Positions 1-64,000 of a DNA stretch of 64,000 nt are shown piece after piece (the stretch's first letter is position 1; each line of letters opens with the position of its first letter). Position numbers and translations under genes: made by a program. Source of the stretch: Paralichthys olivaceus. Taxonomy: Eukaryota > Chordata > Actinopteri > Pleuronectiformes > Paralichthyidae. The notes beneath the pieces were generated by a model. It ran no database searches and was not told where the DNA came from. It saw only the letters and a program-made list of their open reading frames with translations. The stretch covers positions 10,490,501 to 10,554,500 of the forward strand of contig NC_091113.1 in the NCBI RefSeq assembly GCF_024713975.1. The letters are read 5' to 3'.

Positions 1-426
1 CTTGGCCTTATCCTAAGCACAACAGCTTCTAATAGATGTTGATCTCAGCCCTGTGTTTTTATATGTTTTGTCCCATGAGACATACACTGGGCAGGTTCTC
101 TCCCACTTGTTAATGAGGGGGGGGAATGAAGGGGAGAGAGGTCTACGAAAACTTGAGAGACAATACAGAGCAACAGAGTGAGTCGAACATTGCATATGCA
201 GGTCATTATATGGACTTGAGCTTCACAATGACCACAAAATCTTTTATTGCACTGCTGAAGCCTTACATTATTCATGAAGTCATATATCTTAGAAGCTATG
301 AACAAATGCAGCAGGCTAGAAGACATGCAAGATATGAACAATGCTCCACTGATTTCAGGCTTCTCTAATTAAATTGGTTGATCTAGTTTACTTTGCACAA
401 ACATGGACAGTAACCTGAATCTACCT

Positions 427-428
<2 letters not shown>

Positions 429-458
<30 letters not shown>
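429..458. repeat. (TA)n microsatellite
   Basis: About 15 uninterrupted TA dinucleotides in AT-rich intergenic DNA. Confidence 0.95.
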
Positions 459-464
<6 letters not shown>

Positions 465-724
465 ATCTTATCTTATCTAATAATTATTGAATTGATTCAA
501 GTGGTTTTACAATAAATATTTGTTTTGTTTTATACCATCAAAACTTCTCCAGGGACTACTTCTTCATTCAAGGGGGTAACTTGAAAGATTGTGGACTAAA
601 ATACAGTATATAACCATATCCATATATTGTGTCAGCAAGTGAGCATGCTAATTCAAAAATGTGTCAAGTATTACTGATGAATAGTTGAAACAGATGAGAT
701 CCATTTACCCATTAGCTATACAGC

Positions 725-985
725 TTATCACTTGAGGGCCACCAGAAGGCTGGAGCCAATCACAGCTGACATTGGGTGAGTTGCCGCATAAACCCTGGAC
801 AGGTCACCAGTGTATCCCAAGGGCAATATACAAAGACAAACAACAACTTACAGTTGTATTCTCACCCAACGGTCAAATTAGAGTTTCCATTTAACATCTT
901 TCTGCATGTCTTTGCATTGTGGGAGGAAGTCAGAGAGAACCCACACAGACACGGGAAAAACATTGAAGTTCCCCCAGGAAGACAA
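725..985 (+). repeat. L2/CR1-type LINE fragment (degraded)
   Basis: The order of words matches a non-LTR repeat very common in fish genomes: 'GGAGCCAATCACAGCTGACA', then 'CCTGGACAGGTCACCAGTGT', then 'CATGTCTTTGCATTGTGGGA', then 'GAGAACCCACACAGACACGG'. It is an old non-coding fragment. The open frame at 776-1006 runs through it and is not a gene. A related and more worn copy lies at 41667-41790. Confidence 0.75.
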
Positions 986-1397
986 GTTAGAAACCATTAT
1001 ATTTAACTGACTTATACCTGTGTGCAGGAATGAAGAATATTATATTATTTTATATTTAGGTTTTATTATGAGAACATGAAACATTATTGTCATTGTTTTT
1101 TTTAGATCTAATTTGGACTTGTAGCCAGTGCACATATTCAGGCTACTTTTATTTTGGCCCACTTTCCTCCATTTTTGTGGATATATTTGTCTGGGTGAAA
1201 AGTGGGCCAGAACCTTCCCATGAGCCTCCACATGTAGACAGGAATTAGATTTATTACCCAGAGTGCCCCACTGGGGAACACTGTCCCCTGCCCTGTCTAG
1301 AGGAAGAATCAATGAAACGTGGAGGGGAGAGGGGAGGAGGGGAAAAGGGCAGCAAGACGAAGAGAAGGAACGGCTATTTCGGAAGGCAGCAACCCAC

Positions 1398-1434
1398 GAG
1401 AGAGAGAGAGGGAGAGGGAGAGAGAACACAATTT
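1398..1434. repeat. (GA)n-rich tract
   Basis: Purine-only GA/GGGA tract, part of a longer purine-rich stretch from about 1312 to 1460. Confidence 0.85.
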
Positions 1435-1974
1435 AGAGAAAACGTGACAGGAGGGAAGCAAGAGGGCAGAGGTCTACAAGTTCTTTTCAATGCCTGGCTA
1501 CAAGCACAGAGGAGCTACAGCTACAGGAAGAACAAGTTGTTTTCTGATTGTTTAGCCCTGAACATCAAGTGACGCCCACTCAGCTCCAACTCACACGTTG
1601 CACACGCAAAGTGCAGAAGAGATTCTCCCAATATCAAGAGTATCTGATTCTCTGAAGAATCACAGACACGATGTGATGAATCAAATCTCTTAATTTAATG
1701 CAGCATGAAGAGGAGACCCACACGGCTGTTCTCTGTCTCACTCTCAGAACGTCTCATCTGAAATACCCTCAGATGTAAAGTTGTCATACTTCCAGGTGTA
1801 AATCATGGCTTCCTTGATATTACTGCCTTTACATGTCAGTTATCAGCTGAATCTTCCTCACAGTTTTTGGGCAGAAAGTGAAACTGACACAGGCATCCCC
1901 ATTTACTACTAAAACTAAAATAAAAAGCAGCTGTACTGAATATGATTAGCAATGGGTTATAATTAATCTGCAGG

Positions 1975-2165
1975 TCGTGTGAGTTGGTGTGACTTGAACA
2001 TCACTGTGTTGGCTTTAGTCAGAAATCGCGCCTCCTCCATGTAAGTGGATGGGACAGCTCTTGACATTCAAATATTTTTTTGTTGTTATAAATTATAAAT
2101 CATTTTTGGGTCATCCTAATCCCACTAATGTATGTCACTGTTTTGTTCACAGTTTTATTCTACTG
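1975..2165 (+). repeat. Dispersed teleost repeat fragment (CCTCCATG..GTGGATGGGACA type)
   Basis: The core 'CCTCCATGTAAGTGGATGGG' recurs as a variant at 2957-2975 and in reverse orientation near 15733-15752. This shows a dispersed family. It has no coding content and its class is unknown to me. Confidence 0.6.
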
Positions 2166-2689
2166 CCACCTAGTCTTTGCTGGTTTGAATAAAATTTGAG
2201 TAGATGAGCAAAAATACTTGAAAGAAAGAAAGAAAAATATAATTTCATTAAAAGGTGTTTTCTGCTTTATTTTATTGCTGCCCAAAGAGAGGGTCTGAGC
2301 TGTTGTGCTATAACATAACCTTGGTTTTAATCTGTCCTGTTTGAGCCTATATTCAATCTGCTTTCTACGCACTTGTGTCACAACAGTGGATCTTCAATCC
2401 CTCTTAATTATCATGTCAGCACAGTCAGACTCAGCCATAAATCTCGAAGCTTAAACTTACGCTCACCTTCAGTTCGGTGCCCATCACCTCGTTCCTCAGT
2501 TATTGATAATCTATCAGACTCCCCTGTGTAATTTACTGAACTGACCACTGTGATTGATGATGTCACAAAAGCAATTTAATACCAGGCATCAGGACAAAGC
2601 ATGAGTAGAATCAGTCTTGTGTGTCTATTCGTGTAAAGCAGTCACATGTTTACAGCCACGTTAGCCGTTCTGTCAGGTTGTGGGGACGC

Positions 2690-3095
2690 AGGGGGTAAGC
2701 TTAATGCTAGCATGGCCATGCTAACATGTTCACATTGAAGATGCTAAGATGCCGAGGTTTTGCATGTTCAAGCTTTATCATGTTCACCATCTTAGTTTGG
2801 TGCATTCAAATGCTAAATGTACTTACATCAAAAAAAAGTACACCTAGGGCTGATGGGTAAGTCTTCTGTTGTTTTTGCAGGTATTTAATCATAAACATAG
2901 ACTGAATTTAAAGGATCGCCCCCTGGTGGCTGGCTGCAGTATAGGTCACAGTCCTCCATGCTAGTGGATGGGACACGGACTAAACTAAAATGTCAAAGTT
3001 GTTTTTCTCAAAATAGATTTCTATCATTTTAGATCCTTAACACACTGATGTTTGTTCAAGTGTGGCCTTAATTTATCATTTGATAAAAACAGAGT
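2690..3095 (+). repeat. Composite of two dispersed repeat fragments
   Basis: The first half (about 2690-2905) has the 'GCTAGCATGGCCATGCTAAC' and 'GGGCTGATGGGTAAGTC' words seen in a common fish repeat. The second half (about 2906-3095) is another copy of the 'CTGGTGGCTGGCTGCAGTAT' plus 'CCTCCATGCTAGTGGATGGG' family. The join suggests one element inserted beside or into the other. Confidence 0.55.
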
Positions 3096-4156
3096 AAACT
3101 GTCACGATTGACAGTTGAGACTCACTTGGTCGAGCGTGTGTATCGGCGCTACCTCGCTTCTCCGACTCCACTCCACAATCTCTCTGTTAGACAATTCATC
3201 CAGAGGGAAACATCCCAAAAAACAAGGCATGTGGTTTAACGGTTTGACTTTAAAGGAGAATATTTCAATGGTCAAAGGTTTTACATCCTATTGAATACAT
3301 GGCGATTATTTTATTAGATAAATAGCCTTATCAGTTTAGAAACCATTAAAATACATGTATCTTCTTTGACATATTTTTGGTTCTTTTAAAATGTCAGGCA
3401 TTGCCATCTTGTTACAAAGCAAGGTCAACATATATACATATGTGTTTACATAGCCTATTGTAAACACATGATGGTGGCTGGTTTAATATGAGTGGCAGCC
3501 TTTGTTGACACAACTCATTGACAGCCTGGCAGAAACAGTGCGAGCGGCTCCTGACTCCTCTGTTTGTTCTTGCCATCTCTGATAGACTCATTCAGCAGCC
3601 ACTCGATGTTCCCCCCCCACGAGCCGCCGTGCAACGCCACAGTAACAGATGGTTAGCGCGTGTTTGTGTACATACAGCATGTATGTAGGTCAGGTGCACC
3701 ACAGTCGCCGGTTGCCATGGGAACTGGGTATCAAACATGACTGCAATCTCTCGGAGAAATCGAGTTGTGGCCAAGCTCCCCTGCTCTGGCACCTCTCATC
3801 CCCTCTCAGCGGTTAACCCTATTGGATTATCCCGCAGCTGATGTGGGAATATTTGCCGGGGAAAGTTAACATCATCAAAACAGGCTCACGCTGATCTGCA
3901 AGTGATAAGAAGAGAGACGAGGCATCCCTTTGAATCAATAATCCAACACACATCTGGTCAAACATAATCTGGAGATGCCTTTGCAGCCATTAACCTAAAT
4001 ATACTTTTTTTCATCCCTAAAACTCTGACCAGGCAGCATCATCTCTGCCTCACACTTGGTGTCTGTCTTGGATCTGCTCATGAATACGTGACCTTGACGA
4101 TTCACAGGAAACACAAAGGGATTCTCCCTGCCTGTCTCTGCCTGTCTCCCTCCAGC

Positions 4157-4192
4157 AAACACACACACACACATACGCACACGCACACACAT
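4157..4192. repeat. (CA)n microsatellite, interrupted
   Basis: CA dinucleotides broken by TA and GC steps. A short poly(A) at about 4273-4283 and a GA tract at about 4339-4351 lie just downstream. Confidence 0.9.
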
Positions 4193-4933
4193 GCACTCTG
4201 TATGGTAATCGCACGTGATTGGATGCAGTGAGCTGGTGATGCATGTTGAATGCTGATGAGGTTCTTTGGGTGAAAAAAAAAAAGGAGAAGTGTTAGAAAG
4301 CTTCCTCTGTGCCTGCAAGACAGAGAGGAAGGAAAGGAGAGAGAGAGAGAGACGGTGGGGGGGGCAGCTCCCATCATTCATCAGTGTCAAACCCTGCCCT
4401 CACCCCTTGGTTAGACCATACACGTGTGTGCGATCACATATCGACACACTCAGGTGGAAAAATGTGAGTCGCTGTGATGCACTGCCGAACCCTTTCTTAT
4501 AATCCATGGTCATTACACCTCTGAGAACAGCGACACACAAACACTCCAGTTACCATGGCCTCCCTCTCCGCTGCATTGTCCCATGGTTTCCTCTCCTGCT
4601 ATGGACCTGCACACAAACCTGCTTTGTCCTCACACTGTCCCAGTTTTTATGTCTGTCCAAACTAATGAGGGGAAAAATTAACTCACGGCACATGCACCAG
4701 GGAAGCTTTTAGGGTCAGCAGCATGCAAAGCAATTTTTTGGTGTGAGATAGCTACAGACAGGGGCATTATGTATTTATGTACAGGAAGAACAAAAAAATC
4801 AGTGGCTGGCTGATTGTGGATCTGTGGTGACAACAATGTCAGGCCACATTGTTGAGGTCCGGGTCATATACAGTAAAATCTTACTGTATATCAACAAATC
4901 CCATGAAGAGAACAAAATCATCAATTACTTGAT

Positions 4934-5167
4934 TTAACCAGTAATAACCATGATTTAGGTGAAAGGGATCTATCAGAAGAAATTGAATATTAAATAATCC
5001 TAGTGATGTTTTCACTCGGGTGTTTCATCTAAATTGTACAAATTGTTGTTTTCTTTAATCTAGAATTGGCCCTTTATATTTAAATACTTTATACTTACAT
5101 CTCTATTCAGCTGCAACATGCGACTTCACCACTAGATGTCACTAAATTCTACACACTGAACCTTTAA
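4934..5167 (+). mobile_element. MITE, TTAAAGG family, copy A (internally deleted)
   Basis: The right end, 'CACACTGAACCTTTAA', is the inverted form of the left end of copy B at 20417. Internal words are shared with that copy, such as 'AAATAATCCTAGTGATGTTT' and 'GGCCCTTTATATTTAAATAC'. This copy is 234 bp against 357 bp for copy B, because about 120 bp of the right half is missing, and its left terminus is eroded. Confidence 0.7.
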
Positions 5168-6544
5168 GGGACTGTTGTGTCTTGGAGGAGGTATGTGCTT
5201 TAATAGTTTCAAAGGTTACAAATAACATTAAGTCTCAGGGTCTGAAGGAACAGCTGTGTTTCTGTATTTGTATCCATGAAAAAGTCCCTCAGTTTAAAAA
5301 CCAGCAGAACTTCATGCTGCAGTGAGTGGAAATAGATTTTCAGCTGTAGGTGGTCTGGAGTGTGGGGCAGGAAGAACTGTCTCATTTGCCTGTGCCTGCG
5401 TTTGATCTGTCAAGAACTTGGTCCCACACTTTACACCAGGGGGTGAAAACATCCTCTTCAGCTTGCTGCTGCTGCAAACTGAGACTCATTGTGATGATGG
5501 AGTCAGAGATGAAGCTGGCAGCTTTCACTTCCAACACAATGACTCAACGCTCACATCCAGTCACTGTCACGCTCTTTCCCACAATCAAACGAGCAACATG
5601 ACAGCTCACTCGTCTGAGATGAAACGTGCATCCAGTTGTGTTGTGCTGAGTTGGATGCTTTTTTTTTGCAGCACTGGTCTGCAGGCATTGTCTTTTGCTG
5701 ATATAGGATACACCAAAGAAAACAGATCCATCGTCTGAAAATGTGGTAAGAAAATGCGGAGAAATTCTTCACTAGTTTGACTTTCACTTTTTTTGATTAC
5801 ACTGGAATTGGCGTAATAACGTGACTGATAAATAATTTTTCAGCTGAGGTCGAGGTCAATTCACCTTCTCCTCAAGTTACCTCGAAATATTGAATTGAAA
5901 GTCTAATTGACATACTAATGATTCTATTGGACAGACAAGCTCACATTAAATCTTCCAGTTAATTAAAATCAGCCCTTATGTTACTCTGAGTAAAACATCT
6001 CTCCATGTTAACTGCAGGGAAGAGTACTTTCCTCCCCACGAGCTGGTTAAACTGATGAATCAGATGCAATGACATCTAAGTAGTGAGTCAGAGGAACAGA
6101 ACAAGCCAAATGAATTAGATGTACCTTGTCAATGGTGTTGTTGACTGGAAACGCAGAGCAGCGTTTGGACAGAAATTCAATTGGAACATTCAAAGACCAG
6201 CTCTGGCTGCAGTGCCAGCTTCGTACCGCGGGGCGCAAACAGAACGTGTGATTCATTAACATTTCAGCTGACCTTTTTTCTATGTCAAAACATATCCGCT
6301 CCCGTCAAAACAGCACCACACAAACACCAGAGTCTGACCACCAGAATATATCAGAGAGTTTTACCTCAGGCAACCTCACTTACTACAGGCTTTCTTGTTT
6401 TGCTTATTTTCCCCAGCTGACAATTTAATTTTGTCCACAGGCCTTCAGTGCTATAGAGCAAAACTCTCTCGTGCTTAGATGGCCATCTAGTGGTGCTAGG
6501 AGGAATTTATATACACTAACAATAGTGCTGAAGAAACTAACCAG

Positions 6545-6840
6545 ATTATAACTGGTATACACCTCCACCGAGACAGTGAAACCACATTTAGATTGATCTA
6601 AGAGATTGAATTCTCCTCTGAAAAATCAATTAAATGTTGAAAAACTCAGAATGTTAAAAACAGTGAAAATTCCTGCATCCATCACATGATCCAGAACTGC
6701 ACCAAAATCAGTTTTTTTCCTTGGGAGATGCCCAATTTCAAAGTTTCATGGAAATCAGTTACACTCAGTAGAGCGCATTCCTCGGCCCAACAGTCCCCTT
6801 ACATTCGATCAAACTGCACCAAACTGAACACATGTATAAT
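6545..6840. repeat. Dispersed teleost repeat fragment ('CACCTCCACC...GCACCAAA' type)
   Basis: It contains 'ACACCTCCACCGAGACAGTG', 'CCTGCATCCATCACATGATC' and 'AAGTTTCATGGAAATCAGTT'. A related copy lies at 18030-18310. The open frame 6686-6877 runs through this repeat and is not a gene. Confidence 0.6.
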
Positions 6841-7829
6841 ATATACACTCATATCAGACCAGTACATATGCCTGTAAAAATGTCCTATATCAAAATGTGG
6901 CAATATCAACCTTCATATATGATAGGAAATATGAGGCTTTATTCTGAAAATCCAAACACAATAAGTTATCAGTTTATGTCTTTTTTAAAGTCGATGTAAG
7001 AATATGAAAAAAATGCTCATAATCTAAGTCTAGAGGAACACTTTACCCAAAGAAATAAATAATTGTACATAGAGAATAGCACAAATGAATGAGAAGCAAC
7101 TAAGAAGTATGTAAAAGTTTAGTTAAAGAGTCGTTTTTAGAAAATAAAAAGAAATATATGAAAAAAATTACTGTTCCTTAAAAATGAAATAAGTTTCAAA
7201 TCTTTATTTAAAAAACTGGAAAATCTGAGTTTTTACAATTTCATCACACTGTATTTTCCCTGACCACAGACTTGTCCTTGCTCTATTTTTATAGTGGGTC
7301 CATGGAGAACAGAAATGAAACTCTGGACCCACTGACTGAGGAAAAGCGAAGTAAACTGCTCAAGTTTTCTGTGGTCAAATTTAAATCTAATTATTCTACT
7401 GGAAGCTCAATGGATGCAGGAGTGGGCTTATGAGATAATTTCTGTACAGAATAGGATTTCAAGTCAGACTTTTCATTTTCTAAACTTTTTGAAGAACACA
7501 ATGAGCTTGAACAAGGAACAATTTTCAAAATACATGTAGTGATGTGTGACTTTGATCAAAATTATAGTTGAATCAGAAGTTGTACACAGATGATGGCATG
7601 ATAGGTCAAGTGATCGCCTATCGGCTCGATCAGGACACAAACCATACCTCAGACGGTCTGAGGTGCTTCTGGGCTGTACATTTTGAATTTGAACGGGTCA
7701 TTGCAGGTCGAATACAAACTTTTACCCCCCACGTTTGCAGGAATGTTTCGAATTCTGAACAAAAAGTGACAGGCCTCGTGAAAACTGTGGCCCCACGTTC
7801 AGAAAACTCCTCCATCCGCCCCTGAGGAG

Positions 7830-8332
7830 CTGTAACCTGCGCTGGGCGGGACTTTCATTGATGTGAACCCCCCTCTCTCCTGTTTCACACAGTGGGGTCA
7901 GGGGCCCCCTTCAGGTCTTTACGAGGCCCCTGGGGAGGAACTCTAAAGACACAGTACTCTGAAAACACAACGCAGCAGTTTTTACAGTATTCAAAAAACT
8001 TTCGGTACAAGCAATGTCGCCTGGTCCCTCCATGTTGTGATACTTCTTGCAGTTCTTTTCTGGAGCTCTGCCGGTGTGTGTCGTTCAGCTGTGGCCGTGT
8101 GACGGGAGAGCCGAGCCGGGGAGAAAACAGAGGAGCCTCCCTGGCAGGCATCACCCCCCCTCAGTCAGTCTGACCGCCCACAGGCCGGGGGAGCCGGGGG
8201 GCGGGAGGAAGAAGCGCTGCTTTGTGAATGAGGGGAGAGGCGGAGGACTGGAAACTAACTTTAACAACATTATCCCCGCGACGGGTGGACATTTTGACAC
8301 CGAGCGGTTCGACGGAGGAGCGGGAGCACACG
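7830..8332 (+). promoter_or_regulatory. CpG-rich promoter and non-coding first exon of the LTD-protein gene
   Basis: GC and CpG content rise sharply here against AT-rich flanks. Sp1-like GC boxes are visible (GGGCGG at about 7844 and GGGGCGGG at about 8197). The region ends in a strong splice donor, CACACG|GTAAGTGA, with the GT at 8333-8334. The next good acceptor is at 9150-9151, 23 nt before the ATG at 9175. I read this as a promoter followed by a 5'-UTR exon. The transcription start itself cannot be located by eye. Confidence 0.65.
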
Positions 8333-8780
8333 GTAAGTGACGCCGTGTTAGAGGAGCCAGAGCCCGGGGGCTGAGAGGAAGCACATTGACAGGGTCTCTC
8401 TGTTTCATTTCCCGACGGGAGAGATGCACACAGGAGCGTCACCGTGACTGGAATAACTGTGCAGACACGGGGGGAGATTTCAAGGCTGAATTGAACTCTA
8501 CGTGCTGTTTATTAGCAACTTGACGCGGTTTTCTTGATCTGTCGCCTAAAGCTAACGCCGCCTGTTAAAGCCTCATGTTGTGGCTAATGTCCAGTGTTTG
8601 ATTCGGAGATGACACCGGGTTAAATCTCAACAGATGCTCATGTTAACCCCTGATAAACTCCTCGCTTCTCTCCATTTAATGTCGCTGAAGCCTTTCTCTT
8701 GTTTCTCTGATTCTCTGTTTCATTCAAAAGTTTCCGTTTTGTGTTTCGCAACATTTCATGACTCATGCTGAAGACACCCC

Positions 8781-8799
8781 AAAAAAAAAAAAAAAAAAA
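8781..8799. repeat. Poly(A) tract in first intron
   Basis: Nineteen consecutive A residues preceded by CCCC, inside the intron between the UTR exon and the first coding exon. The rest of that intron (8333-9151) shows no other recognisable feature. Confidence 0.9.
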
Positions 8800-9174
8800 C
8801 TCATAGAAGACTCATTCATCATGTTGTGATGGTTTTTTCCTCTTTCCCCCAGGGACTGTGATCTGTGAGTGGTCAACATTACTTCTAATTCATTGATTTA
8901 TCATTTGGTCTGTTAATTTTAGAAAATGTGAAAATTGTCATCATTATTTGCTACAGTTCAGGTTTACATTAGTATGACCAACTGAATCATGTAAGAGTAT
9001 GTTTAAAATCTTTTCAAGACTTAGAAAAGCAGCATATGTTATCACTTCAGAAGCTGGAACCAGAGAATTTGATCAACTTAGTAATTGATCAGTTGATCAT
9101 TGCAGCTATAGGAATGCAACTGATTGTGATTTTGTTCTACCCCCTGTTCAGGCTTTTCAGAGGATCTGTAAACC

Positions 9175-12100
9175 ATGGCAATGGGTTTTGCCTGCGTGGC
9201 CTGTCTCTGCCTGGTGGTGGCGATAGTTAGGGGTGAACCCTGCCTCATCATCAGTGAGATCAATGCCGACAACCCGAGACTGGACACCACTGAGTTTGTG
9301 GAGCTGTATCACACCAGTGGACAACGTGCTTCGCTGGAAGGCTACACACTTGTCTTCTATAACGGGAATGGAAATGTAGCCTACAAGGTGCTGGATCTCA
9401 AAGGCCACAGTACAGACGACAGAGGTTTCTTCCTGGTGGGCTCAGTGGACATGCTGCCCAAACCTGCCATCCTCCTGCCTCCCAATACAGTCCAGAACGG
9501 CCCAGACGCCATCGTCCTCTACCACACACCTGCTGCTCGCTACAGTGAGAAGATGAACGTCACGGCTGTCGGGATGGTGGATGCCGTCGTGTACATGACT
9601 CGCCGTACTGGGGGTGCAGAGTTCCTCGCTGAAATGCTGACACCTGGAGAGCCCGCCTTCGTCGAGGACGAGACAACACTTGAGGGGGATGAGTCAATCG
9701 AGAGGTGCCTACTGTCAGAAGACAGGTGGGGCTTTCAGGTGTCCACGCCATCCCCAGGTCAGCGAAACAACTGCACCCCGCCTGCTGCCCCACTAACCAG
9801 TCCTGTCATCACTGAGCTGAAGCTGGGAGGAGGGCAGGTGGAAGGGTTTGTGGAGCTAACAGATGCCCCAGCTGCAGGTCCTCTGGTGCTGGTGGTGTGG
9901 GATGGGAAAACAGACAGGGTCAGTGTGAGTCTGGATGTGAATGTGGAGACCTCCAGGAACCTGCTGATCTCCATGACGATAGAGAAGAACTACATGAAAG
10001 GTCAGTGTGTTGTCAGTCGTCATTATCTTGTTCACTGTAGCTTTTCAGTGCATGAGGAAGTCAACCAATGACTCTTGGTCAATTTGTATTCATTCATTCT
10101 CTTTCGTTTTATCCTAAATTCTTTGTTCCTCTTATGATTTCTTGTCAGGAGATGAGTCTGGGGCAGTAGCCGTTTACAGCGGCAGAGCCTCAGACTTCCC
10201 TGTGGGCAGTCCGCTAAGTCAGATACAGCCTTTAGATGCATTTGTATTTGCCGGACCTGGAAACAAGCCAAGCGCCAACCTCACTGAGACTCTCATCCCC
10301 GGCAGACAGCCGTACCAACTCAGCAACAGGTAAGAAACTATGATCCTATTCCACTGCTATTAAACTGCACGGATTAGACTGGAGTACATGCAAGAAGTAG
10401 AATTAACCAACACTTGTTTGGTGAAACTTGTGATTCTTGATGTGACCATCAGTAAAGGCCAGCTTGCGATTGTTGTTCCTCTTTGCTCATCCTCTTTTCC
10501 TGTGTTTAGACAGTGTCATCACAGTGGAGAAGTAGATCTTACACTGACTCAGAGACCCAAGAAACACAAGACACTATATTACATAACACACATTAACACT
10601 ATACATTATGATACACAGTATTAGAGATTTAAAGCTACGCTAACAGCTCCGTGAGGCTGTGTGTAGATGCAGTTGTGCTTTGAGCAAAGTGCTATTACAA
10701 CAATAACCTGACTTGACTTGATGCTTGTGCTAGAGGACGTTTCAGAGGATTGTCATAGTTTCTACAGTTCATCCTAAAGGGGGCCCGAACAATCGTACCA
10801 AATTCTGTGGCAACCCATAGATGTTGAGAGACTGTAGATCACAGCATTAGTTAGGTTTGACCTATAGGTGGCACTAGAGGAAAAGTCTGGGAATCTGAAG
10901 TAGTGACAATTCATCCTTAAGGCGTTAAAGATATTTTTTTCACTATAAACCAAAAATGTTAGACTGCTGCTGACACTAGAAGAACAGTTTGGTGATCACT
11001 GAAGTCAGGATGAGCCACAAATGTGTGTTGAATGAACTTTATTCTGAAACAAACTGCCATACCACTAGATTTAAGAGACTATTTAAACTTAGTATCAAGA
11101 TCCCTATGCAAAATGTGAATGTATCATCCAACACTAATCAACTGTTTTCTTAGAACCACCAGGGCTGTGCAATATGACCAAAATCTCATATCCCCATATA
11201 GGTCATTTTCAATCCAGATTACAATACATATCACAATCGTGAATAAATGGACATTTTTTATAAATTTAATGTAAATTTTACTGTGTTGTTTTCTTACTGG
11301 AAGAACGCAAAAATTCTTTAGGATCTGTTTGTGAGGGTTGTTTCTTAATGATTTTATTATTTTGTCAGTTTGAGAGAAGGAGGTTTCGACCTGAGTCGTT
11401 GTGGTGTGGCGTCATGGCCCAGAGATCCCGGTGTCTTCTGGGAGGCTCCGCAAACCCCTGGGCTGCCCAACCAGTGCCCCTGGCCAAAGATCTGCCCTCA
11501 CAGTATTGGTGAGTGTTGGAATGACGCTTTAATTCTCTTATCTCCAGATTTTCCTTTAATTTGCTGTTAATACAAAGTTTACAGTGAAAATAAATTCATC
11601 CTGACTTCTGTATGCAGACCAGAAGCCTGTCTGTGAGGTGTTAAGATAAATTTGTGCTGTTTCCTGTTGTGCGTGTGTGTACTTAACGCCCCCAAAGGCC
11701 AGAACTTAAAAACCTAAATTTAAATGTTTTGGTATAAATGGTTTTTGGTATAAAATTTGTTAATTAGCAAGCTGCAGGGGAGCTGGTAGGCCTTTTTGTT
11801 ACCTTTTGAAACAGTCAAGTTAGCTTTTTCCCTCTGTTTCCAGTCATCATGTCAAGCTAAGCTAACCAACTACTGCGTGTGTCTTCATATTGCCATATCT
11901 TCTTAAGAAGGCGAATAAGTGAATTCCTCAAAATGTCACGGTATTCCTTTAACCGCATCTAAGAAATGTCCTCTTTTATGCTCTAGTAAATCCAGGAGGT
12001 GCAGACTCACAGCCTCACCTCCCACCATGGGGGAACAGCGACTTCCTCATCAATGAGCTTAACACTGATACACCAGGCGCAGCTGAGGATGGCGAGTACA

Positions 12101-15100
12101 TCGAGCTTTGGCACCCGTCAGGTCGTCGAGTATCGCTGCAGGGAATCTGGATATTGCTGTTCAGTGTACAGATCAGCAAACCCTACCGGGAGATCAGCCT
12201 GAGTGGACACTTCACTACTTCTAAGGGCTACTTTCTGCTGGGCAGTGATAGGTTGGTGCCGGCTCCATCGCTTCGCCTGCCGCCCAACACCATCCAGAAC
12301 GGGCCAGACGCTGTGGCTCTCTACCGCAGCCCATATGGCCCACCGTCGGCCATGCAGAGGGGGATTCCCACTAAAGGCCTACTGGATGCAGTGGTGTACC
12401 GGCAGAGAGGCTCAGATAAAGAGGCACACGAGCTGAGCAACGCTCTGACCCCAGGACAGCTGCCTCTGTTGGAGGATCCAGAGGTTCTGCCTGGTGATGA
12501 GTCTCTCAGCCGCTGTCGAGGCCTTTACCCCCATGACCTATCTGCTTTTTCAGTGAGTAAAAACACAAGAGATCTCAAAGACAGTCAGTTCCGACAAACT
12601 CTGCTTTTACATAAAGGCAGAAGCAAAACAAACAATTTTCATTTATAAATCCCCTTTTGCCGGGACAGAGACAGAAAGTCAAACTTTCTTTCTGTCTTCT
12701 TTTTAACTCTGTCTGATAACAAGTATTCTTCAAGTTGGTAAAAGACATGCATCTGTCATAGGTGGCTCCACCTACCCCTCTAAGGGAGAATAGCTGCCCC
12801 CGCCCGCCTCCAGCCCCTGAAGGTGTGGTCATCAGTGAGGTGGCCAGCTGCCACTGGACCAATCACAGCCAGCAGAGGGCCTTTGTGGAGCTGCATGGAC
12901 CCCCCATGACAGACCTGCGAGGCCTGGTGCTCTCTGTGTTTGACCAGGAGAGCAGTGGGACCGTCATCGCCCTTCCTCTGACTGGATCGATTGATCAAGA
13001 TGGATTCTACATTGTTGGAAATGTCACTGGAGCAGGTGAGGGTAGTGGGAGACATTGTCATTGAAGGATAGATGACTGATGTAAAAGAAAAATTATCTTT
13101 CCTAGCTCCCTGTTCACAATCATGTCTCTGTCTTCTTATCTTCTCGTCTCTACCACCTCTCACCGTGCTCCTTCACTCCTCTCTGTCCTGCATAGATCAG
13201 ACTTTCCCGCAGGGCTCTACGGTGCCGGTACGAGGGGCGGTAGTCCTGTGCTATGACCTGTTCAGTGTCTGCAGAGCTGGCACGGCTCTGACCAACTCCA
13301 GTCTCAGAGACGTGATCGTGTTCAGTGAAAACCAGCAGCTGCTCTCCTCTCTGTCCACCACCAGAGGGAGACAAGTCATTCCAGCCCTCAGGTAAACACA
13401 GCAAAATCAACAGCAAAAGTTTTACATGATTGAACTTTGAAACCAATTATTAGGTTATAGACCCTGGTTTAAAGACCGTGTGCTGTATAATCTTAGGAGG
13501 AAAGGCACATGTGTTACTAATAACAGTGATGATGGTTCATTGCTTTTACAGTGACCCCATGGCAATTAGCCAATCCCAGGAGCCTGAAGCAGCTAAATAA
13601 AATACAGCCATCATTCTTTGTTGCCAAAGTGATATATCAGGAACAAACATGCATTTGTACGCAAGGATGACTTGATGAGAATTAGGTGGTCAAAAGTCAC
13701 AAAACAACGACTTCTAGAAAGCCAAATGTGTCACAAATGTTCACTAACACTCACCGATTAATTGATAAGATCTGTTGGTCAAAGGTCAAGGTCATGGTGG
13801 TCTCATAAAGTATTATAAATTATAAATAAATAATAAGTATTAAAAGACGTTTTTGGCTTCTTGTACATGACTTCTCAAAAGTGGTTTGAGGGAATTTCTT
13901 TAATATTTGACCATCAAAGATGAACTGATTCATCAAAGATAAACTGATTCAATTTCAGTGGTCAACGATCACAGTGACCTCAGAGTTTTGTGGATATAAT
14001 ATGTCAAGAACATACTGCAGGGTGGTAATTCTGGTAATATTTAGACCTGGGATGTCACTGTCTTTTTCTGTCTTTAAAAGTTGTTTTGTAGGCACTGTTG
14101 CCTCCATTATCATAATAATTCAATACACTTAACATAAATAAATTAGCCATAAAAAAACGTTGCTGCAAAAACAGCAGAAAAAAAAGTCTTACACTGCAAA
14201 TACCACATGTATAATGAGACAGGATTTTGAGGATCAGCTCAGCAGATGATCAGGTTTATGAATCAATTGATCTGCCTTATGTTAATCAATTTAAGCAAAA
14301 GGCTGAACTGAGTGGAACAAAATAACATTTATAAAGCGGGAAATGTTGGTGGGAAATGGTTAAATCAGTCACAATTAACGGAGGATGTGTCGGGGGTTTT
14401 AACACTCATTAGCATTTCCTTTTTCATGGTGGGCAAAGCACGGCCTGTTTAGGCCACAGCACTACTCATATTCCGTTACTGCAGCTCAGCTCACACTTTG
14501 TATTTGATTTAACTTCAGCAAGCAGCAGTTTAAATCTCTATATATAAAATCAGATATGTAAACATACAGTCATTCTAGTTATCCTTGCTTTTTAATCGTC
14601 GGCATCATTATAATGTGAATTCATACATTTCACATGTGTGTGCAGGTCAGTGGAGGATGGTACCGTCTCGCTCAGCCGCTGTTCGTGCTGTGAGGTGAGA
14701 AGCCCCTCCTCCTGGACAAGCTCCTCCCCAACACCCCACAGCACCAACCTCTGCCCGAGCCCCGCCTTCTCTAGTCATATTGACCTTTGCCTCGGACCCC
14801 TGTCCAGTGACTGGCAGGAGCAATCAGGAGGTGAGGCGTCAGACATTAACAAAACATAAATATACAGGCAATGTAAAACAGAACAACGTCAAAGGTGAAC
14901 GATATTTAATCCCAACACAGGAACATTCTTTATCAAAAATGTTCTTGTCTTTTGTTTGTCAAAAATCTGAATTCTGCCAATATTTTTTTTACTCTCCTGG
15001 TTATGACATGATAAATATGCCTGTGTGCAAGTTGACAGCTGCTCGTGTGTTTTCCACAGACTGCAGTAGTCTGATTCAGGGGAAGAGGGTCGCTGAGGTG

Positions 15101-18100
15101 GCCAACTACCTGGAGAAGAGGTGTCACTGTGGCATTTCTGCCTTGTATCTCCAAGGTGAGGCGCTTTCACTCGCTTTGAACTGGAAACCGGTTTTAAATG
15201 TAACGATTCACAGCCTCATCCCTGAGACTTGTGTTCTGTGTTCAAGAAGTTGCTGTGAAAAGGTTTCATGATCTGAAATCATCAATTAATAACTAAATAA
15301 ATGTCATCATCAGACGAAGAGACACATGCAGGACTGTGTCCCGCCACATTAGGGGGTGTTATAAAATAATCGTTCATTAATTGTAATCGAGGTAAAAGTT
15401 TGAAATAATGGTGATATTGTTTTCAAACGACGGTGAACTGAGTTGTGTGTAGGTAATGAAACACTTGTCTGTCTGTTCTTGTTCAAGGAGCAAACTTCTC
15501 CTGTGTGTCTGGTTGGCTGCGAGTGTGGGGGAACATCCAGGCTCTGTCAGACCATCAGAAGGCCCTCATCATCCAGACATCGCACATGAATCCCTCATCG
15601 GTTCAGGGAGACGTCTGTTCTTCTCCAACCACGGACCGCTACACAAGCACAGGTTAGCACCTCCTGGACACATCACAATTGAAACGTACATCAGAGTGAT
15701 AGTTAACTAATGTGACAGAAACATTTGGTTCATGTCCCATCCACTAACATGGAGGATCATGACCTACACTGCAGCCAGCCACCAAGGGGGGGGAACTGTC
15801 ATGTCATTAATTTTAATGTAAAGCCAATGATTCATTTAGAAGAATTGAGAAATATATAAGAAAATATAATGGTGAATTATAGGACATTTATGTATGTGAA
15901 ATCATTAACAATTAATAGACCACATCAATGTCTTCACGTCGACGTTTCAAAGAATGGTGAACAGGTTTTCAGCTTGTAGCTCCTGACTTTGTGAGCTGTA
16001 ATTACTGTAAGTGAACCGCGCTCTTCTGTTGGGAGTAATTCCAACTCTTGTAAAGCAGGGACAGGAACATTTATAGGGAACCATAATTAAGCCCTTTTTT
16101 GAGATAAACTCTTAGCTGGCAGACCTGAGATTACTTAAACATATACCTGGTGTACAAATGGTCCCTTGCAGCTGTATTGAAAATGTATGAAGTTGTTGCT
16201 CATGCAAACAAACCTCTCCTACGAGTGTTGCTCAACCTTAAAACCGCACAAATGGTTGTGATGTATTCGTTATCACTAAGATCTGACCACTGTCTCAAAT
16301 GTCACTAGGAAACAAGATGAGGTCATCTTCAGTATTTGTTCACATTGTAATAATAGCATCTCTCAATGACACCATCATGACTGCAACAGAAGATCTGCAA
16401 CAGGCTGCACTCTTATATTTCCTCGATAATTTTATCGCTGTGAAACCAGGTATGATGGTGATGATACTAAGTCCTCCTGTTACATCAAATGTTGGACTGG
16501 TACAGTTTTGAATAGTGAATGTGAAATACACTATTTGTACCCAGATGTTAAAATATATCTGCTATCTAATAACGTTTGTCTGTGGCTCATATATCTAGAT
16601 TACCGTTCATCTTATCTGCTTCATACTTGGCATGTGTAGAGTTAAGCACCCAGGGAAGTGCAGTGGGGAATTTGGACACGTGATACATTCAATATTCTAA
16701 AAAACTTTGATTAAACAGATGAACAGCGCTCTGTAGCAGCGGCAACTGGGATTCATCAACAGAAGTGACATTGCCAATCTCGAAAACAGCACTATCACAA
16801 CATAAACATCAGATTCTCCGGCTCGGGGCTCTGCGTACTTAGCCAAGCTTCACTAAACTTTGAGTACACAGGTTAATTGCTCCATGTGCAGCAGCAGTGG
16901 TGAGGTTTCAGTCCCGCAGCAGGTCTTTACCTGCAGCAGAACAATTACTGTAGGTAACTTTAACAGTTTCAGAAAGAAAGCTGCAACTGGCATCACCACA
17001 GGGGAAATGGAACAGTCTATTCCAAACAGACAGGCACCGCACCATGGGCACTGCACCGGTTTAAATAAAGAAGAATTGATTGATTTGGTGCTTTGTTAGG
17101 TCTTGACAGGCTGATCAGCACAAACACACCAGGCACTGAGAGAATATTAGAGCCTTTTATGTTGAAATGTGTCACAAACATTGTTCTGAAATCTGAATTG
17201 GTTATTTTCACTGTTGAACAGTCGTCTGCATGGATTTACAATCTGTGCTTGCTTGTCACGATCTAAACAATTACATTTACAATTACTCTTTTTTGTATAG
17301 TACATCCACTTCGTTAAATGCCTTTAGTCCTGGAATCCCCTTATTTTTATCTCAATTTGTGTAGTGGTTTGTGTCTTGTTAATTGTATGTTTGGCATCGA
17401 GGAGGAGGACTGTGCCACAATTTCATTGTGCTAGTGTACGAAGTACGACTGTGCAATGACAATAAAGTCTTTTGAATTTGAATTGAATTTGTGCAAATAG
17501 ACAAAGGGGCTCGTGGATTTGAAAGCAAACTAAATCTCTTCATCTTTAAATTATTGTTTTTAAAGTTATCATTGTGTTCATAAAGTGTAACTGAGCTTTT
17601 ATCTCTCTCCTTAGCATCAACCCTGGGTTTACAGATTGGACTGATAATAGCAGTGCTGCTGCTGCTGGGACTAGGAGCTGCTCTGTTCACGTATTTCTAC
17701 AGGAGGAGGTGAGCACTGTTATTCGCATCATTCTCCTTATCTCTCTCTTCTCTGCTCAATGTGCACACTGATGACAGATATTGATAATTACCTCTTTATA
17801 CAATGACCATGACGACAACATTTAATTTCCATGTTTTTTACTGGAAATCTTCACAAAGCAAGATACAGTGTTACTTCTCTCTGAGGGTGTGTTTCTTTTG
17901 TTGATAGAAAAGCCTTGGGCTGTGAAAGTAAAGGTTTAAGGAAGGCATATGGTCTACAATCATGATAGATATAGATGTGTGTACAATGTATGAATGATGT
18001 GTAAAATGTAATATAACTGGAATGGGACAAATGAGTCCATACCTCCACCAAGGCCCCCCGGTCCCCTTATGAAACCACATCCCTGTTTTTTTTTAATAGG

Positions 18101-18571
18101 ATCCATTCATTATTCTCAGAGAGATCTATGAAAATATTCAAAAACATGCTATCTAGCAATGTTAAACAAATGGAAAAAATATTCCTTGATCCACCTATTG
18201 TTGACTAAATTGTCATGGGTTCCCCGCTGACCCATACCTCATCTTTCCACCAAGTTTCCTGGTGATCTGTCCTGTAGTTTTAATGCCATCTTACAAACAA
18301 ACCAACCTTTCCTGGGTTTTTCTGTGCGTCCTTACAAGTTACTTCTCTGGTGGGAGTCATCGTTGTCCATCTGTCCATCCATCAAAAACGAGATGGAGGG
18401 AATTAATTATTTCTTGTCTCAACATTTTATACCAATGTGTAAATACAGGAGGAGTAAATACATGTGTGAGATTCAGATTTAACATCTGTTCTTGTCCCTT
18501 TTCTCAGGCGTCCTCTGGATTACTACACCATGGAGCTGAGTGAACACGCAGAGGGACTGTCAGATCTATAA
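9175..18571 (+). CDS. Type I membrane protein with four lamin-tail-like (LTD) domains, 928 aa, function unknown
   Basis: Coding exons: 9175-10000, 10149-10329, 11369-11508, 11987-12552, 12762-13035, 13196-13391, 14646-14830, 15060-15155, 15488-15652, 17615-17708, 18508-18571. They total 2787 nt, exactly 929 codons, with matching phases. The start has a good Kozak context (AACCATGG) and opens a signal peptide (MAMGFACVACLCLVVAIVRG). LTD-like domains lie at about 22-200, 205-380 (degenerate), 383-571 and 575-789. Units 1 and 3 share LPPNT(V/I)QNGPDA, a (L/V)DAVVY strand and GDES(I/L)xRC. A Cys-containing region (790-875) precedes one membrane helix (about 880-902), a basic stop-transfer (YFYRRRR) and a 21-residue tail with DYYTMEL, a possible YxxM sorting motif. 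Lamin-tail folds are best known from nuclear lamins and secreted bacterial proteins; here they should face outside the cell. It resembles uncharacterised fish LTD-containing proteins. The structure is secure, the function unknown. Confidence 0.9.
10785..10935 (+). repeat. Dispersed teleost repeat fragment in intron
   Basis: Words of the type 'ACCAAATTCTGTGGCAACCC..ATGTTGAGAGACT' belong to a common fish repeat whose tail resembles the 2690-2905 fragment. It lies in the 10330-11368 intron. The rest of that intron shows no recognisable feature. Confidence 0.5.
13560..14000 (+). repeat. Degraded repeat with 'GGTCAAAGGTCAAGGTCA' core
   Basis: It lies in the 13392-14645 intron. The GGTCAAAGGTCAAGGTCA core, together with 'TCACAGTGACCTCAGAGTTT' and 'ACGTTTTTGGC', marks a fish interspersed repeat. 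A related fragment, 'GGTTAAGGTCACTGTGACCA', lies at the very end of the window. The core also looks like tandem nuclear-receptor half-sites, but the repeat explains it. Downstream to 14645 the intron is AT-rich with nothing else recognised. Confidence 0.5.
15722..15845 (-). repeat. Inverted copy of the GTGGATGGGACA repeat
   Basis: 'GTCCCATCCACTAACATGGA' followed by 'CACTGCAGCCAGCCACCA' is the reverse complement of the words at 2926-2975. It lies at the start of the 1962-bp intron 15653-17614. Apart from this and the LINE tail at 17370-17495, that intron holds only AT-rich sequence with short spurious frames. Confidence 0.65.
17370..17495 (+). repeat. Non-LTR retrotransposon 3' end
   Basis: 'GTGCAATGACAATAAAGTCT' followed by short TTGAATTTGAATTGAA tandem repeats is the usual 3' tail of a fish LINE. 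Only the tail is present, as expected of a 5'-truncated insertion. It lies about 120 bp before the exon coding the transmembrane helix. Confidence 0.65.
18030..18310 (+). repeat. Dispersed teleost repeat fragment in last intron
   Basis: 'CATACCTCCACCAAGGCCCC' and 'CACCAAGTTTCCTGGTGATC' with terminal 'ACAAACAAACC' relate this to the 6545-6840 fragment. It lies in the intron between the transmembrane exon and the tail exon. Confidence 0.55.
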
Positions 18572-19460
18572 TCCAGGCTTCGAATCATTGTGTGCCTGCT
18601 TCTGGGAGTGTTGGTGTGTGAGAGGACCTCAGCAGAGAGAGAGAGAGAGAGAGAGAGAGACGGGGGTAATAATCAGACCTTTCGTAACTGATCGCGTGGT
18701 TGTTTGGAAACAATATTGCACCACAAGTGTCCTTCTCCTCGTCTCTGGGAGATCACTGATGAAAAGGAGTAGTGTGGCTGCACCCAGTGTGTGACCTGTG
18801 ATATTTTATAGCACCGGTGACACACTAACATAAAAATCAGGCAGCCTGCGTGTTGAATTTGAAAACATGACATCTTATTGAGTTGCCTTTGAACTTTGCT
18901 GGTTAACTACTTTTAAAGGAAAATGAAGATATAAGGGAGGCATTTTAAAATACTTGAGTCCTTACTGGTCATTTTTATTGACTTGTTTGTCACTGTGCTA
19001 GAAAAGCGTGTATATTACAAAATGTATGCTCTTGATTTATGCAGGAAGCTCTTTCAACTTAATGAACTTCGCCATTGTCACATTCTCATCTGGTACTACA
19101 GTGTCTTAACAACAGGTTTTATTTTTTTTTAAAAAGATAATCTTTGTTTAAGCTCACGTTTATTCTTTAAAATGAGTCGATTACCTGCTTTACTTTGCTG
19201 CTTCATGCTCTACTTGTCCAGTTCGAGTCTCACTGACTGTCTTTTAAATGTGATTATGTGTAGCTAACTTGTTGATGAGCGTCTGTAACCACTTATGAAT
19301 GCTTTCTTAAAGCAAACTGTTTACATTTTTTAGAGTGAAAATTAAGGGAAAAAAAGGATGTGAGAAGTGATTTTCTGAATGAAGAGTATTAGTTGTCAGA
19401 GATATGAAACTGCTTTGTGTTGAGGGGCAAGAATAAAACAAGCTATTTTATGTTACACTT
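18572..19460 (+). other. 3' UTR of the LTD-protein gene, with AATAAA at 19432-19437
   Basis: After the stop codon there is no acceptor needed and no further coding. The first strong AATAAA hexamer within a plausible distance is at 19432-19437, followed by GT-rich sequence ('GTGTTGAAGTGGTGTAG') typical of a downstream element. That implies a 3' UTR of roughly 880 nt. Confidence 0.6.
18633..18661 (+). repeat. (GA)n microsatellite in the 3' UTR
   Basis: About 14 GA units begin some 60 nt after the stop codon at 18569-18571, so the repeat is transcribed in the 3' UTR of the LTD-protein mRNA. Confidence 0.9.
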
Positions 19461-20416
19461 GTGTTGAAGTGGTGTAGAAACCTCTGCTGTGCCTTTGACG
19501 TGCATGTGATTTGATCAGCTGATTCCTCGTTTCTCAGAGGGAGCTTGCAGCCATAATTATGTAAGTGTTCTCAGGAGGCAGCGATTTATCACCAATCTGA
19601 AAATATAGAAAGATTTCAAAATTTAGTTTGATTCCTTTTTTATAATCCTAAAAATGAGGGTTTAAAATAATGACATTGCTAAGACAAGTGCCATGAAATA
19701 AATATAAATGCTTGGAGATGCTCTATTACTGATGTTACTTGTCTGCAGATGCACAGACTTTGTTTTGTTTGTTTGTTTGTTTTAAATACCCAGGTGAGGG
19801 GATTTTTCTCCTCAGTACCATTTCCATCAATACCAGTTTGTCAATACTGACATTAACACCTCTGTCAAGCAAAGTTAACCTGATGTTATCACACACAGCA
19901 CTAATAGCTGTTTTAATATACGTCCAGCTGTTACATAAAAATGTAAAATCTGCATAATCATGTAAACTAAGTAAGCAAATATGAAATTTTACACTTGGAA
20001 ATGTGTGTGGTGTAATCTTCTTGAAATGTTTTTAATTGTATGCTTATATGTTTTGGATTTTGCATAAAACAGTAGACATAATAGACATAAAGCAGACTGG
20101 CCATGCTTGTAGTTAAGGCCTAAAGTTTTATTTACAACCAAGAAAAACAACAAGCAAGAGGAGTGAGAAAAGGATATGTCTTAACAAGAGATGCAGGTAG
20201 CCGAGTAAATGAATGAATATTTTATTACATTAATGGAAATATGGGATGAATATTGTCATTGATGTTGTACTGTCTATGATCCCGCTCATCAATCCGCACA
20301 ACCCAGTCAGGATTTTTATTTTAAAGCATTTGAGCATAATTGATTTGAGCTAAAACACACAATAAACAACGTTTAAAAAATGGACTTATAGCATCATTAT
20401 TCTGATTCTTATTATT

Positions 20417-20773
20417 TTAAAGGTTCAGTGTGTAAGATTTAGTGAACAGGATCTATTGGCACAAATTAAATATAAAATAATCCTCATGAAAGTGTGTTTC
20501 ATCATTGTCATCAATTTTCTTTACCCTAAAAAAGGCCCTTTATATCGAAATACTTTATATTTACATCGAGGGGGACCTCTTTATTGAGGCCGCCATGTTT
20601 TTTACGGTAGCTCAGACAGGACAAACAAAACACCTTCTGAGTTTTTATGTCAACTGAAGCTTCCACAGGTTCTCGGTCATGTTTGCAAGGGGAGCGTGAG
20701 GTGACGGGTATTCAGCTGCAAACATGCAATTTCACAACCAGATGTGACTAAATTCTACAAACTGAGCCTTTAA
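20417..20773 (+). mobile_element. MITE, TTAAAGG family, copy B (best-preserved, 357 bp)
   Basis: The left end is TTAAAGGTTCAGTGTGTAAG. The reverse complement of the right end is TTAAAGGCTCAGTTTGTAGA, so imperfect terminal inverted repeats of about 25 bp are present and both ends sit on TTAA. There is no coding capacity. Copies A (4934-5167) and C (47483-47823) share internal sequence, and a fragment lies at 22955-23045. The TTAA boundaries would suit a piggyBac-like transposase, but the TTAA may instead be part of the terminal repeat, so the superfamily is unresolved. Confidence 0.8.
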
Positions 20774-22954
20774 CTTTCCTCAAATATTGTGGTAATAATT
20801 TATTGATAATCTGATAATGTGACGATCCTGACTGAAGACATCAAATCTATAAAATAACACTTGAGAAATTATGGAGTTAACAACACTGTTGGATAACTCT
20901 GATTATAGCTACTGTTGGTTAGCTACCGTTAGTCACACAACAGGATGCAAACAGACCAGTAAAGCAAAGCAGGAGTTGTGCTGGGTAGAAGTCCCTCTGT
21001 TTTCCTTCCTGTTATGCAGTGTGCATAAAAGATTTGCAGTTAAGATTCATGGTTGTTGTTCGTTCTCTTGCAATTCATCGTCTGTAACCGCTCTATTATA
21101 AGCCCCAGCCAGTCGCTGCTCTCAGAGGCCGGATGCTCCTGCAGCCTGGTGTGGTTTTTGAGAAAAGAGCAGGACCAGTCACTGAGCAAGTACTGTCATT
21201 GTCTGAAATCAATGCTATTTCGATTGCAGTATTGCTGTCTGCCCAAAACAGCACATAGGATTCTATCTGTCAATTTGGACCAGGAACACTTGTTTTGTTT
21301 ATTTATCACCTCTGCAGTCATGCTCTCAGATGCCATCTGAAGCTCCACTTGCTCGACGTCAGCTGTACTGTTTAGTAGTTGTGCAAAAACAAGAGAAGAT
21401 TGACATGTGGTTTAGCGCTGTTTGTGGTTTAAAGGAGTGTGTCATTACGTGCCTCAGTACAAAACACCATTTCATTCTGTCTGTTCACTCTTCAACTATT
21501 TACCGCAGCACAGGAAAGCGGCTCAGATAGACAGGAAGGAGCTGCAGCCTGACACAGTATCGCCAGAGACAGAACTGAGCTGTGACGACTTCAGCGGCTG
21601 AGAATTTGTAACACGTTTCTGAGCACTCGTCCAATTGCTGATTGTCCAGCGGATGCTTTCATGAGAATTATGGCATTACCACCAAAAACATCTGTATGGG
21701 CCACATTTTAAATATTTTGATACCAACAGACAACCTCAAAAAACCTGTGGTGAGTTACACAAGTTTCTTATTTTATTATTTTTAATCCGATTTCAAATAC
21801 TTTCAGTCCAATGAAAAGGGAATAAAATAAACTGTGTTTCATTTTCTTTGCCATAGCTTTCGACATGAATTTACCTCATAACTTACTCATGTCTTATTCA
21901 TTTACAACAGATCTGCTCGGCCATTTTCTTTACAGTGTAATGCTGATATACTTGCATCATGCACATGATACTAATATTCATTTTTTGTGTGTTGCTGATA
22001 ATGACAATCGTGTGATTTTACTTGCTCCCTCATGTTTACTGGGACGTTAAACATGATTTCAACTATTTAGCACTTTCCTCAACAAACATTCACAGTAACC
22101 CAAGTGCTTGAAAAGGGAACCTAGCAAGCTACAATTGAGGTCTGGGTTTCTGAATTGACTTCCTTTGCGAGAAGTTACATGATCAGCGCCAAAACCACAC
22201 AGGAAGGCATCTGACATTTTCAGGTTGTCTCAGTAAAACCTCCTCAACATAATTTAAATTCATCTTTGCAGTTCCCCCACTGCAGGTTTGTGAATATGCA
22301 GAGACAACCGTCCCACTAATTTGCTTTGTTTCTGCACCATTTCTAACATGGGTGGAAGGGGTGAAATAAAGGTCAGTCAGCAGAGCACAGTTATCTGTAA
22401 CAAACAGTCTGATGGGGAAAGTCTGAAGAGTGGAAATATCATTAATGCAATTTTAATCAAGGCTGCGGAATCATTTGAAAATAGCAGGAGGCTGTTTATA
22501 GGTCCAGCACACTCATGGTCATCCCTCACTTGTTCTCATTAAGTGTTGTTTTTCCTTCGCCATGACTTCAGAGCAACTGAACTCATGGTGTTTTTAATCT
22601 GCTATATAAATAAATCTGGTCTCTTTTCACAACCGTATGGATGTGGACAGACTGACTCCCCCTGACCTGTATCATTCCTATTGGTTTGGGATGTCTTGCA
22701 TTTCCCTGATCAAGGGAAGGGAAACTAAGAAGTGGGCAGAAAATCAGACCTACACCCTCTAACCTGCTAATAAAATGGACACAATTAATTGCTTTAAATG
22801 CAGAATTGAAACAAATAAGTAGCACAATAGATGTTTTTGTGGCTCACATGCGTCCATTAGAATGTAATAGATTACTTTCAGCACTGAGATTGACAGGATA
22901 ATCTTATTTCAGAAATAAAATTTGCACCAGTGTAACTTGAAACCTATATAAAAC
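20774..22954. other. Intergenic stretch with no recognised feature
   Basis: There are only short open frames with no family resemblance, no splice structure and no clear repeats between MITE copy B and the MITE fragment at 22955. The sequence is AT-rich. I see nothing that supports a gene. Confidence 0.6.
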
Positions 22955-23045
22955 ATTTTCAAATAATCCTAGTGATGTTTTCATTGGTGTGTTATATCTA
23001 AATTGTATGAATTGTTTTCTTTACCATAGAAAAGACCCTGTTTTT
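22955..23045 (+). mobile_element. Fragment of the TTAAAGG MITE family
   Basis: 'AAATAATCCTAGTGATGTTT' and 'TCTAAATTGTATGAATTGTT' match the interior of copy A nearly word for word. Both termini are missing. Confidence 0.65.
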
Positions 23046-23579
23046 TTGCTACACTCGTTAAGTTGCATTTGAAAGTGGTTCACTGCCCTGATGATACATA
23101 CCTGTATGAGTGCTATTGTTAGTCATTGTTAAGGCCATCTGTCCAATTACTCAAGAGTTTCAGTGCTTGAGCCTGTTCATCAAATCCTGCAGCAGTATAG
23201 AATAGACCTTGTAGAACAAAATGATCTGCACACTGCAGTAACATATTTAATGGGCAGGTGCTGTTTTCTGCAGACACACTGAATCAGTAACATATAAGAC
23301 CTAATGCACTGTTCTGATTATTATTCAATAAATGTGGCTATCAGAGAAATAATCAGGGCACCACCCTTCAAAGGAAGGGAAAAGATAGCCAATATATTGA
23401 ATAAGTCTCATGAAATTACTGACTACAAATTTGGAACTCTGATTAATAATTAAATAAATAACTATAACCAAAATTACCACATCGATAGCTAGCAAAGTTG
23501 AAGGATATGGAGTTCTTGACAGTGTAGAGGTTGGCGAAATTCACACTTATGCAACATTAATGAAGACGTGTTTTGAAGA

Positions 23580-24440
23580 AAAACATTTATTATGAGAATA
23601 ATAAAAGTATAAACACACAAACTAACAAAAGGTGTACTTACTATATACAGATGTGTATGCGAGTATGCGTGTGTGTGTGTGTGTGAGTGTGTGTGTGTCT
23701 GTGTGTGTGAGTGAGTGAGTGAGTGAGTGACTGAGATTCAAAATGGCGGCTGGCCACTATGAAGACAAAAGGCCCCCTGGAGTGGTGAGACCATGTGGCT
23801 GAGATCACATGTAGGTGTTAAGTTTGTGGAGATGAGTGTGTGAGGTGTTGGTGCCAGGTTAAATAAAGAAAGTAGTTAGATGCATGCAGAGAAATTGATC
23901 AGCATAACAGAACTAACATTAACTTTCAAATAACAAATGACCAAATATCACAACAACACAAGTCAAACTTATAAACATCACATGAAATAGAAATAGGGTT
24001 AAACAGTCCTTTGCTTAGCCTAGCGTAATAATAAAGCCCAGTTGTGTTACCCGTCCATGAAAAAAGGGTGAAAGGTCCTTTTTGGATGTGCTGTTTGAAG
24101 TCCAGTGAAGTGGTCTTGTGGATTTATGGCTCCTGATGTGCATCTGCTGGTCACACCTTGTGTTGTGGCCAGTTGTGCTGAAGTTCTTAGGCAGGCTCTC
24201 ACGTCGCTGCCTTTGGAGCCGTCTGCTCCAGGCAGGCCTGCTTGAAGTTGAGGAGTTTGTGTAGGGAGGAAGTCTCCCTGGCTGGAAGTGCAGGAGCAGA
24301 ACTTTCTCCTCCAGGAGCGGTCAGCAGGGGAAGAAGCAGAAGAGAGAAGAGAGCAATAGAGGAGAGGGGAAACTCGACTTATATTGGCCTTGTGACCTCA
24401 TGGGTCATGAGGCACACAATGACCTATAGTGGTTGAGAGT
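23580..24440 (-). mobile_element. Possible solo LTR or LTR-like repeat
   Basis: This block has a composition unlike its flanks: AT-rich on the left, then a GC-richer segment (about 24100-24440). That segment has a phrase pattern I associate with fish LTR-type repeats ('CTCTCACGTCGCTGCC', 'TCCAGGAGCGGTCAGCAGGG', 'GACCTCATGGGTCATGAGGC'). TTTATT near the left edge would be a polyadenylation signal on the minus strand. I see no gag/pol frame and no confirmed target duplication, so the class and limits are tentative. Confidence 0.35.
23665..23733. repeat. (GT)n/(GAGT)n compound microsatellite
   Basis: A GT run with GAGT and TCTGTG interruptions passes into five or more perfect GAGT tetranucleotides. 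Confidence 0.9.
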
Positions 24441-24785
24441 TGTCTCCAGAAGCAGTTTTACCACCTATGTGTGAAGATGAAGCATCCTGGGAGACTGAGT
24501 TCTGGAAGCTCTCCTTTGTCTTCAGAGCAAATGAGACATGCGGTCAGGCTTTTGACTACACATGTAGGCCCAACTATGGTTCACAGATACCAGGTCCCAA
24601 CAACACGTATTCACATTTCCAACATAAATGGGAATTGTTTAGTATTTTCTTCACCTCCTTCATCACAGCCTGTATTTTCTGATTTATTATTGTTGCACAC
24701 TGTGTAACTAAGTAATGCCTAGTTTTGCATTTTGTAGCCACAAACAGGAACACTTTCGGGAATAAAGAAATCATCACATATTCTC

Positions 24786-27700
24786 ATGGAGAAGACAGCG
24801 CATTACGATTCTATCCTGGACCGCAGCAAACGCATCACATGGCAGGATGACTGCTACGTGGATCTTCAGTCTACATCCTGTCCACTCTCCTCACAAGCAG
24901 AAACAGAGGGTAAGAGTTTACTCAACAGATTGATTGAGGAGGTGTGTTTCCCCAAACTCTTATCTTCTCCTTTTTGCCTTTTGTTTTTTAAAAGCATGTA
25001 GGATGGTACACAGCGATTAATGCAAAGACCAAATACAATAGAAGAGAAATTATAATGGCAACCAGTCCTGACTAGAAGGTGGATGGGACAATCATAATGG
25101 TAAAGAAAGTGCTTTTTCATTCTACCCAGAAGGGATGAGTCTCGCTGAATATTCTGAGGAGAATTTAGGGACACTAGCCAAAATGTTACCTTTCAGGTGT
25201 GGATAGTTTTAAATTAAATAATCTAAATCCTTTGAATGTGTTTATTTTATCCAGATGTCCAGAGCAGGGGTGAAACTTTTCATTGATGAGATCTTTGTCT
25301 GAAATTGATGCATGTTGTATGTGGTCGGTAAATATGTACTGTTTGAAAAGGCTGGAGAGAGATCTATGAGGTTAACCCTAACCCTGTCAGTATGTTTCAA
25401 AACCACTGAGGATAATTGCGGAACAGATCAGCTGCTGTACAAAAGCAAGTTGAAATTCATCATTACTAAACCAGCGTTTGAAATTTTAAATCAGTTGAAT
25501 GTTTTGCCCTCAAATCAACTGAATAACAGAGATAAAGAGTTGGAAGTGTATTAGGGTTAAGGAGTTTGTTATCCTTTGACATGATCCAATCATTTATATA
25601 GTCACTGATTGGGTAAGGAAAAGAGAAATTAAAAAGAATAATAGACTGTTCACAGAATACAGAAAATGTGTCATTGTGAAGCTTGATTGGCCCACGCAAC
25701 AGAAGAAGTGAAGTACAAAAAGGCTAAATATATAAATTGGAATACTGCCCTTCAATATTGTTGGTTATGTGAGGCAGTAGGAAACAAATCAATCTCCAGT
25801 TGAATAGCTTTCTCTGCACTGTGCTTTGTTTTGGCTTAGATCTTGGCTGGATCCAAAAGCATCAGGATCAGCTGCAACGCTTCACTACGGCCTCCTTCCT
25901 AGAGGGGATGTTAACCCACCTGAGAAAGATGGATGTGCTGAGTTTAACAGAGGAGACCAAGATCAAGGAAGCAGGCCGGCTGCAGGATCAGGTTAACATG
26001 CTCACAACTGTCATCACTAGCAAGGACACCCAAGACTCTGATGCTCTCCAGGGTTTCATAGAGAGCTCAGATTCTGAGGTGGCTCAGCTCATCATCAACC
26101 ACGGTAAGCGACTTGAAATGGGATTGGCTCCTTTTGTTGTTCAAAGTGTGTTAGTAGTTTAGCTCATGTCGAAGATCAGATCCCCAAGTAATGGAACAGT
26201 TGTGTTTCTATTCCTGAGATATTGATATTGAGTCCCAATCTGCTCTTCATGTGCTGTTCAGTGTCTTTCTTAGTATATAAATGTTTGCTGGTAAAATTGT
26301 AACACATTGTAAAGTAATTTGCACCAGTGCTATCCATTTCCTGCTCTAATGTATTGGCAAACAATAAAATTGTCATTTTCATTCACTGCAGATTACATGG
26401 TGAAGGAACACAAAGAGGTGCTTTTACGTCAGTATGAGCAGTACAGAGACAGAGATTCAGTCAGCTGCCTCAAACTGAACATCTCCTCAAGAAACTTACT
26501 TCTGGTCGATGGACTCTCTGACCTCCAGCAAAAGGAACATGACCTAATGCAAGTGGGTGCAACTCGAGGAAGGAAAAGAAATCATCTCAGACAGCTGGGG
26601 CTGACCAAGCATCTGGAGCCCCTGACCCGCGTCAGTTTGCCTCCCAGGGTCTCCCTCACAGTTGGGGTTGCTGGTATCGGCAAGACCACCTGGGTCCGAC
26701 ACTTCATCAGACAGTGGAGCCAGGGGGTCATTTGTACAGACGTGAGCTTTGTCTTACCTATTACCTTTTCTGAGCTGAACTCACTGGAGAAGCTTTCAGC
26801 CGAGAAACTGGTGAAAACAGCTTTTCCTCATTTAACAGACCCCAGTCTGGTCCTGAGCAGGTCCTGTCGGACACTTCTAATACTTGAAGGTTTGGATGAA
26901 TTCCGCTGCGCTTTAAATTTCTCTGATGCAGCACCCTGCGATGACCCAAAGAAAGAGGTGTCCATTGATGACTTAGTTACTAATATCATCCGGGGGAATC
27001 TGCTCCCTGACATCGCAGTGTGGGTGACTTCCAGGCCTGGAGTGGCCTCACTCGTCCCTGGAGGACTCGTAGACAGGGTGACTGAGATCCCAGGATTTAG
27101 CCCCAAAGATATCCAGATCTTCCTGAACCACCACATCTCTGAGAGGGATTTTGCCACGAAAATATGGGAACACTTGGAGTCCCATAAGATTCTAATGGTG
27201 ATGTGCTACATACCGTGCATTTGCTGGATAGTAGCTGATACTCTGATGTACATCATGCAGAGTGGAACACAAGAAAGCCTTCCAAGGACTTGCACTGAGC
27301 TTTACGCCCACTTCTGTTCCATGAAAGCAGAGGTTGGCGAACCAAGAGGCAGGGAGAATGTAAAACTGGAGCAGCTTCATGGGAGTAATCGTAAACTGCT
27401 TGGGAATCTTGGACGACTGGCCTTTTATGGGCTCCTCAAGCACAAGTACAGCTTCAGTGAGCAGGACCTCAGGGCTTATGGAATAGATCTACTCTTGACT
27501 CAGAGCAGTCTTGGTACAGGAGTTCTTGTTCGGGAGGAGACGGCCATATGCGTAACATACCGGTTCACTCATCTGACTCTGCAGGAGTTCCTTGCAGCAA
27601 CTTTCTACCATGTTTCCTCCAAGCGGGCAATCTTTGACTTGTTCTCGGAAAGCACCATGTCCTGGCCCAAAATTGGTTTCCAAAACCACTTCAGAAGTGC

Positions 27701-30700
27701 CTTTCAGCATGCACAACAAGCTGAAGATGGGCATTTGGATGTGTTTGTGCGCTTTCTGACAGGCCTGCTGTGCCCAGCAGCACTGAAACCTCTTGCTGGG
27801 CTATTATCCCTCGGGAAAGATGATGGTAATCAAAAGGCCTGGGCAGCAGGGTTTTTACAAAGCCTCTTGGTCAGCGGGGGTGTGGTGGTGTCCCTGCGCA
27901 CAGTCAACCTGGCTTATTGTTTACAGGAGCTGCAACACATAGAGCTGCTGCGGAGTGTAGAGGAAGATTTAAGGCTTGGTAGCCTTGCAGGGAAATTAAC
28001 ACGGGCTCACTGTGTTGTGCTGGGATATCTGCTGCACGTGTCTCCAGAGTGCAGTGAACAGACCAACCTAACAGGCTCTTTGAACTACGCCACAGTGAAA
28101 TGTTTGCTCCCACAGCTGCTGTACTGCAGCAACCTCAGGTCATCTCTTTGCACTGTCCCTCAATAACCCCAGCGTCAGGAGAAAAACTGGAGTGTGAAAC
28201 TAGTGTTTTAATCTGTTCAACAGGTTAGAGAACAATCACTTCAAAGATGACGTCATGGAATTACTGGGGAGCCTGCTAAGTGCCAAAGACTGCCACATTC
28301 AGAGGATAAGGTGAGGTGTCACTTACATTTCCACCCCTTACTCTTCTACTACTTCTATTACTACAGCTGAATATTTCTGACCTGTATCAAATGAAGTTGC
28401 ATTACATTCCTTGTCATTTGGCGGACGCTTTTATCCAAAGCAATTTACAGTTAATGCATTCAACATCTATGAAGGGCCATTTAGGGGTTCAGTATCTTGC
28501 CCAAGAACACTTCAGCATGCAAATGGAGAAGACTGAGGATCAACCACCGACCTTCTGGTTGGAGAACGACCACTCTACCCCTCAGCCACAGCCAAGATGC
28601 CTGATTAGTTATTATTTCTTATTAGCCTTTTTGATTAAAAGGGTGTAATCGACACTCAGAGAATATTATTTGATCGTAGGATTGGGTTGCAATGATGATG
28701 AATGTGATTATCATTAGCATTGTATACCGTCTATAATTGTAACCCCTGTTTTTCGCCCCCTCAGTTTGGCAGAGAACGCCATCAGCAACAAAGGTGCCAA
28801 AGCACTGAGTCGAGCCCTCCTGGTGAACCGGACTCTAACTTCTCTGAAGTGAGAGCTTGTTTGTTTCCTTTGAAATATGAGTCATTACAATTAAGTAACC
28901 AACCACAGGTTTTTTAAATTCAAAAGTGGAAATGGTGTATTCATAAAAATGAAAAACACACTAGAGGTTAAAACCTGTCATATCCTTTACATTTTACAAT
29001 GATGTAAATTAATTCAGCACTCGTGGATAATACATTACAACATATTCAGTGTTGCCTTTGGTTTGTCACTATATTATTGAATTATTTTACAAGATTCATG
29101 CCGGAGATGATTATACTGCAGATAAAAGATATTATACAATAAAGCTACACCAGACAGTTTTGTTCTAAGGCTGTTTAGTCATATCAATGAATGGGAAAGC
29201 AGAAAAAGGCAAAATTCACTCTTTATTTTAGAGAAACACGTAATTCCTAAGTGGAGTAGTTTTCCCAAGATTCTGTTCCCTAAAGTTTATTTGAGGATTT
29301 CTTTACACAATCATTTTGTCTCTGAATGTTGCTGTTACTGTACCTTGCTGTGTGTCATCTAATCCCTTATTTATAACTTAGTCTCCGGAACAACAACATC
29401 GGCTCTAAAGGTGCAAAGTTTCTGGCAGAAGCTCTGAAAATGAACCAAGTCCTGGTATCAATCAAGTGAGTGTGATTCCTGTAGATCTTAGTTGATGTAC
29501 ACAACAATCAAACAAACTGCCCGTATAACTCTCCAATATCCTGAACCCCTCACCAGCTTTCAGAACAACGCCATTGAGGAGGAAGGGGCTCAAGCCCTCG
29601 CAGAAGTGCTGCAGTGCAATCGCAAACTGGTGTCTCTGAAGTGAGTCTGGCCTTGGCTTGACTTGTTTGTTGCACATCCTTTGTATCATTATATACGGAG
29701 TAATGAGTAAAATTATCTTTGATGGATGTGTTGATTCAGTTTACGGAAGAACTCAGTCAGAGCAGGAGGAGCCAAAGGGATTGCGGATGCGCTGAAGACA
29801 AACCGGACTCTTACCAAACTGATGTAACTCTTATATTCATTCTCTTTGCAGATCATGAATATGCAGAATGATACTCTGCTTTACATTCTGTTGAGCTGGA
29901 ATAATTATGCAGATATTTTTATATTCAGTCCAGTGGATTAGGAGTGAAAGCTGCTTTGTTTACAGATTGACATTTAGGGGTGCATTAGCTCACCAATAGA
30001 TTACCCTAGCTTCTTTATCATTGAAAGAGTATTTCATGTCATTTAATGCTCCTCAAGGTCAATAACTTTATTCTCAATGCTCCTATTGTGTGTCTGTTTG
30101 TCTTATATCTGCAGCCTTTGTAGCAACCAGCTTGGAGATAAAGGAACAATTGCCCTGGCAGAGGCTTTGACTCACAACCACACTCTGCTCTCACTTCAGT
30201 CAGTGTCTTATATTCAAAAGTCTGCTGCTGATATATTTTCTTCACATTTAGTTCACACAGAATTAAACCATGAACCAGTTTGTCTTTCAAATTACATTGC
30301 AGTCGTGTTTATCCTTTATTCTGCAGACTTCAGAGTAACTCAATCAGCAACAGGGGGATGACTGCCTTAACCAAAGCACTCAGGCTGAACCGAGGTCTTG
30401 TCTCCTTAAAGTGAGTATGAAAACGTAGAGTTTTGGGACAACCAGGTGAGCTGGTTCCCCCTTTTCCCCAGCGTCACACAGTGCTAAGCTAAGCTGCAAC
30501 TTCACATCAACTACAAAGACCTTAAAGTGGTATTGACCTTTTCTTTCTCAAAAAGAATAACAACCTTATTTCCCAAATGCACTTATACGTTACTTGTGTA
30601 CTTATATGTCGTCTGTGTAATTGTATGTCGCTTGTGTTTTTACATAGAGCTTGTGTACTTACAACCCCCTTGTGTCGCTGTGATCTTATGTAGCTTGTAA

Positions 30701-33700
30701 ACTAACATGTCACTTGTGTACTCATATGTCGTGTGTCTACTCATATGGTGCTTGTGAACTTATGTATATATATATAACATGAGTATTCCTTTGGCATTAA
30801 GATTGTTGGGAAACTGTGATTTCTGAAAAACCTTCTCCTTCCCTTCCAAATATCTATATATTTAAATCTGGATAGTTTAAGGGAGAACTCGATCGGGGTG
30901 GAGGGAGCAAAGAACATGGCTCATGCACTCCATGAAAACAACTCTCTACAGGACCTTGAGTGAGTTCCTAATTTTTAAATATTATTAGCAATATATACTG
31001 TGATGCTCCACAGAGGTTTTGGTAAAATTGTCCCTCGGGCTCTTGCAGGATGAGCTGCAAAACCTGAGAGATTATTGTACTGTATTTATTTATCGTGTGA
31101 GTTTGCATGTGTCTCTGCGTGTGTCCCAGTCTCACAGCCAACCTGTTGCACGATGAAGGAGTTCAAGCTATAGCAGGTGCAATGAAGTTCAATCAAGGCC
31201 TCACCTCTTTGCAGTAAGTGAGGCTTGAAATGCAAACGCAAACATGCACACATAAACCTGCGCCAACGCTCCACGAAGGCAAAAAAATGTGCCCACTCTC
31301 AGAATGGAGACATATTATGCTCATATTCGGGATCATGGTTTTAATTTGTGTCAAATCTGCAGCTCCTCGTTTTAGCCTCTGACTGAAAGGCTTGGTTTTA
31401 GCTCCTGTAGCTTAAAGACCCTCTTGATGAAGCCCAGTCTGCTCTGATTGGCCCACTAGCCCATTTCTTACATGCATCGCTTCCAGTGCATGTAGGAAAT
31501 GTCAGCTTTGGTTATACCCTTTGTCAGGGGGTGTGTCAGACTAGCCACTAGACGTGTATTATGCAGATGTGGGGCATTGTGATGTCACACGACACCATGA
31601 TTCCCAGGAAGTAGTGGTGATGATGTGTTTCAGGAGCTTCAGTCATCCTCTGTGTAAGAGAGGAGCTCCCAATTTTACAGACGTTATAAAAATCTAAAAC
31701 CAAAGGAATGAGAAAAACTGTAAGACCATAATATTTTAAGGAAAGTGATTAAAAACAATATCAGATCCCCCCCCCCACCTTTAACAGGAACCCTAACCAA
31801 CCCAAATTTAATGGTTTCTTTATTGGCCCCTGCCCCATCTCCTCCCTTCAACAAGTCTGTAGCAAATTGGGTCAGTACAAAGATGAAAACATTTCTTTTC
31901 TTCTGAAAATCAGATTTAAGCTATAAGTAGCAGAAAATGTAATATATATGGTAAAGTTATAGTAATATGAGTTTATATTAAACTCTATATTTAATATTTT
32001 CCATATGTGCAAACCTTATGTGCCTTTCTTTCTCTTTTTACAGTCTCCAGTGGAATTTCATCAAGTCCACTGCCACTAAAGCTCTGGCCGATGCTCTGCT
32101 CTCCAATAGCACAATGCAGCTCTTGGAGTAAGTCCATTGGTCCAGACGTTTGCCATTGTTCAGCCTCATTATCAACCCTCGCTCTCACACCTTCACACAC
32201 TATTTGCTCTGTAATTATGCTGATCCACAGCAAGATTTCAAATATTACTCTGACACATCATAGGGTTATCAGCCAGTAAACGGTTATGTGACATTTCACT
32301 CAATGGTTGGCATTACTATTTCCAGTTGACACTGTGCGTGTTTGTTTGCAGTCTGCAGGAGAATTCTATCGGGAACGAAGGAGTCATTTTTCTCGCGGAA
32401 GCCCTAAAAACCAACGTGTCTCTCCTCACATTATGGTTGGCATTATAATTCTGTGCAGTTTCATAAAAGAACATTTTGCTTCCTCGTGTGTGACTGTTTT
32501 TTCTATTGTTTTCTCACATGTTCACTTCTTTGTGAGCTTGTCTCTTTAGCATCCAAGGGGTCTCAGCGGGCACAAGTGGCGCCATTGCCATGGCAAAGGC
32601 ACTGATGACCAATCAGACGCTGCAAACCTTAGAGTGAGTCAAAAGCTCTCACTTGCATCAAACTATTCTTTAGTGATATGACATTTAGAAAATATAAATT
32701 AGCTATTTAAAATCACTTCCATTCAGAAAAGGAAGTTCTGCTCTTTTCCCTCAGCACAGATGATTGTAACCTTAGCACACACTGTAAATATTATAATAAG
32801 AACAAGTGGCTCCTCTGTGAACTTCATTGCTCATGAACGCTTCAGTTTAATGTGAGGCACAAAAATTGTCTCTTAGTTGCAGAGTCGCGACATCAATGCT
32901 CTTTTCTAGTTTGTCCAGCATCTGTCTCTCTGGGAACAATTGGTTCCCAGTGAATGTTTGACGGAGTATCAATTAACCCAAACAAACCTTATATTTTTTT
33001 ATCATTACACTCTGGTCTTATGTTTGATTTCCAGTGCAGTGACGTTGCTGCATTACTCTCTGCCGTGATTTTATGTCACTTACTTTAAGTACTTCACAAT
33101 TAGGGATAGATGTCAATGTGAAAATATATGATTTGGATTCAGTGTGAGCATGTATGTTATTTGATGGATTCACCAAATCAGGCTTTTGTATCTATTTTAT
33201 CCAGTAAGAGAAAGATCTGTTTTAGAATCCTCTGTGTCTCTTATGCCTTTACATCACCGTAACTGCTTGGATTTTCTAACCGCTCTGTTTTTGCTCCTTT
33301 GTTAAAACACACTCTGCCATTTAAGGGAAACAACTGGAGTTTTTGAACTTAATTTTTCCATGATGTGTTTCAGTCTTCGTGGGAACACTGTGGGGATGGA
33401 GGGAGCAAAAGCTCTGGCGAACGCATTGAAAAGCAACAGAAGCCTCAAGTCGCTGAAGTAAGTCCTGATGAAACACATACTACTACTACTACTACCACCA
33501 ATAATAATAATAATAATAATTGTCACAATTATTATTATTATTGCAAGTGACATATGGTTAGCTCTTCTGTTATTTCAAAAGTTAATGAAAAGGGTAAAGT
33601 TTTTGCCTCAAAAATAATCAATCGGAGAAGTTAAATTCTTAAATAAGAAGTTCTCCAAGCAATATAATTGGACACCAACGCGTAAACTAAACATGTCAAC

Positions 33701-34104
33701 TAATGACCTTTAGACAAACATTTCACCAAAGCCAGCATCATGCATTAGAAAATGCGAGTTGTATTCTTACATTAGTGGAGATTAAAGGAAAAAGTATGTG
33801 TGGATCAGTCTGCAGGAGAACTCTTTGGGTATGGATGGAGCCATATTCATCGCAACAGCCTTGAAGGGAAACCACCAAATGACATACATCAAGTGGGTTT
33901 TTTTTCCTGCACCTCTCTCATAAAAAGCGTATATTACATCTCTGCACATTTAACTGATTGAGATTTATTTTGATTCATTGCTATCAAAAAACCAACCTAT
34001 GTTTTCATGTTAGTTTGCAGGGAAATGGCATCGGTGAATCAGGAGCAAAGGTCATATCTGATGCTATTAGAGCCAACGCTCCGGGCTGTGTGGTGGACAT
34101 CTGA
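24786..34104 (+). CDS. nlrc3: NLRC3, NOD-like receptor (CARD-like, NACHT, LRR), 1134 aa
   Basis: Exons: 24786-24909, 25840-26103, 26392-28138, 28224-28310, 28765-28848, 29382-29465, 29557-29640, 29740-29823, 30115-30198, 30327-30410, 30876-30959, 31130-31213, 32044-32127, 32352-32435, 32550-32633, 33374-33457, 33809-33892, 34014-34104. They total 3405 nt in frame. Residues 42-129 look like a CARD-type helical bundle. Walker A GVAGIGKTT is at 221-229, and Walker B is LLILEGLDEF (about 292-300), with E where mammalian NLRC3 has D. It also has DPKKE, NIIRGNLLPD, TSRP and YRFTHLTLQEFLAA. The 15 LRR exons follow, ending NAPGCVVDI (human ends NAPTCTVEM). Identity to human NLRC3 is clear along the whole length, so this is the true orthologue and not one of the expanded fish 'NLRC3-like' genes. 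NLRC3 is a cytosolic negative regulator of innate signalling, including TRAF6 and STING pathways. The start at 24786 is the least certain part, because upstream exons may exist. Confidence 0.93.
28396..28600 (+). mobile_element. SINE-like dispersed repeat in nlrc3 intron
   Basis: It contains 'GGCGGACGCTTTTATCCAAA', 'CAGTATCTTGCCCAAGAACA' and 'GACCTTCTGGTTGGAGAACG', in the order found in a repeat that is extremely common in fish introns. An inverted related copy is at 45003-45095. It fills much of the intron 28311-28764. The open frame 28316-28648 runs through it and is not a gene. Confidence 0.7.
30581..30766 (+). repeat. Degenerate 19-bp minisatellite in nlrc3 intron
   Basis: About ten head-to-tail units of consensus ACTTATATGTCGCTTGTGT. 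Units 1-5 begin at 30581, 30600, 30619, 30638 and 30657, each exactly 19 bp. A 24-bp and a 20-bp unit follow, then 19-bp units from 30720 and 30739 and a partial unit at 30758 that merges into a TA run. Confidence 0.85.
31306..31745 (+). repeat. Degraded dispersed teleost repeat in nlrc3 intron
   Basis: The words 'TTATGCTCATATTCGGGATC', 'CCCAGTCTGCTCTGATTGGC' and 'GGGGCATTGTGATGTCACAC' occur in the order of a widespread fish non-autonomous element. It occupies about half of the 830-bp intron 31214-32043. The remainder is AT-rich with a C-run at about 31768. Confidence 0.55.
33479..33542. repeat. (TAC)n then AAT/ATT inverted microsatellite
   Basis: TAC repeats at 33479-33497 are followed by AAT repeats that fold on ATT repeats. 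A 17-bp stem (33506-33522 with 33526-33542, last pair T-G) surrounds the loop TCA. It starts about 20-50 nt after the splice donor at 33458. Confidence 0.9.
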
Positions 34105-35449
34105 CACTGGTGGAGTTCAAACAGTACATGGAGACTGTGTTATCAGAAACAAGTGTGAACTGCAATTTTGTTCAACTCTATCAATATGATGGTAATGAAT
34201 ATTACTCTTGGTTAATCTACTGTATTTTTTTATATTTATTATGACAATCAACAGTTTGTCTTCATGAAGCTATTTCCATAAATGACAAATAAGACTAAGC
34301 GTGATGAGATGTAGAGTTGCAGCTTATTTCTATTTACCAAGCATCATAATCATGGAGCTACACATCCCTCCACATTCTTCTTGATTAGGATATTATTCTG
34401 TACATTTGCTCTATTTGCACAAGTGACTGGTGTTTAGATATAAAATGGCCTTTGACTTTCACATAGCATATTTCTTCCAGGTGTTGCCATGGGTTTTTGT
34501 GAAGCATTTTGTAACCTTGTTTAGATAAGTGCCATACACATAAAGATACTATCATACTAGGATTATATAGGAGGACTGCACCAGTAATCTTTTTTCTTGA
34601 TTTGTTATGACTTTGTGATGTTGTATGCCACAACTACAAATTTGTATTTAATGCAACTCTTCTATACTTGCTGCTGTCTACCTTATTGGAAACACATTGT
34701 TGGTTACACAACTTAAAAGGAAAGGACCTTACTTTTGTGCATCATTATTGATAATGTTGGGCGGTGTCTTGAAAACTGTGTAAGATGTGGGTCTTTACTT
34801 GTGAAATCCTATTCACCATTGCAAAAATAATAATAGCTCTGACTGTAAGAAAGAGTAAATGCAAGGAGATGTTAATGTGTAATTGATCCACGCATCAGTC
34901 AAGGTCTCCTAATAACCCTTTAGACAGCACATTCAGACAACATTAAAGCATAGATGCAAAATGAATCTGGTTGATAATATCAAATAATTATAATAATAAT
35001 AACTCTATTTGTATGTCAATTATATAAACAAAGCTTGTGCTTCACACAAAAAAAAATCCATGGCAAAAAGAAGAATGAATTATAATAGAAGGTATTCAAT
35101 TCAGTTCAAATTTAAGGGCCACGAACAGTTGTTTAACCATCACATTTGAGCTCTGTCAGACTTTTGTTTGTCATAATGAAAATTATAATCTTCAATTGTA
35201 TCTTGGTGTCATCAGGTGTGTTAGCCTTTTAATCACAATAACGTTGAAAGAGGCTAAAGGTAAATCTGACTGGCTACTTCAATCAATCTATCAATTCATA
35301 ATCACCAGAACTGTTTTCCATGGCAACAAGTTTGTGCAGCAAAGGCAAGAGTACGGTCGCTCACAGGACACAGTTCTTAGCTTTACTAGAGTAGACAACA
35401 TATTCTGCAAAATGTGGAGGTTCCTAAATTGTTAAACCCCTCGAAATCA
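34105..35449. other. nlrc3 3' UTR and AT-rich intergenic DNA
   Basis: The sequence downstream of the TGA at 34102-34104 is AT-rich and has no coding signal. A candidate variant poly(A) hexamer ATTAAA is at 34942-34947. No canonical AATAAA with a convincing downstream element lies nearer, so the transcript end is unresolved. Confidence 0.4.
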
Positions 35450-35880
35450 CCCTTAACAGAACCATATGCTCTATGTTAAGATGGGTAACATGTCCCATGT
35501 CTCTGTCTGTTACCCTGCTCACACAGTACCATTCCACAATGGCCCTCCCCACGAGTGGTGGGTCCATGTTGTATAGACTCCATGATGTTCTTTTGGGCTA
35601 GGGCCTGACAAGACCCAATGGGTCAAGGCCCAGGCCACCAGATGCTTGCCAGTGAGCTCCTCTCCCAGGTCTGGCTCCAAGAGGGGGTCGTATTGGAGGT
35701 CCACTGGGAACGTCCAACAGAGAGGAGACCCAGAACTTGCTGGAGGGATTATATATCCCATCTGTCCTGGGGAAATGCCTCTGGATGCTCCAGTAAGAGC
35801 TGGAAAGGATGGTTAAGGAGAGCGATGTCGCCATACATCAGTGTGATAACAACTACCTTAAGTGACAGAAACCTAAAATG
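35450..35880 (+). mobile_element. Retroelement (LINE-type) remnant
   Basis: One frame (35618-35881) includes ERRPRTCWRDYISHLSW, which resembles the RWRDYxSRLAWE stretch near the C-terminus of fish LINE polyproteins. Downstream the resemblance continues in another frame ('GGATGCTCCAGTAAGAGCTG'), so it is frameshifted and dead. Upstream 'GGTCAAGGCCCAGGCCACCA' is also repeat-like and more GC-rich than its flanks. Confidence 0.6.
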
Positions 35881-37224
35881 ACTGACCGTAAAATTCTCAA
35901 TTTTGGACACACCCGTACCCGGTTTCTTTGAAATCTGAAATGTATCCTGAAAGCCTATGAATGTATGCTTGCACACAATCTTGAAATTTGTAAATCCATT
36001 AATGGCTGAGGGATATTTATATATTGATTGAGATTATATGGGCAGTCTTTGTTCGTCAAAAGGTACAATTATGTGTCATTTTGCTCTCAGCATGAATCAG
36101 ATGGAAGATTTTACACTCCCACCATCATTCATTTAAAAGGTTTTGTTGATCCGAGATCCGTCTGCCTGGTTCAAAACCATTAGGTTTTCTCTCATGAAAC
36201 ACATTTTTTATTCAGTGTATATACATCACCTCCTAATGACTGTTCATCTTGCATCCTCACAGGATGCACTCAGAACATTCAGATTGTATTCAAGCTCGCT
36301 GTTTTTTGCATAATTGGAGTGGCAGCATTTCTTAACAGAATACAAAGTTTAAAAATATTTTTTTTTGTATTGCCTTGTTCTTCTGTACTGAGCTAATAAG
36401 TCCACCATCCTCCAATTCATTGTAATAACTTCATATAACTACTTAATAAAGCAATATTCTATTTTAAGGTAGCAATACACAATATTATAGGATATTTTTT
36501 CACTTTATCTTGAAAATACAGTTTCTTTTCTCAGATTTTTTAATGGATGTAATGCGGGGAAGCTCCATCAGGAAGTTAGAAGAGGTCTGTTCATGTATAA
36601 TTATGTCGTACAAAGGAATATGTAACAATAGGAAAAGGAAATTACATCCTCAGCTGGTGTGTCATTTAAACCATGGAAACTTCTGTATAATGCCAGCATG
36701 GGGTTCTGCACTGCTGAAACAGGAACTGAGGACTTTTACGGACACAGGGCAAAGGAAAAGAAGAGCACCACATCACGTAAATTCAATGTCAGTGAAAGTA
36801 GCTTTTTGCATTTTGACAGTACATTATGCTTGGTGGGACATAGTTTTCACATGTTCTGTGGGTTTCATTTTGCTGGAGTGGTTTAAAAGAAAAAGAAAAT
36901 CTGGAGAGATGGTTCAAATCACAGAGGGTGTGATAGTTACTTTGCTGTAAGTGCAAAACATTAGGAGCTGTAGGAACACACACAAAGAGACACACACATC
37001 CATCCAGCATGCAACAATCTGCCTCTAATTCAAACCCTTTTTTTTTTTTTAAGTTTGAAAAGTGGACTAATTGCTTTCCATGGCCAACTTTTGTTGCATT
37101 ACACAAGCAGCCACAACTATATTTCTAAATATATTTCTCAAGATGTGTACTGGCAGTATTGTACACAGACTAATTTGGTTAATCCTTTTACACATAATTG
37201 TCACTACAAGTGTTCCATTCCTAG
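35881..37224. other. Intergenic stretch with no recognised gene
   Basis: The longest frame here (36510-36950, 146 codons) has no recognisable domain, no good initiation context and AT-rich codons, so I treat it as chance. A poly(T) run lies at about 37039-37050. Nothing else is recognised. Confidence 0.5.
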
Positions 37225-37380
37225 GACAGCTCAGGAGGTAGAGCGGGTCGTCCACTAACCAGTCTCAAGTGTCCTTGAGCAAGACACAGAACCAGCAATG
37301 TGTCATAGCAATGTGTCATAGTGTGTGATAGTATGAAACTGAATGAATGTGTGTGAATAGCTACTGAGACTTGAATGGCA
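37225..37380 (+). mobile_element. Dispersed repeat fragment with tRNA-like words
   Basis: 'AGCTCAGGAGGTAGAGCGGG' followed by 'AGTGTCCTTGAGCAAGACAC' and 'GAATGTGTGTGAATAGCTAC' is the order seen in a common fish dispersed repeat. The opening words resemble a tRNA D-arm/B-box, but no tRNA cloverleaf can be built. Confidence 0.6.
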
Positions 37381-38389
37381 CATTATGAATATAGCTGTAT
37401 AAAACAAATGTATAAAATATATATTTTATATGCACAGGGGTTGATGGTATCATTGCACATCAGTGTTCACCAGCGTGTCATCCTGTGCCATGTACTGTCC
37501 ACCCACTGTACGTGCAACACAATTATTCCTGAAAACCAGTATGGCCAACAGGTTGTCAGAAATGCTTAGCAGGTGAAAAATGTGTTGCCAAATTTACAAA
37601 TATTGATTTTATTGTGGAGGGAAATCATGAATAATCATTTGCCCACCACACTGGACTTCATGCGTTGCTGGCTGCATGTCAACTACAATTCATACTGTTA
37701 GTCTGACTTTATCGTTCTCAAATAATTTTGATGTTGGAAACAATATTTTGTGCAGGTTAAGTCCATTATGTGGGTCTCTAGAGTCTTTTTACTTCATATA
37801 CTACATTTTAATAGATCTCATGAATCAAATGTATGCAAAAGGTAAAAAAAAAAAAAAAACTAATTTAAAGACAAAAAGAAAACATTTCTGGGAGTTAATA
37901 TGTTCGTGTCATCGCAAGATGAAGAATGTGTGTTGGAATATGTGAACACTCCTGCAGCGTAACCAATTTCTCTGCGAGTTTGTGCCCCTGAATGTCCACC
38001 TGTGTGCCGTAATTGTAAAATCTAAAAAAGCGGCTGAGAGGAAATGAGAGGGATCATGTTGTGCTGCTTTACTCCAGGAGGCGATGTGACTTTGTACAGT
38101 AGATTTAAATATCAGAGTTACTCAACCCAGCTTTTTTAATTCTCTTCAGAATTTGGGATTGTGCGTCTATAAAGATGGACAACATTTCTCCACTTCCTCC
38201 TCACATCCAGAAAAGAAGCTAAAATACCCCAGATACAAACACTGTACCATATTTTAAGTATGTATCTGTTTTTTTATTAGACGTAATGAGTGCAAATTAA
38301 ACATACATTCATTGATCTCATTAAACCAGAGTTAATCTGCATACATTTTCAAAATATATATCTGAACATTACAGCCAGGTTCAAAATGT

Positions 38390-38985
38390 TTGTATAATTT
38401 TGTTGACATGTTGGGACAAAAAATTACATAATTAGAAATAAATACATACGTAAATAAATAAATGCAGGAATAAATAATTACATACATATATAAATGAACA
38501 ATAAAGACATTTCATCCATTAAAAATGCTATTTTATGTATTTTGCATGTATTTATTTGCTTATGCATTTCCAAATGTATTTATTTCTGTCTCTGTATGCT
38601 CATTAGGTAGGTGGTCCTAACATTTGCATATCTGTTGTAATTAAACTCTTTAATCTAAAAAATATTGAGAGTTCTGAAACAACACTGACTTTTATTGGCA
38701 CAATGTTCTCTTAACACCTCCACACGTGTATCAAACATCCGAAGACGATTTGATGAATTTTAATTTCCTTCTTACATTCTGGTGAAAGAACGTTCTCAGT
38801 CATTGTAGGAATATAAACATACATAAATGAATAACTGTTGAAATAAAGAAATAAATGTCGACATGCAAAAGAAACAAACAAACATGTACACATTCATAAA
38901 TAGCCTTTTCATTACCTAAATGTATGTATTTTCCATTTATTTCTACTTATGTCATTTTTTTTGCCCTCATAATGAAAATGTTATC
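38390..38985. repeat. AT-rich dispersed repeat with inverted AAATAAATA / TATTTATTT ends
   Basis: 'AGAAATAAATACATACGTAA' on the left is mirrored by 'CAAATGTATTTATTTCTGTC' about 110 bp later. A second such pair lies at 38844-38945. The structure suggests two neighbouring copies of a short fold-back AT-rich element. Confidence 0.45.
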
Positions 38986-39169
38986 TGCAGACCTCTTTGT
39001 CAGACTATATTCATTAATGATGTTTTGCTCCTCTAATGCAGGTATCACTTTGTGAATGCAGGGAGTTTGAATAGAAATGTGATCGATCTTGATCAAAGCT
39101 GTGACCTCTCCAATGGTTGTTTGTTGACTCGTTGACAGTTTCCTGTGAGGACAGTGAGCTGCAGCAGGA

Positions 39170-39382
39170 TGTTTGAGCTGACGAGATGTTTGTAAAATCT
39201 TCTCAGCATCATGAAATGAGAAGATGGAGAGCGGATGAGTGCGCGCTCTGGGTCCCGTGCGTGGCTCCACGTGCACAGCATCAAGCTGCTCTGTGCAAGT
39301 TCAGGCGCTCAGTGCGTCAGGGATCTTCGCTCAGGACGGAGCGTCTTCGCTGCTTTCTCCTCCCGAACAACCACATTTATCT
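39170..39382 (+). promoter_or_regulatory. Candidate promoter and non-coding first exon of the glucagon-family receptor gene
   Basis: A small GC- and CpG-richer island ('GTGCGCGCTCTGGGTCCCGT', 'CAGTGCGTCAGGGATCTTCG') ends in a good donor, TTATCT|GTAAGTC at 39383. The coding start at 40987 is preceded by a pyrimidine tract and acceptor AG at 40965-40966, which implies an upstream non-coding exon. This is the best candidate between nlrc3 and the receptor. It is an inference from splice signals and base composition. Confidence 0.4.
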
Positions 39383-40839
39383 GTAAGTCACTCTTTCTGT
39401 CCCTTATTCACTGCAGGAGATGGGCTTTTACATTCTTACATTAGAGAATGTGTGTTAAATATCACGCACCCCCTCAAAACCTTCTCTTTTTGAAAGGTTT
39501 CTGTGGCGTTTGACTTGCTTTTATTATTCTGTTTTATCAATGTAACGATTTTTTTACGGCTCTGTCTCTCATTCATCATTTCGTTGAACTAATTTGTCTG
39601 GTCTGTAGTTTTTTGGTTTTACCTCTGTCATTTTTAATTTCATTTAATTTCGTTTATTAAGACAACACACATTAATCAACATGAATGTAAATGTGCAGTG
39701 TTAGCCAGGAAGTTCTTCGGCCAGATGTTTTGATAACCAGTGAGTCCTTTGACCAGATGTTTTTCAGAGCCATTTGGGTTATGGAATTGAAAACTTTTGT
39801 ATCGATTTGAACCAAAGTTGTCATGACTGTAAATCATCTCATAGTTCTTAAAACTTGATTTCACCAGTATTGAATGAGAAAAAACACTAAAATGATCATT
39901 GTCGCCAATTTTGTGCATGAAGGGATGTTTAGAATATGTTCTGAAGTGGTGAAAACTGTCTGTAACTACAAAACTGCAGCCACTATCTGTTGCTATCACA
40001 ATGTTTGGACTTGTGTTTACTATGGAAGTGTTCAAATGCCCTCCAGCTGCTTATTGCTGTTGTTGATTCTCTTTATGAAGACTCTAGTATTGAATGCCAC
40101 CGTTAGAATAGAATAGAATAGCTATACCAGATTAAATGAAAGTTGTGAATCTTGAACCTGGGAAAAACCTAGTGCTGCGTATAGGCAGACCTATGATGTG
40201 TCTTAACAGCATTGTGTCAGTGCTGGAGAAAGTCTGGTACAGTTGGGGATAAAGGAATTTAGTTGGCCCTGCAGGAAGATCTGGATATCCTTGATTTAAA
40301 ATTTAAAATTCAGTGTGAAAAAGTTTTCCCTAAGAGTGTTGAAAAGGAAATTAGAAACACACCAGTGGCTTGTTATAATGACATACTGTAGCTGTAAAAA
40401 GACATATCACTTGATGCCATCATGTCTAACAGAGTGGGGGAGCTCCACTGTAGAGGCAACTCCTGGACGCAAAGGGAAATCAACCCAATGTGGTCTCATT
40501 ACTTGAGCTGCCACAGGCGACCACTATCAAATGCCAACAACCAGGAGAGGAAAATCAAATCAGTGTTTCTAGGTCTGTTGATACACAATGGCAGAGCCTG
40601 GAGTGGGACCCCCCGTAGATGCTGGAAACGTAGAGCCCCTCTGAGCTCGCTCTCATGATGAATTGTATGGAGGAGAGCCGCAGGTTAACCTGGTGTGAAG
40701 GCACCATTATTGGCCATAGTGTCAAACCTAAAACAAATGAGACCAACTGAAAAACATGTTTTATAATTCTGTCACGTCGTAAAATTGGGATTGACATACG
40801 ATGGGGTACAAAAATATATATATACTAATTTTTATCTAC

Positions 40840-40912
40840 CCTGTTAGGTGACCTTGAGTGCCATGAAAGACGCCTATAAATAAAATCTATTATTATTATT
40901 ATGATATATATA
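40840..40912 (+). repeat. LINE-type 3' tail
   Basis: 'GGTGACCTTGAGTGCCATGA' followed by 'CGCCTATAAATAAAATCTAT' and an ATT run is the usual 3' end of a fish L2-type element. It lies just upstream of the first coding exon of the receptor. Between 39383 and 40840 I see no other recognisable feature. Confidence 0.55.
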
Positions 40913-40986
40913 TATGGTCGGTAATTTACTTTCTGTCTGCTGTTCTGTTCTTCTTTGTCCTCTCAGTCTTTCCGATAAGGAAAAAC

Positions 40987-43900
40987 ATGTCTGCAGGGAT
41001 GGACAGGACACGAGACATAATGGCATTGACCTGTCTGATATTTCTCAAAATGCTAAAGGTTAGATTTAATTTCCACTTCTGCTTTTCTTTTTCAAAGAAA
41101 TGATCAGCAATGATGACTTTTAAAGTAACTCATCTGCAGAACTTTTAATCACCAGAAATTTCTTCAAGGAAAGCTTTGTAAAATATTTGACATGAAAGTG
41201 AAGGGATGTTTCCTGAAGTGTCTCTTTGTCCTTACAGTTTGAGATGGCCAGTGGAAAAGTCCTTGAGGAAACTTATCAGAAGTGGGTCCAGTACAAAGAA
41301 GATTGTGTGAAAATGATATTAAATGAGCCGCTGCCTCAAGGTATGGAGCAACCTCGTTCAAGTACTGACTCGAAAAAGGAAATTAGGAAAATTTCAAATC
41401 ATGCCATTTAAAATAACATCACAAAGGAACATCCGTGGCTTTGTTTTCATATTATTGTCATTCTTCCTTCTTATTCTTTTTAGTGGGCTTCTTCTGCAAC
41501 AGGACATTTGACAAATACGCCTGCTGGCCAGATACTCCCGCCGGCTCTGTAGTCAACATCTCGTGTCCTTTCTACTTGCCCTGGTATGACAAAGGTAAAT
41601 CACACTCTTAATGAGTCTTTGACAGAATAGACAAACTAAAAATGAAACACATACATTTTCTTATCCTTTGAGGGTCACAGGAGAAAGTGGGGCTAATCCC
41701 AGGTGACCAGGTGGTGTACACCCTCGACTGGTAGCTAACACATCGCAGGTCCAACCGTTCATGTTCCCACCTAAAGAAATGTAGAGTCTTTAATTAACCC
41801 CAAAATGCAAGGGAAGAAGCAGAAGAAAACACACACAGAAAGACCCTGGCTCATCTGTATAAATGTTCACTTTGTCAATCAAAACCAGTCCAGGCTGTTC
41901 AACTGTCCTCCTGCCCTGCACATGCTGTGATTGGCTTCAACCCCCTGTGACCCTAATTAGAAATAAGCGGCTGATGACTGACATAACATTGCACCGACTG
42001 ACTGCTTCTCCTCCAGTGTCGCAGGGAGTTGTGAGTCGGAGTTGCGGCTCTGACGCCCTCTGGAAGAGAGATGACAGCGGGCAGGTGTGGAGAGACATGT
42101 CCCAGTGTGAGGAGGAGAAGGAGGTCACGTCTCAGGAGGTGCGGCAAACCAAAATGTCACCAGCTAGACATTTAATTTGTTGCAACTGTGAGCACTTGTG
42201 TCATTCATGTCACAGAGGATGCAGGTCCTCACGTCTAAATGGAAAAGAACACAATCTGAAGTAGCTGATATACAATGAGTGTGGAGGCAAAAGAAGGATA
42301 AACATGTTTATTTTGATTTGTATGTTTTTATAGATACACAAGTCCCCAACCTGCATTTGTACAGAGTCATTAAAAATGTCACTTAACCATAAGTGAAGGG
42401 ATGGAGCAAATTCCAGAGCTTTGAAATCCCAGTGGTGGAATTGAAAACACAATCCATTTTACTAGTTACTGTACTTTTGTATATTTTTCTGTACTTTACT
42501 ACATTTATTCTCAGGTACTTTTCACTTTTACTCCACCACACATATCACCAATTATCTGTAATCAGTAACAAGAGAGGAATCAGTCGTCTCATCCAATCAG
42601 AGCAGGCGGGCATCATTAGACCCCACCTTCTGCAGCAGCAGCAGCAACACAGGAAACAGTAGAAGCTGGAGACAGCCGGTTGATTTCTGAGGCAGTTTTG
42701 TGATTTAGTTGTGACAGTAAATTGAGTTGGCTGGAGGAAAATGTTAAGAGACATTTAGACTGTGAAACCACAGCAAGACGTCTAAACCTCTAACATATCC
42801 AGAACAGCACGTAGGTGCCAGATATGCTACACGGCCAGATGCCATCCCTTTATTTTTATCTGGGGTTCTTTATTAGCAAATTATTTATCATGTGTGAGTG
42901 TGTCCACAGAGGAGAGGTGTGATGAGGTTATAACTTTCAGCTCACACTTTTTCTAAAGATAAACTTTCCAGACACCAGATATTAATTAAATCTCATGAAT
43001 GTTTCATGAAACACAAATTGGTCCACACTGAAAACTATTATTTGCAAATTTGATATCCCTTAGGTATAGTTTATACTTTACTATACAGTATATGGTATAA
43101 TAGTGAAGTTATTTTTGTGATCTGACATCCAAAACATTGACCTGTGTGGATTTGTATTTACAGCTGTGGTTCAAACAACTGATGGTGAGCTTCAGGATGT
43201 TGTACACTGTCGGCTATTCCCTGTCCCTCTTCACACTCGTCACAGCTCTTATCATTCTTCTGAGCTTCAGGTGAGTTGTCTTAACACATGTGCAATCACT
43301 TCTGCTCTCATATTAACGCGTCAGACACATCTCACCTGTTCTTTGACGGATGCAGCGAGAGATGCTTAAAATGAAATGATATGAATATCATTAAACAGTT
43401 TAGAATGGACGCTGCAAGAAAAGAAAGAGAAAAATAGATACATACAAAAACATTATATTTATCCATTATTTATATCCCCTGACAGGAAACTGCATTGCTT
43501 CAGGAACTACATCCACGCAAACCTTTTCCTCTCCTTCATCCTGCGAGCTGTTTCCGTCATCATTAAGGACACCATGCTCGATCGCCACTGGGGACGAGAA
43601 ATCATGAAGCAGACGGACGTGAGAGAGATGCTCAGCCACCAGGTGGGTCTGTAGCTAACCACTAAATGTCACCATTGGATATATCATATTTGGAGCCGAC
43701 ACATTCACTTACTTTAATTAAACATTAGACTTTTGCAGTAATGTCGCTTTTTATGTCCTTTTCGTCCAGGCTGCTATTGGCTGCAGGATAGCACAGGTGA
43801 TGATGCAGTACTGTGTTCTAGCCAATCACTCTTGGCTCTTCGGAGAGGCCATTTATTTGTACTCGGTGCTCATAGCATCAGTGTTCATGGACAACAACAA

Positions 43901-46377
43901 ATACTTGCGTTACATCTTACTTGGCTGGGGTGAGTTCCATCTTTGTGTGTGTCCAAATTAACAAACGGCAGTTTACCTGCAAGCTGTTAGCTTTAAAATG
44001 CAACTTCTCCTAACACCAAAAAGCATCGCAGAGGTATGGAGCTGCTCACATTCAAAAAAGCAGGCACGTTGGAACAGTAGAGACTTCATCAGTGTCACTT
44101 GACTCCCCTCTCTTGTGTGGCCATTAATACCTGCACAAATAAATATGGTTATTTGACAGTAAAGCATGCCCTTTGTATTGCTTTTATAGATGGATGCCAT
44201 GGAATCATACGTACACTGTTAGTTCTCAATTACACTCTTGCGATGGTTGCTGCTTTAATTTTAGGAACACCGCTTCTATTTGTGGTTCCCTGGGTGGTGA
44301 TGAAGCTCTTGAAAGAAAACAAAGAGTAAGTGTGTGAGTGTTGTGTGTTAGTGTGTGTGAGTGTGTGTGAGTGTGTGTGTGTGTAGCATCTCCAGATGCC
44401 TGATTGCTTCATATGTAGACCTCTTACCACTGTTGATTCATATAGGACAATGGAGATAATCTGTTTTTCTTTCCAGGTGCTGGGCTCTTAATGAGAACAT
44501 GAGCTACTGGTGGATCATTCGTTTCCCCATTCTTTTTGCATCACTAGTAAGGATACAAATAATCTACTCACTATTTGCCTGAATCTCTTGTGTGTAACTA
44601 CTTCTGACATTAAGTTTTAAAAAAAAGTATATGACCTAAAATAGCAACATCTTTTGCAGCAGATGATACAGCAATTCATATTTGCATTTTCTGATGAACA
44701 GATCAACTTTCTGATTTTCATGAAGATCCTGAAGGTCATCCTTTCCAAATTACGAGCCAACAACCAGACCGGATACCCTGATTACAAACTTCGGCAAGCT
44801 GTCTCATATTTTTCTTCATGATATACTATTGTAGTGCCCTGTTTGGAATGATCTGATTATTGGCCTGTGGTAATGTTTCTCATAAAGTTAAACTGAATGT
44901 GCTTTATTACCGTTCATGTGTGTGGCTGGTATGTTTAAATGATTTTCTTGACTGGTGTTAATGTAACTCTTGTGATCTGGTCTTTTTGAAGCAAATTGTA
45001 CTTACTTGGCTTTGTACCTCTGGTTGAATGCATTTATTTTAAGGCGTTTTGGATAAAAGCATCAGCTAAATGAAATGTAATGTATTGTAATGTAAGCAAC
45101 TGACAGAATTTTAACCTTTCAAAATATTCGCTCAGTAATCTTGCTCGATACAAAGCATTACAGCAAAAACAAACACTGTGCTTTTACTTTAAAGAGAACA
45201 GTCATTTGTGGAATTAGGAGATTAATAGATGTTATTTGTTCGACTGATGGCTATCATAGAAATGCAATGATGAATTTTGGCAGGAGGAGTCATAGGTGCG
45301 TGTGTATATATACATGACAAATGCTGTTTGATTTGTCTCTTCAGGCTCGCCAAGGCAACGCTCACCCTCATTCCTCTGTTCGGGATTCATGAGATCGTAT
45401 TCATTTTTGCTACAGATGAGCAGACGACAGGCATTCTGCGCTACACCAAGGTTTTCTTCACCCTGTTTCTCAATTCATTTCAGGTGGGTTCAGTTGGACA
45501 AAAGAATCAATGCTTGGTCTTAATAGTGTGTCAGACGGAGTAGAACAATTTAACTTACTAGACATTATCTAATGTGTTCATGCATGATGAATGTTGGACA
45601 TGTCTCTGGAACTTAAGACGTTTCTCAAAATCTGGCCTCTCTGCAGGGTTTTCTGGTGGCTGTGCTCTACTGCTATGCCAATAACGAGGTTTGTGCTTTA
45701 TCTCATATAATCTCATTCTAATTTCTTTTGTACATATATTTTTTAACTTAAATATAAGGTAGGCCACTGATTAGACATTAGCTCTATTGTCCCTGTCTTT
45801 GAGAGACAACATACATGAATTCACAGGTGTAAAGTTTAAATATTGTTAATAATCCTGAAAATTGGGTGATTTTAATTCATCCCCTGAAGAAGACACTGAA
45901 GTGTTGTCAGATGGAGATTTGCAGCTGATCAGATCTTTTAAGGATGCACTTAAATAAAGAGACTTACTAGAATGGCACTCAGCAGAGTTCATACCTCCTC
46001 CTATGCTCACAGCTACCAGTCCTCTTAATATGCTTCATTTTCCTAATTAAGATCCATGAGATCCCTGGAAAATCAATGACAGTGTCAAAAAAAAAAAAAC
46101 CACATCCCACGATTGTAAAGAAAGAAAAATTAATTGATCAATATAGATTTGTTGTTGCTTTATATTCAGAGTTGTTGTTTTTTTCTCTTTCTTTATTTTT
46201 CAGGTGGCTAATTGATCAGTATCTCAGTGAATGAGGCTCTAGTTTTAATCAGATAGGAAAATGTCACAGAATGTCACATTAACTCTGAAATGTCTGTGGG
46301 TGCAGGTGAGGACAGAGCTGAGGAGGAAGTTCCGCAGCTGGAGGATCGAGGCAGAGATTGTGTGCTGCGGACAATGA
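40987..46377 (+). CDS. Class B1 GPCR, glucagon-receptor subfamily (probably GRLR/GCRPR), 435 aa to the first stop
   Basis: Exons: 40987-41058, 41238-41340, 41484-41594, 42017-42138, 43164-43270, 43486-43642, 43770-43929, 44265-44325, 44477-44546, 44702-44793, 45345-45483, 45647-45688, 46306-46377. They total 1308 nt in frame. The 42-nt penultimate exon is typical of the family. After a signal peptide, the extracellular domain has six cysteines (EDC, FFC, YAC, ISC, RSC, SQC) and [16 protein letters not shown]. The seven-helix core has [59 protein letters not shown] and [11 protein letters not shown]. Family members bind glucagon-like peptides and mainly signal through Gs/cAMP. TM3 reads [16 protein letters not shown] where relatives usually have NYxWLLVEGxYLHxLL. 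Intron 10 is GC-AG. The first-stop form has only about 20 residues after TM7, much shorter than relatives. It could also be GIPR- or GLP2R-like; GRLR is favoured by sequence mix and gene neighbours. Confidence 0.9.
41667..41790 (+). repeat. Degraded L2-type repeat in receptor intron
   Basis: 'GGGGCTAATCCCAGGTGACC' and 'GGTGTACACCCTCGACTGGT' correspond to the 725-985 repeat. It lies in the intron 41595-42016. Confidence 0.5.
42436..42545 (+). repeat. Dispersed 'TACTTTTACTCCACCACA' repeat in receptor intron
   Basis: 'TACTGTACTTTTGTATATTT' and 'GGTACTTTTCACTTTTACTC' then 'CACCACA' mark a common fish repeat. It lies in the 1025-bp intron 42139-43163. A short CAG/CAA run is at 42633-42650, and nothing else is recognised there. 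Confidence 0.55.
44330..44384 (+). repeat. (GT)n microsatellite in receptor intron
   Basis: An imperfect GT/GAGT/GTTA run begins 5 nt after the donor GTAAGT at 44326. Confidence 0.9.
45003..45095 (-). mobile_element. Inverted SINE-like fragment in the GC-AG intron
   Basis: Read on the minus strand it gives 'CATTTAGCTGATGCTTTTAT' then 'CCAAAACGCC' and 'AATGCATTCAAC', matching the start of the 28396 repeat. A small (TAATG)-like tail is also present. Confidence 0.65.
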
Positions 46378-46401
46378 CTAGCCGTGCTCGACTCTCGAGC
46401 A
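46372..46401 (+). promoter_or_regulatory. Putative stop-codon readthrough signal: CAA TGA CTAG plus stem-loop
   Basis: The stop is CAA TGA CTA GCC. UGA followed by CUAG is the context shown to give efficient readthrough in several mammalian mRNAs, and a CAA codon before the stop also favours it. Seven nucleotides after the stop a perfect hairpin begins: arm TGCTCGA (46385-46391), loop CTC, arm TCGAGCA (46395-46401). Stems at about this distance stimulate readthrough in alphavirus-type signals. The hairpin is short and could be chance. Confidence 0.55.
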
Positions 46402-46710
46402 GATACTTTCTCCATCGCCACAGTGCCAGAGCGCAACAGATCCTCTGCCATAATGATGAGGGCACTGCCTGATGGTTCACCGATCCCTGAGTGTTTGCTG
46501 ATCTCCAGGCAGGAATTTCAGCCAGCGTCTCCACAACCTGATGCATCTCTGCTGCACCATCCATCAGTGGTCAACAGAGAAAACGACCTTCAGCACAGGA
46601 ATCATGACGAGACTGGAGAATCGTCTGTGGCCATGCAGGTGTCCTTCCTCATTCACCTTCAGGACCCTGTGGAGTTACTCCCAAATGTTGTAGATGTAGA
46701 TTCAGACTGA
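46378..46710 (+). CDS. In-frame 110-codon extension after the receptor stop, putative readthrough tail
   Basis: The same frame as the receptor continues after TGA 46375-46377 for 110 sense codons to TGA 46708-46710. The peptide begins LAVLDSRADTF. It is hydrophilic and rich in Ser, Asp, Glu and Pro, with clusters such as ERNRSSA, ETGESSVAMQ and a VDVDSD end. That composition suits the cytoplasmic tail of a class B receptor, where relatives carry tails much longer than the 20 residues before the TGA. There is no acceptor that cleanly skips the TGA while keeping the upstream coding. A canonical AATAAA follows at 46805-46810. Readthrough, a recent nonsense change and a sequence error are all possible; the stop context favours readthrough. 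The total product would be about 546 residues. Confidence 0.55.
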   Translation, partial: LAVLDSRADTFSIATVPERNRSSAIMMRALPDGSPIPECLLISRQEFQPASPQPDASLLHHPSVVNRENDLQHRNHDETGESSVAMQVSFLIHLQDPVELLPNVVDVDSD

Positions 46711-46804
46711 ACATACTGTTGTATTCACTGACATTTTAAGAATATGTGTGTTATATGTTTATTGGGAATATGTTAAGCTGTTAGTGACTAATTGTGAATA
46801 TGTG

Positions 46805-46810
46805 AATAAA
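46805..46810 (+). terminator. Polyadenylation signal of the receptor gene
   Basis: AATAAA 95 nt after the second stop codon. It is followed by a moderately T/G-containing stretch. It places the whole 110-codon extension inside the last exon of the mRNA. Confidence 0.6.
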
Positions 46811-46939
46811 TAATTGTGATCACTTGGGCCACCTTCAAGACAATGAAGTAGAAAAAATTAAAAGTATATTTTTATCTATTTACACATGTGATGAGGCTGT
46901 GCATTGTTTTTCCATGAAATAATCACAGACTGAATATAA

Positions 46940-47290
46940 AGATCACTTCATCCTCTCCTCCATTGGCAAAGTGGTGAGTAATGGGTGAATTTTCACTTTT
47001 TGGTGCACTATCCCTTTAAGCCAAAACACCCGGCCACCCAAATGCCAAATGTCAGCGGATGGAGCCACAGTTTCACCGTCAATTAGGTATCAATCATGAC
47101 CTCGTTTTTTAAAACATCAAATAACTAATTAAAACAAATCTTACTGGAAAATGAACACTTCGGTAACAATTACCTAAAATGAGAGAAATTTAATAAGTGT
47201 GACCATTAATGTAAGGGACGTGGGATTTTAGTGTCACTTCCGCGGAGCCATCATGTCCTCCATCTTTACACACTGTCTATGGACTGTGGT
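46940..47290 (+). repeat. Two adjoining dispersed teleost repeat fragments
   Basis: 'GTGAATTTTCACTTTTTGGT' then 'GCACTATCCCTTTAAG' (to about 47020) is the end of one common fish repeat. From about 47024, 'AATCATGACCTCGTTTTTTA', 'AACACTTCGGTAACAATTAC' and 'TTAGTGTCACTTCCGCGGAG' ending at 'CTGTCTATGGACTGTG' mark another. No coding content. Confidence 0.55.
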
Positions 47291-47482
47291 GTGTGGGGTT
47301 ATCTCTGTGCAGCTTGATGTGGCATGTGGATAGAAATATAGTCTGGTAAACAAACAATGAATAAGTATGTGAGATAGATTGTAAAGTAAATCACCATCAG
47401 AACTATACGGAGTTCATTCTTCGAAACACAAATTGAACGGCAAGTTTTAGTTCCTTGTCCAAAATGCAGCAGTTTCTTTGTT

Positions 47483-47823
47483 TTAAAGGTACAGTTTGTA
47501 GAATTTAGTGATATCGAGTGTTGAACTGTCATGTTGCAGCTGAACACACCTCACCCTCCCCTTCCAAACATGAAAAAGAACCTGTGGTAGCCTTTAGCTG
47601 TCATAAAAACTCAAAAGGTGTTTAGTTTGTCCAGTCTGGACTACTGTAAAAAACATGCCCCCCCCTCCATGTAAATATAAAGTGTTTAAATATAAAGGGC
47701 CTTTTCTGCGGTAATGAAAACTACAATTCAGACAATTTAGATGAAACGAACTAGTGAAAACATCAGGAGGATTATTCTACATTAAATGTCCTTTCTCCTA
47801 AATCTTACACACTGGACCTTTAA
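47483..47823 (-). mobile_element. MITE, TTAAAGG family, copy C, next to the wdr90 promoter
   Basis: The left end is TTAAAGGTACAGTTTGTAGA. The right end, read in reverse complement, is TTAAAGGTCCAGTGTGTAAG. The orientation is opposite to copy B (internal words such as 'AAATATAAAGGGCC' appear reversed). It is 341 bp long and its right edge lies only 54 bp from the CRE-like site of the wdr90 promoter. Confidence 0.8.
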
Positions 47824-48162
47824 GTGGTTCTGCGCCTGTTTACTCCATTACCCAGAACTCCAGGGGTCGAAACGCGCTGACGTCATAAGCAACGTGCTGT
47901 CGTTAGCAACGGCGGAGGCTGGAGCGGGAAGAATACGACTGAAGCTGGACGTCAAAGTTAATCTACTTTACTCGGTGTCGGGGAGAAACGGAGACGTTCT
48001 CACGTCCCGTGACGATGCAAAACCAGTGTTTTCATGTTGTTTTAACGTCTGCGGTAATGAGAGCGAGCGTTTCCGGTCAGTCAAGTGTTTGCTAGCTACC
48101 ATCTGTGGATTTTAACCTGCCCGGCAGACGTCAACAAGTGGGTTTACCTGCTGTCGCTATCA
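47824..48162 (+). promoter_or_regulatory. wdr90: wdr90 promoter and 5' UTR with CRE and two RFX-type half-sites
   Basis: CpG-rich DNA directly upstream of the wdr90 ATG. It has a perfect palindromic CRE (TGACGTCA, 47878-47885) and two copies of AGCAACG, starting at 47888 and 47905, 17 bp apart. AGCAAC matches the half-site of the X-box bound by RFX factors, which drive many ciliary and centriolar genes. This fits WDR90's role, although no full X-box palindrome is present. The transcription start is not resolved. Confidence 0.6.
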
Positions 48163-51100
48163 ATGGCCTCCAAAGGTAGAGTGGATTTTAAAGTTCGTCC
48201 TTAAAGCCATCAGATCCACCCGCACAGACTGTGAGAGGGGAGCCTGTAACGTGGGAGACGAGTTTATTCTGTAGTGTTTCACTTGTTGCTCACTGTCGCT
48301 GAAGCTTGTTGTGACTCTGCAGGTTGGCAGCATCCTTATGTCAACATATTCAAACATGTCCGAGTTGAAGACTGGAAGAGATCTGCCAAAGAGGGGGATG
48401 TGACAACATACATGGTAACTTTGTGCCACTCTCTACAGTCGTGTTATTTAAAGTTATACTTGCACTGTAAACTACCTTCTAAAGACTCAACACCCATGTA
48501 GCATTCAAGGGTTTTGTCTGTTTCTGTGTTTAAATGTCATTGATTGCAGTAGTGTCCTCTTCAGTGGCTCTGAAGTGCAGATCATGACAACAAATGGGAA
48601 TAACAGCAAACCACAATACACAACAACAAAACACAAAACAGCAATAAAAACAAAAAGCACAACAGCATATCTCAAAACACAATGAATCACAAAACAACGA
48701 CAAATAAGAAAAGCACAACAGCAAATCACAAAACGCAACAGCCAAATAAATACACAGCAACTGAACAAATAGCTCATCAGCAAAACATAATGACAAAACA
48801 CAACAACTTCACCTGATCCTTGCAGACAGCAGCTAACTCTATTTTCCGTCAGAAGTTATTGATGTTGTGTTTTCTCCTTTGTCATTGTGATTTGCACTTC
48901 AGAGCCACAAACTGCTTTAGTCTCAGTCATTTCCAACTTTCAAATCTCAGCAGGGTGGGAGTTTGTTTCACCAAAAAATAATATTGGGTGGATTATGACT
49001 TGAATGAACTAACTTCATATACCATAAATATCTCCATTACACCCTCTAGGACAAGACGCTGAAATGCTCAGTTTTCAGAATCAGGGGTCCTGTTCCTGCC
49101 AACAGTTACATCCTGGTACCCAAAAACACCAACCAGTCTCTGGGGCTGGTTGGGCGCTACTTCTACCTTCTGTTCAGACCCACTCCTGGAAAATACTTTG
49201 TAGTCCACCTGGATGTTGCTGTAGAGGTATTTATTTTATTGGAAGAATCTGTGCATGTGTACACTGTATAGCTGTTTTCAGGCCTTCACTGAAGTTCGGA
49301 CATTTTCCTGAAATTCTATTTCAGTATTTCAGTATGCGCGAACGCAAATTTTCAATTCAGTTGGCCCTGTTATTTTAACTGGTCTCTAGTCTATGTGTGA
49401 AAGCAGCTATATAAATGGCCTGTGGTTTAATAACTGTAAGATTGCATAAACAGTCATATGAGTTTACTTAATTTGAAATGCAGGGATCCCCAGCTCTGCC
49501 TCATTAGCTTTCTTTATATTTCTCTCACGCTCTCCCTGCTGTGACACGTAGGAGGGCCAGGTTGTGCGTATCACCTTTTCAAATATGTTCAAAGAGTTCA
49601 AGTCCACAGCTACCTGGCTCCAGTTTCCTTTCCTGTGTGGAGCTGCGAAGGATTCAGTGTATGAGAGCACATCCAAATCTGCAAGACATGGTAAAACACA
49701 CATGCACCAATACTCTTATGGCCATAAACATTTCAATTTATTTCATTAATCACCCTAAGAGTCCACTGTACTTTTCTACATAATGTAACTTATCCCTATG
49801 TTTATGTGCTCCAGGTTTCGTGGGCCCAGCACCCACTTCAGTGCGTTGGACCTGCCTGATGCTGGATCTGCAGCACACACTCTCCTTCTATGTTAACTGC
49901 TGCTACAGACACGTGAAGAGCATCAAGCTTTGTGCCAACTTGGCAGTGAAAAACATGTTCACCAGTGACCTGCTGCTAGATCCAGGTGGCTTTAATTTTA
50001 ATTTTAATTTTTTTATCTTGTGCTTTATATTCACACCTTATCTCCTGTGAATGTCACCATTGGGTTTCTACTAGTTTGAGGTGATGTTGTGTGAATAATA
50101 AGAGAATTAAAAAAAATTAATGAGGCACAGTCTCCTCTTTGTTCATGCATGAAATTTTTTCAGTTCTCATCTCTTTGTCCTTTTCTCTCTCAATAGGAGT
50201 TTCCTTCAGTGAAGCCAAGCTGATTGGACTGGCCTCCTCTCAGGGAACAGGTCCAGTGCCTCGAGACATGTCATTCCCTGTGCCCAAGGGCGGCTCCTGG
50301 CATGACCTTTACGACCATATCAAGTACGGTTACCTCACCAAAGTTATCACAATCAGCCTTGTCTCAGAGCTGATGACAGTCTACTTTTCCAAATGAAAGA
50401 AGACCACAATGTCCTGCTTTATTGCAGTGTACTGCCATGAACTCTCTTCTTTTCTCCTACCACAACAGGTTTCCCTCAGAGGGAACAAAGTTGCCCTTTG
50501 ACTCCATTCAAAAAGGCAATCCAAGTAGTAAGTCATGAAATGTCACACTGCACATCACTCTCATCATATGGTATTTAAAGATGTTTCTGCCCCCGTGTGC
50601 GATGCTCTTTACATCTGATTCCTTTTGCTTTTTAAGATTCTCCTTAAAACATCTGTTTTTCGTCATGTTTTTTTTCTTGTTTTTCTTGAATTTCAAATTA
50701 TTTTTCACTTTACTCTGCACCAGAGATAAATAATGTTGTTATCATTCATTTCATTATACTCTTTCTTCTGAAATCATTTTTGTTATTCATTCATTAAAAT
50801 AAATTAGAGCCACTGTAGCTTTTAGAACAACGATACTTACAAACCAAATACATTTTTTATACAGTTCTTATACATCTTTTATTAACCCACTCAGTTCTTA
50901 CTTTTCCTAATAGGCATGCACAGTATTATGGATGGCTGACATTCACTCCCCCACTTTTCACAGGTTATGTCTCCAGCCAAATAAGCCCTATAAGAGGTGA
51001 GAGATCTCGCGGTGTCACCCTCAGCAAACCAGTTCAGGACCGCGTGTCCCTCATTCAGCAGCTCACCACCCCAAAATCAGTAAGATAACATTTACAAGCT

Positions 51101-54100
51101 TTCATCAAGCCTCTGTGTATTCACCCAGCTTGATTTTCTTCTGTTAATGGTATATTTCGATTTTAATAATTTTTTATTGGATGCTTTTGTGTTTAATTTT
51201 CATTTTTTTCCTCCTGTCTCCTCAGCTGCCGATAGATCGAGCCCCCCTGGTGACTAACATACCTGAACTGGGTATAGTCTCCTCTCCTGACTGGCTTTGC
51301 CATAATGATAACCAGCAGCAGCAGGATTCTGCATGCTTCAATCCACACCAGCTCACATCCAGGCCACCCCGTGATCCTGATGACGGTGAAGTCCATGTGT
51401 TTGTGCACCCTGAGGACGCCTTCAGCAAATACGGGGAGGAAAGTGAAGAAGAGGTGAAGCTTCATATGAACTAGACTGTACATTCAATTACACTTAGGAT
51501 GCTCTCAGACATGCATTGAACTGAGGATAATCTCCTGAAATTAGCTGGAGGGGCTGTATTTGGGAAAGCAAATGCCTAAGTCAGTTGCTGTGGACATTCT
51601 TCTGAGTTTTTCCTGCCAGCCTCCTGTTAAAAACAACAAACAAAAAAAATACAGATGTCCCATCATTAAATAAAGATGACATACATGTAGCAGACACAGA
51701 TGAAGAAATCAATTTGGAATGACGTCGAGATTCAAGCGCTTTTGGTGATAAGGGCTGATGCCGGTGTCAATGTGCTGTAAACAAACCTTACCCAGACACT
51801 CTCCTGCTGTGTTGTTCATATCTGAAAGGTAAACTCCAAAAAACATCCAGATGCAATTCTATGATTATTCTTCAGGTTTTATCTCTGAAAACGACTGTAA
51901 AAGTGGAAAAGAAATAAGAAAAAAACACCAGATGCTTCTCTCTTTGGTACATATTTTTTAGTTTAATTCATGACATCACAATGCACCTCATACAGTTCTG
52001 TAACTGCTTTTAAACCTGTTAACCTTCCTATTCCCAGTTTGTTTGCAGTTCTCTTCCACATATTCTTCATTTGTCATCATCTAAAGAAACTAAACAACAG
52101 GTAAGAGATGAGAGCCATGAGAAGGGAAATGAAGCAACTTGAAACCCCATTTGTTTAAGAGCACATTACTAAAAATGTAGAATTTGCTTTTTCTGCTCTC
52201 TTTATTAGAAGCTGCTTCCAGATCCAATTCTCAACCTCAATCAAATCATTGGATTTGGAGGAGCCACTACTAAATATGTATGCATTTAGATCTAAACTAT
52301 AATAAAAAGCAGGCTGGCTTCATCCTACGTCATAGACTAGAGGTCTAACATTTTCTCTGTATTACACCACAGGCTCTGTGGACCAAATTAGGGGATGCAG
52401 TGGTATATCCATGTCATGCAATTATCGTCTCTATGAAGATTTCCTCGAACCAGCAGAGATTCTTTATTGGCCACACTGATAAGGTAACTGAGCGTATATA
52501 TGTTGTGCTACCCTGCAGCACAATGTGTATTATGGCCTCCTATGAAAGGTTCTTGGAATTGCTTAATTCTAGGCCTTGGAAAGTGTTTGCACCCATTAAA
52601 CAGAAAACATTTAATATTTTTGACACTTGTGTTTTCTCTGTAGGTGTCTGCCCTAGCTTTTAATGGCAACACGACGCTGCTGGCCTCAGCTCAGACTGGT
52701 AATCACAGTGTAGTTCGAGTATGGAACTACCACAAAGGAAACTGTCTGGCCATATTCAGGATTCATGCTCATTCATTATCCTCTCTTAGGTAACCAACTG
52801 CACAGAGACGTATACATGCTGGTTCAGTTATGTGTTAAACGCTGCTCGCTCACTCTCAATTTCTCTCTTTTGTTCTTTTCTTTCCATGATAAAGCTTCTC
52901 ATACAGTGGCAGTATTCTCTGTGGAGTGGGTAAAGACAGCCACAATAAAACAGTAAGCTTCATGAATGCAAATGTTTCCACTTGAAAATTCCACAGTTTA
53001 TTTTCTAATTTGCGTGTACAGGCATTCAGCACAAGCTGCTCTCTGTAGGCAGAGCCATGCGCATCAATATATTCAGAAGAGAAATTGCTAAGCAACCCCT
53101 TTAATCACTCATTACTCTAACTGACTCGTCTAGTTGCAATTTCAAATGACAAATAATAATATAAATTATTCTCCTTATTAAAGTCTGAGGCTTAGCAAAG
53201 CTGCAAGCAGACTGTGTATATTTGGATTCCTAATTCTTCTTTTCTTAGATGGTGGTGGTGTGGAACACTCAGAACATCACTAAAGGTGGAGAGGTGACCA
53301 TCTTAGCCAAAGCGCACACAGATGTGGACATTAACACCATGAAGGTTGCCTTCTTTGATGATACAAGGTACCCTGGTTTCTGTGTTCATGTCATGATTCT
53401 TTTCACCAAAAGTGCATGTCTGCATATAATAATAATAATAATAATAATAACAGGGCATTTTCAGTTACTTATTAGAATCAGCATGTAGTTGTCTAGTGGT
53501 GGCCGATGAGTCATTACACTCCAGCTTGCTGCTCAGTAAATGAGGGATCAGTAACTGAACTATCTAAATTATGAAGAGGAAATGGACAACAATAATAAAA
53601 GATGATACAGTCATAGGCTGTGACAGGGATTGTAATACCTAGAGACCTAATTATTTTATTGATTATAAAATTAGGAATGTTACATTAGCATTATATGATT
53701 CATGAATGGCACCTGTGTTGTCTGTTGACTCCCACAGTGCTCACTGCAGATCAGCTATTCACAGAATTAAAAACCAATGCTCAGTTCAAAGCTACAATAT
53801 GCAGTGTGATTTTGCACAGAGAGTTGTTTAACTTCTGCAGATGTCCCATCAGATTTGTGTCCCCTCTCACGCTCGCCTCCTGTGTCAAATATTCTAAGTG
53901 AAGAAAAGGTGTAGAAAAGTGGGAAGGGTGATACCGTTCCGGGTGCAAGGGCAAAACAGAAATAGGCCTCATATCGAATTGTCAGTTATTTAGAATTCTT
54001 AGAGTAAATGTCTGAGCGTTCTTCTTTTAGGATGGTGTCGTGTGGTCGTGACAATATTCGTCTGTGGCGAGTGCGGAATGGGATGCTGCGCTCCTGTCCA

Positions 54101-57100
54101 GTAAACCTGGGTGAATACAATCAACAATCAATGGACTTCACCGATGTGGCTTTTGAGGAGGGAATCTCCTCCAACCATCATCCTGATGATCAAACACTGT
54201 GAGTGAGCAAACACGTCACTCAAACCAAACCATGAGAGTTCACTCAGCATTATAAGAAATATAAATTTGATCTGGATATAGTGAAATTGTTATAATTAGA
54301 TAACTCTTCCTGCTATGACTATCTTCCCATAGATTTGCCAGCAGTCGCAGTGGCCATATCTTTGAGGTGGACTACAGCAGAGTAGTTATTAGAAATGTGA
54401 GGAGACTGTTGCCTGCACTGCAGCAGCATGCAGACCGCAGAGACAAATTGACTTTTAACAAAGGTGGGTCTGAATCATTTGGAGCAAGAAAATGTTTATT
54501 TAATATTTTGAAGCAGAGGTTGGTTAGAGAGAAAATGTAATATGCAAAGAGCCTGTGAAGACATCAGTTTGTGTGTTTTTGTGTCACAGGTCCCGGCATC
54601 GCCATCAACAGCATCAGTGTGTCCTCGTCATTCTGTGCCACTGGCTCTGAAGACGGCTTCCTGCGTCTGTGGCCCCTTGATTTTTCTGCTGTCTTCCTGG
54701 AGGCTGGTAAGCACAGCAGGGTTAGGCATGACATTTAACTGCAGCATACTAACTGTAGGGGACAGTTCCAGCTCCACAGTCGTGTGAGATGATCTCACTT
54801 CATGTATGTTTAGAAAGCAGTTTTTTTAGTGTAAGGTTGCATCTGTCCTCGATGACCGCGCCAAGAAGGTTTTAAAGGAGCCTGAGAACTGGAAGTGAAG
54901 AGTTTCACACCATGATTGAATGATTTAATTTGTATGTATATAAACCGGCAGTTATCAGTGTATGCACTTTACATATATATCACTCAGGTTTTAAACTAAT
55001 TTAACTAGAATAATATGAAGTAGAAACTTTCTTTTCTACCCAATTACTTCATCTCAAAGAATGTAGCAGGTGCATTATTCTCTTCTGTAGCATGAATTCT
55101 GCTACTTTGAAGCAGCTGGAATTGGATTATTCGAAATAATAGAAAAATATAAACAAAGTGCACAGACTTTATAATCAAATATGAAATGTTCCCTCTCACA
55201 TCCTCATACAGAGCAATCACTCAAACACATGTCATCGTTTTCCAGAGCACGAGGGACCTGTGAGCCTGGTGTCCGTCTCATCGGACAGTCTTCAGGTCCT
55301 GGCAGCCACCTCAAACGGTATCCTGGGTTTCCTTGATGTGAGCAGCCACGGGTACAACACACTGATGAGGTCCCACACGGACGCTGTGCTTGGCTTCAGT
55401 GTGGACGGCATCCGTCGGCATCTCACAACTGCCTCTTCCGACGGCACAGTGCGCATTTGGAATATGGATACCTTACAGCAGGTCAATCAATGTCAAGTCT
55501 ATTTCTTTTTTCATAATTTCATTGACGAGATACTATCTTTCAGTTTGTTGAACCAGACAAAAGGCTCAAATCTGTGTTTGCTGTTCACAATCTCACTTTA
55601 GAGAAAATAGACATTGGTATTCTTTTTTCAGTTTTACTTTCTCTGCTGAAGCAAGACCACGTCAGGCTCTGTTCATTCTCTCTTTTAATTTAGTTTGTGA
55701 TTTATACAAAAAGAAAGAGATAAACATTTTATATTGTCTGGTTTTATTTGAAAAACCATCCACCATTGTCTCATTTACTCTCTAAGACTGATTAAATTAA
55801 CATTACTCTCCAAGATATTTCTGATATTCTTCTCATTATATTTTGTACAGATTAACAGTCCATATATGTAGAGATTCTGGGTGATTATAGCATCTTTTAA
55901 ATTATTCTGATAACTAATTTGAGTTCCTGCAGTGTCTCCAATATGTTTGGACTGAAGAAATTAGCATTATCTTTGACCTATTTACCGTTGAGCTGAACGC
56001 CTGTCTTGTGTCTTGTGTTTAGCTTTACGACTTTGTGTCTGAGGACAGCCCCTGTTCAGTGGCTTTCCATCCCAGTGAGCAGGTCTTCTCTTGTGGCTCA
56101 AGCTCGGGCGTCATCAGGGTCTTTGACATCTCAAGTGCTAAACTGTTGGCTGAACACAAGTACGTCTGAATTAACACAGTATATAATGCTTAAAATACAC
56201 TATAACTTGACTAGAATAGTAAGTTGGCCTTGATATTAAGGGGCACATTTGATGTAGATAACAGGTATGGTCCACACTGTCAAATGAATATGTGAAATTT
56301 ATTTCTCAGCATTTATGTTTCTGTTTACAAACAGTATTAATATATTACAGGCATCACAGAGGTGAAGTGGTGGGTCTTGCCTTCTCTCCAGATGGGGAGT
56401 TCATGTACACAGCTGACTCTCAGGGCTCTCTTGCTCTTTACAACTCCTCTGAGGATGAGCACAATGTCATCAGAGTTGTATGTATGTACACACACGCACG
56501 CACACACAAACATGCCTCAAGATAATTGTAGTAGATCATACGTTACACTTAATCTTACCATAAACCATTCATGCAGGCACATCATTTAATTTCATTAGCT
56601 AGCCAACACAATGAGATATTGCTTGCACTGACTTTACTCTAAAGCTTACTAGTTTGAGTCATAGTTGGTATATCAGAATGCCACATTTATCACCGTTGTT
56701 AGATTCACTCTGTATCTGATTTCCTAGGTAATGTGGTGGCCCGAGGCACGGAGCGTGCTCCAGACGCTCTTACCGTGCGCAGTGACAGCAGCTGTCTGGC
56801 TTTTGTCGGTCCCTCCGAGTACATAGTCACTATTGCTGACGCACGATCTCTGGATGAGGTATCTCACACATTTGCATTGCTCTGGTAAATTAAATGAATG
56901 AGATTTCACTTCATGAGTAGTGAGGCAGCATCACTCTTTCATTATGTGGGTTTCTCTTATGGGTCCGACTGACACATGTCATCCATACCCAGTTGCTCCA
57001 TGTGGATGTGAGTATTTTGGACGTGGAAAGCCCTCGTCTGGATTCTGCACTGAAGGTCTGCTTCTCTCTGGCCTCCACTGAACATCTGCTGATTGCAACA

Positions 57101-60100
57101 TCTGCAAACAAAATCCTCTGGGTTAGCACTAAGACAGGCCGTCTGCTCCGAGAGGTAACACCACAGATGTGCAAATTTTTTTGCAAGGTTTTTGTCTATT
57201 TGTTGAAAGTGTATAAGATAAAGCAGTTCCTCTGCTTTATCTTATACACTTACGTGTTTAAAAAGGTTTAGTAACGGTCAGTACTGCCAGTAGAACATTA
57301 GATAACCTGACAGAGAGACTGAAGACAAGAAGCTCACAGAGTAGATGAATGTGGAATGTGTGTCTGCAGCAACAGTAACAAGAGGCCAAGGGTTTTGATA
57401 TCACAGGTTGTATATACACAATCATTTGATGCAATTTTCAGTTATATTTCAGAGTTTGTTTTTGTTTTCCTTACAGATGTCGAAGGTTCACAAACACCAG
57501 ATCTCATCCTTGGCTGTGAGTGAGGACAGTCGATTCCTGCTGACTGCAGGACACAATGCTGTTAAAGTGTGGGATTATAACATGCAGCTCAACTCACAGG
57601 TAGTGACCAATTAGATCATTTTTACCTTTTACTATTTGTGGCTAAAATGTAAACCATACATTCTCTAGAGATTTAGATTTTATTAAGTAACTCCTGCAGC
57701 TATGTGTATTTTACAAGTTTGAGTCATTAGAATGGGATTGCTTTGTGACTGAACACAATGCAAAGTGCACTGACACAAATTTAATTTTACAGCCAATGAT
57801 TTACAATTTCAACATGTAGTCGTAATAACAGGGAGGCAGCTAACAAGTATTATCATTTACAATCAATCTATTGATGATTTTCTCCATAAAGTGATGAACT
57901 GTCTGGTCTCTAAAATAAAATAAAAAAATGTTTCCTGTTTGGTCTTGCCTCCAGTCTAGAACACAATTCAGCTATGTAGATATTTTATCATCACAAATAA
58001 AAAAAAGAATAAATGATCACATTTCTGAACCAGAGTATTATTGTCAGTTAGCTTGAAAAACTGCAAACACGTTTTTCTAACGTCAGCCATGTTCATCTTT
58101 TACTGGGCAAATCGTTATGGGTGTTTGGCTCGGTTGTTATGGTAACTGGTGTTGTCTTCAGCTAAGCTAGAGTAACCTAATCAAATAGCTTAATACTATG
58201 AATACTTAAATATAGCAAAGTAACTTTCTTCACAATAATTAGACATGTGTTTCTCTGGATCAGATGTTTATAGGCCACAGTCAGCCTATCTGCCAGGTGA
58301 GCTTCACCCCGGACCAAATGGGTGTAGTCTCAGTGGGAGACGCCATATTTCTGTGGGACTTCCTGGCGCATTCTGGTTACTCTTTGACTAACAGCAGGTA
58401 ATAATCTGTTTGATATTAAAGTCTTGTGTGTTATGCTTCATGAGTTTTATTGGTAAGTTTCCAATTCGCTCTGTCTTCACTCACAGTTTGCCTCCCAGAG
58501 TAAACCACACCTCTGCCCCTAAATCAGGTACATTAACATTGCAGTCATTTAAATGCTAGAATAAAACAGAATGTACCTGATCCAAATCTTCTGATTAATT
58601 TCAATGTTTCTTTGTTTTCTGTTTTCATGTTACAGTTCATCCAGATGTTGCAGTGACTGAAGTTCAGTTGTCCAATGGGATGCCTCGACAGAAAGCACCC
58701 CTCCCTTCCTCACCACCTCCACATCTGGATGTCAGCACGACCAACCAAGCTGACCAGGCTGGTAAGTTCTGACGCTGTGACAGACGTCCTATTAAACTTG
58801 CCCGATTTTAGATAAATGGTTATGATCAGCCCGGCCAATTCAGGATGGGGGACAGACTCATCTGTAAGAACATGAGCTGTAAATACAGTGTTAAGAGTTT
58901 ACTGTACAAAAATATACAACTTTCTGAGCCTCCCAGCTGATTTCTGTCAGATCTGCCTAAAAAATGATCAGGAGTGTCTCTTTAAAATACAGAGACACAA
59001 GCATATTTTAAGCACAACATTTTAATGGTCTCACTGATGTAAACCTCAGTATCTCAGCCTTTAAAGCCAAACCACAATAGTTGCTTAGCAACACCAAGAT
59101 TTATGTGGCACACTTTGACTCAGAATGTGTTTGTTGCTAATGGCTACAATGGACAATGTTCAGTGGATGCAGGGACATTGATTATAAGGATTATGGGTCC
59201 GTATTTCCTGAAGCTTGACTGATTGGTGGAAGTGTACGACTGTGAGAACTGTTGGGTTTCTCTATTTTAAATAAGATTTTAAGGTCTTGACTGTCTATGT
59301 AAAGTGCCTTGAGATAATGTATATTATGATTGGGCGCTTTATATATAAAATTGAATTGAATTCATTGTAGTTTCTCTCTCCTGCAGCTTTTGGCTCCTTG
59401 TCTCTTTGTGAAGAGACCCCAACCATCACAACTATTCCAGGCCCAGCCACTTGTTCAGGTCCGTCATCTGACCCCAGATCTGCCACATCCTTCCTCAAAG
59501 TTACAGAGTTGGTCAACACACCTTCCCTCAATAGCAGCCATAATGACACTAGTAAGTGCTCCACTGCACTATTTCATATTTGCAGCGAACTGACTCTTTT
59601 CTTCTGCTGTTGTACGTCTTCATAGCATTATCTCGTTTTTTAATTGTATTTATGCTGTTTTGTTATTAAGTTCAGTCAAAAGGGAAGAAGCCAGTACGCC
59701 CAGATTGTTACAGGCACTTTATCCCACGTTTCAAGCCCTCCACTGTTGATCAGGTAAAGAACACTTTGTATTATAATGAACTGTAGTCACAGAGTGCATT
59801 GAAATTCTTGCTCTCCAGTCTGACTGTTTTCTCTGATTCAGGCTGCTGTGGCTCCCATGCCAGGAGAGGAGGGCATCAAGCTGAAAGCAGTGATTGGCTA
59901 CAATGGCAATGGGCGTGGCAACATGGTGTGGAGCCCTGACCAAGGTTATTATCATATTGTTATTCACTAAATAAACTTCAACTGAAAAGTCAAATTAAAA
60001 TTTAAAAAAATCATAAAGCTAAGTTGGTGAAGGTTGTTGTCTTATCCTGCAATTAATTTTTCTAGGTTTATTTGCATACTCGTGTGGCTGCGTGGTGGTG

Positions 60101-63100
60101 GTGGAGCACCTTCATACAGGATGTCAGAGACACTTGCAAGGCCACAGTGAGGAGATCTCTTGTCTTGCGATCTCAAATGATGCACAGGTACATTTCATTA
60201 CAGTTATATCTATATTGTATTGAATTAAAACACAGTATGTTTGGCATAGATCATCACAGTGATGACAAGACCACATGTCAACTCAAGTCTTTGACACTGT
60301 TTGAGTGTAGTGTGTGTTTGCATTTGATTATACTCACCGGTTACAATGGAAAGATATATATACCTGCCTTTTTGGTTTTAACCTACTATTTTTAATTTTG
60401 TATGTTTTAATCTGGAATGCAAATTGTCTGCTAATTTATTTAACATTTCTGATGCTCATAAATATTTACATGAATCATGAATGACCTGTGACAATAAATT
60501 ATAAAAATCAAGACAAAGAACTGTCAATGGCCAAAGAATGAACGGGTTTCGCAGAATATAATCTTTGTCCATCACTGCACACCAAGTGTGTTTATCATCT
60601 CAAAAACTATTCAGACTCAAGGTTCTTGACAAGCAAGAACTCCAGGATTATGAAGCAGTCCACTTCTTTAGCATGAGGACCCAGTTAAATGATGTGATTT
60701 CGTGTGATTCATGTGGTTGCTGGAGTTTTTGTTTGTTTTTAACACTGAGTTTGGGGATTCTGTGAACCTAAAGTCACGCAGCTCAGACCACAGAGAAAGC
60801 TTGTCTACACAAATCAAGCTTGCTTTGCGTTTTATGGAATAATGCTTTGCACCTTGTAGAAAATTGCATCAGCAGCTGGCGGCAGTAACGGCAGCAGGAG
60901 CCTCATCTGCATTTGGGATGTGCAGAATGGAACTAGTCAAAAAAACATCTCCTACCACAGAGGGGCGGTGCAAAGTCTTTGTTTTTCCAGGGACGATCGC
61001 TTCTTTCTCTCTGTCGGTCAGTAAAAATGAATTTAAACTCTTGGTATAATGACTTAACAAATGTTGCTACTTTTACTACTATAGGTTTCTTCCCAATTCC
61101 CCATAGGAGACTTCTCTGAGCCAGAGCTGGCTCTGTGGAGCACCAAGACCTTCCAGCTGCTGTCCAGTGTGAGCATGTCGGGGCCAATCCATGATGCAGC
61201 CTTCAGCCCCTCTGCAGCCAGCCAGCTGGCCTGTGTGGGCAGCCAGGGGATTTACTTCTGCCTCCTCAACACTCATGGCCTGGATGTTGACCTCCAGGTA
61301 AAACAGACATTGTTATTCAGGAAATACTGTATAATTTCAACTGCATATCTAGTGTGTACTTATGGGTAATTATTTTACTTGTAGGTACCCTGGTGCATAA
61401 AGATTGACCTGTCCTTCACTCTTGTAGGTCCAGAAGGTGAAAGCACCAGCGGAGGTCGGTGATGTTGAGCTGACTGCTCTGTGCTACCACACAGACTCTT
61501 TTCTGTTCACTGCCACTAACCGAGGACAAGTTTGCGTCTGGGATGTGAACACACAGCTTTGCTTAATGACCTGGGAAGCTGATGAGGGAGAGATTGGTAC
61601 AAATTTATAATACATTCTGACCATCTAGTTAAGATAACAGAATTTTTTTCGCTGAACTTCCCAAAAAATACACAACAGCATAATTCTCTTCTAGTTTCTT
61701 GTATTAAATTGTATAAATGCTTTTTATTCCACTTGGTAAATGAGTCTGCAGTGGTAATGAGATTGATGTGGTTTCTTGGTGCAGGAGTGCTGTTATGTCG
61801 AGGGAACCGTCTATTGACGGGCAGCAACACCCGCTGGTTCCGACTGTGGGAGGTCGAAGCTATTGAGAGCCTGCAGCCCCAGGAAAAAGTCTGCAGTGTG
61901 GAGGATAGGTGTGTATCTATTTATACGTATGTTTTATCTTGACAGCAGCCTCTTCACATGTGATGTATATGTTTATTCATTCTTGAGTCTGTGTACCAAG
62001 AGAAACACAGTGTTTATTAATTTCAATTTCTCTAAAATTATGAGAACTTCAAAGAACATAGTCATCAGGTAAAAAGACATGTAATGTGTGGGTTTGTGTT
62101 CTTTCTTGCATGTGTGAGGTGAAACGATAAATTGCTTTTAGTACCGAATAATCCACGTTTCTCCTGCATGTGGAGCTAGGCAGATAGATCAGACAGAGAC
62201 ATTACAATTTGGTAAATTAACTTTAATGAAAGAAAATGAAGCTGTATTTTGCTTGTCACATACCTGTTAAAGTGATAAACTGCACTACCTGTGGTTGTTT
62301 TTACAGACTATAGATACAGATGTTTACATGTGCTACAAAACTATCAACCTCTGTAGCACCAGTGCTAAGTGTTAAAACAGTTAACGTACAGATATTGCAA
62401 TAAATAGCACAGAACAAATTCTGTATTTTGATACTGTAGATGCATGGACCATTCTGCATCATGATTGTATCGTTTCTCTCCATCAAAGATTTGTAGGAAG
62501 TATAACTGTTCACCTCCCATGCATCTCTAACAATAGAGAGGAAGAAGTACAGCAGAAATAAACAATTTAAAGGAAATATACTGGATAACATAAAAGACAG
62601 TTTCTGAAAGTAGTAGCTGCCAGTCTTCGGTCATATACACGCAAAATGTTTTTGGTGGCGAATAGGGGCCTTTGTGGGTTCACCTGACAAAAGGCTTCCT
62701 CTCCTTTCAACAGTAACAATCGATTTGAATTTGAACCTACGTTTGTCAGGAAACAAAATAACCTGTCACTATCTGACAGCAGATCTATATTTATGCCTCT
62801 GGGGTAAGTTCAGAGTTTGGCTGATACCACAACATTGCCAACTCTTGACTGTTGATTCCAACTGAGGCTAATATACTGGGATTTTGTCACCCTATGTTAT
62901 TATGTGTAAACACCAGTAACAGTTTCAAAAATGTTTCCTTTTCTCATTAAATGTCATTTTGTTCATCTTGACATTAAGTTGACGGATATTGAGAGATGAA
63001 GGAGTTTGAAGGTTCAGCTACACTGCACTCTTATTAAGAGGTTCTATATAAGATCTAATGATGACAGGTTAAAAATGTTGAATCGTGAACAAACTGTGGG

Positions 63101-63507
63101 ATATGAAAGTTATTTTCAAAAGACGCTGAGCTCAGTATGTGGATTATAATTAATTCTAAGGCATAATTATACAAATGTGTAATTTTGGATGAATGCCAAC
63201 TGGAACTTTCTTTGCAGTAAGATTTCTGCCGTGTTTGAAAAGAAGCAAACATTTTGGTTGAATGAGAATACGTCCTCAAGTCTCCATTAGTTTCAGTGGG
63301 CGCAGCGTTTGTGGTCACCTGTGTCTTTCCTTTAGAGGGACCACTGTGGTGTTGGCGCAAGAGGTAATGCTGGACGGGACGACAGTCAGTGCAGCATTTG
63401 ATAACACAATGGACATGGGCATTGTTGGAACCACAGCCGGAACCCTCTGGTACATCAACTGGTCCGATAACAGCAGCATCCGGCTGGTCAGCGGGCACAA
63501 GACCAAG
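48163..63507 (+). CDS. wdr90: WDR90 / POC16, N-terminal CFA20 (DUF667) domain plus WD40 repeats; 1516 codons, 3' end outside window
   Basis: Exons: 48163-48175, 48323-48414, 49050-49226, 49552-49690, 49815-49985, 50197-50323, 50469-50527, 50964-51079, 51226-51453, 52209-52277, 52373-52483, 52644-52789, 52895-52952, 53249-53367, 54031-54198, 54333-54463, 54590-54706, 55246-55481, 56023-56159, 56351-56481, 56728-56858, 56993-57154, 57477-57599, 58264-58397, 58487-58527, 58636-58761, 59387-59551, 59671-59753, 59842-59944, 60066-60187, 60860-61016, 61107-61297, 61428-61596, 61785-61908, 63336-63507. The total is 4548 nt, in frame. Protein starts [16 protein letters not shown] (human MARAWQHPFLNVFRH). 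Residues 5 to about 190 are the CFA20/DUF667 domain ([19 protein letters not shown]). WD40 blades run from about 395 to 1030 and from 1170 on, with a Ser/Pro-rich linker between. WDR90 is a centriole-wall and microtubule-associated protein, required for centriole structure and cilia. Roughly 230 C-terminal residues should lie beyond the window. Confidence 0.95.
48564..48908. mobile_element. 345-bp MITE-like element with (CAAAA/CAACAG)-rich core in wdr90 intron 2
   Basis: The left end is GTGGCTCTGAAGTGCAGATC. The reverse complement of the right end is GTGGCTCTGAAGTGCAAATC. The terminal inverted repeats extend further with few changes (ATGACAA). The core (about 48590-48810) is an A/C-rich, nearly G-free quasi-tandem array of AAAACACAACAGC-like units. 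The minus-strand frames across it are low-complexity artefacts. Confidence 0.75.
51454..52208 (+). other. wdr90 intron 9, nothing recognised
   Basis: AT-rich intron of 755 bp. I see no repeat family, conserved RNA or alternative exon here. Confidence 0.5.
53426..53450. repeat. (AAT)n microsatellite in wdr90 intron
   Basis: Eight ATA/AAT trinucleotides in the intron 53368-54030. The rest of that intron has no recognised feature. Confidence 0.9.
57207..57251. repeat. Perfect 20-bp inverted repeat (hairpin) in wdr90 intron 22
   Basis: Left arm AAGTGTATAAGATAAAGCAG (57207-57226), loop TTCCT, right arm exactly complementary (57232-57251). There are no mismatches. It starts 53 nt after the donor of the exon ending at 57154, and lies outside any repeat I recognise. 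Confidence 0.9.
57600..58263 (+). other. wdr90 intron 23, nothing recognised
   Basis: AT-rich intron of 664 bp without identifiable repeat or RNA. Confidence 0.5.
59285..59366 (+). repeat. LINE-type 3' tail in wdr90 intron
   Basis: 'GTAAAGTGCCTTGAGATAAT' then 'GGGCGCTTTATATATAAAAT' and TGAATTGAATT tandem units is a standard fish non-LTR 3' end, only 20 bp upstream of the splice acceptor at 59385-59386. The rest of intron 58762-59386 has no recognised feature. Confidence 0.65.
60188..60859 (+). other. wdr90 intron 30, nothing recognised
   Basis: Intron of 672 bp, AT-rich, with short spurious frames only. Confidence 0.5.
61909..63335 (+). other. Longest wdr90 intron in the window (1427 bp), nothing recognised
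   Basis: Phase is kept directly from the exon ending VEDR (AG at 61907-61908) to the exon starting AGGGACC at 63336, so no missing exon is needed. No coding signal, repeat family or RNA gene is recognised. Confidence 0.55.
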
Positions 63508-64000
63508 GTACCACTGCTCTGTCACCAGCCCTGACAAATGAAAAATAACCACATCCAAATCTTGTGTCTCCAGGAAGGGATGGAGTAAAGGTTTAAACGT
63601 AGAACTTATACAATATATTAAATCACATCTGCCCAAGGACGTGCTAACACAAGTTCTATGTCTGTCAGAAGCTACAGTCGTGACAGTGAAATGCATCAAT
63701 ACCTATTCACTGTTTGTCCTGAAAAGATTTCACCAAATGTCACGTCCTGAACTAAATCTTGTTTACCGCACCCTGTCTGGCTGAAATATTAATGCCATAT
63801 ATTGTCATCCTCATTTTGAAAAAGAAGCTTTATATTTGTATGCCTCTGTGACAGTGTCAGCCTGGCAATATGTTTTCAGGTGTTCCATCAAGACTGTCTG
63901 TTTGTGAATCCCATCACACAGACAACCTTAAAAGAATCTCTCCAAAACTATTTTGGAGGTTAAGGTCACTGTGACCAAACAAAACAAGATCTTACAACCA
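63508..64000 (+). other. Start of the next wdr90 intron, with a repeat fragment at its end
   Basis: The expected next WD40 segment (human NEVVFSPGESH) does not appear before the window ends. About 63890-63995 contains 'GGTTAAGGTCACTGTGACCA', related to the 13560-14000 repeat. A 214-codon minus-strand frame (63055-63699) overlaps the last exon antisense and is not supported as a gene. Confidence 0.5.

Follow-up and report, generated by a model that had tools for sequence, protein, structure and literature searches.

Few vertebrate genes are known to use stop-codon readthrough (PMC5868278), and the closest described systems carry a UGA stop followed by CUAG, the motif of OPRL1, OPRK1, MAPK10 and AQP4 (Loughran 2014, PMC4132726). 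According to that report, reporters in HEK-293T cells gave readthrough of ∼31, 13, 14 and 7% for OPRL1, OPRK1, MAPK10 and AQP4, respectively, and 1.5% for UGA-CUA alone, and the 12 nt after the stop were enough for readthrough in the four genes. VDR is a further receptor with UGA-CUAG at its stop, with an extension of 67 residues and 6.7% readthrough (PMC5868278). The locus analysed here has the same stop and motif as OPRL1, OPRK1, AQP4 and MAPK10 together with a conserved C-terminal extension, and OPRL1 and OPRK1 are likewise G protein-coupled receptors (PMC4132726). In contrast to these opioid-type receptors, the AQP4 channel and the MAPK10 kinase, it encodes a class B hormone receptor, with readthrough predicted from sequence. 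The opioid-type receptors belong to class A. The tail described here is present in many fish lineages, whereas for the VDR extension the evidence of constraint was weak and confined to Old World monkeys (PMC5868278). Our main reading, to which we give a probability of roughly 85%, is that functional UGA-CUAG readthrough would yield a short and a long form of the receptor.

The window is the whole 64,000-nt stretch of Paralichthys olivaceus DNA that was analysed, and the following features are given in its coordinates.

40987..46377, forward strand: short-form coding sequence assigned to GCRPR (GRLR, glucagon receptor-like), 13 coding exons, start ATG at 40987
40987-41058, 41238-41340, 41484-41594, 42017-42138 and 43164-43270, forward strand: GCRPR exons 1-5, from the spliced frame
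43486-43642, 43770-43929, 44190-44325, 44477-44546 and 44702-44793 (GC donor), forward strand: GCRPR exons 6-10, from the spliced frame
45345-45483, 45647-45688 and 46306-46377, forward strand: GCRPR exons 11-13, from the spliced frame, exon 13 being the last coding exon
46306..46374, forward strand: short-form cytoplasmic tail in the last exon, 23 residues, with the CaaX-like end CCGQ
46375-46377 and 46378-46381, forward strand: UGA stop and CUAG motif in the window sequence, the motif as in Loughran 2014 (PMC4132726)
46378..46707, forward strand: 110-codon extension, an open frame with homologous tails in P0001/P0038 and 20 ENA/Logan ORFs
46385..46401, forward strand: hairpin of doubtful function, beginning 7 nt past the stop, 7-bp stem TGCTCGA/TCGAGCA, 3-nt loop CTC
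46405..46446, forward strand: first conserved tail block from the tail alignment, TFSIATVPERNRSS
46630..46707, forward strand: second conserved tail block from the tail alignment, AMQVSFLIHLQDPVELLPNVVDVDSD, with DPVELL (acidic dileucine-like); also in Merluccius P0049, there without the dileucine
46708-46710, forward strand: second stop, TGA, in the window sequence
46805..46810, forward strand: AATAAA polyadenylation-signal-like hexamer, with 94 nt between it and the second stop

The spliced model gave a clean frame with AG acceptors and 12 donors, all GT except one GC, and its products have 460 aa in the short form and 571 residues in the long form. The GC donor, a rarer splice type, belongs to exon 10 (44702-44793) and reads CTTCG/gcaagc. 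When the long form with X at the stop was used as the protein query, 8000 candidates were scored and 1684 passed E<=1e-10; among the best 120 of these 1684, fish glucagon receptor-like proteins came first, followed by bird, reptile, coelacanth, lungfish and amphibian proteins. The order and names of the best matches, together with PMC3679108, which reports GCRPR from medaka, fugu, tetraodon, stickleback, chicken, anole and Xenopus and its absence in mammals and zebrafish, identify the gene, by its best hits, as a presumed GCRPR/GRLR. HRM and 7tm_2 domains were found in the relative P0001, on which, and not on the window protein, the domain scan was run, and positions 43722-43961, which contain exon 7, matched solved class B receptors. 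The initial annotation had called the gene a glucagon-family class B receptor with about 20 residues past TM7 in the short form; the best matches and the exon 7 region agree with the former, and the 23 tail residues of the last exon with the latter. A search of the genome with exon 11 found seven places, its own locus among them. Elsewhere in the window, a gene for an NLR-type immune receptor lies upstream of the GPCR, at 25773-28163; its first ORF has a CARD domain, and the next one has NACHT, NOD2 winged helix and NLRC4 HD2 domains. Two ORFs at 9172-12645 have weak lamin-tail-domain matches below the Pfam cut-off (E 4e-7 and 0.01), the first opening like a signal peptide, and at 55185-57268 there are WD40 ORFs, the second of which matches the second beta-propeller of WDR90/POC16 above the Pfam cut-off.

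The stop context at 46372-46381 of the window sequence is CAA TGA CTAG, and so contains UGA-CUAG in full. As previously noted for this DNA, the frame then remains open for 110 codons (46378-46707) up to the TGA at 46708-46710, and the perfect 7-bp stem with a 3-nt loop is present 7 nt after the stop, at 46385-46401; the AATAAA placed 95 nt past the second stop begins at 46805, with 94 nt intervening. The 100 nt from the stop folded no better than dinucleotide shuffles (z +0.21, with 111 of 200 shuffles equally good), so the hairpin is unremarkable. It was rejected as a readthrough stimulator on this result and because 12 nt after the stop sufficed in PMC4132726. The readthrough account works without it.

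A short end near the seventh helix could be scored in 85 of the 120 listed relatives, from ray-finned fish to birds; the remaining 35 proteins, Antennarius and Merluccius included, lacked the anchor or ran on elsewhere. The short form ended in Gln at the place of the stop in 74 of the 85 scored rows, which are related species and not independent events, and 57 ended in CC[G/A/T/S]Q (CCGQ 33, CCAQ 14, CCTQ 8, CCSQ 2, besides other ends); 11 of the 85 had non-Gln ends. Cys was found at -4 in 76 of the 85, the window protein having CCGQ, and in six rows Gln was kept though this Cys was lost (RHAQ in three, and HFGQ, IFVQ and ILVQ). The Gln codon at 46372-46374, kept in 74 of 85 rows including those six without Cys, may be preserved because of the stop context or because of a CaaX end. 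Judged by these protein ends, the stop position is old across the listed relatives, and since 74 of the 85 scored relatives share it, the stop is neither a sequence error nor a private, species-specific nonsense change, the doubt that the initial annotation had asked to be checked.

The chance of 110 open codons was P ∼0.011 with the tail's own base composition and P ∼0.0001 with the composition found beyond the second stop (20,000 random draws for each), and stop-to-stop intervals of at least 110 codons in the window numbered 16 of 3387 on the forward strand and 12 of 3528 on the reverse, true genes counted. GC content was 0.57 for the part of the last exon that precedes the stop, 0.52 for the tail and 0.36 for the following 400 bases, and the base composition thus steps at the second stop. 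The tail had no domain in Pfam at E<=1 and no structural relative in the PDB at E<=10, and among four scored candidates for a second copy in the same genome only the tail itself was recovered, the others having E 0.5 or worse. Pattern matches in viral and prokaryote contigs (11 and 94, respectively) included no relative.

Homologous tails were found in other fishes. Among 97 candidates in the tail-region search, the tail was carried only by Antennarius striatus (frogfish) models X2 and X3, in which Trp occupies the stop position and the tail is 59% identical across all 110 residues (E 2e-25). P0049 of Merluccius (hake) has the last block, MQVSFLIHLPDPVE, but is without the first. A second tail query built from conserved pieces gave 23 short candidates, 20 of which matched the tail at E 1.1e-3 or better (P0121-P0140, ORFs on Logan and ENA contigs). 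Sixteen of these 20 end at the second stop, three read W there, and P0128 continues past it in other sequence. The tail varies in length by lineage, and both blocks remain in one frame in the rows that hold both; in 11 of the 14 columns of the first block, the commonest residue occurs in at least 0.84 of the tails covering them. The first stop is crossed by five of the 20 ORFs, with W in P0122, P0127, P0129 and P0135 and with R in P0123. The residue after the stop is Leu in all five, in P0001 and in the window, and the five and P0001 have Leu-Ala or Leu-Gly. P0122, P0129 and P0135 have W at the second stop too and then run on, as would be expected if the ORF caller had translated genomic TGA under TGA=W. 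The opening residues of P0127 and P0129 resemble a translated intron, so that these two look genomic. P0135 is similar to the tilapia receptor P0022 across the last exon. For the medaka model P0114, which is read in another frame, manual decoding with the frame set by P0103 implied CAG, T[A/G]A and then C at the stop site. A sense codon thus seems to be present at the stop in two lineages, Antennarius (W) and P0123 (R), and since both keep the tail, the stop was apparently lost at a time when the tail already had a function. Orthologues with a sense codon had been named as evidence against readthrough; two such lineages do appear to exist, but the stop is shared by 74 of the 85 scored relatives and both exceptions retain the tail. 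The earlier idea that the in-frame extension matters as protein agrees with the tails of Antennarius, the last block in hake and the 20 ORFs, and the aligned tails indicate that the post-stop sequence is conserved as protein in many fish lineages, from the first codon after the stop.

One rival view is that alternative splicing takes out the UGA and so gives access to the tail, the stop form being merely one splice form. In the annotated Merluccius model P0049, the receptor is joined to a tail that has the conserved end but not the first block, and four AGs (exon starts 46382-46424) match GC donors within the last exon in phase, but GC-donor introns that retain the first block could not exceed 69 nt. 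Between the stop and 46429, every AG is out of phase both with exon 12 and with all GT donors of the last exon; therefore no ordinary splice around the TGA, such as had been named for checking, keeps the conserved start of the tail. Pyrimidine-rich in-phase acceptors occur only from 46432 onward, and their use would skip the first block. All five stop-spanning ORFs go straight on with Leu-Ala/Gly, and Antennarius alone was found among the 97 tail-region candidates, so that we consider splicing very unlikely.

A-to-I RNA editing, which would convert UGA to UGG (Trp) and so make the long form, is suggested by the Trp at this site in Antennarius, P0122, P0127, P0129 and P0135. However, P0122, P0129 and P0135, with W at the second stop as well, look like genomic TGA translated under TGA=W, and the intron-like starts of P0127 and P0129 also point to genomic sequence. 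Editing leaves the CUAG context unexplained, and we find it scarcely probable.

The tail sequence might also be conserved without being translated, as a 3′ UTR element or as the remnant of a long-tailed ancestor. A few residues past the second stop could be aligned in P0122, P0129 and P0135, and conservation of the DNA may therefore reach into the UTR. The tails were compared with neutral evolution of the window DNA on the protein tree, at a matched mean identity of 0.554, in 200 runs without indels; 19 near-complete tails including the window and P0001 were used, and P0128, P0131 and P0133, all three of which start mid-tail, were excluded, as was P0049. All 19 tails were stop-free in 0 of 200 runs at matched identity (on average 16 of 19 were broken, with a minimum of 8) and again in 0 of 200 at under half that divergence, a comparison weakened by ORF-caller frames that are open by construction and by a query assembled from conserved blocks. 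At matched identity, the best 20-column conservation was 0.887 versus a simulated maximum of 0.839, and the spread of conservation over columns was 0.207 versus a simulated maximum of 0.182, so that the block structure exceeds the simulation; at lower divergence (scale 0.15), the mean simulated 20-column conservation exceeds the observed value. BLOSUM scores at differing tail sites were not above neutral, with 48 of 200 simulations reaching the observed value, a result that speaks for the untranslated alternative. Against this stand the frame, held despite changes in length, the second stop shared by 16 of the 20 ORFs, the GC step at that stop and the clean tail in both apparent stop-loss lineages, and the untranslated alternative is in our view highly improbable. 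Least probable of all is an independent small protein initiated inside the last exon: ORF callers set starts in the tail and tail column 30 is M in 8 of 21 rows, but 8 of 21 is also the highest count for any Met column ahead of the second block, five of 22 rows (P0126, P0132, P0133, P0135 and P0138) have no Met there except the caller's first residue, and conservation extends to the first codon past the stop.

Conservation from that first codon, the lack of a fitting acceptor and the lack of a kept Met together argue that translation most simply enters the tail from upstream, through the UGA. The readthrough interpretation of the initial annotation thus gains from the shared stop, the protein-level conservation of the tail and the absence of a fitting splice. 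By readthrough, the receptor mRNA would carry a leaky UGA stop at which most ribosomes would terminate, giving the receptor of 460 residues with CCGQ at its end. A fraction of ribosomes, several per cent by analogy, would insert an amino acid at the UGA of UGA-CUAG and go on translating up to the second UGA, producing the 571-residue receptor with the 110-residue tail. The residue inserted at a UGA that is read through is usually Trp, Arg or Cys.

The likeliest role of the long tail would be altered trafficking or desensitisation, because the long form gains DPVELL and Ser/Thr sites and loses the free Cys-containing C-terminus. RxRS kinase-like sites are present in the tail of some lineages. 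For the arrestin, GRK or trafficking function proposed earlier, the tail offers motif support only. An acidic dileucine, a motif chosen after seeing the data, occurs at one column in 17 of 19 tails, which 7 of 1000 column shuffles reach; it is missing at that column in P0131, P0132, P0137 and P0049. The tail also has a Ser/Thr cluster, and 13 of 16 rows that cover the homologous position have the arrestin phospho-code pattern TxSxxT there, but because 128 of 1000 column shuffles did as well, an arrestin code is not claimed.

The short end resembles that of the prostacyclin receptor, which is farnesylated at its C-terminal CaaX, CSLC, in ending in a CaaX-type tetrapeptide, here CCGQ, CCAQ, CCTQ or CCSQ (PMC3566133). 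Unlike the prostacyclin receptor, the receptor here has a candidate CaaX end, and in some fish the Cys at -4 is gone (RHAQ, HFGQ, IFVQ and ILVQ). In yeast, the CASQ end of Ydj1p is farnesylated and kept uncleaved (PMC5014548), and a yeast screen reported broad farnesyltransferase reactivity over CXXX (PMC10320760), with none of CCGQ, CCAQ and CCTQ named in the text of that paper as searched. That the short form is prenylated would be a guess by analogy. More speculatively, and doubtful as a whole, readthrough might act as a lipid-to-sorting switch, in which the short CC[G/A/T/S]Q end would be farnesylated and anchored, while the long form would bury that end and add a phosphorylatable dileucine tail. 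One mRNA would then set constant proportions of two receptors that signal for different lengths of time, and the conserved Gln codon would have a part in the CaaX end as well as in the stop context.

Readthrough in this or any other class B receptor was not found among the titles and abstract openings listed by searches that covered few subscription papers and preprints. The main text of PMC3679108 contains "stop codon" 0 times, and no long form of GCRPR was met in it. The CUAG searches that we met in the literature covered human genes, and mammals are reported to be without this receptor (PMC3679108), which would therefore be invisible to mammalian screens. The published pharmacology of cloned fish receptors may, we infer, mainly describe the short form. 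If the readthrough reading is true, the UGA-CUAG set would gain a class B hormone receptor whose extension of 110 residues is conserved in many fish lineages, and readthrough would represent a new way of switching the behaviour of this receptor. The effect of a readthrough tail on receptor signalling would then be testable, with the frogfish and the P0123 lineage as natural versions that are always long.
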